DNA of 28,767 nucleotides from the IMG/VR virus record IMGVR_UViG_3300025086_000161, positions 1 to 28,767 of that record; one strand, 5' to 3'. A model generated the notes under the pieces. The model saw nothing but the letters and a program-made list of their open reading frames with translations. It had not been told where the DNA came from and made no database searches. A program made the position numbers and the translations under genes. Shown piece by piece: positions 1 through 28,767 of the stretch; positions within the stretch are counted from its first letter, which is position 1, and every line of letters begins with the position of its first letter. This DNA is from a virus.

Positions 1-118
1 TGAAGGATTAAAAGATGGAGACACGATATATTACGATAAACATGCTGGACACGACATATCATGGAAAGATACTCTTTATAGAGTTATTCGTGATGGCGAC
101 GTTGTTCTAGTGGATTAA
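1..118 (+). CDS. groES: Co-chaperonin GroES-like protein, C-terminal end only (5' truncated by window edge)
   Basis: An open frame enters from the left edge (first full codon at base 2) and stops with TAA at 116-118, giving the last 38 residues. The string GDTIYYDKHAGHDISWKD followed by LYRVIRDGDVVLVD has the layout of the GroES (Cpn10) C-terminus: a gly-asp turn, a strand ending in K-x-A-G, a short turn, then the 'Y-x-[VI]-[IL]-R-x-x-D-[VI]' closing strands. GroES-type proteins form the heptameric lid of the GroEL folding chamber, and phage versions (T4 gp31 is the classic case) adapt the host chaperonin to fold capsid proteins. The mobile loop lies outside the window, so GroEL binding cannot be judged. 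The alternative is another small beta-barrel protein, but the match over the final strands is good. Confidence 0.72.
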   Translation, partial: EGLKDGDTIYYDKHAGHDISWKDTLYRVIRDGDVVLVD

Positions 119-189
119 GCCCAAACCAAAAACCAAAACCCTTAAACTTAAAAACGAAAACAAATTATTAACTAAAAAAAACAAAAACT
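119..189 (+). promoter_or_regulatory. A/C-rich untranslated leader
   Basis: This gene-free stretch begins with repeated CCAAA/CCAAAA units and becomes almost pure A/T with an A-run just before the ATG at 190. No Shine-Dalgarno motif, strong hairpin or convincing -35/-10 pair is visible. Its G-poor, unstructured make-up is typical of leaders that aid initiation in Bacteroidetes. It probably serves as the 5' leader of the 102-aa gene, which has highly-expressed-type codons. Promoter activity is only a possibility. Confidence 0.3.
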
Positions 190-498
190 ATGGAAACATT
201 TTTAATGTTTAAAGACACTGCTGAGGCGGCTGCTGTATTTCCACTTTCAAAAGTATCTTGGATAGCAGGTGATGACGCTCTTGTTTGTGCTACAATTGAA
301 GGTACTAACAAACAAGCTGTATCTATTGCTTGTGCTGACGCTACTTCTGCTCTTAGATTAAAAGAAATTATGGACATTTTAGCTAAGTATCAAAAAGGTG
401 TTGGTACTTGTATTGTTATCACAGATGATACAGATACAACTCTTAACATCGTTGCAGGTTTAGGAAACACAACTATCACAGCTGCTGACGTTGGATAA
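190..498 (+). CDS. Small protein of unknown function (102 aa), codon use like the capsid gene
   Basis: I do not recognise this family. The protein is Ala/Thr/Val-rich, lacks a signal peptide or membrane segment, and reads like a small alpha/beta protein with a basic middle helix (residues ~55-70, LRLKEIMDILAKYQKG) and a Thr-rich C-terminus. Codon choice stands out: of nine Ile codons only one is ATA (five ATT, three ATC), and GCT dominates Ala, whereas neighbouring small genes favour ATA. The major capsid gene at 10087-11535 has a similar GCT/GGT/TCT-rich pattern. I infer strong expression, perhaps as an abundant virion or decoration protein. The ATG at 190 is preceded by an A-rich leader, and the next gene starts 6 bases after the stop. 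Confidence 0.7.
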   Translation: METFLMFKDTAEAAAVFPLSKVSWIAGDDALVCATIEGTNKQAVSIACADATSALRLKEIMDILAKYQKGVGTCIVITDDTDTTLNIVAGLGNTTITAADVG

Positions 499-504
499 TC
501 TTAA

Positions 505-945
505 ATGAGATTAACCGCGCAAGATTTGCGTGAAATGAATATCCTTAAGTATTACAGGCTCACTAGAAAGTGGGTCTGTAAAACTTACGGGTTAAAAGAC
601 GCAGACTTAGAATTATTAATTTATTTAGATTGTAAAGGAAGATTTACACGAAACGATTTTATCAACGGAGTTTATACATACTCGTGGGATAAAGCAAGAT
701 GGGAGAGATTAAGAGATGAGGGTTGGATAGATGTATGGAGACACAGAAACAGAACTACTATAATGTACTCTGTATTTAAAACTTCGTGGAAATGCTCTCA
801 AATGATAAGTAGGATATATAGAATCCTATTAGGTGAGGAAGACTTACCCACTTCAGAAAGAAGTGTATTTTATAAGAATAAATCATATACAGATAAAGTT
901 TACAATAAAGCTATAGATGATATGATAAAAGATAAAGACAGATGA
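505..945 (+). CDS. Putative winged-helix (MarR-like) protein, 146 aa
   Basis: A basic protein with Trp and Arg spread through it. Residues ~10-60 (YYRLTRKWVCKTYGLKDADLE, then L-I-Y-L and a second helix F-T-R-N-D-F) read as helices leading into a helix-turn-helix. Residues ~60-95 (W-D-K-A-R-W-E-R-L-R-D-E-G-W-I-D-V-W-R with R-N-R-T-T-I-M-Y-S-V) resemble a recognition helix followed by a two-stranded wing, as in MarR-type domains. The rest is a positively charged helical tail. A DNA-binding role, possibly in late transcription or packaging, is inferred from this pattern only. The stop overlaps the next start in an ATGA, suggesting translational coupling. No ligand-binding or dimerisation motif can be identified by eye. 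Confidence 0.6.
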   Translation: MRLTAQDLREMNILKYYRLTRKWVCKTYGLKDADLELLIYLDCKGRFTRNDFINGVYTYSWDKARWERLRDEGWIDVWRHRNRTTIMYSVFKTSWKCSQMISRIYRILLGEEDLPTSERSVFYKNKSYTDKVYNKAIDDMIKDKDR

Positions 946-1100
946 AAAAGGCACCATTTAAGCTAGATAAAAAGAAATTTAACTTTGGTAATAAAAAATT
1001 TGATTTTGGAAAAAAGAAAAAAGATTACACCAAGTTATCAAATGATTATCCTGGAACACCTGGATATGAACCACCAGCACAACCTAAAAGAAAATTTTAA
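942..1100 (+). CDS. Very small Lys/Phe-rich protein (52 aa), unknown function
   Basis: This frame opens in the ATGA overlap with the preceding gene and closes with TAA at 1098-1100, whose last A starts the next gene (TAATG). The first half is strikingly basic, with near-repeats K-K-F-N-F-G and K-K-F-D-F-G around residues 11-23 and then a Lys run. The second half is Pro/Gly/Tyr-rich (PGTPGYEPPAQPKRKF). It has no membrane segment. Exact stop/start coupling at both ends and the phased Phe-Gly repeats argue that it is a real gene. It may bind nucleic acid or a membrane surface through its basic repeats, but no function can be assigned. The downstream protein also begins with a K-L-G type basic segment, which may be coincidence. 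Confidence 0.6.
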   Translation: MKKAPFKLDKKKFNFGNKKFDFGKKKKDYTKLSNDYPGTPGYEPPAQPKRKF

Positions 1101-1531
1101 TGGGATTTAAATTAGGTACAAATAGAGGTTTAGAAGCTAGAAGCGGTGAAATCAAAACAAAAATGCGTTTTGGTAAAGAGGCTGGTGATATAGGCTCTGT
1201 ACCTGGTACACCTGTTATAAGAGTACCGTTAGACGAAGGAGTTATGGGTGAAGCTAATATGGATGGTACTATATATGTAAATAGCAATATAATACCTGGT
1301 AGTCACGAAGATAAACAAGTTATTAATCACGAAATGAGACATGCCACAGATATGAAGCTTGGTAAGTTAGCTTATAGTGATTATGATATAACGTATAATG
1401 GTGAAGTTTTTCCAAGAGAAACAATAAATGGTAAGGATATGATTAAGGTAGATGGCAAGTGGAAAGAAGCGGGTGATCATGGTTTTCCTTGGGAAGACGA
1501 TGCTAATAACGGAGCAGAAACATCGGTATAA
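1100..1531 (+). CDS. Putative HExxH zinc metallopeptidase-like protein (143 aa)
   Basis: The central motif is HEMRH (residues 77-81) in the context INHEMRHATDMK, which matches the HExxH signature of zinc metallopeptidases: two His as metal ligands and Glu as general base. A third ligand could be the Asp at residue 84 or a downstream acidic residue near NGEVFPRE, but it cannot be fixed by eye. The N-terminal ~60 residues are Gly/Val/Ile-rich, with strands leading to TIYVNSNI before the motif helix. It has no signal peptide. It lies directly upstream of two membrane proteins including a holin, so a lysis role (cell-wall peptide cleavage) is attractive. Processing of a virion protein or a toxin-like role are alternatives. 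The start is tied to the upstream gene through TAATG. Confidence 0.62.
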   Translation: MGFKLGTNRGLEARSGEIKTKMRFGKEAGDIGSVPGTPVIRVPLDEGVMGEANMDGTIYVNSNIIPGSHEDKQVINHEMRHATDMKLGKLAYSDYDITYNGEVFPRETINGKDMIKVDGKWKEAGDHGFPWEDDANNGAETSV

Positions 1532-1532
1532 T

Positions 1533-1766
1533 ATGTGGAAGTTATTTAAAAATAAAAACGATATAAATGAAAAAAATGTAGTTGGCTTTATATCTTTTGC
1601 AATAATGGTGTTATTTGCCATTATAGATTTAGCTACAGCCATTATATACATGGGATACGTAGGAGGTGGAGAACTAGAAATTAACGATACTATATATAAT
1701 TCATTTGTTATGGTAACATTAGGATGTTTTGGTATTAGTGCATTTGAAAAAGTAAAAAATAAATAA
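1533..1766 (+). CDS. Small two-helix membrane protein, possible second holin or antiholin (77 aa)
   Basis: A charged N-terminus (MWKLFKNKNDINEKN) is followed by a hydrophobic segment at residues ~16-43 (VVGFISFAIMVLFAIIDLATAI), a short acidic loop (G-G-G-E-L-E-I-N-D) and a second hydrophobic stretch at ~55-68, ending in FEKVKNK. Two membrane helices, a small size and a Lys-rich end are common in phage holins and their antagonists, and the next gene is a better-recognised holin. I chose the ATG at 1533, one base after the preceding stop, over the in-frame ATG at 1452, which would add 27 residues inside the HExxH gene and has no support. The membrane call is firm. The lysis role is inferred from context. 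Confidence 0.65.
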   Translation: MWKLFKNKNDINEKNVVGFISFAIMVLFAIIDLATAIIYMGYVGGGELEINDTIYNSFVMVTLGCFGISAFEKVKNK

Positions 1767-1767
1767 T

Positions 1768-2154
1768 ATGTTAGGAAAAATATTTTCAGGTGGTGCTGCA
1801 GATCTTGTAAAAGGCATAGGTGGAGTTGTAGATAACCTACATACTTCTGCTGAAGAAAAATTAGAAGCAGAAAGAAAAATAAAAGAATTAATTGCTAGCT
1901 ATCAAGTTGAAATGGAAAAAAACATTACAGCAAGATGGCAAGTAGATTTAAAATCAGATTCATGGCTAAGCAAAAATGTTAGGCCATTGGTATTAATATT
2001 TTTAATAGTATGCACCATGCTATTAATATTTATAGATGCAGGTGCATTAAGTTTTGAAGTTAAATCCAGTTGGGTTGATTTACTTCAATTAGTATTAATA
2101 ACAGTGATCGGTGCTTACTTTGGCGGTAGATCACTAGAAAAAGTAAAAAAATAA
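1768..2154 (+). CDS. Holin of the 3TM (GTA holin-like) type
   Basis: The layout matches the 3TM holin family: an amphipathic Gly-rich N-terminal segment (ADLVKGIGGVVDNL), the T-S-A-E-E-K-L-E-A-E-R-K-I charged helix, then S-W-L-S-K-N-V-R-P-L leading into a membrane helix (residues ~76-95). A second membrane helix follows (~107-120) with the closing G-A-Y-F-G-G-R-S-L-E-K signature. Holins accumulate in the inner membrane and open holes at a set time, releasing or activating the endolysin. At 128 residues it is the expected length. It follows the other small membrane protein by one base, forming a probable lysis pair. No obvious endolysin such as a lysozyme or amidase is in this window. The HExxH protein upstream is the only enzyme-like neighbour. 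Confidence 0.82.
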   Translation: MLGKIFSGGAADLVKGIGGVVDNLHTSAEEKLEAERKIKELIASYQVEMEKNITARWQVDLKSDSWLSKNVRPLVLIFLIVCTMLLIFIDAGALSFEVKSSWVDLLQLVLITVIGAYFGGRSLEKVKK

Positions 2155-2157
2155 ATT

Positions 2158-2520
2158 ATGGGAATAAATTCAACAGGCACAGCTTATAACTTCGGTCAGT
2201 TAGGTAGTGCACATATGCACAACGATAATGGTGAAGATCTAACTCCGCCAGACGGTATGGTTATTGTTGCTATCACTATGCTTGGAGCTATAGCGTTTGA
2301 TAAACTAACAGTAGATACATCCAACTCTGTCGTATACAGTGGAACTGAAAGCAGCAACGTTTATTTTGGTATCGCTAACGGTAATACGGGTGGTAACAGC
2401 GAAGCTGTTGATGCCTCTGTAGAGTTTCCAGCTGGTATGACTATATACGGAAGATGGACTGTAGTTAGTTTAAATGCTGCGGATACTGATGGTGGTATAA
2501 TCGCTTACTTTGGATACTAA
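2158..2520 (+). CDS. Small beta-rich protein, possible minor virion protein (120 aa)
   Basis: Not recognised with confidence. The sequence alternates Val/Ile/Thr strands with Gly/Asn/Asp turns (DGMVIVAITMLGAIAF, then S-N-S-V-V-Y-S-G, then V-E-F-P-A-G-M-T-I-Y-G-R-W) and ends I-I-A-Y-F-G-Y. This is typical of compact beta-sandwich decoration or head-fibre-type phage proteins. The MVIVAITMLGAIAF stretch is hydrophobic but interrupted by flanking Asp/Lys, and I read it as a buried strand, not a membrane helix. The stop overlaps the next ATG (TAATG at 2518-2522), so the two genes are probably translated together. The virion role is an inference. Confidence 0.65.
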   Translation: MGINSTGTAYNFGQLGSAHMHNDNGEDLTPPDGMVIVAITMLGAIAFDKLTVDTSNSVVYSGTESSNVYFGIANGNTGGNSEAVDASVEFPAGMTIYGRWTVVSLNAADTDGGIIAYFGY

Positions 2521-2873
2521 TGGCATTAGGTAACGCAAATTCATCAGCTCAATCTAGAGGAAAAAACAAACCTGTTATAGTAAAAAGACGTAAAGAGGTG
2601 GTACTTGCTAAAGGTTACACAAAAATGAGTGCTTCACCAGTGCAAGCTAAGGCAGCGTGTGGTTATAGTCTTCCACTTAAACAAACGTTATATCATAATG
2701 GTAGTAGTGCTAACCCAGTTGTTGGTGATATTGTTTATTCAAGACAAAGAGCTAATAGTAAATATGGTTTAAAAAATGGATATTACAAGGTTCAACCAGT
2801 CGGAAGTTTACGCACGTATAGTATACAAATAACAGGTAATGACGGTATTGTAGCAGCTGTAACAGCTTGTTAA
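2520..2873 (+). CDS. Basic-headed small protein, possible virion component (117 aa)
   Basis: The N-terminal third is Ser/Asn/Lys-rich and strongly basic (SSAQSRGKNKPVIVKRRKEV). The rest is beta-rich, with V-G-D-I-V-Y-S near residues 69-75 and an N-G-Y-Y-K-V element near 87-92, and the last residue is Cys. Two other Cys-flanked segments (KAACGYS and VTAC) raise the possibility of a disulfide or metal site, though this is unproven. The V-G-D-I-V-Y turn is common in small phage structural proteins. It is coupled by TAATG to the preceding beta-rich gene, so a paired structural role is plausible. I cannot name the family. Confidence 0.62.
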   Translation: MALGNANSSAQSRGKNKPVIVKRRKEVVLAKGYTKMSASPVQAKAACGYSLPLKQTLYHNGSSANPVVGDIVYSRQRANSKYGLKNGYYKVQPVGSLRTYSIQITGNDGIVAAVTAC

Positions 2874-2910
2874 TAAAAAACAAATTAAAATTAACTTAAA
2901 TTAAATAAAA

Positions 2911-3213
2911 ATGGCAAAAACAAAAACAAAAAAGGAAAAAATAGTAGATTTAAAACCTAAAGCAGAAAAAATAACCGATGAGCAATTAAATAATGTTCAG
3001 AACGTTATTAATGAAATTAATAGGTGTCAAATTGAAATTGGTACTATGGAAACAAAAAAACATAATCTAACACACCATATATTAACTTTACAAGAAAAAA
3101 TTGGTGAAATGCAAAAAGAATTTCAAAAAGATTATGGAACAGCAGATATCAATATTAAAGATGGTACTATAAATTATCCAAAAGAAAATGGCGAAGCTGA
3201 TAAGAAAGATTAG
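2911..3213 (+). CDS. Small coiled-coil protein (100 aa), unknown function
   Basis: The first 20 residues are Lys-rich (MAKTKTKKEKIVDLKPKAEK). Residues ~22-72 form a helical, heptad-like stretch (NVQNVINEINRCQIEIGTME, then ILTLQEKIGEMQKEF) and are followed by a short polar tail (DYGTADINIKDGTINYP). This reads as a dimeric or trimeric coiled coil. It could be a chaperone-like or scaffolding helper for the nearby head genes, but nothing in the sequence proves it. A 37-base A/T leader precedes the ATG, so this gene may start a new translational group. Its last 26 bases also encode the start of the next gene in another frame. Confidence 0.7.
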   Translation: MAKTKTKKEKIVDLKPKAEKITDEQLNNVQNVINEINRCQIEIGTMETKKHNLTHHILTLQEKIGEMQKEFQKDYGTADINIKDGTINYPKENGEADKKD

Positions 3214-3409
3214 TATAGGTAAAGACTATAAAAACGACGCTATGCATTACGCTGTTGGTCAAGAAGTTTATGGGGGTCATACTATTTGTGATATAATAGA
3301 AGAAGACGAGAAGTACTCTATTTATATTAAAAAGAAGAAAGATGTTTTACCGTGGAAAGACTTTAACAAAAACATGGCTGTTTCTGTAGAATATAACCTA
3401 GAGTACTAA
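3188..3409 (+). CDS. Small beta-rich protein (73 aa), unknown function
   Basis: The frame begins inside the end of the coiled-coil gene (26-base overlap) and ends in a TAATG that starts the next gene. Residues 1-14 are basic (MAKLIRKISIGKDYK). The middle contains A-V-G-Q-E-V-Y-G-G-H-T-I-C-D-I-I and then K-Y-S-I-Y-I-K-K-K-K, giving a small strand-turn-strand barrel reminiscent of SH3-like folds. I prefer the ATG at 3188 because the IRKISIG opening looks like an integral first strand. The in-frame Met at 3242 would remove it. No catalytic motif is visible. Confidence 0.62.
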   Translation: MAKLIRKISIGKDYKNDAMHYAVGQEVYGGHTICDIIEEDEKYSIYIKKKKDVLPWKDFNKNMAVSVEYNLEY

Positions 3410-3990
3410 TGAAAAGCGTTCACAACTTTGTTGTAACGCCAAAAGGAGATAGATACAACAATACTAAAAAGATTGGAGATTCAGAGTTAATACTTAACAC
3501 TGAAATCTTCAATCATCAATATGTTAATAGAGAAGCTATTGTTATATCAACTCCTATTGTTGGTGATACAGATGTTAAACCTGGAGATACAGTTATAGTG
3601 CATCATAATGTTTTTCGTAGATGGCATGACGTTAAAGGTGTAGAAAAAAATAGTAAAAGCTATTTTAATGAATCTACATACTTTATAAATAAAGATCAAA
3701 TATTCTTATACAAAAGAAAAAATAGCTGGGTAGCTCCAAAAGGTTATTGTTTTATAAAACCTTTAAAAGCCGTAGATAAGTTTAATGTTGAAACTGAAAA
3801 ACATCTACAAGGTATTGTTAAGTATTCAGACGGTACAGTGGAGGTTAACGATCTAGTTGGTTTTAGGCCAAATAGTAAATATGAATTTATAGTTGACAAC
3901 GAAAGACTATATAGAGTTTTATCTAATTTTATTACAATTAAATATGAATATCAAGGAAACGAAGAAGAATATAATCCAAGCTGGGCATAA
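3409..3990 (+). CDS. Beta-barrel protein with possible GroES-like halves (193 aa)
   Basis: Residues ~40-65 contain A-I-V-I-S-T-P followed by D-V-K-P-G-D-T-V-I-V-H-H-N-V-F-R, the 'x-P-G-D-x-V-x-[VF]' hallmark of Cpn10-type and related barrels. A second, weaker unit near residues 130-175 (L-Q-G-I-V-K-Y-S-D-G, V-N-D-L-V-G-F, then L-Y-R-V-L-S-N-F-I-T-I-K-Y) ends like the GroES closing strands. I therefore suspect two GroES-like barrels or one elaborated barrel. That would be notable because a separate GroES-like gene lies at the left edge. The protein is Lys/Tyr/Asn-rich, has no signal peptide and ends NPSWA. Its last 47 bases overlap the next gene in another frame. Function unproven; a chaperone or assembly role before the packaging genes is an inference. 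Confidence 0.6.
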   Translation: MKSVHNFVVTPKGDRYNNTKKIGDSELILNTEIFNHQYVNREAIVISTPIVGDTDVKPGDTVIVHHNVFRRWHDVKGVEKNSKSYFNESTYFINKDQIFLYKRKNSWVAPKGYCFIKPLKAVDKFNVETEKHLQGIVKYSDGTVEVNDLVGFRPNSKYEFIVDNERLYRVLSNFITIKYEYQGNEEEYNPSWA

Positions 3991-4219
3991 AGCAGTTGAA
4001 GAATTGATTAAGGTAGCTAAGGAGGCAATTGTAGATTCAGACGATGATATATCAGCTGATAGATTAAAAAATGCAGCGGCTACTAAAAAACTAGCTATAT
4101 TTGACGCATTCGAAATACTTAACAGAATTCAAGAAGAAGAAAATTTGCTTGAAGGCAAAGCACCTGAAGAAGCAAAAAAAACAACTTTTAAAGGATTTGC
4201 AGAAGGAAGATCTAAATAA
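3944..4219 (+). CDS. Putative terminase small subunit (91 aa)
   Basis: This short, helical, charged protein sits immediately upstream of the large terminase gene and shares a TAATG with it. The core (H-K-A-V-E-E-L-I-K-V-A-K-E-A-I, then SADRLKNAAATKKLAIFDAF) looks like two or three amphipathic helices, as expected for a small terminase or a related DNA-recognition oligomer. In tailed phages the small subunit forms a ring that selects viral DNA and stimulates the large subunit. I chose the ATG at 3944 (MNIKETKKNI). The frame also has an ATG at 3893, but those extra residues lie deep in the upstream gene. The assignment rests on position, size and helical make-up. No helix-turn-helix can be asserted by eye. 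Confidence 0.58.
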   Translation: MNIKETKKNIIQAGHKAVEELIKVAKEAIVDSDDDISADRLKNAAATKKLAIFDAFEILNRIQEEENLLEGKAPEEAKKTTFKGFAEGRSK

Positions 4220-6432
4220 TGTACGAGCAAAGTTTAGTTAAAACAATAGAACCTATTAAAAAGACAACTATTAGTCGTCTTAATAAATCTAAAAAATGGA
4301 AATATGGATACAATAAAGAACACGATATCATTGTTATATCAAAAACTGGTAAAATTAGGCAGGTACTTGAAATCCAAGGGTTGCGAATTGCTTTGCCATT
4401 GGAACCAGTGCACGTGCACACCAATGAAAAAAGCAAGTGGCAAAAAATAGAATATCCAAAAGAATTAAGTAAATTAAAAAACATATTTGATTGGCGTAGT
4501 TACCCTGAAGATCAAAAAGAGCAATGGTTTGATTATATAGACGAAGAGTTTAAAAGAAGAGACGAGGGTTTTTGGTTTATGAATAATAATAAACCAACTT
4601 ATATAACAGGTACGCATTATATGTATTTACAATGGAGTAAAATAGATGTTGGTGCTCCAGACTTTAGAGAAGCAAATAGGCTGTTCTATATATTTTGGGA
4701 AGCTTGTAAAGCAGATAAAAGATGTTACGGTATGTGTTACTTAAAGAACAGAAGATCAGGGTTTTCGTTCATGTCATCTGCTGAAACAGTTAATTTAGCT
4801 ACTATATCAAGTGATAGTAGATATGGAATACTTTCTAAAACAGGTGCTGATGCTAAAAAAATGTTTACAGACAAAGTAGTACCAATTAGTATAAATTATC
4901 CTTTTTTCTTTAAACCTATTCAAGATGGTATGGATAGACCTAAATCAGAATTAGCGTATAGAGTGCCAGCTAGTAAATTTACTCGTAAAAAAATAACTAG
5001 CAACGAAAAGCTAGAAGATATACAAGGTTTAGATACAACTATTGATTGGAAAAATACAGGTGACAATAGCTATGATGGTGAAAAGCTAGCTTTACTTGTA
5101 CATGATGAAAGTGGTAAATGGGAAAGACCCGATAATATTTTAAACAACTGGAGAGTTACAAAAACATGTTTACGATTAGGTAGTAGAATCATAGGTAAAT
5201 GTATGATGGGCTCAACTTCAAATTCTTTAGATAAAGGTGGAGAAAACTTTAAAAAACTATACAGCGCATCAGATGTCACTAAACGAAATAGAAATGGCCA
5301 GACAAAATCTGGTTTATATTCTTTGTTTATCCCAATGGAATGGAACTACGAAGGATTTATTGATGAGTATGGAGTTCCAGTATTCACTACTCCTGACACA
5401 GATGTGTTTGCCCCAGACGGTGAACTAATAGATGTAGGCGTAATAGATAGTTGGCAAAACGAAGCTGATGGTTTAAAAAGCGATCAAGACGCTTTAAATG
5501 AGTTTTACCGTCAGTTTCCAAGAACAACAGAGCACGCTTTTCGTGATGAAACAAAAAACAGTATATTTAACTTAGTTAAATTATACGAACAAATTGATTA
5601 CAACGAGGAAATGTCTAGAACGCTAGGTGTTACAACTGGTAATTTTCAATGGGTTAACGGCGTAAAAGATTCACAAGTGATATATTACCCAGATCCAAAA
5701 GGTAGATTTAAACTTAGCTGGGTTCCCCCTCAGCAATTACAAAATAGAGTGGTACTCAAAAACGGTATAAAATACCCTGGTAATGAACACATGGGAGCAT
5801 TTGGTTGTGACTCTTATGATATATCAGGGACTGTAGATGGTGTAGGATCTAAAGGAGCATTACACGGCTTAACCAGGTTTAGTATGGAGGACGCTCCTGC
5901 GAATAGCTTCTTTTTAGAATACTTATCAAGACCACCTACAGCTGAAATATTCTTTGAAGATGTTTTAATGGCATTAGTGTTTTATGGCATGCCAATACTT
6001 GCAGAAAATAACAAACCGCGTCTTTTATATTATTTAAGACGTAGAGGTTACAGAGGTTTTAGTATGAACAGGCCTGATAAAGTATGGAATAAATTATCTG
6101 TAGCAGAAAAAGAAGTAGGTGGTATACCAAACTCAAGTGAAGATATAAAACAAGCTCATGCTGCTGCAATTGAGATGTATATTCAAGATCACGTAGGTAT
6201 GAAAAAAGATGGAACGTTTGGTAATTTATATTTTAATGCCCTACTAAACGACTGGGCTAAGTTTGATATAAATAAAAGAACAAAGTTTGATGCGTCTATA
6301 AGTAGTGGTTTAGCTATAATGGCTAACAATAGACATTTGTATGCTCCAAACGCAAAAGTTGAAAAACCAAAACTAAATATAAATATTTCCAAGTACAGCA
6401 ACACTGGATTTAATTCACAAATAATAAAATAA
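4219..6432 (+). CDS. terL: Terminase large subunit (packaging ATPase/nuclease)
   Basis: The DNA-packaging motor: an N-terminal ATPase pumps DNA into the procapsid and a C-terminal nuclease cuts it. The ATPase P-loop appears as KNRRSGFS (residues 176-183), a deviant Walker A in which Lys lies at the start, as in lambda gpA, and not next to the final Ser/Thr. Walker B is LLVHDE with D296/E297. GTHYMYLQW (near residue 131) is an adenine-binding-region-like segment. The nuclease half begins around residue 500, and D531 in FGCDSYD is a likely first metal-binding Asp of the RNase H-like fold, with another acidic cluster at EIFFEDVLMALVFY. At 737 residues it is long for a large terminase because of a ~110-residue N-terminal extension. 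It is coupled to the putative small subunit upstream and followed by the portal two bases later. Confidence 0.88.
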   Translation: MYEQSLVKTIEPIKKTTISRLNKSKKWKYGYNKEHDIIVISKTGKIRQVLEIQGLRIALPLEPVHVHTNEKSKWQKIEYPKELSKLKNIFDWRSYPEDQKEQWFDYIDEEFKRRDEGFWFMNNNKPTYITGTHYMYLQWSKIDVGAPDFREANRLFYIFWEACKADKRCYGMCYLKNRRSGFSFMSSAETVNLATISSDSRYGILSKTGADAKKMFTDKVVPISINYPFFFKPIQDGMDRPKSELAYRVPASKFTRKKITSNEKLEDIQGLDTTIDWKNTGDNSYDGEKLALLVHDESGKWERPDNILNNWRVTKTCLRLGSRIIGKCMMGSTSNSLDKGGENFKKLYSASDVTKRNRNGQTKSGLYSLFIPMEWNYEGFIDEYGVPVFTTPDTDVFAPDGELIDVGVIDSWQNEADGLKSDQDALNEFYRQFPRTTEHAFRDETKNSIFNLVKLYEQIDYNEEMSRTLGVTTGNFQWVNGVKDSQVIYYPDPKGRFKLSWVPPQQLQNRVVLKNGIKYPGNEHMGAFGCDSYDISGTVDGVGSKGALHGLTRFSMEDAPANSFFLEYLSRPPTAEIFFEDVLMALVFYGMPILAENNKPRLLYYLRRRGYRGFSMNRPDKVWNKLSVAEKEVGGIPNSSEDIKQAHAAAIEMYIQDHVGMKKDGTFGNLYFNALLNDWAKFDINKRTKFDASISSGLAIMANNRHLYAPNAKVEKPKLNINISKYSNTGFNSQIIK
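4397..4426. repeat. Nested palindrome inside the terminase gene
   Basis: CATTGG at 4397-4402 is the reverse complement of CCAATG at 4421-4426, and between them GTGCACGTGCAC (4408-4419) is a perfect 12-base palindrome. The spacers are 5 bases on the left and 1 base on the right. Such a GC-rich palindrome is unusual in this AT-rich genome. It encodes PLEPVHVHTNE of the terminase, so protein constraint may explain part of it. A binding or packaging-initiation site is speculative. Confidence 0.45.
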
Positions 6433-6434
6433 AT

Positions 6435-8852
6435 ATGGCATATTCTGGTAAAAGTTACTTTCCTAGTCAAACCGTAAGCGACGCTGAAAAGCTTAGTTAT
6501 GACTATGGTTTAAAAGTAGCTAAAGCTATAGAGCACGAGTGGTTTAACGATGATAGAAGTAATAATAGATATAGAAATAATCACAATAATTTTCATAGAC
6601 TAAGATTATATGCTAGAGGCGAGCAATCAATACAAAAATACAAGGATGAGTTATCTATAAACGGTGATTTGTCCTATTTAAATTTAGACTGGACGCCTGT
6701 TCCAATTATACCTAAGTTTGTAGACATAGTTGTTAATGGTATAGCTGAAAGAACTTATGATGTAAAAGCTTTTTCTCAGTCACCTAACGGTGTTGAAAAA
6801 AGAACTCAGTATATGGAAAAAATACTTAGTGACATGCAAATGCAAGAATTTAACAATGAAGTTGATTCTAGGTTTGGTATTAACATGAGAGAAAGCGATG
6901 TTCCAGAATTACCAGGTTCAGAAGAAGAATTAGGTATTCACATGCAGCTTAACTATAAGCAAGCAGTAGAGCTAGCAGAAGAACAAGCGTTAAACGTTTT
7001 ATTTGAAGGTAATAAATACGAGTTAACTAAAAAAAGATTTTATTACGACCTTACTGTTTTAGGTATTGGTGCTGCTAAAACTAGTTTCAATACTTCTGAA
7101 GGTGTTACTATAGATTATGTTGATCCAGCAAATCTTGTTTACTCTTACACTGACTCACCTTACTTTGAAGACATATACTACGTTGGTGAAGTAAAAAATA
7201 TACCTGTAAACGAATTAGCTAAACAATTTCCACATCTTACAGAAGATGATTTGGATAATATAATGAAAAACAAATCATATAATAGAAATAGCAATAAAAG
7301 TACATATAACTCTGATAAAGAAGATAACAACAAAATACAAGTTTTATATTTTAATTATAAAACTTATATGAACGAAGTTTATAAAGTTAAAGAAACTGGA
7401 ACTGGAGCTGAAAAGGTAATACCTAAAGATGATAACTTTAATCCTCCAACAAATATGGAAGGTGGCTACTCAAGACTTTTGAGATCAATAGAGTGCTTGT
7501 ACGAAGGCGCTGTAATACTAGGCACTGATAAATTATTAAAATGGGAAATGTCTAAAAATATGATGCGTCCTAAAAGTGATTTTACAAAAGTTAAAATGAA
7601 CTACGCAATATGTGCTCCGCGCATGTACAATGGTAAAATAGAAAGTTTAGTAAAACGTATAACTGGTTTTGCTGATATGATTCAACTTACACATTTAAAA
7701 CTACAACAAGTTTTATCACGTATGGTTCCAGATGGAGTTTATTTAGATGCTGATGGTTTAGCTGAAGTTGATTTAGGTAACGGAACTAATTATAATCCAC
7801 AAGAAGCTTTAAATATGTTCTTCCAAACAGGTTCTGTTATAGGACGAAGTTTCACTTCTGAAGGTGATATGAACCCTGGTAAAGTACCTATTCAAGAAAT
7901 AACATCTGGTAGTGGTGGTAATAAAATGCAAGCTCTTATAGGTAATTATAATTATTATCTACAAATGATAAGAGATGTAACTGGATTAAACGAGGCTAGA
8001 GATGGTAGTATGCCAGATAAAAATGCGTTAGTTGGTGTGCAAAAATTAGCAGCGGCTAATAGTAACACGGCAACTAGACATATACTACAAGCTGGATTAT
8101 TTATAACAGCTGAAACAGCAGAGTGTTTGTCATTAAGAATATCTGATATACTAGAATATTCTCCAACTGCCGATGCGTTTATTCAAGCTATTGGCGCTCA
8201 TAATGTTGCTACTTTAGAAGAAATGTCTGAGCTTCATTTATATGACTTTGGTATATTTATAGAACTTCAACCAGATGAAGAAGAAAAAGCTAGACTTGAA
8301 AATAATATTCAAATGGCTTTACAACAACAAAGTATAGAGCTTGAAGATGCTATTGATCTTAGAGAAATAAAAAATATTAAACTAGCAAACCAATTACTTA
8401 AGCTACGTAGAAAGAAAAAACAAGAAAGAGATAGACAGTTGCAAATGGAAAATATTCAAGCGCAAACACAATCTAACACTCAAGCTGCTCAAGCTGCTGC
8501 TCAAATTGAAATGCAAAAAAATCAAGCTATTACGCAAAGTCAAGCTCAACTAGAACAAATGAAGTCTCAGATTGATGTTCAAAAAATGCAAGCAGAAGCA
8601 GAGCTTAAAAAACAACTAATGGCCTTAGAGTTTCAGTACAACATGCAACTTAAAGGAGTTGAAGTTGAAGGTATGAAAAGTAGAGAAAAAGAAAAAGAAG
8701 ATAGAAAAGACGAAAGAACAAAAATACAAGCTACACAACAATCAGAAATGATTGAGCAAAGAAATAGTGGAAAACCACCTAAAAACTTTGAGTCCGCAGG
8801 TAATGATATACTAGGTGGCGGGTTTGATTTAGGATCGTTTGACCCTAGTTAA
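6435..8852 (+). CDS. Portal protein (805 aa)
   Basis: The portal forms the dodecameric ring at one capsid vertex through which DNA enters and leaves, and it seeds procapsid assembly. Position (directly after the large terminase, before scaffold and capsid protein), length and composition support the call. The N-terminal ~100 residues include the typical helix-rich approach L-D-W-T-P-V-P-I-I-P-K-F-V-D-I-V-V-N-G. The central region has the stem/clip-like A-C-L-Y... and R-D-V-T-G-L-N-E-A-R-D-G segment (near residues 515-527), a recurrent portal motif. Residues ~655-770 are a long Gln/Lys/Glu-rich helical barrel or coiled-coil tail. The final ~25 residues contain FESAGND, matched in the scaffold's N-terminus (see findings). 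Confidence 0.85.
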   Translation: MAYSGKSYFPSQTVSDAEKLSYDYGLKVAKAIEHEWFNDDRSNNRYRNNHNNFHRLRLYARGEQSIQKYKDELSINGDLSYLNLDWTPVPIIPKFVDIVVNGIAERTYDVKAFSQSPNGVEKRTQYMEKILSDMQMQEFNNEVDSRFGINMRESDVPELPGSEEELGIHMQLNYKQAVELAEEQALNVLFEGNKYELTKKRFYYDLTVLGIGAAKTSFNTSEGVTIDYVDPANLVYSYTDSPYFEDIYYVGEVKNIPVNELAKQFPHLTEDDLDNIMKNKSYNRNSNKSTYNSDKEDNNKIQVLYFNYKTYMNEVYKVKETGTGAEKVIPKDDNFNPPTNMEGGYSRLLRSIECLYEGAVILGTDKLLKWEMSKNMMRPKSDFTKVKMNYAICAPRMYNGKIESLVKRITGFADMIQLTHLKLQQVLSRMVPDGVYLDADGLAEVDLGNGTNYNPQEALNMFFQTGSVIGRSFTSEGDMNPGKVPIQEITSGSGGNKMQALIGNYNYYLQMIRDVTGLNEARDGSMPDKNALVGVQKLAAANSNTATRHILQAGLFITAETAECLSLRISDILEYSPTADAFIQAIGAHNVATLEEMSELHLYDFGIFIELQPDEEEKARLENNIQMALQQQSIELEDAIDLREIKNIKLANQLLKLRRKKKQERDRQLQMENIQAQTQSNTQAAQAAAQIEMQKNQAITQSQAQLEQMKSQIDVQKMQAEAELKKQLMALEFQYNMQLKGVEVEGMKSREKEKEDRKDERTKIQATQQSEMIEQRNSGKPPKNFESAGNDILGGGFDLGSFDPS

Positions 8853-8880
8853 AATTTATTAATTATTATTATATTATATT
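8853..8880 (+). promoter_or_regulatory. AT-only leader of the scaffold-capsid unit
   Basis: All 28 bases are A or T, ending TTATATTATATT directly before the scaffold ATG. The same block, with small indels, recurs at 11585-11610 before another gene. It contains -10-like TATATT words and may act as a promoter, a translation enhancer, or both. No Shine-Dalgarno motif is present. Function is inferred from the recurrence only. Confidence 0.45.
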
Positions 8881-10068
8881 ATGGAAGAAAAAAATGAACA
8901 AGTAGTCGAGGAGACTACACAAGAAACAACTGAACAAGTTGAAGAAACAAAGTTTGAATCTGCAGGTGACGATAGTGTTATAAAAGTAGATTTAAATAAA
9001 CCACCAACACCAAAAGAAGAAGAAAATGAAACTAAAGAAGGTAACGCTGACGATAGCGGAGTGGTTGCAGAGTCTGAAAATACCGAGCCCACAGAAAAAC
9101 AAGAAGAAGTACAACCGGAAGCAAAAACACAAGAAACTCCAGTATTAGAAGAAATTACTGAAGATTCTACTGAAGAAGAAGTAGCGGAAGTAGAAGAAAA
9201 AGTTGAAGAAGCTATAGCTGAAGCAGAAGCTACCGGCAAGCCACTACCAGAAAATATTCAAAAGTTAATGGACTTTATGGAAGAAACTGGTGGAGATTTA
9301 AGTGATTACGTAAAGCTTAATCAAGATTACTCAAAACTAGATGATCAAAGTTTATTATACGAGTATTACAAGCAAACAAAACCTCATTTAAACAACGAAG
9401 AAATTAACTTCCTTATGGAAGATTCGTTCTCTTATAACGAAGAAGAAGATGAAGATAGAGATATACGAAGAAAAAAATTAGCGTTAAAAGAGCAAGTTGC
9501 CAACGCTAGAGCCCATTTGGACGGGCAAAAGTCCAAGTACTATGAAGACATCAAAGCTGGTTCAAAACTCACGAGTGAGCAACAGAAGGCAGTTGATTTC
9601 TTTAATAGATATAACAAGGAGTCAGAAGCAACTCAAAAAACAGTTAAAAAGAACTCTGATATTTTTACACAGAAAACAAACAATGTTTTCAACGACAAGT
9701 TCAAAGGTTTTGAATATAACGTCGGTGATAAAAAGTACAGGTTTAATGTAAACAATGCTGAAGAGGTTAAAAACACTCAGAGCGACATAAGCAATTTTAC
9801 CAAAAAGTTTTTGGATAAGAATTCTGCTTTAAAAGACGCTAAGGGTTATCATAAATCTCTATATACAGCAATGAATGCGGATGCTGTTGCAAAACACTTT
9901 TACGAACAAGGAAAAGCTGATGCTATGAAAGATAGCGTTGCTAAAGCCAAAAATGTGAATATGAACCCAAGACAAAGTCATGGGCAAATTGAAGCAGGTG
10001 GCTTAAAGTTCAAAGTGCTAGGTGATAATGCTGCTGGTTTTAAGTTTAAAAATAAAAACAAATCATAA
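8881..10068 (+). CDS. Capsid scaffolding protein (395 aa)
   Basis: Scaffolds guide capsid-protein assembly inside the procapsid and later leave. The gene lies exactly between portal and major capsid protein, the usual place. Residues 1-~120 are extremely acidic and low-complexity (Glu/Thr/Val repeats), and ~185-330 are charged helices (DRDIRRKKLALKEQVANARA onward). The C-terminal ~60 residues are basic (Lys/Asn/Phe-rich, ending FKFKNKNKS), consistent with the basic capsid-binding tail of scaffolds. Residues 25-31 (FESAGDD) echo the portal C-terminus. Codon use shifts at about 9490-9850, where AAG, TTC, GAC and CTC become more common than in the flanks. A separate protease gene is not visible nearby, so whether the scaffold is cleaved is unknown. 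Confidence 0.8.
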   Translation: MEEKNEQVVEETTQETTEQVEETKFESAGDDSVIKVDLNKPPTPKEEENETKEGNADDSGVVAESENTEPTEKQEEVQPEAKTQETPVLEEITEDSTEEEVAEVEEKVEEAIAEAEATGKPLPENIQKLMDFMEETGGDLSDYVKLNQDYSKLDDQSLLYEYYKQTKPHLNNEEINFLMEDSFSYNEEEDEDRDIRRKKLALKEQVANARAHLDGQKSKYYEDIKAGSKLTSEQQKAVDFFNRYNKESEATQKTVKKNSDIFTQKTNNVFNDKFKGFEYNVGDKKYRFNVNNAEEVKNTQSDISNFTKKFLDKNSALKDAKGYHKSLYTAMNADAVAKHFYEQGKADAMKDSVAKAKNVNMNPRQSHGQIEAGGLKFKVLGDNAAGFKFKNKNKS

Positions 10069-10086
10069 ATTTAAAAAAATTACAAA

Positions 10087-11535
10087 ATGGCAATTACAAG
10101 TGCGAGTGGTATAGATGCTGCTCCAAGAAAACAAACGTTGGCATCCAACTATGTAGATTTTACGTCTGCAGCTACTGAAGGATGGGCTCAACAATACTTA
10201 CCAGACCTTATGGAAAAAGAAGCAGAGGTTTACGGTAAAAGAACAATCGCAGGATTTTTAGCTCAAGTAGGAGCTGAAGAAGCTTCTTCATCAGACAGAG
10301 TTATTTGGTCTGAGCAAGGTAGATTACATCTAGCGTATACATGTAAGTATAAAGATTCTAATAATACTTATGAAGTAGAAAACGATATGGACGGAAATGC
10401 TGTCGGTACAAACCATGGTCTTAGAGTTGGTGATATAGTTATTATGACTAGCGCTAGCGCTACAGCTAAAGGTTATATTTCTGCTGTTGATGAAGATGGT
10501 GATAACGCAGCTGAATTTACAGTATTAGCTTACGCTGATGACCATATGACTTCTGCTGACGCTTTAAACTCTACAGCTACTACCTCTGAATTACATAGAG
10601 TATTAGTTATTGGTTCTGAGTTTGAAAAAGGATCTTCTGCAAGAACAGCTGCAAATGCTCCAAAATTCAAATCTCACTCTAATAAGCATTTAATTATGAG
10701 AGATTACTACGAAGTTTCTGGATCTGATGCAACTGCAATTGGATGGGTTGAAGTTTCTGGTGAAGAAGGTCAAAATGGTTACTTATGGTATTTAAAAGCT
10801 GAAGGTGATACTAGAGCTAGATTTGCTGATTACTTAGAAATGACTATGTTAGAAGCTGAAACTGCACACGCTGATGCTGGTGCTATTGGTGGTACTGATG
10901 GTGGTGCTCTTCAAGATGGTACGCAAGGTTTATTCCAAGCTATTACATCTAGGGGTCACTCAACTACTGGTATTACTGGTGTTAATGCCGCTACTGATTT
11001 AGCTGAATTTGACGCTATCTTAGCTGTATTTGATGAAAATGGAGCTATTGAAGAAAACATGATGTTTGTAGATCGTACTACTAGCTTAGCTATAGACGAT
11101 ATGCTAGCTTCAATGAATTCTTACGGAGCTGGTGGTACTTCTTATGGAGTGTTTAACAACTCTGAAGATATGGCTTTAAATTTAGGTTTTTCTGGTTTCA
11201 GACGTGGATCTTATGATTTTTATAAATCTGATTTCAAATACTTAAATGATAAAGGTACAAGAGGTGGTTTAAATGATACTGTTAACGCAATTAGAGGTGT
11301 TGTTATTCCAGCTGGTGTATCTTCTGTATATGACGAGCAATTAGGAAAGAATATGAAACGTCCTTTCTTACACGTTAGATATAGAGCTTCTGAAACTGAA
11401 TCTAGAAAGTTAAAAACTTGGGTTACTGGTTCTGTTGGGGCTTTAACTTCAGGTGTTGACTCGATGCAAGTACACTATTTATCTGAAAGATGTTTAGTTA
11501 CTCAAGGTGCTAACAACTTCATGTTAATGAACTAA
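10087..11535 (+). CDS. Major capsid protein (482 aa), HK97-type inferred
   Basis: It forms the icosahedral shell. It follows the scaffold by 18 bases, has T-ending, highly-expressed-type codons, and is followed by a strong terminator. The N-arm (residues ~1-50) leads to W-A-Q-Q-Y-L-P-D-L-M-E-K-E. Residues ~85-175 contain a beta-rich segment (H-G-L-R-V-G-D-I-V-I-M-T onward) that could be an inserted surface domain. R-A-R-F-A-D-Y-L-E-M-T-M-L-E-A-E near residues 240-255 resembles a spine helix. F-V-D-R-T-T-S-L-A-I-D-D-M-L near 327-340 and the YLSERCLVTQGANNFMLMN ending look like the P/A-domain core. No single motif proves the HK97 fold. The call rests on gene order, size, composition and overall family resemblance. 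Confidence 0.85.
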   Translation: MAITSASGIDAAPRKQTLASNYVDFTSAATEGWAQQYLPDLMEKEAEVYGKRTIAGFLAQVGAEEASSSDRVIWSEQGRLHLAYTCKYKDSNNTYEVENDMDGNAVGTNHGLRVGDIVIMTSASATAKGYISAVDEDGDNAAEFTVLAYADDHMTSADALNSTATTSELHRVLVIGSEFEKGSSARTAANAPKFKSHSNKHLIMRDYYEVSGSDATAIGWVEVSGEEGQNGYLWYLKAEGDTRARFADYLEMTMLEAETAHADAGAIGGTDGGALQDGTQGLFQAITSRGHSTTGITGVNAATDLAEFDAILAVFDENGAIEENMMFVDRTTSLAIDDMLASMNSYGAGGTSYGVFNNSEDMALNLGFSGFRRGSYDFYKSDFKYLNDKGTRGGLNDTVNAIRGVVIPAGVSSVYDEQLGKNMKRPFLHVRYRASETESRKLKTWVTGSVGALTSGVDSMQVHYLSERCLVTQGANNFMLMN

Positions 11536-11548
11536 GCACAATTATTTT

Positions 11549-11590
11549 AAAGAGACTGGGATTAATTTCCCAGTCACTTTATTTTTATTA
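11549..11590 (+). terminator. Intrinsic terminator after the major capsid gene
   Basis: Left arm 11549-11561 (AAAGAGACTGGGA) pairs with right arm 11568-11580 (TCCCAGTCACTTT) around the loop TTAATT, with one A/A mismatch. A T-rich run (TTTATTTTTATT) follows immediately. This is a canonical rho-independent terminator for + strand transcripts. It would end the scaffold-capsid transcript, or thin out transcription into the downstream head and tail genes. Confidence 0.85.
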
Positions 11591-11610
11591 ATTTTATTAT
11601 ATATTATATT
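11581..11610 (+). promoter_or_regulatory. AT-only leader after the capsid terminator
   Basis: This A/T-only stretch closely resembles the leader before the scaffold gene: TTTATTAATT, then a TTATTATA-like block, then TTATATT before ATG. It sits just after a strong terminator, where a new promoter would be useful. The TATATATTATATT word could serve as a -10-like element. No -35 element can be assigned. Confidence 0.42.
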
Positions 11611-12444
11611 ATGGCAAAGAAAAAAGAAACAAAAGAAAAGGTAGAAGTACCTGTTGTTGAGACACCTGTTGTTGAAACACCAAAACCTAAAAAAGTTGAA
11701 ACAAAATCAACAAACCCAGAAGATAATTGGGAAATTAAAGACAGGATGTATTATTTAACTGGTAACAAATCGCCGTTAACTTATTTAATGAGAGGTAGTA
11801 ATATTTATTATTTTGATGAAGAAAAGGGTTATGAAAGAGAATTAAAATATACTTCTAACCAAAGAACTTGTTTTGTTGACGAAATGAAAGGCGAGCAAAG
11901 ATTAGAGCATATTATATTTAGAACCGGATCTTTAATGGTTCCAAGAAATAAAACTGTTTTGCAAAAACTTTTATCTTTATACCACCCTCATAAAGATAAA
12001 TTATACAAAGAGCATCTACCTAAAGTTATAGCTGAAAATGAAATTGACATATTAGAAATGGAAATAGAAGCGTTAAACGCGGCTCAAAGTTTAGATATAG
12101 ATATGGCAGAAGCTGTTATGCGTGTAGAAATCGGTTCTAAAGTATCAGAGATGAGTTCTAAGGAACTTAAAAGAGATTTACTATTATATGCTAAAAGAAA
12201 TCCGGCATTATTCTTAGAATTAGTAAACGATGAAAACGTTGTTCTTAGAAACTTTGGTATTAAAGCAACAGAAATGAATATTATTAAATTATCTTCTGAT
12301 CAAAGAACTTTTTTATGGGGTTCTAATGATAGAAAATTAATGAATGTTCCTTTTGATGAACACCCTTATTCAGCCTTAGCTGCTTGGTTTAAAACTGATG
12401 AAGGCATGGAGATTTACTCCAATATTGAAAAAAGATTAAATTAA
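11611..12444 (+). CDS. Head-associated structural protein, unknown fold (277 aa)
   Basis: The first ~40 residues are Lys/Glu/Pro-rich with a short repeat (VPVVETPVVETP), probably a flexible arm. Residues ~45-100 look beta-rich (MYYLTGNKSPLTYLMRGSNI and YYFDEEKGYERELKYT), while ~130-230 are strongly helical and charged (IAENEIDILEMEIEALNAAQ, then SSKELKRDLLLYAKRNPALF). The C-terminus contains N-V-P-F-D-E-H-P-Y-S-A-L-A-A-W-F. I cannot name the family, but its place between the capsid gene and the adaptor genes suggests a head-completion or internal head protein. It has its own AT leader after the capsid terminator and is followed by a GC-rich stem-loop. Confidence 0.68.
   Translation: MAKKKETKEKVEVPVVETPVVETPKPKKVETKSTNPEDNWEIKDRMYYLTGNKSPLTYLMRGSNIYYFDEEKGYERELKYTSNQRTCFVDEMKGEQRLEHIIFRTGSLMVPRNKTVLQKLLSLYHPHKDKLYKEHLPKVIAENEIDILEMEIEALNAAQSLDIDMAEAVMRVEIGSKVSEMSSKELKRDLLLYAKRNPALFLELVNDENVVLRNFGIKATEMNIIKLSSDQRTFLWGSNDRKLMNVPFDEHPYSALAAWFKTDEGMEIYSNIEKRLN
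11650..11679 (+). repeat. 15-base tandem repeat (two copies) in the flexible arm
   Basis: CCTGTTGTTGAGACA (11650-11664) is followed by CCTGTTGTTGAAACA (11665-11679), one mismatch apart. Each copy encodes P-V-V-E-T. The in-frame unit can expand or contract without breaking the gene, so the arm's length may vary between related phages. Confidence 0.7.
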
Positions 12445-12450
12445 TCTAAC

Positions 12451-12488
12451 TGTAGAGCGGTCGCCCTACGGGGCGATCGTAAACTACA
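12451..12488 (+). other. GC-rich stem-loop with a UACG tetraloop
   Basis: GCGGTCGCCC (12457-12466) pairs with GGGCGATCGT (12471-12480), with two G-U pairs, and is closed by the tetraloop TACG, a member of the very stable UNCG class. An outer helix TGTAG (12451-12455) with CTACA (12484-12488) extends it. An A-run, not a T-run, follows, so it is not a normal intrinsic terminator. It may be an RNA-processing site, a transcript stabiliser, or a structure that shapes translation of the next gene, 13 bases downstream. Confidence 0.7.
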
Positions 12489-12501
12489 ATAAAAAAAAAT
12501 T

Positions 12502-13197
12502 ATGGTAAATATAGATGAAGTATATCAAAAAGTTTTAGCACTAGCTAACAAAGAACAAAGAGGTTACATAACACCTCAAGAGTTTAATCTATATGCTAAC
12601 CAAGCTCAAATGGATATTTTTAATCAATATTTTTTTGATTTAAATCAATTTAAAAGACTACCTGTTGTTGATGACAATTACGGTGACACTGCTGATTTGA
12701 TAAATGATAAATTATCTATATTTAAAACAGGACCAGAGCAATTTACATCTACAAATAATCCAACTTTACCAGATGACTGCTATAAAGTAACATCAGTGAA
12801 TATGCACCACAATGGAATTCACGCTGGAGAAGCTCAAAAAGTAAATTACGAAGATTTTCATAGAATTCACCAAGGTCCTTTAACAAAAGGAAAAATAGAT
12901 AGGCCTGTGTATTACATAGCAGATAACGAAATACATATAGTTCCGCAACACAGTTCTTTAATTTGTTTTTTTAGATATATAAGAATACCATCAAAAGTTA
13001 ATTGGTCTTATATTGTAGTAAACGAAAAAGCATTGTTTAACTCTACGCAAGCTTCGCATTTTGAGTTACATGATTCTGAACAAAAAAATTTAGTTGTTAA
13101 AATATTACAACTTGCAGGTGTTGGTATAAAAGATTACAATATAGTTCAAGCGGCTGGACAAGAAGAAGTTAAAAAAATACAACAAGAAAAATCATAA
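12502..13197 (+). CDS. Putative head-to-tail adaptor/ring protein (231 aa)
   Basis: The N-terminal ~45 residues are helical and acidic/polar (DEVYQKVLALANKEQRGYIT, then FNLYANQAQMDIFNQYFFDL), followed by beta-rich segments (LPDDCYKVTSVNM and PVYYIADNEIHIVP) and a C-terminal helix (N-L-V-V-K-I-L-Q-L-A-G-V-G-I). This helix-strand-helix order, the size and the place after the head genes fit the ring proteins that join the portal to the tail in short-tailed phages, analogous to P22 gp4 or T7 gp11 and to crAss-like ring proteins. No specific homologue can be named from sequence alone. The next gene begins 3 bases after its stop, so the two probably form a pair. Confidence 0.65.
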   Translation: MVNIDEVYQKVLALANKEQRGYITPQEFNLYANQAQMDIFNQYFFDLNQFKRLPVVDDNYGDTADLINDKLSIFKTGPEQFTSTNNPTLPDDCYKVTSVNMHHNGIHAGEAQKVNYEDFHRIHQGPLTKGKIDRPVYYIADNEIHIVPQHSSLICFFRYIRIPSKVNWSYIVVNEKALFNSTQASHFELHDSEQKNLVVKILQLAGVGIKDYNIVQAAGQEEVKKIQQEKS

Positions 13198-13200
13198 TAA

Positions 13201-14805
13201 ATGGGATTACTAGACGGACAAACACATCAAGAATATTACCAAGGTAATGATTTTGGAAACTATCAATTTGTATCATTAAAAGATATAATAAATCAATTTA
13301 TGATTGTATACGTTGGTGATCAAAAAATAATAAAAAAATGTAGTCAAATAGATGTAGGTTTTCACGCTCAACGAGCTTTAGCTGAATTATCTTTTGATAC
13401 ATTTAAATCTGTAAAAGCACAACAAATAGAAGTAGCACCAACATTGATTATGCCATTGCCGCATGATTATGTAAATTATACTAAGTTATCAAGCGTTGAT
13501 AATTCTGGTATTAAACATCCTTTATACCCAACAAAACATACTAGTAATCCATTTGAAATAAGACAAAACTCCGGTGGAAATCGCTCTTACCAGTTTTTAT
13601 CTGGTAATGAAGCTATTGTTAACAATGATTTTAGTAATGTTGGCAATGATCAAGGGGGTTTTGGAGGTAGCGAGGCTGAAAATTGGAATAGAATGTCAGA
13701 CAAATTATTTGGTTCTAACTTTGGAAGTGGTGTTGGTATTTTAGATGGAAAAGTAATGTGGTCTTACTCTACTCACAATGGGTTTGGAGGAAATAATTGG
13801 GGTAAAACTGGTGTTTTATACCAACAGCTAGATACTACGGGGTTAAACGTTGTTGATGTTTCGGCAGATGGTGTAACTAGTGATATAACTTATGCTAATA
13901 CATCTGCAAATACTAACACTGGTACAGCGACTGGTACTATTAGATTTGGTTTAACAACACAAAACCCTGCTTTAATTACTAATTTAAATAATCACCCTAC
14001 TTACACTTATCCTGCAAATCACGCATACAATCCAGGTGAAACTTATGAGCAGTCACCATTTTTTACATCTGATTTTTTTGATATAGGTTATTTAGAGTGG
14101 ACTGGAAATGACACTAGTACTAAAACAATTGAAAATTTAAATATTGCAGATTACGATACTATATACATTGTTGCGTTATCTTTTGTTGAAGCTACAACTG
14201 GTTTAGAAAATAATTTTGTTTTAAAACCATCTTCACTTACAGCTTCTACAGTAGGTACTATAACTGGTACGGGTAATATAAATAGTTTAGATAACTTGAG
14301 TATAACTAATTCTTATGCTAGTACATCTTTATCAAGAGCAAGGAATTCAAATAAATCATCTACTTGGAATAATTACAAGTCATTAACTCCATCTGAAAAT
14401 AATAATGATGATTATGAAGATAATGTATATTGGCCTAATGAAGGAGAAAGATATGGCCTAGAGCCTTCACATGCACAGGTTAACGGGTCTTTTTATGTAG
14501 ACGAAATACTAGGAAACATACATTTTTCATCTAATATTTCAGGAAAAACTGTAATCTTAGATTATATAAGCGATAGTCTTGGTACAGATGAAGAAATGAA
14601 AGTACATAAATTTGCAGAAGAAGCTATGTATAGATACATATTACATGCTATTGCAGCTGGACAAATGATGACACAACAAATAGTTCCTAGACTTAAAAAA
14701 GAAAAGTTTGCAGCAATTAGGCAAGCAAAAATAAGATTATCAAATTTAAAGCTAGAAGAATTAACTCAAATACTTAGAGGTAAATCTAAGCAAATAAAAC
14801 ACTAG
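13201..14805 (+). CDS. Second putative adaptor/ring protein with an inserted beta domain (534 aa)
   Basis: Residues 1-~120 are ring-like (FVSLKDIINQFMIVYVGDQK, then HAQRALAELSFDTFKSVKA and I-M-P-L-P-H-D-Y-V-N-Y). From about residue 418 comes V-N-G-S-F-Y-V-D-E-I-L-G-N-I-H-F-S-S-N and then a helical C-terminus (E-E-A-M-Y-R-Y-I-L-H-A-I, Q-A-K-I-R-L-S-N-L-K-L-E-E-L), as in adaptors that contact the portal. Residues ~125-412 are unlike either end: Gly/Asn/Thr-rich, beta-stranded, with D-G-K-V-M-W-S-Y and I-G-Y-L-E-W-T-G-N-D-T-S-T-K-T-I-E-N-L, resembling a jelly-roll carbohydrate-binding module. I infer a ring protein carrying a surface domain. The exact ring type is not certain. Confidence 0.65.
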   Translation: MGLLDGQTHQEYYQGNDFGNYQFVSLKDIINQFMIVYVGDQKIIKKCSQIDVGFHAQRALAELSFDTFKSVKAQQIEVAPTLIMPLPHDYVNYTKLSSVDNSGIKHPLYPTKHTSNPFEIRQNSGGNRSYQFLSGNEAIVNNDFSNVGNDQGGFGGSEAENWNRMSDKLFGSNFGSGVGILDGKVMWSYSTHNGFGGNNWGKTGVLYQQLDTTGLNVVDVSADGVTSDITYANTSANTNTGTATGTIRFGLTTQNPALITNLNNHPTYTYPANHAYNPGETYEQSPFFTSDFFDIGYLEWTGNDTSTKTIENLNIADYDTIYIVALSFVEATTGLENNFVLKPSSLTASTVGTITGTGNINSLDNLSITNSYASTSLSRARNSNKSSTWNNYKSLTPSENNNDDYEDNVYWPNEGERYGLEPSHAQVNGSFYVDEILGNIHFSSNISGKTVILDYISDSLGTDEEMKVHKFAEEAMYRYILHAIAAGQMMTQQIVPRLKKEKFAAIRQAKIRLSNLKLEELTQILRGKSKQIKH

Positions 14806-14808
14806 TAT

Positions 14809-17800
14809 ATGCCAGAGATTAAGAATACTTTTGTTAGAGGTAGAATGAACAAAGACCTCGACGAAAGAATTATTCCAAAAGGAGAATATAGAGATGCAAT
14901 GAATATACAGGTTGGAACTTCTGAAGGTTCTGACATTGGTACCGTACAAAATATATTAGGTAATCTATCTGTCGAAAACATTGTTCCCGATAAGTGTAAA
15001 TGTATTGGTACTGTTGCTGATGAAAAAAATAATAAAATATATTGGTTTGTTAAAAGAGAATATTCACCTGATCACATAAACTTTGAGGCTATAATAGAAT
15101 ATTCATCTGAACTTGGACCTGTCCCGATTCTGGTTGACACCAAAATAAATACTGCGGACGCGGTATTAAAATTCCCTGAAAAAATTATTACTGGTATTAA
15201 TATTATAGATAATTTATTATTCTGGACTGATGGTGTAAATGAACCTAGAAAAATAAATATAGATCAATGCAAAAAAGGTAGTGTAGATTTACAAACACAT
15301 ACTCAATTATCTAATGACTTTGGTGGTTTTGATGGTTTAGCCATTAACACCGTTGGTTTATTTCAAGATGATAATGGAGATGAGTTAGGAAATATGGTTA
15401 CTACTCTTGATGATTCACAAGTAACATCAGGAAGGTATATGTATTTTGAAAAAGATCAATTTGATAAATTATTTGATCACGAGGTTGTTCATAATACTCC
15501 AGGAAGTACGTCGGAATTAACTGAAGAAGGAAATATACATCCTATTCGTCAATATAGAGATGGTGAGTTTTTAGGTTTAATCTATGTTAAGGTTTGGAAT
15601 ACTGGTGGTGGAAACGGTATGCATGCTAGAAGAACCGCTTATGATCAACCAGCAAATTGGTTTGCGAGAAACAGACAATTTAAAGTTGGTGATATAGTTT
15701 TTGGAGATAATATAACAAGAGATATTAAAGAGGAAAATATTACTGTTATAAGAAAATCCCCAAGCACAAAGTTAAATATAAAAATAAATACCACCCAAAA
15801 TAAAAATAAAGAACCTTTATTTGAAAAAATATTCCCTAGATTTTCATATAGATATAAATATAATGACAATGAGTACTCAACATTCGCTCCTTTTACAGAC
15901 GTAGTATTTAATCCTGAGCATAAAGAAAACTTTAGTTTAGATAGTTCGTACGATGTAAAAGAACCGTACAATACTTCAATGCTTAACGTTATTGATTCAA
16001 TTGAATTAACAGATTTTATTAATCCTGATATTGATGAAAACGTAAAGCAAATAGATATTTTATATAAAAAAGAAGACTCTCCAGTTATATATTCTATAGT
16101 TAGTTTAAAGAGAGAAGATAAAGAGTGGTATGAGTTTGGTTCTGGACAACAAAATGATGTTGGTTATGTAAATACACCTTTACCTGGTGGTTTAACTGGT
16201 AGTGGTAAACCAGGTGTTTTTGGTGGTTTATTTAGAGGTAAATATATTGTTAACTCTGAAAACATTAGTAACGCTCTTCCTGAAAATCAATTATTAAGAC
16301 CGTGGGATGCTGTTCCTAGAAAAGCATTAGCACAGGAAATAACAGGTAATAGAATTGTATATGGTAATTACGTTCAAGGTTATAAGTTAGATACTGTGAT
16401 ACCATCTTTACTAGCGGATTACAAACCTAGAACAACGTATAGTCTACCTAATTCTAATTTTGATTCCAGTGCTTTACCATCTATAAAATCTCAAAGAAAT
16501 TATCAACTAGGAGTTGTTTTTGGAGATAAATATGGAAGAGAAACACCGGTGTTTACATCTAGTAAAAGTGCTGTATCAATACCATGGAGAAGTAATCGTG
16601 GTACTTTAACAGCGACTCAAGCGAATCAAATTGAAGTAAAGCTAGAGAAAGATCCACCAAACTTTGCTGAATATATAAAATATTTTATAAAAGAAACCTC
16701 TGGAGAATATTATAATTTAATAATGGATAAGGTTTATGTTCCTGCAGATATAACTCCAATAGAAACAAAGCGTCATCTTTGGCTTTCTTTCCCTTCCTCA
16801 GAAAGAAATAAAATAGATGAGGATGATTATTTAATACTAAAAAAGAAAATTGGATCTGGAGAAACACAGATGCAAGACAAAAATAAATTTAAAATTCTTG
16901 ATATAAAAAATGAAGCGCCTGATTTTGTAAAATATGAATACGCTTTATTAGCAGAGCTAGACCAAACGTCTGACGGTGGTACTACATATTTAAGCAATTT
17001 GTTTAACACTCCTAAAGGTCGGTTGAAAGAAGATAATACTTTGATAATAATAAATAAATCTGAATTTCATGGTCAATCAGCTGTAAGATGGGGATTTAAT
17101 GACATTGGAGATAAAGGTGTTAAAAATTATCTTATTGATAATTTATACTTATCTTGGTTTAGAGCTACTGGTACTGACGCTGGTTTAAGCTCTAATAAAT
17201 ACAAAATAATAGATATATTAACAAATGCAAATGATTATCTTTTTACCTTAGACAAACCTATTAGTGAAAGAGATGCAAAAATTAGTAACCAAGGATCTGG
17301 ATCAACAAATGCTTGGCCAGATTGTGGTATAAGATTTGAAAAAAGAAAAGAAAGAAACTTAGAGTTGTTTTCTGGTAAGTTTTTTGTTAAAGTTATAAGT
17401 GAACCAGTTGTTTATGGCGATATATTAGATGATACTTCTTTGTTAAATAAATTTGTTTGGACTTCAAGAAGAACGACTTTTTGGTCAGCAGACGCTATAA
17501 ATAATGTCGATAAACATGCAGATGATGGTATTATAAACGCTTATAATTATGCAGCGCCTGTAGGTTCTGGTGATTCTCCTGAAGAACTTCATGGTGAAAA
17601 AGTAACCGCCGCTCAAGCTAATTGGCAAAGTATAATAGATAACATGGGAGATGGATCTCCTGATGTATTTTTTATCGATAACATGTTTATGATAGCGGGG
17701 CAGATATCCGATAATAATTATGCTAAAAACTCAGGGCAAATTTGGACGGGTAATCTAGAAACACATCAAAAACAAGCGGTTTGGGTTGGTAGAAGTTTAG

Positions 17801-20800
17801 ATAATTTATTTAATGTAGACGCGGGTAGCGCTGTTGGTGAAAATGATATTGCAAATATAGATTATTACGTTGGTAATCCCGATTGGGAGCAAAGCACTGG
17901 TTTTGGTTGGAAGTTTTTTAATTGGACTCGTCCTTGGAAACAAGCTGCTGACGCTACTCTTAGAACTCAAGATATTAATGGTTTAGAAGGAATAATAGAG
18001 ACACAAGATATGCACGTTGGTAACTATGATTTAGATTCACTTGATAATCTAGGTTACGGATCTGGTATAAGAAGATGGAAAAGTGAACTTATGCCAGGAG
18101 CGGGTATGGCTGGCTCTGAAAACAATTTAGATTATACTTATGGTAAAGAAACTGGTAAGTTTTATATGCACTTATCCTTTTTAGCGCCAGGTGAAGATTT
18201 AGTTACTGATATGAGTGGAATGGGTGATTCTATATATGGTCCTAATTCAGTTGCTAAAGGTTTACAAGGTGTTTGGGGAGGTGGATTAATAGGTAGTAAT
18301 GATGGTGATGTGTTTAGCCATCATCATAGAGTTATACCTATGGAGGGTAAATATCCTATAGATGAAAATGACGATGGTAGTGAACCACCAGGACCAGGAG
18401 TACCAAATTCTTTTGGTTATGACGAAAAATATAGAGCGAGACATGAAAACCAATGGAATCCATGTTGGCCAAGTGATCCGGGAGGTAAAATAAGAGAGTT
18501 TATAGACAATATAAGGCCAGGTAGTAAATTTAAGTTTGGACTTGATACTAGTAACACTATATATACTATAAAAAAAGTATCTATAAAAAAATTATATAAC
18601 CATACGCCTTGGAAGTATAGGGCTATGTGGAATGGTACTAATGGTAATATGGATACCATAGCAAACCCAAGTGTTTGGAATAAAGGAAATGTTTGGGCTG
18701 ATACTTTAGATGCTAACGGTACTAATGGAAACGCTACAAAGTTATATAGTTTTAAAGATTCTATTGTTCGTTTTGGTAAGAAAAACAATAGAAGATTGTG
18801 TTATATTATAGAGTTAGATAAAAACCCAAGAGACAACAATACTTTTAATCCAATGGACGGTACGAGCATGGATCTTGACACTGGTACTGCTATTCAATTT
18901 TTAGCCCAAGCTAGTAGTTTTATAGAATTAGACGCTGAAAAACCTATTATCTGGGAAACAGAAGCAAAAAAATCTGCTGATATAGAGATATATCACGAGG
19001 CTAGCGATCCAATACCAACAAAAATAACGGTTAAAACAAACGAAATGTTTGCACCTGTAGGATGTTATGTAGAAAATCTAGGAAAAGAAAATATGGGTGA
19101 TCCTTTTTATCAGGTTAATCAATCATCTAGAAGCGTGTTAAAAAGATGGATAGACGATACTACATTTGAAATAATACCTGGTTTTAAATATGGAGTGTTT
19201 GGGGTTACACCTACAGAAGAAGTTGATTATTCTAATTATAAATTTAAGTTTATAAGAAAAGATGGTAGTTACACTGTTGGAAGGCTAGCTGCTCAACCTT
19301 CAGATCCTGGTAATACTCTTGGGCTACAAGATTCTGGAGGTAGTTATACTGGTGGTACAAGAACTATATTCACTATAAGCTCGGATGTTGGTAGCGATTT
19401 AGAAACAGGTTTAAGCTGGTATAATTGTTTTTCTTTTGGAAATGGTTTAGAATCTAATAGAATACAAGATGGTTTCAATGAAATGCAAATTACAAATGGA
19501 CCTGTTGTATCTTCAACTATAGATACAGATTATACGGAAGAAAAAAGAACTAGTGGTTTAATTTACTCTGGTTTATATAATTCTAATAACGGTATAAATA
19601 ATTTAAATCAATTTATTACAGCTGAAAAAATAACTAAAGATTTAAATCCTACATATGGTAGTATTCAAAAACTATATCAAAGGAGAGTTGGTTTGGTTGC
19701 TTTTTGTGAAGATAGAATAGTAGATATAGTAGCTGGTAAAGACACTCTATTTAACGCTGATGGTAATCCACAGTTAGTTGCATCAAATAAAGTTTTAGGT
19801 ACCGCAACTCCTTTTGTTGGTGACTTTGGTATATCGCAAAATCCAGAGTCATTTGCTTCAGAATCATATAGAGCTTACTTTACAGATAAACAAAGAGGAG
19901 CTGTTTTAAGGCTTTCTATGGATGGCTTAACACCAATATCAGATATAGGTATGACTGATTGGTTTAGAGACAATCTAGTAACGCCTAACGAGCTTATAGG
20001 TACATACGATGAGTATAAGAAAGAATACAACTTAACATTAAAATCAGATTTTAGCGAAAACTTATTAAGAAACTCAAATATAAGTGAGGGCGAAGATTTA
20101 ATAAACTTAACTACAGCCCCTGTAAATTTAATAGATAATGCTAATCCAAATAACTACACACCTTTAGTTACTCCAGATTTAAACACAGATGACTCAGTTG
20201 ATAATATGATGAGTTACAACCAGCGTCACTTTGCACAGCAAACAGAAGTTATAAATCATACTGCTATTCCCGAAGGGTTCTTTCAACCAGCTGTTGATGG
20301 TTATGCTGCTATGCCTACAATACCAAACAATTATCTTAATACTGCTGGTAGTGCAAGTGGTTATTTTACAAAAACACCAAAAACTTTAATTGAGTTGACG
20401 TTTCCATCTCAACGAACTGGAGTAGATCATACTATTTTATCAAACGTATGGCGCGATAGTAGTGGTAATCCAGATCCTTATGGATATGAAGGTGGTCCTT
20501 TTAGAGATATAAATCCTGGTACACTAACCGATCAAGGAGGATGGATTTTATCAAGATCAGTAGGTGAATTTTGGAATACTACCGCGAGTACGCCTCCACA
20601 ATCAACTAATCAAATGTGGAGTTTAACTAATGGACCTCATAGTACTCTTAGTTTAGCTCCTTATGGATCAGCTGGATACACCACAACAGGTGTTGGCTCA
20701 ACTTATAAACGTTATTTATCACAGTATGCAAGCGGAAGTGATGAGTATGGTTTTGCGGGTTTAGGTGTTGGTAGCGACGGTAATAACTCCGACTCGCTAG

Positions 20801-23800
20801 CAACTCAAGTAACTAATGAGGTCGCGCAGTTTTACGAAATGTTTATTGGTGTAAAACATAATTTGAGTAGGGGTAGATTAATTATTCCTGAAAAACACGA
20901 AACAGGATCTTTTCCTACAGATCAAGTGCCCGCAGATATTTTAGCTTGGGGTCCTGGAAACTTATATTGGGAAGCCACTAAAAATACACCGAATGATCTT
21001 TATTCAAATTCTACTTCACAAACAAACGTAAATAACATTCAAGATTGGAGCATGGCTACTAATTTAAGTATATTTGCTGGAGAAGAAATAAAAGTTACGC
21101 TAGTCTGCAATCTACCACAGGGACTTAGTTGTAATGTTTATCCAGAGGTTTCTATTAATTCATCTTCCGTGCGACCGTATAAGTTTGCTGCTTTTGGTAA
21201 CCCTTCTTCTGCTATAGCTGATGGTTATTTTGGAAGCGGTTGGCAAAACAGCAATGGTAACACCATGGGTTTTAGTAACAACGCTGGTTTTACTGAATAT
21301 GCTAACAACCCAGAAGGTCATGAGTGGGCTAGTCAAAGTAATAACACAAATGGATCTTCTAACCACTATGGTAGTAGCGCTTTTCCTGGTACTTTTTCTA
21401 ATCATGGGGCTGTTTCAGGACATCGTGGTTTTCAAGCTAGTTCATTTGTAAAGCTTCCTCGAACAAGAACAACTTCTGCTGGTCCATATTATGGATGGAG
21501 ATTAGTAAATGCTGGTGGGCCTGGTAATGGAAGCACTGAAACAACTCGAGCTACATTTACTTTTTACTGGAAATTTTTAGCTGATGGCGTTAATACAGGA
21601 GATATAACTGATGGTCTTAATACGGATGGTGGAGGAGATTTAACAGGACAAGCTAGTTTACTATTTGAGAACTTAAAATTAAAAGTTCAAAATAAATCTT
21701 GGTCTAATGCTGATGAAGGTGGTTTTAATCTTGATTATTTTAAAGTGGAAAAAGTGTATAGTTTAACTTCGCATTTTCAACCTGATGTTCCTGCTGGAGA
21801 TGAACAACTAGCAATACCACAAAGTGATGTACCGGCTTGGGCTGAAGTTAAAAACACGTTAAAATATGATAATTGGACTTACACGGGCGTTGATGTTAAG
21901 TATAGTTCTGATAAATTTCTATGTAACCAGAGCGTTACAGCGCACGGTCCAGACAATCCAGCTGGACCTACTAATAGTGCTACTAGTGTTTCAAACAATA
22001 TAAATGTACCGTTTTCTGGACAAACATATACTTGGTATACGCCAGTAGCGCAAGATACTAGTATTGATGGAACAAGCGGTTTAACAGTCGGGTCTACCGC
22101 ATACGGTGATTATGATATAACAAACCACGGGGGTACTGGTAGTGGCATGGTTACTGCTTACACTAATCCTTCTGGAGTTACTATTGAAAATGAGCACGTG
22201 GTTATTGGCCACGGTAGCACTGGAGATGTTTATATTAACACTACTAGCGCTGGTACTGTGAGTGGGTTTGCTGGTGGTGTTTGGGTTGATGCTAATTTTA
22301 GTTCGAATTCAAATATGGACCCTATGCAAACAACTGATAAGTGGTTAATGATAGATGTTATAGCTAAACCTATTTCAGGTGCACCTGCAGTTCCGAGTGC
22401 AATCAGCACTGGTATTTTAGTTAGAGGTTTAATTGACCCAGCTGTTACGAGTACAGATACTAACACTGGTACTTATTGGGGAGCAGACTTTTTTGCTAGT
22501 AATCTTCCTTATGGTACTTTTGGCACGGCAAATCAGTATAGCACTGGAAATCCAACTGTTGGTACTGATAGGGGGCTAATACTACTTAGGCCAGCTGATT
22601 TTCCATTATATAACAATATGCACGGAGGTGACTTACTAGGAATACAAAGTAATGGTTATCTCGGTGCTGTACCATCTGGATATCAACTTTTTAGAGCTGT
22701 TGTTAAAGTAAACGCGAATAGTTATAATGGATATAATTCTAGCAATAGATTCTTAATGCAATTTTTTAACTTTGAAGGTCTTGTAAAATTAATTAACGTT
22801 AGAGATATTTCTCAAGTACAAACAGGTGGTGTACCTACTAATTGGGATTGGGATGATGTGAATGGTAACATGCAAACAAATCAATGGCAAACCGCAACGC
22901 CAACTACTAGTTGGAACCACCCTGAGTATGGAGGTGGAGACGGTGCTCTAGTAGTTAATAGCATACATAGAAAAAGAATGTATGTAGAAAACGGTAAATT
23001 TAAGTTTAGAGATACTACGGCTCCAGGACAAGTTTTACATCAAAGTTTTACTAATGATCACTCTGCGCCTTTTGACTTATTACCAGCGCAAGATAATTAT
23101 GAGTTTAATGTTAAAATAGAAAACCACAATGGTGATATTGTTTATTTTCAATTAAGAAGTAAATTATTTATGCCTGATAGTCAGGGTACTCAAAATGCAG
23201 AAGGGTATAATTTAAAAATGTATTTTGATGAAGATGGAGAGTATAAGGTTAGGTTTAATCTTACAGAAGGTGCTCCATTAATAACATCAATTGAGCGTAA
23301 TAACAATTTTTACACTCCAAATACAGATCCGGTAATAGAACAACATCCAGACGTAGATTATCAAAATAGTTTACGTATACATAATAAAAATTATCATCCT
23401 ACTTTCACAGTTGTACCTTTAACATGTGACATTTCTCAAATAAGGTTAGTTGATACTTCAAATATTATAATTGGTGGTTCTGTAGATTTTTGGGAATTCA
23501 CAGGGTTTGACCTAACAGATGATGATTATATATATTTTGAAAATGAAGAAATAGTTTTAAACTCTGCGCCTGATTATACTGATATAAGGCAAGTTATAAA
23601 TAAGCACGTTGCATTAGATAGTAAGTATAGAATTAGATTTAACGCTGATATAGCAGATGGAAAAATAAGAGCTTATTATTTTAATAGTAATGGAGATGGA
23701 TTTGTAACACCTATAATAGATAATACAAATAGTGGTTATTATGATAGTATTCACACAATTGGAGAAGAGATATCTAGTAGTGGTAATGTTTCTAATCCAC

Positions 23801-24588
23801 TTAAAAATACTTTTGTTATTGAGATTATAGATGGTGAGGGTAGTGTCACCGGAACTTTAGATAATTTTTCAATGCAAAGAGTTATAGAGTTTTCACCTCA
23901 AACACTTTCTTTTAGTGAAAAAACAAAAGGTTGGGTAAGTTTTAAATCTTTTACACCTGAAAATGGAGTTAGTTTAGCAAAACAGTATTATACCATGAAT
24001 GGTGGTCATTTATTTCAACACCATGCTAATGAAACTAGAAATCAATTTTATAATGAAGCTCACGAAGAAATAATAGAATCATCTGTTACTATGATTTTGA
24101 ACCAAGAACCTTCTTTAATAAAAACATTTAACACTTTAAATTACGAGGGCACGCAGTCACAAATATATAGGTATGATAATAATCATGTAGAGGGTACTAT
24201 TGAAACATATAATACTACGGTATCAGCTGAGGCAGCTCTTAGGTTTCCATACCCTACATTTGACCCTAATCCATATGCAAAACTAGGTTGGTATGTTAAT
24301 TCTATAGAAACAGACAAGCAGTCTGGTAGTGTTAAAGAGTTTGTAGAGAAAGAAGGCAAATGGTTTAATTATATAAAAGGAGACAATACTATAATTGACA
24401 CGGGGCAGTTTAGCTTCCAAGGATTAGGAGTAGCCATAAATGTTACGGCGAGTAGTGGAAGCTCTACTACTAGCGGTGGTGGCGGTGGAAATGGTGGTGG
24501 AAATGGTAACGGAAATGGTGGTGGAAATGGAGGTGGAAATGGCGGTGGAAATGGCGGTGGAAATGGCGGTGGAAATGGAGGTTATTAA
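14809..24588 (+). CDS. Giant tail stabilization-type protein with a ~1290-residue insertion (3259 aa)
   Basis: Residues ~12-30 read RMNKDLDERIIPKGEYRDA, followed by N-I-Q-V-G-T-S-E-G-S-D-I-G-T-V-Q-N-I-L-G-N, the opening of the tail stabilization proteins I associate with crAss-like and related short-tailed phages. Next comes the propeller-like run C-I-G-T-V-A-D-E-K-N-N-K-I-Y-W-F. The conserved N-part seems to run to DEYKKEYNLTL (residue ~1744). The conserved C-part resumes at TLSFSEKTKGW (~3032-3042) with GWYVNSIETD at 3160-3169 and KEGKWFNYIKG at ~3181-3191. Between them (bases ~20041-23904) lies Gly/Ser/Asn-rich, jelly-roll-looking sequence, for example the module starting at W2895. The end is a Gly/Asn repeat. 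It probably forms the tail hub and contacts the host surface. Nothing suggests a frameshift or a split gene. Confidence 0.8.
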   Translation: MPEIKNTFVRGRMNKDLDERIIPKGEYRDAMNIQVGTSEGSDIGTVQNILGNLSVENIVPDKCKCIGTVADEKNNKIYWFVKREYSPDHINFEAIIEYSSELGPVPILVDTKINTADAVLKFPEKIITGINIIDNLLFWTDGVNEPRKINIDQCKKGSVDLQTHTQLSNDFGGFDGLAINTVGLFQDDNGDELGNMVTTLDDSQVTSGRYMYFEKDQFDKLFDHEVVHNTPGSTSELTEEGNIHPIRQYRDGEFLGLIYVKVWNTGGGNGMHARRTAYDQPANWFARNRQFKVGDIVFGDNITRDIKEENITVIRKSPSTKLNIKINTTQNKNKEPLFEKIFPRFSYRYKYNDNEYSTFAPFTDVVFNPEHKENFSLDSSYDVKEPYNTSMLNVIDSIELTDFINPDIDENVKQIDILYKKEDSPVIYSIVSLKREDKEWYEFGSGQQNDVGYVNTPLPGGLTGSGKPGVFGGLFRGKYIVNSENISNALPENQLLRPWDAVPRKALAQEITGNRIVYGNYVQGYKLDTVIPSLLADYKPRTTYSLPNSNFDSSALPSIKSQRNYQLGVVFGDKYGRETPVFTSSKSAVSIPWRSNRGTLTATQANQIEVKLEKDPPNFAEYIKYFIKETSGEYYNLIMDKVYVPADITPIETKRHLWLSFPSSERNKIDEDDYLILKKKIGSGETQMQDKNKFKILDIKNEAPDFVKYEYALLAELDQTSDGGTTYLSNLFNTPKGRLKEDNTLIIINKSEFHGQSAVRWGFNDIGDKGVKNYLIDNLYLSWFRATGTDAGLSSNKYKIIDILTNANDYLFTLDKPISERDAKISNQGSGSTNAWPDCGIRFEKRKERNLELFSGKFFVKVISEPVVYGDILDDTSLLNKFVWTSRRTTFWSADAINNVDKHADDGIINAYNYAAPVGSGDSPEELHGEKVTAAQANWQSIIDNMGDGSPDVFFIDNMFMIAGQISDNNYAKNSGQIWTGNLETHQKQAVWVGRSLDNLFNVDAGSAVGENDIANIDYYVGNPDWEQSTGFGWKFFNWTRPWKQAADATLRTQDINGLEGIIETQDMHVGNYDLDSLDNLGYGSGIRRWKSELMPGAGMAGSENNLDYTYGKETGKFYMHLSFLAPGEDLVTDMSGMGDSIYGPNSVAKGLQGVWGGGLIGSNDGDVFSHHHRVIPMEGKYPIDENDDGSEPPGPGVPNSFGYDEKYRARHENQWNPCWPSDPGGKIREFIDNIRPGSKFKFGLDTSNTIYTIKKVSIKKLYNHTPWKYRAMWNGTNGNMDTIANPSVWNKGNVWADTLDANGTNGNATKLYSFKDSIVRFGKKNNRRLCYIIELDKNPRDNNTFNPMDGTSMDLDTGTAIQFLAQASSFIELDAEKPIIWETEAKKSADIEIYHEASDPIPTKITVKTNEMFAPVGCYVENLGKENMGDPFYQVNQSSRSVLKRWIDDTTFEIIPGFKYGVFGVTPTEEVDYSNYKFKFIRKDGSYTVGRLAAQPSDPGNTLGLQDSGGSYTGGTRTIFTISSDVGSDLETGLSWYNCFSFGNGLESNRIQDGFNEMQITNGPVVSSTIDTDYTEEKRTSGLIYSGLYNSNNGINNLNQFITAEKITKDLNPTYGSIQKLYQRRVGLVAFCEDRIVDIVAGKDTLFNADGNPQLVASNKVLGTATPFVGDFGISQNPESFASESYRAYFTDKQRGAVLRLSMDGLTPISDIGMTDWFRDNLVTPNELIGTYDEYKKEYNLTLKSDFSENLLRNSNISEGEDLINLTTAPVNLIDNANPNNYTPLVTPDLNTDDSVDNMMSYNQRHFAQQTEVINHTAIPEGFFQPAVDGYAAMPTIPNNYLNTAGSASGYFTKTPKTLIELTFPSQRTGVDHTILSNVWRDSSGNPDPYGYEGGPFRDINPGTLTDQGGWILSRSVGEFWNTTASTPPQSTNQMWSLTNGPHSTLSLAPYGSAGYTTTGVGSTYKRYLSQYASGSDEYGFAGLGVGSDGNNSDSLATQVTNEVAQFYEMFIGVKHNLSRGRLIIPEKHETGSFPTDQVPADILAWGPGNLYWEATKNTPNDLYSNSTSQTNVNNIQDWSMATNLSIFAGEEIKVTLVCNLPQGLSCNVYPEVSINSSSVRPYKFAAFGNPSSAIADGYFGSGWQNSNGNTMGFSNNAGFTEYANNPEGHEWASQSNNTNGSSNHYGSSAFPGTFSNHGAVSGHRGFQASSFVKLPRTRTTSAGPYYGWRLVNAGGPGNGSTETTRATFTFYWKFLADGVNTGDITDGLNTDGGGDLTGQASLLFENLKLKVQNKSWSNADEGGFNLDYFKVEKVYSLTSHFQPDVPAGDEQLAIPQSDVPAWAEVKNTLKYDNWTYTGVDVKYSSDKFLCNQSVTAHGPDNPAGPTNSATSVSNNINVPFSGQTYTWYTPVAQDTSIDGTSGLTVGSTAYGDYDITNHGGTGSGMVTAYTNPSGVTIENEHVVIGHGSTGDVYINTTSAGTVSGFAGGVWVDANFSSNSNMDPMQTTDKWLMIDVIAKPISGAPAVPSAISTGILVRGLIDPAVTSTDTNTGTYWGADFFASNLPYGTFGTANQYSTGNPTVGTDRGLILLRPADFPLYNNMHGGDLLGIQSNGYLGAVPSGYQLFRAVVKVNANSYNGYNSSNRFLMQFFNFEGLVKLINVRDISQVQTGGVPTNWDWDDVNGNMQTNQWQTATPTTSWNHPEYGGGDGALVVNSIHRKRMYVENGKFKFRDTTAPGQVLHQSFTNDHSAPFDLLPAQDNYEFNVKIENHNGDIVYFQLRSKLFMPDSQGTQNAEGYNLKMYFDEDGEYKVRFNLTEGAPLITSIERNNNFYTPNTDPVIEQHPDVDYQNSLRIHNKNYHPTFTVVPLTCDISQIRLVDTSNIIIGGSVDFWEFTGFDLTDDDYIYFENEEIVLNSAPDYTDIRQVINKHVALDSKYRIRFNADIADGKIRAYYFNSNGDGFVTPIIDNTNSGYYDSIHTIGEEISSSGNVSNPLKNTFVIEIIDGEGSVTGTLDNFSMQRVIEFSPQTLSFSEKTKGWVSFKSFTPENGVSLAKQYYTMNGGHLFQHHANETRNQFYNEAHEEIIESSVTMILNQEPSLIKTFNTLNYEGTQSQIYRYDNNHVEGTIETYNTTVSAEAALRFPYPTFDPNPYAKLGWYVNSIETDKQSGSVKEFVEKEGKWFNYIKGDNTIIDTGQFSFQGLGVAINVTASSGSSTTSGGGGGNGGGNGNGNGGGNGGGNGGGNGGGNGGGNGGY
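24475..24582 (+). repeat. 12-base tandem repeat encoding a Gly/Asn tail
   Basis: The unit GGAAATGGCGGT occurs three times perfectly at 24535-24570, a fourth copy has one change (24571-24582), and degenerate copies lie upstream. Residues 3223-3258 are almost only Gly and Asn, and the protein ends in Tyr. The unit is in frame, so slippage would lengthen or shorten the tail by four residues without disrupting the gene. Confidence 0.88.
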
Positions 24589-24601
24589 TTAAAAATAAAT
24601 T

Positions 24602-25897
24602 ATGGCACATAATCAATATCACAATACAACTTCAGAGAGCGATAATTTAGGTGTTCAAACCAAACAAGTTGAGCTTAGGATAAACTCTTTTGAAATGGAT
24701 TTATCAGACTTAGGAGCTGGAGCTGCAAATAGAAGTTTTACTATAAGAGCAGATAAAGGAGCTGGTTTTAATATCAACGTTATTCAAAAATCTTCATCAT
24801 CTAGTGTTTTAGATAAGTTTTATAATTGGAAAACAAATAGTTTTACGAGTGATTTTACAACTTCACATACTTTAGAAGTTAAAATGATTGGTAAAATATA
24901 TAACAATAGTATTTCTTTTCCAGCTGGTAATACGGGTGATTATTTTATAACTATTTTTTCTTTAGAAAAATCAAATACTATTTTTTCTCCATCAACAGGT
25001 GCTGCTGGTAAAAAAATACTTACTAAAAAATTAACACAAGTAACTACTTCTAATTTAATACTTTCTCCAGCTACAGCTAATAGTGATCATTATAAAACTT
25101 TTCCTACAACAACAATTACATCTTCTATAACAAATACAGAAGTAAGAAATATTGAATTTAATTGGGAAATTGAAAATGCTGATAGCGATACTTATGGTTT
25201 TGGATTAAGAGATCTTACAGAGTCATTTACCGGGGAGGCGGGTAAAGTACCGATTAATGAATGGTATTTTGAGACTACAGCGGTAACAGTAGGGGCTTTT
25301 GCAGGAGTATCAAAAATTCGACTTAATGATGTTACAAATTTAGCTCCAGGTATGGTTTTAGTAGGTGGAAGTGGCGTGAGTGGTACGCCTGAAATACTAT
25401 CTATTTCTAGTTCTGAAAAACAGATTTCATTAGGTAGCGTTCAAACGATAGCGGATGGTGTAACGTTGACTTTTAAAGCATATGGAACAAGTACTATTTC
25501 GAATATTGAAGGTTTAGACACTTCAGTTGCTGTGCAACCCGGTCGTTTAACACCTGTCCCATTAACAAAAACCGTTAGAACCAATTCTAGTGGTACCACG
25601 GTTGATTTAAATGGTACTTATGGTATAGCTGGGGGTAATCACGTTACTGTAACAGGTTTAAATGTTAACAACCTGACAACAAACACGGTTGCTAGTGTAA
25701 GTGCTAGTTCTAGTGCTGGTAGTATAGTTATGACTCTAGACCAAACAGGCGTTACAACAGGTACAACGTTAAAATTTACCGGTAGCTCTAAAAAAATAGA
25801 GATAAATGGAGTAATTAAAGTAACAAAACAACCAAAGGTTAATACTACTATATATTTAAACTTAGATAATATATTAGCAGTAGGCGCTGCATCTTAA
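24602..25897 (+). CDS. Beta-rich virion protein, probably tail-associated (431 aa)
   Basis: The sequence is Ser/Thr/Val/Asn-rich, Trp/Cys-poor and built of short strands. Residues ~28-60 read V-E-L-R-I-N-S-F and R-S-F-T-I-R-A-D-K-G-A-G-F-N-I-N-V. Residues ~235-290 hold a typical phage fibre/baseplate-type module (LNDVTNLAPGMVLVGGSGVS, I-L-S-I-S-S-S-E-K-Q-I-S-L-G). Residues ~345-405 look like a second copy of the same design (VTVTGLNVNNLTTNTVASVS, then S-I-V-M-T-L-D-Q-T-G-V-T-T-G-T-T-L-K-F). I read it as a structural protein attached to the giant tail protein, whose stop is 13 bases upstream of this ATG. Precise role unknown. No enzyme motif was seen. Confidence 0.7.
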   Translation: MAHNQYHNTTSESDNLGVQTKQVELRINSFEMDLSDLGAGAANRSFTIRADKGAGFNINVIQKSSSSSVLDKFYNWKTNSFTSDFTTSHTLEVKMIGKIYNNSISFPAGNTGDYFITIFSLEKSNTIFSPSTGAAGKKILTKKLTQVTTSNLILSPATANSDHYKTFPTTTITSSITNTEVRNIEFNWEIENADSDTYGFGLRDLTESFTGEAGKVPINEWYFETTAVTVGAFAGVSKIRLNDVTNLAPGMVLVGGSGVSGTPEILSISSSEKQISLGSVQTIADGVTLTFKAYGTSTISNIEGLDTSVAVQPGRLTPVPLTKTVRTNSSGTTVDLNGTYGIAGGNHVTVTGLNVNNLTTNTVASVSASSSAGSIVMTLDQTGVTTGTTLKFTGSSKKIEINGVIKVTKQPKVNTTIYLNLDNILAVGAAS

Positions 25898-25906
25898 AAT
25901 AAAAAT

Positions 25907-26242
25907 ATGGCAATAACAATAGAATTTAGTAATATATTAAACACCTCTTTACAAGTTGGAGATACAGCGTGGCACACCGCGGTGAGTCAAGTTGGGAGTC
26001 AAAATTATGCTTCTAATCCTCAACAAATAGGTGTAATAACCAGTATGACATCTAATTCAATTACAATAGATAGTGAAATGTCAGTACCTGCTTCTGCTGA
26101 TTTTATAATGTTTTCTAAAAATCAAACGGTAAACAATACTAGTTTATTAGGTTATTATGCTAAAGTAGAATTAAAAAACAATTCGTTAGAACATGCGGAG
26201 TTATTTGCTGTAAGCTCAGAGGTAGCTCCTAGTAGTAAATAA
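25907..26242 (+). CDS. Small beta-rich virion protein (111 aa)
   Basis: The protein has strands and turns throughout: S-L-Q-V-G-D-T-A-W-H at residues ~14-23, Q-I-G-V-I-T-S-M-T-S-N-S-I-T-I at ~41-55, and then D-F-I-M-F-S-K-N-Q-T-V-N-N and G-Y-Y-A-K-V-E-L-K-N-N-S, ending A-E-L-F-A-V-S-S-E-V. This architecture (small sandwich, 'QVGD' turn, 'FIMFSK' strand) is one I associate with short structural proteins in podovirus tail modules. It lies 9 bases after the preceding beta-rich gene and is followed by a hairpin region. Role inferred from context. Confidence 0.68.
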   Translation: MAITIEFSNILNTSLQVGDTAWHTAVSQVGSQNYASNPQQIGVITSMTSNSITIDSEMSVPASADFIMFSKNQTVNNTSLLGYYAKVELKNNSLEHAELFAVSSEVAPSSK

Positions 26243-26250
26243 AGCACAAA

Positions 26251-26274
26251 AAGTGTGACTATATAAGTACACTT
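26251..26274 (+). other. Small imperfect stem-loop before the GNAT-like gene
   Basis: AAGTGT (26251-26256) pairs with ACACTT (26269-26274), and inside it ACT (26258-26260) pairs with AGT (26266-26268) around ATATA, with one bulged G. The stem is AT-rich and weak and has no T-run behind it, so a terminator function is doubtful. The sequence just after it, up to the ATG at 26287, is A/T only. Confidence 0.4.
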
Positions 26275-26286
26275 AAATTAAATTAA

Positions 26287-26724
26287 ATGAATGATAGTAT
26301 AAAATTTAGATCTTTCAAAGAAGGTGATTATGAAATTTGTTGTAAATGGTGGGAATGGTGGTGGAGAAACGGGCAGGGTCCAGTGCCTAGAGCGTTTTTA
26401 CCAAAAGATGAAAGATGTTTTGTTATAGAAAAAAATAATATAGTTGTTGCTTGTTATTTTTTATTTATAATGGAACCACAAACAGTTGGTTGGGCTACTT
26501 ATTTAGTGTCTAATCCAAAGTATAAAGAAAAAGATAGAAAAAATCTAATAAAAACACTAATACAAAACGTAGAAAAAGAAGCTGAAAAATACGGTATTAT
26601 GCAGTTGTTTACAGTGTGTGGTGATAAACACATGTCAAAGTTACACGATGATTTAAATTGGATTATGATACCAGTAGAGCACGAAGGTTTTAAGTATTTA
26701 AAAAATAATATTACAAAAAGATAA
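26287..26724 (+). CDS. GNAT-fold acetyltransferase-like protein (145 aa)
   Basis: The order of elements fits the GCN5-related N-acetyltransferase fold. A first strand/helix (I-K-F-R-S-F-K-E-G-D-Y-E-I-C-C-K-W-W) comes before C-F-V-I-E-K-N-N-I-V-V-A-C-Y-F-L-F and then G-W-A-T-Y-L-V-S-N-P-K-Y-K-E-K-D-R-K-N-L-I-K-T-L. G-I-M-Q-L-F-T-V-C-G and a final L-N-W-I strand follow. GNATs use acetyl-CoA to modify amines. The usual pyrophosphate loop R/Q-x-x-G-x-G/A is not evident: the site reads KYKEKDRKN, so activity is uncertain. The protein may be a structural descendant or a divergent enzyme. It sits among virion genes, with the next ATG 3 bases after its stop. The Trp cluster near residues 21-26 is unusual. 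Confidence 0.68.
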   Translation: MNDSIKFRSFKEGDYEICCKWWEWWWRNGQGPVPRAFLPKDERCFVIEKNNIVVACYFLFIMEPQTVGWATYLVSNPKYKEKDRKNLIKTLIQNVEKEAEKYGIMQLFTVCGDKHMSKLHDDLNWIMIPVEHEGFKYLKNNITKR

Positions 26725-26726
26725 TT

Positions 26727-27767
26727 ATGGGTAAAAAAGCAAGAAGAAGACAGGCTGCTACTATGCGTGAAATGAACACTATGGCTCAAGAGCAGTTTGA
26801 ATATTTTCAAGAAAACCAAGAAGAGCAACAAGCTATATTAGATAAACAAAAACAAAATTTTAGAGATTTTCAATTTGAAAATCCTTTTGCTGATATAAAA
26901 AATCCATATGCTGATTTAAAAACAGAGTTTGAAAACCTTTACGAAGGTATGGAAAACCCATATGAAGATTTAACGGTAAACATGAGGGCTGCTGAGTTTC
27001 AAGCAGAACAAGGCGCACAACAAAGAGCAAATATACTTTCTAATTTACAAGGCGCTGCTGGTAGTTCTGGTATTGCTGGTTTAGCTCAAGCTTTAGCAAA
27101 TCAAGGCTCAGCACAAGCACAACAAATATCTGCTAACATAGCTCAGCAAGAAACAATGAATCAAAGATTGGCTGCTAGAGGTGCTCAACAAGTACAACAA
27201 ATGGAAACAGCTGGAGCTGAAAGAGCTAGAGCCTTAGGTATATCAAGAGAACAATTAGTTGCTCAAGGTGGTTTTAAAGCAGATGTATTAAGGCAGCAAG
27301 GCGCCGCAGCCGTTCAACAAGCTGAATTTGGTAGAGAATCTACATTATTAGGTATTGACTACGGATTACTAGCAGGCGCGAATCAAGCTGAACAACAAGC
27401 TATGGCTAATCAAATGTCTTCTATGGGTATGCAAGCAAATATGTATGGCTCGCAAGCAGCACAAGGGGCCAGTATGTTTAGTTCTATAGTTGGAGCTGCA
27501 GCAACGGTATTAGGTGGTCCTATTGGCGGGGCTGTAGCACAAAAAATAACTTCTTCTGATAGAAGATTGAAGAAAAATATAAATTTAATAGGTAAGTCGC
27601 CAAGCGGTCTTAATATATATTCTTTTGAATATAAAAATAATAATTTTGGTAACGGTACTTATCAAGGTGTTATGTCTAACGAAATACCTAAATATGCTGT
27701 AAGTAATAAAAACGGTTATGATATGGTTGATTATAGCATGATTGACGTTGAATTCAAACAAATATAA
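26727..27767 (+). CDS. Ala/Gln-rich protein ending in a peptidase S74 self-cleavage domain (346 aa)
   Basis: Residues 1-50 are basic then Gln/Glu-rich and helical. N-P-[FY]-[AE]-D-[IL] occurs three times, at N52, N59 and N77. Residues ~85-230 are Ala/Gln/Gly-rich helices, and ~237-272 are Ala/Gly hydrophobic (SSIVGAAATVLGGPIGGAVA). The C-terminus is the S74 (intramolecular chaperone) domain: SDRRLKKNI with the Ser277-Lys282 dyad (spacing +5, as in other S74 members) and then I-Y-S-F-E-Y, YQGVMSNEIPKYAV and V-D-Y-S-M-I-D-V-E. S74 domains trimerise a protein and then cut themselves off at the Ser. Most S74 domains are on tail fibres, whereas this body looks like an ejected or internal virion protein, so the combination is odd. 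The domain is short (~70 residues). Confidence 0.72.
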   Translation: MGKKARRRQAATMREMNTMAQEQFEYFQENQEEQQAILDKQKQNFRDFQFENPFADIKNPYADLKTEFENLYEGMENPYEDLTVNMRAAEFQAEQGAQQRANILSNLQGAAGSSGIAGLAQALANQGSAQAQQISANIAQQETMNQRLAARGAQQVQQMETAGAERARALGISREQLVAQGGFKADVLRQQGAAAVQQAEFGRESTLLGIDYGLLAGANQAEQQAMANQMSSMGMQANMYGSQAAQGASMFSSIVGAAATVLGGPIGGAVAQKITSSDRRLKKNINLIGKSPSGLNIYSFEYKNNNFGNGTYQGVMSNEIPKYAVSNKNGYDMVDYSMIDVEFKQI

Positions 27768-27769
27768 AC

Positions 27770-28767
27770 ATGGCAATAAAATTAACACAAGGAGCAGATT
27801 CAACGATAGTAACAGCAGCTACAAGAGCTGGTCTAGCTACATCGCCAAAAGATTACAGTAGTATTTTTGATTCTGTATCTGAAAGCTACGCTAAATCAAC
27901 AGAAGCGTCAGCAGAGGCTTGGGGTCAAATAGCTGGTACTATAGCTGTAGTAGGTGCTGAGTTACAAAAAAATGCAGAAGTATATTCTGATACTGCGCAA
28001 AGAATTTATAATGCTGGTGGTACTGAAGAGCTTGTTGACAGTATATATGATATAAAAGACGAGCTAAGTGCGCTTGGTACTTTTGGTGGTAAATTTGGTG
28101 ATAGAGAAACTAGAAGAAAAAGAAGCGAAATACTTGCTAGAAGAAATAAACTTTTTGCACAAATAGATGGTTGGGGTGAATCTTTAGAAGAAGCTTCTTT
28201 AGCTTCTAAAAACGGTTTGTTAGATTATAGTTTGATGGGTGGTGATGTTGAATTCGTTAACGCTATAATAGCTAGTAATACACCTAATAAAATTACAGGT
28301 GAAGGTAACAACGAGGCTAGAGTTAGTCGTGATCCACAAACTGGCGAGTTAATATATACATTACATGACATGAACTCTGGTGGCGCGGCAATACCTGGTA
28401 AAACAATGAGTTTATCTACTTTTAAAACAATTATACAAGATAGCGCTAAAGATGTAGATAATGTTACAGGTAAGTTTTTAAGCGGTGTAACTGATGGCGC
28501 GGAAAACATGGGTGCTACATACGGTGGTACTATGGATGAGTATCATAAAAACAAACTACTTGATTCTTTAGACTCAATGACCAGCAATGCCGCTACATTA
28601 AAAAGAGGTATGCGAACTAAATTCTCAGGTACATCTTTTTTTAATGAATTAACAGGTCCTAACCAAACAGAACTTAGTTCAAAATATTTTACTTTAATGT
28701 TAGAAGATATTGCTAACACAACTATTAATGAAGAAACAGGAAAAAAAGAAATTAAAGCAGACGCTTT
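27770..28767 (+). CDS. Large virion-type protein, 3' end cut by the window edge
   Basis: Starts at the ATG at 27770 (MAIKLTQGADSTIVTAATRA), two bases after the S74 gene's stop, and stays open for 332 codons to the last base. The first ~40 residues are Ala/Ser/Thr-rich. Residues ~45-75 (STEASAEAWGQIAGTIAVVG, then A-E-L-Q-K-N-A-E-V-Y) are helical and mildly hydrophobic. The next part is charged and helical (R-E-T-R-R-K-R-S-E-I-L-A-R-R-N-K-L-F). The Gly-rich N-terminus with A-E-A-W helices recalls internal or ejection proteins of short-tailed phages, and the gene order (after an Ala/Gln-rich protein) agrees. Domains beyond residue 332 are unknown. Confidence 0.72.
   Translation, partial: MAIKLTQGADSTIVTAATRAGLATSPKDYSSIFDSVSESYAKSTEASAEAWGQIAGTIAVVGAELQKNAEVYSDTAQRIYNAGGTEELVDSIYDIKDELSALGTFGGKFGDRETRRKRSEILARRNKLFAQIDGWGESLEEASLASKNGLLDYSLMGGDVEFVNAIIASNTPNKITGEGNNEARVSRDPQTGELIYTLHDMNSGGAAIPGKTMSLSTFKTIIQDSAKDVDNVTGKFLSGVTDGAENMGATYGGTMDEYHKNKLLDSLDSMTSNAATLKRGMRTKFSGTSFFNELTGPNQTELSSKYFTLMLEDIANTTINEETGKKEIKADA

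Follow-up and report, generated by a model that had tools for sequence, protein, structure and literature searches.

The virus contig analysed here (IMG/VR record IMGVR_UViG_3300025086_000161), whose whole length of 28,767 nucleotides is called the window, devotes about a third of itself to one gene, and the question is what tail protein this gene encodes and what lies between two conserved parts of it. An earlier note, made from the letters alone, had read the product as a tail hub into which about 1290 residues of possible host-contact machinery were grafted. The signatures quoted there were all found on the + strand, within an open reading frame of 3259 amino acids; the features recognized in the gene and behind it are collected in Table 1.

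Table 1. Features of the muzzle locus, in positions of the window
Feature	Position	Strand	Basis
Muzzle main chain, 3259 aa	14809..24588	+	ORF and signatures, PHROG/Pfam, blastp
N-terminal propeller part and IG/crass-type region, residues ~1-1529	14809..19395	+	PHROG 14478, blastp, gp44 analogy
Conserved propeller block ahead of the joint, residues ~1530-1749, EYNLTL strand at its end	19396..20055	+	alignment A1, hhalign
Insertion at the joint, residues ~1750-3029 (~1280 aa)	20056..23895	+	absent from short muzzles
Insert tip, hypervariable, residues ~1841-2490	20329..22278	+	identity drop, dS
Insert stem, conserved, residues ~2491-3029	22279..23895	+	identity, structure model
Muzzle C-terminal domain past the joint (TLSFSEKTKGW...KEGKWFNYIKG)	23896..24444	+	crAss_MUZ_C
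Low-complexity terminus of the main chain, rich in Gly/Asn/Ser, where the C-terminal break lies	24445..24585	+	sequence
431-aa gene separating the two pieces of the muzzle	24602..25897	+	kept in relatives
111-aa gene, detached C-terminal piece by homology with the last ~95 residues of intact muzzles	25907..26242	+	phrog_18548, hhalign

The suspicion that both ends of the protein belong to one family was borne out by PHROG, Pfam, blastp and hhalign comparisons. The protein matches PHROG 14478 (E 1.9e-128), stretches of which cover the first ~1529 residues together with blastp matches to the muzzles of phi38:1, Gundel and elemo phages; the domain names used for this region follow from the analogy with PhicrAss001 gp44, and the domain order was taken from PMC10172136. 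The part C-terminal to the insert matches phrog_38031 and phrog_18548, and the family crAss_MUZ_C (PF25729) was detected at residues 3076-3191 with 29.8 bits (cut-off 27). The latter family is present in 12/12 of the short relatives scanned; crAss_MUZ (PF25731) was recognized in four of the 12, and the window protein itself has no match to it. When a profile built from 65 short-jointed relatives was compared with gp44, the solved muzzle chain 7QOK, hhalign aligned the C-terminal half of the propeller only (probability 96, E 6e-9 and 1e-8), and the block ahead of the joint fell on gp44 residues ~1052-1198. On these homologies the product is a crassvirus-type muzzle (tail-tip nozzle) instead of a tail hub, and the phage belongs to a marine lineage akin to the crassviruses. 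Among the traits expected of a muzzle is also a hexameric seven-bladed propeller with a ring-joining domain at the tail end. The single polypeptide of gp44 is a feature of this type specimen and no part of a formal definition, and it is not shared by the window, where the C-terminal piece is encoded separately.

Terminase, portal and other head or structural families are encoded ahead of the muzzle. The gene directly before it (13201-14805, 534 aa, phrog_13977) is, by its position, likely that of the ring protein. Compared with phi38:1 gp096 (about 284 aa), this product is expanded internally by ~250 aa, and the alignment is confined to residues 1-108 and 418-533. Its counterparts in relatives measure ~270 to ~635 aa. 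The closest isolated phages come from Cellulophaga, Flavobacterium and Tenacibaculum hosts and are assigned to Pervagoviridae, Pachyviridae and Elemovirus; their records do not list them under Crassvirales. The window contig is 28.8 kb long. Searched at the nucleotide level, the whole muzzle gene had no match among phages, and sequence searches of the PDB with residues 1-1744, with the insert and with profile A2 gave no homologue. Matches of the Gly-rich end to unc-80 and other PDB entries were rejected as low-complexity noise.

Comparison with short muzzles confirmed that a large insertion stands exactly between the EYNLTL strand and the SFxExxKGW motif, and the limits first proposed for it (1745-3032) are off by a few residues only. 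In the blastp alignments residue 1079 of phi38:1 pairs with window residue 1749 and also with 3032, and the pairs Gundel 1153/1156 and Panino 80/82 fall on window 1747/3032; these three proteins have a few residues at most where the window has ~1749-3032. The insert starts with ENLLRNSNISEG and finishes with GTLDNFSMQRV and a linker. In gp44 the joint corresponds to ~1198/1199, between ...NNDVYFTYK and DHCLCYSELINQFTSF (hhalign, short-joint profile), which would place the insertion in a hairpin turn of the C-terminal half of the propeller. In the PhicrAss001 muzzle IG2 and the crass domain occupy residues 318-1021, and the length variation of muzzles was ascribed to this part (PMC10172136); the joint lies outside it, therefore the insertion site differs from the published length-variable regions.

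How general the insertion is was judged from homologues in IMG/VR, GTDB genomes and isolates, which made up 151 loci once duplicates had been removed. The spacing at the joint was 0-40 aa in 87 loci, 41-505 aa in 16 and 928-1431 aa in 24, and none of these 127 unbroken homologues had 506-927 aa; the gene was broken at the joint in 14 of the 151, including phi46:3 and ctfjg026, and 10 gave no answer. It could be argued that the segment belongs to the regular make-up of this muzzle family, as every close relative of the window (L008/L017, L009, L011) carries it. Against this stand the 87 of 127 unbroken homologues with practically nothing at the joint, the empty interval above them, and gp44, which has no extra sequence there; the survey, in which the region proved not to be a length-conserved part of the protein, refutes such a reading, to which we attach a vanishingly small probability. 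An assembly artefact was likewise ruled out, because contigs independent of one another have homologous inserts at this residue. Searches with the insert alone (tblastn against phages and a pattern scan) gave no match, and a scan with the insert stem returned only contigs already known.

Two further observations were made in the survey. In L155 (on the same contig as L041), L172 and L161 the muzzle is apparently broken at the joint and has a separate tail piece, and the second open reading frame consists of the C domain with more than 1000 extra residues; these are possibly three-gene muzzles. Additionally, the long contigs of Aquimarina longa (837 kb) and Aquimarina algiphila (169 kb) carry the muzzle homologues L124 and L129, which points to integration of these copies.

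The giant inserts are mostly confined to one branch of the family. In a tree of 29 rows all nine giants are found inside an 11-row clade (support 100/100), and a single clade of all nine was not rejected (AU p 0.11); in the tree of 127 rows 23 of the 24 are found inside a 26-row clade (SH-aLRT 86). Three members of this larger clade, L022, L023 and L174, lack the insert, thus it is dispensable in some phages. The larger tree needs five changes and leaves one outlying giant, L160. These data are best explained by one main gain followed by a few losses or exchanges, and by a second gain that was independent. The joint insert of L160 measures 928 aa and contains two CenC-like starts in tandem; standing outside the main clade, it was apparently gained independently. 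The insert might take the place of stand-alone fibre genes or add to them, as the earlier note proposed. The idea that short relatives have a compensating fibre gene beside the muzzle was not supported: no extra gene adjoins it in the partial contigs of L022 and L023, two short-jointed members of the giant clade.

The content of the insert was approached through its sequence and its modelled fold. No Pfam or PHROG family covers it. A start pattern like that of the window occurs in 24/24 giant inserts and an end pattern like its GTLDNFSMQRV in nearly all of them, patterns reminiscent of the opening and closing strands of CenC/CBM-type jelly rolls. The insert had been described as jelly-roll-like and rich in Gly, Asn and Ser; the first part of this description stood, and the compositional bias turned out to be modest (insert versus core: G 9.8 and 8.6%, N 9.5 and 8.1%, S 8.8 and 7.0%, T 9.1 and 6.5%). 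The structure predicted for residues 2495-3259 is of low overall quality (mean pLDDT 48.7); within it residues ~2722-3027 form two beta-sandwiches, mostly with pLDDT above 60 and up to 89 per ten-residue block. With this stem model, the high-ranking Foldseek matches in the PDB included the CBM region of Vip3, SGBP-B of Bacteroides thetaiotaomicron and a CBM22 tandem, and single domains of CBM4, CBM29 and a porphyran CBM reached target-normalised TM-scores of 0.46-0.59, values that refer to a partial model of medium confidence. The TM-scores of the multi-domain matches were low, so the fold match of the stem is supportive, not conclusive. In a viral structure library the stem model found phage tail and CenC/LamG-like proteins, also with low TM-score. 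According to this medium-confidence model the last two domains of the insert are probably CBM-like jelly rolls, and the whole insert is probably an array of such domains. We call it CBM-like and not a CBM member because no match to the curated Pfam CBM families was obtained in the window insert or in the other giants scanned.

CBM-like domains are usually found alongside carbohydrate-active enzymes, thus the insert might be, or might contain, a polysaccharide-degrading enzyme that clears the capsule, with the CBM-like domains as mere accessories. The Manatee Spring phage ctfjg026, in which a gene annotated as 'putative glycosidase' stands at the same joint, would fit such a role. No catalytic family was found in the insert or in its relatives, however, and the model of the tip (residues 1735-2560, based on 9 sequences, pLDDT 33) is unusable for this purpose; we regard the enzyme as rather unlikely.

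Compared with its nearest relative (L017, the full form of L008), the core of the window protein is mostly 84-100% identical, with a few lower blocks of 53-76%. Residues 1841-2480 show only 21-49% identity with many gaps, their flanks 69-100%, and in residues 2561-3030 identity is back to 74-85%; other proteins encoded nearby share 55-94% identity between the two phages. The synonymous divergence behaves similarly: dS is 0.32 in the stem, 0.31 over residues 1-720, 0.14 in the block that precedes the joint and 0.14-0.70 altogether outside the tip, and 1.39 in the tip, where the value is approximate because the alignment is uncertain. This raised dS suggests that tip alleles have been replaced and that point mutation alone was not at work. 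Furthermore, the tip is less alike than the core in every listed pair of giants. Such a divergence, together with the jump of dS, is typical of host-contact parts and favours the host-contact idea of the earlier note. The same middle could instead vary under little constraint in an insert that mainly enlarges or braces the tail tip: three phages of the giant clade do without it, muzzle length varies widely elsewhere too, and dN/dS of the tip is below one (0.53). A purely structural role leaves two things poorly accommodated, namely that the stem and both ends of the insert are conserved and the middle alone diverges, and that relaxed constraint on the protein alone does not explain the dS of the tip, which, with the reservation on its alignment, points to exchange. 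It is judged distinctly improbable.

The motifs TLSFSEKTKGW, GWYVNSIETD and KEGKWFNYIKG, thought before to mark the C-terminus, do not end the muzzle, since the true C-terminus is encoded by the separate 111-aa gene. This protein matches positions 160-237 of phrog_18548 (241 positions), the N-terminal part of which is matched by the main chain. The separate genes align with the ends of intact muzzles over 92 columns (hhalign probability 99.3, E 8e-21), and an iterated profile found the segment at the extreme C-terminus of phi38:1, Gundel, elemoC, phi46:3 gp112, Panino, L093 and L031. With gp44 itself the piece gave no alignment; it aligns with intact muzzles of the phi38:1 type only. As far as homology can tell, the muzzle is thus also split at its C-terminus, and the 111-aa gene is its missing last piece. 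If the small gene were merely a paralogue of the muzzle C-terminus, the long extra C-terminal sequence of some main chains might substitute for the piece; such extensions of ~650-1200 residues are seen in other giant muzzles, mostly with a short joint, and blastp found no homology between them and the joint inserts of the window family. The segment comes, however, from a separate gene in 92 of the 113 scored loci (in 24/24 giants) and is fused in 21, and no locus of the iterated profile search has a fused and a separate copy together, which leaves the paralogue a slim prospect. The 431-aa gene stands before or after the gene of the tail piece depending on the relative (after it in several), and has weak partial matches within the L076 muzzle.

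Several other genes of the window deserve mention. The product of 26727-27767 matches the S74 endosialidase chaperone at residues 277-318 below the threshold (18.8 bits, cut-off 22) and also a DNA-ejection family; its homologue in L017 (about 270 aa) lacks the S74-like end. A phage co-chaperonin of the GroES family (3409-3990, phrog_13932, E 8e-17) and a holin (1768-2154, phrog_3427, E 1e-27) were matched as well. The gene at 26287-26724, conserved at the same place in relatives, has a weak GNAT acetyltransferase match (E 0.0017, below the cut-off).

The explanation that we favour, and consider likely, is that a glycan-binding arm with a conserved stem and an exchangeable tip has been built into a turn of the propeller, and that the last segment of the muzzle is made separately and rejoins on assembly. 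The array of ~1280 residues, probably of CBM-like jelly rolls, would project outward from a tight turn of the tail-end propeller, its stem holding the fast-changing tip, and the tip would probably recognise glycans on the surface of the host, which is presumably a member of the Bacteroidota. There might be six such arms per virion near the gate, because the PhicrAss001 muzzle is a hexamer; arms lying so close to the gate could, on binding, help to trigger its opening. The main chain and the 111-aa piece may reunite physically during assembly. A broader view, on which our judgement is evenly divided, is that the muzzle propeller has two preferred cut points, where lineages carry either in-frame inserts and extensions or gene breaks that yield a muzzle of two or three polypeptides. 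The window would then combine a giant exchangeable arm with a detached last segment, so that one ring might act as gate, receptor-binding protein and multi-gene assembly.

Crassvirus-type phages are abundant, and how the muzzle senses the host is not established; with a probable specificity module on the very protein that bears the gate, a connection of binding with ejection can be put to the test. As the two cut points indicate, a tail-end beta-propeller tolerates grafts of a thousand residues and even gene breaks. Annotation pipelines will also overlook the end of a muzzle that is encoded by a small 'hypothetical' gene. In a limited search of open-licence papers no description was found of an insertion at this muzzle site or of a detached muzzle C-terminus.

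Among the closest known systems is the solved muzzle PhicrAss001 gp44 (PDB 7QOK, 7QOL, 8CKB; Bayfield et al. 2023, PMC10172136), which by profile comparison is homologous from ~1052 to ~1285/1333, both joint strands included, and whose gene, probably like that of the window, follows the gene of the ring (tail tubular) protein; unlike the window muzzle, it is a single gene product of 1371 aa with nothing added at the joint. The crass and Ig-like domains of muzzles are believed to dock them to the cell (review, PMC10136315), so that an adhesin added at the joint would vary a role already suspected. The tandem BACON repeats of crAssphage tail-region proteins are also beta-sandwiches with a proposed part in host contact (PMC6949934), but they belong to a different domain family and are encoded near tail genes, not described inside the muzzle. 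The CBM4, CBM22, CBM29 and Vip3 CBM-type jelly rolls and the Bacteroides SGBP-B share a fold with the stem as modelled, partially and with medium confidence, and differ from the insert in giving no sequence-family match. Phi38:1 gp097 (1324 aa; Cellulophaga phage) and the elemovirus and Gundelvirus muzzles, annotated as structural, have the same core in a similar gene order; unlike the window they have no insertion at the joint and keep the C-terminal piece fused. Extra sequence at this very joint was found in phi46:3 (Cellulophaga phage, Bacelvirus; gp111 and gp112) and in ctfjg026. These phages, unlike the window, have a gene break at the joint: the N-terminal part ends ~350-500 aa beyond it, the second gene begins at the motif (in ctfjg026 an additional gene lies between the two), and the C-terminal piece stays fused.

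Follow-up and report, generated by a model that had tools for sequence, protein, structure and literature searches.

The 346-aa ORF near the end of the window, by which we mean the whole stretch of 28,767 nt analyzed here, is likely, judging from its sequence and that of its relatives, to encode the first ejection protein of a short-tailed phage with a C-terminal cassette that would cut itself off just before Ser277 (Table 1). The cassette is a short Peptidase S74 domain with an intact Ser/Lys dyad on a body rich in Ala and Gln, as the first-pass annotation had observed from the letters; it had missed the exchange of S74 for a Hint domain among relatives, the fused proteins linked to S74 and the missing C-terminal coiled coil. 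A wider proposition, for which we see about even chances, is that podophage ejection proteins possess one slot filled interchangeably by S74 or Hint, two unrelated self-removing folds with a predicted cut at about the same body residue, that the slot serves as a protein-level stop-start in fusions, and that this S74 is a minimal auto-protease with neither coiled coil nor beta-helix.

Table 1. Features of the ORF and its neighbors in window coordinates.
Feature	Coordinates	Strand	Remark
GNAT-like gene, directly upstream (T7 gp13 / P22 gp14 position)	26287..26724	+	Pfam 19.0 bits, cut-off 20.7
ORF, helical body plus C-terminal short S74 domain	26727..27767	+	346 aa
Body (residues 1-276), predicted to remain once the cut is made	26727..27554	+	homology to module-less proteins
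7-residue Asn/aromatic repeats, residues 52-83	26880..26975	+	
Hydrophobicity peak of the body (19-mer), residues 253-271	27483..27539	+	placement not kept across the family
Cassette interval	27519..27765	+	DNA homology to module-less L005 interrupted here
Peptidase S74 domain, short form (residues 277-346); bond before Ser277 predicted as scissile	27555..27764	+	
Ser277, predicted nucleophile	27555..27557	+	invariant in 80/80 (best 80 of 465)
Lys282, predicted general base	27570..27572	+	invariant in 80/80 (best 80 of 465)
Stop codon of the 346-aa ORF	27765-27767	+	
Following ORF, still open where the window ends; by position probably the next ejection protein	27770..28765	+	

The C-terminal stretch of the protein runs from SDRRLKKNI to DVEFKQI, and both codons of the dyad reported in SDRRLKKNI are intact. 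The start of the domain had been put at 27552, a codon that encodes Ser276; the domain itself is present, from Ser277. To avoid circularity we searched viral_contigs with a domain query lacking its first 11 residues and with them the dyad, which gave 465 confirmed relatives. Ser, Asp and Lys lie at fixed offsets in all of the best 80 of these 465, which are the sequences nearest to the window's domain, so that the conservation of the dyad speaks for this subfamily only. Among the 73 distinct domains the entropy is 0 bits at Ser and Lys and about 1 bit at +3 and +4; positions +0, +1, +5 and +8 are constant, +2, +3, +4 and +6 are variable, and positions -1 to -12 are unconserved at 3.3-3.7 bits each, which places a sharp conservation boundary at Ser. 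Further invariant residues of the domain are Asp, Ile, Tyr, Gly, Val and Tyr. The Ser-Lys spacing is also the same in 9/9 named phage loci, a weaker observation because the search pattern already contained the spacing. The last conserved strand is followed by 5 or fewer residues in 80/80 of the best 80 of 465, one of which ends three short; because the chain ends right after this strand, the C-terminal trimerizing coiled coil is absent.

The bodies of characterized S74 proteins are generally known to share beta-helices. In 78 of the best 80 of 465, the S74 domain follows a body with at least 22% Ala plus Gln, and the description of such a setting as uncommon holds only against the characterized S74 proteins, since 465 domain relatives and several isolates make up a large class. 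Ejection proteins are not the only carriers of the short form: L170 (831 aa) and L146 (300 aa) bear the same S74 domain on bodies of only 8% Ala plus Gln, which probably resemble fibres.

The isolated domain of the window protein reaches 21.4 bits with Pfam PF13884 (E 3e-4) and the whole protein 18.8 bits, against a curated cut-off of 22. Among 81 homologous domains, 47 are hit by PF13884 at E<=1e-3 (best 5.4e-13); L090, L190, L088 and L089 exceed the cut-off with 37-44 bits, and L189 and L191 fall below it. An AF2 model (34-sequence alignment) has a well-defined beta domain at residues 281-346 (pLDDT 92-97), and the S74 domain modeled alone reaches a mean pLDDT of 85.7. Eight predicted viral proteins (BFVD) match the domain model at E<=0.001, four of which are named intramolecular chaperone auto-processing (ICA) domain (E 2e-4 to 7.5e-4, TM 0.70-0.80); by these matches, the window's S74 domain is predicted to have the ICA fold. 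Taken together, the PF13884 matches in the subfamily, the AF2 fold and the ICA-named structural matches make the S74 assignment more than chance. BFVD also holds a match to the short S74 fold in A0A5J6VJJ1, a LysM-domain protein of a Megaviridae environmental sample (E 1.7e-5, TM 0.84). The best sequence match of the domain profile to solved structures is 3gud (E 0.0097), the neck appendage protein of phage GA-1, with which the profile aligns from its first residue. Among solved structures, neither the full model nor the S74 domain had a Foldseek match at E<=0.001, VIA-align over 311 chains gave mostly kinase lobes up to Z 3.1, which we take as chance, and a phmmer search of PDB sequences with the whole protein gave no match at E<=1. 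That 3gud or MyRF is missing from the structure comparisons is no evidence of a different fold. Weak Pfam matches of the window protein to DUF2477 and TFIIA were set aside as composition noise.

The view of the body as Ala/Gln-rich and helical rather than a beta-fibre is borne out: Ala and Gln make up 33% of residues 1-276, and AF2 predicts helices at 2-47, 87-109, 118-170 and 174-251 and no beta-fibre, with much of the body at low confidence (block pLDDT 36-90 up to residue 270). Homologs of the body include the module-less proteins (270-287 aa) of L003, L004 and L005. With a body HMM, 74 clear and 2 borderline S74-bearing proteins among the best 80 of 465 have a homologous body, and L123, L146, L157 and L170 have no match. 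At E<=1e-6 no control passed among 830 residue shuffles and 166 reversed bodies, and 5 of 498 shuffles in 7-residue blocks did (best 8e-9); because of these block shuffles, L094 (E 2e-7) and L142 (E 5e-8) are counted as borderline. The three N-P-[FY]-[AE]-D-[IL] motifs described before are found at residues 52, 59 and 77, as part of a looser 7-residue N-x-aromatic repeat with an extra copy at 70. Hint-bearing bodies have a median of 10 repeat copies, fused ones 8, module-less ones 3 and S74-bearing ones 2, and the maximum is 15. The variation in copy number was noted for the window, L172, L175 and L176, and AF2 leaves the repeat unstructured. The Ala/Gly hydrophobic segment proposed at about 237-272 has 44% Ala plus Gly, and the peak of the window body (mean Kyte-Doolittle 1.54) is the 19-mer in Table 1, but the family as a whole does not share such a segment: the 19-mer of highest hydrophobicity falls among the final 40 residues of 23/93 S74-bearing, 4/51 module-less and 3/7 Hint-bearing bodies. 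In view of these counts we rejected the idea that the module caps a hydrophobic C-terminal helix until assembly.

Gene order supports the suggestion that the protein looks like one that is ejected. The window, a 28.8-kb virus record, has terminase (phrog_6681) and portal (phrog_6547) genes. GNAT is above the Pfam cut-off in three of nine upstream proteins scanned, and three of the nine have no Pfam match; the ORF at 27770-28765 has no Pfam or PHROG match. Short S74 homologs lie downstream of an acyl/acetyltransferase gene in RHph_I3_18, ct7L0027, phiGT1 and pCB2047-A, and upstream of injection, ejection or internal virion proteins in H6/1, Vibrio phage 199E37-1, phiGT1 and phiM5. The phiGT1 record, in the part available, likens its own GNAT gene to P22 gp14 and T7 IVPA and flags the S74 of the next protein. 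In phiM5, phiM5_27 (L193 2834-4240) is followed by three proteins that carry internal virion annotations and, according to the record, was detected in the phage particle proteome. PHROG 4287 'DNA ejection protein' matches at 1.4e-6 with S74 included, and the body alone matches 0 PHROG families at E<=0.1; the ejection label thus rests on synteny and the half that contains S74. By gene order in named relatives, the ORF is in the first ejection-protein position (T7 gp14 / P22 gp7), and short-tailed phages probably inject this protein ahead of their DNA.

Elsewhere in the window, the 3259-aa ORF at 14809-24588 is a virion structural gene (phrog_14478). This ORF and the 111-aa ORF downstream of it (25907-26242) match the two ends of PHROG 18548 (profile 2-105 and 160-237), and by sequence they appear to be pieces of one family in two genes. 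The ORF at 3409-3990, just upstream of the terminase gene, matches PHROG 13932 co-chaperonin GroES (8.4e-17).

A body-based search of viral_contigs gave 167 confirmed loci, and in the best 80 of the 167 the C-terminus of the body occurs in four states: no module, a terminal S74, an S74 inside a long ORF, or a Hint domain. The close module-less relative L005 has a body 84% identical to that of the window, and DNA homology between the two stops at 27518 and resumes at 27766. The sister phages L125 (S74) and L175 (Hint), joined at 100 on a starred branch of the body tree, share DNA homology as far as L125 position 5883; it is lost over the module and returns from 6183 with 90% identity. S74 and Hint occur together in none of 102 S74 loci and none of 7 Hint loci, and neither was found elsewhere near the module-less genes in 51 loci of about 12 kb. 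From the end of the HMM match, the median distance is 17 aa to the stop (no module), 16 to Ser (S74) and 21 to Cys (Hint), medians with wide spreads, for example 12-33 and 6-28; in fused ORFs the median to Ser is 3 aa.

A search with the Hint domain of L008 found seven loci, two of them already in the body set, all with the domain at the C-terminus of an Ala/Gln-rich body; six of these seven bodies match the body HMM, the exception being L177. All seven Hint cassettes have an N-terminal Cys, the block B His (DxH) and a C-terminal Asn-Ser, with Val in place of the penultimate His. Because this His is missing, we call the cassette Hint-like rather than an intein. Its best solved matches are PI-SceI (0.002) and the bacterial intein-like (BIL) 2lwy (0.0033), Pfam Hint_2 gives 24.2 bits at best against a cut-off of 28.4, and its nearest isolate matches are phage helicase (UvsW) and terminase genes, which are known to bear inteins.

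The body tree comprises 125 bodies (69 with S74, 41 with none, 9 fused and 6 with Hint), thinned from 131 distinct ones, and was built by a quick method without mixture; 43 of its 122 inner branches are starred. At least 30 changes of state are needed on this tree, compared with a shuffled mean of 47.8, and the starred branches alone force at least 11 changes for S74, at least 14 for no module and at least 4 for Hint. The window is sister to the module-less L010, the same contig as L005 (97, starred). These sequences indicate that S74 is a cassette that is gained, lost or swapped for an unrelated intein-like Hint domain. Since it is gained, lost and exchanged, it is not required for the working of the body, which does without it over evolutionary time.

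Nine ORFs of 814-861 aa, one of them open-ended, consist of the body, S74 and a further part of about 450 aa. Searching with this last part gave 11 loci in the collection, the nine fused and two unfused; S74 with the dyad is at the joint in 9/9 fused ORFs, and none is found in 2/2 unfused (a one-sided Fisher's exact test would give P = 1/55, but the cases are few and related and belong to the one family tested). The unfused L050 and L075 are in separate starred groups of fused relatives on the body tree, which makes two events likely. The stop of L050 is 1 residue past the aligned predicted cut of L028, L034 and L051, and that of L075 is 1-2 residues past the aligned predicted cut of L032, L039, L046 and L053. 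L031 aligns end to end with L075, and internal gaps are needed with L050. In L187 (= L075) the second ORF begins with the last residues of an S74 domain, still retained there. A single 1185-aa ORF in MW202675 (L090) has an Ala/Gln-rich N-terminal part, then S74, then an SLT transglycosylase.

We infer cleavage, and likewise its timing and benefit, from these patterns. The S74 domain would fold and then cut the bond before its own Ser277 with the Ser277/Lys282 dyad, releasing a 70-aa fragment and leaving the 276-aa helical body, which would end about where its tail-less orthologs end by a stop codon; in the fused ORFs the cassette would separate the body from the next protein. With no C-terminal coiled coil, the cut would be made through other oligomer contacts or as a monomer.

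The alternative that survives best, unlikely as we hold it, is that S74 and Hint cleave themselves without benefit, as tolerated, self-removing, intein-like insertions kept active because the uncut protein is harmful. The patchy distribution on the 125 bodies, the precise cassette edges, the two unrelated folds in one place and the Hint relatives in intein-bearing genes would all fit this. Against it, the cassettes, of 70-130 aa, have no endonuclease or mobility gene that we could see, the nine fused ORFs seem to depend on S74, and S74 is far commoner than Hint.

It is still less probable that S74 remains on the helical body, as a chaperone of its assembly or a clamp of its oligomer, and that the dyad is kept for the fold and not for cutting. 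S74 is a known chaperone of trimers (in the parts available of PMC3742443 and PMC8326128), and as the other invariant residues are surely structural, Ser and Lys might be so too. Yet bodies 84-98% alike manage without S74 (the window and L005, L059 and L061), and so the body needs no chaperone; in addition, Hint occupies the same place, the fused ORFs split where S74 is missing, and the trimerizing helix is absent. Because S74, Hint and stop-start all end the body at about one place, a self-cleaving cassette fits better than a chaperone.

A docking or packaging tag for portal, scaffold or core proteins that is kept in the virion would fit the C-terminal placement and strong conservation of S74, but we consider it improbable: many close relatives lack S74, a non-homologous fold replaces it, and a tag would have no need for Ser and Lys right where conservation sets in. 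A tail fibre or tailspike identity, as given in the records of some homologs, is highly improbable given the predicted helical body, the place of the gene in named relatives between GNAT-like and internal or injection protein genes, and the internal virion proteins annotated after phiM5_27. The names in question, 'putative tailspike' for phiM5_27 and tail fibre domain protein for the vB_OspP_OH homolog, are apparently owing to the S74 domain.

A self-cleaving S74 cassette has several known counterparts. It shares with the classical ICA (Peptidase S74, PF13884; endosialidase NF, GA-1 3gud) the Ser-Asp-x-x-x-Lys start, the beta fold and the C-terminal placement, but it has 70 instead of about 120-130 aa, lacks the C-terminal coiled coil, and in close relatives is exchanged for Hint or absent. 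The beta-helical stalk of the classical trimeric ICA (endoNF, GA-1 gp12, MyRF) is not seen, the body being predicted as helical by AF2 at low to moderate confidence. T7 gp14 and P22 gp7 have the same gene position, between a GNAT-like gene and further injection proteins, although no body sequence match was found; neither is known to carry S74. The isolate proteins H6/1 gp17, phiGT1_17, phiM5_27, PAE2_13 and RHph_I3_18 share the Ala/Gln-rich body, the short S74 with the dyad and the gene position, with bodies too diverged for a whole-length match. S74 on ejection-position proteins is thus known already and annotated in isolates, for which we found no reported cleavage in the accessible parts of their sources. 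The Hint cassette of relatives shares Cys1, DxH and YDL...VNS with inteins and BIL domains, but has about 113 aa, has Val for the penultimate His, and closes off a virion protein, followed only by a short stub.

MyRF shares the Ser/Lys dyad (S587/K592; PMC8326128, in part) and an S74 in mid-protein that splits the chain in two, compared with L028 and L090, where the split is predicted. It differs in that its domain is placed after a triple beta-helix and needs the coiled coil, cleavage requiring a trimer held mainly by the C-terminal coiled coil (same part of PMC8326128). Cutting without a coiled coil would be at odds with this requirement, by analogy, and is the main uncertainty of our explanation. 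The S74-Hint exchange and the stop-start equivalence were not found in print, weak evidence of absence as the subscription literature was mostly outside our scope; the available parts of PMC10386132, PMC8954989, PMC10783043, PMC7139368, PMC3909814 and PMC11450229 do not treat S74 or Hint domains of ejection proteins.

If the proposed explanation is true, a short S74 on helical ejection proteins that can be exchanged for Hint would mean that what the phage needs (or tolerates) is the cleavage itself and not a chaperone. The current understanding of S74 auto-cleavage is that it controls the quality of trimeric beta-helical proteins. The short form would offer a minimal self-cleaving tag, a recurring annotation error, tailspike for ejection protein, would be corrected, and a maturation step would be added to the genome delivery of podophages.
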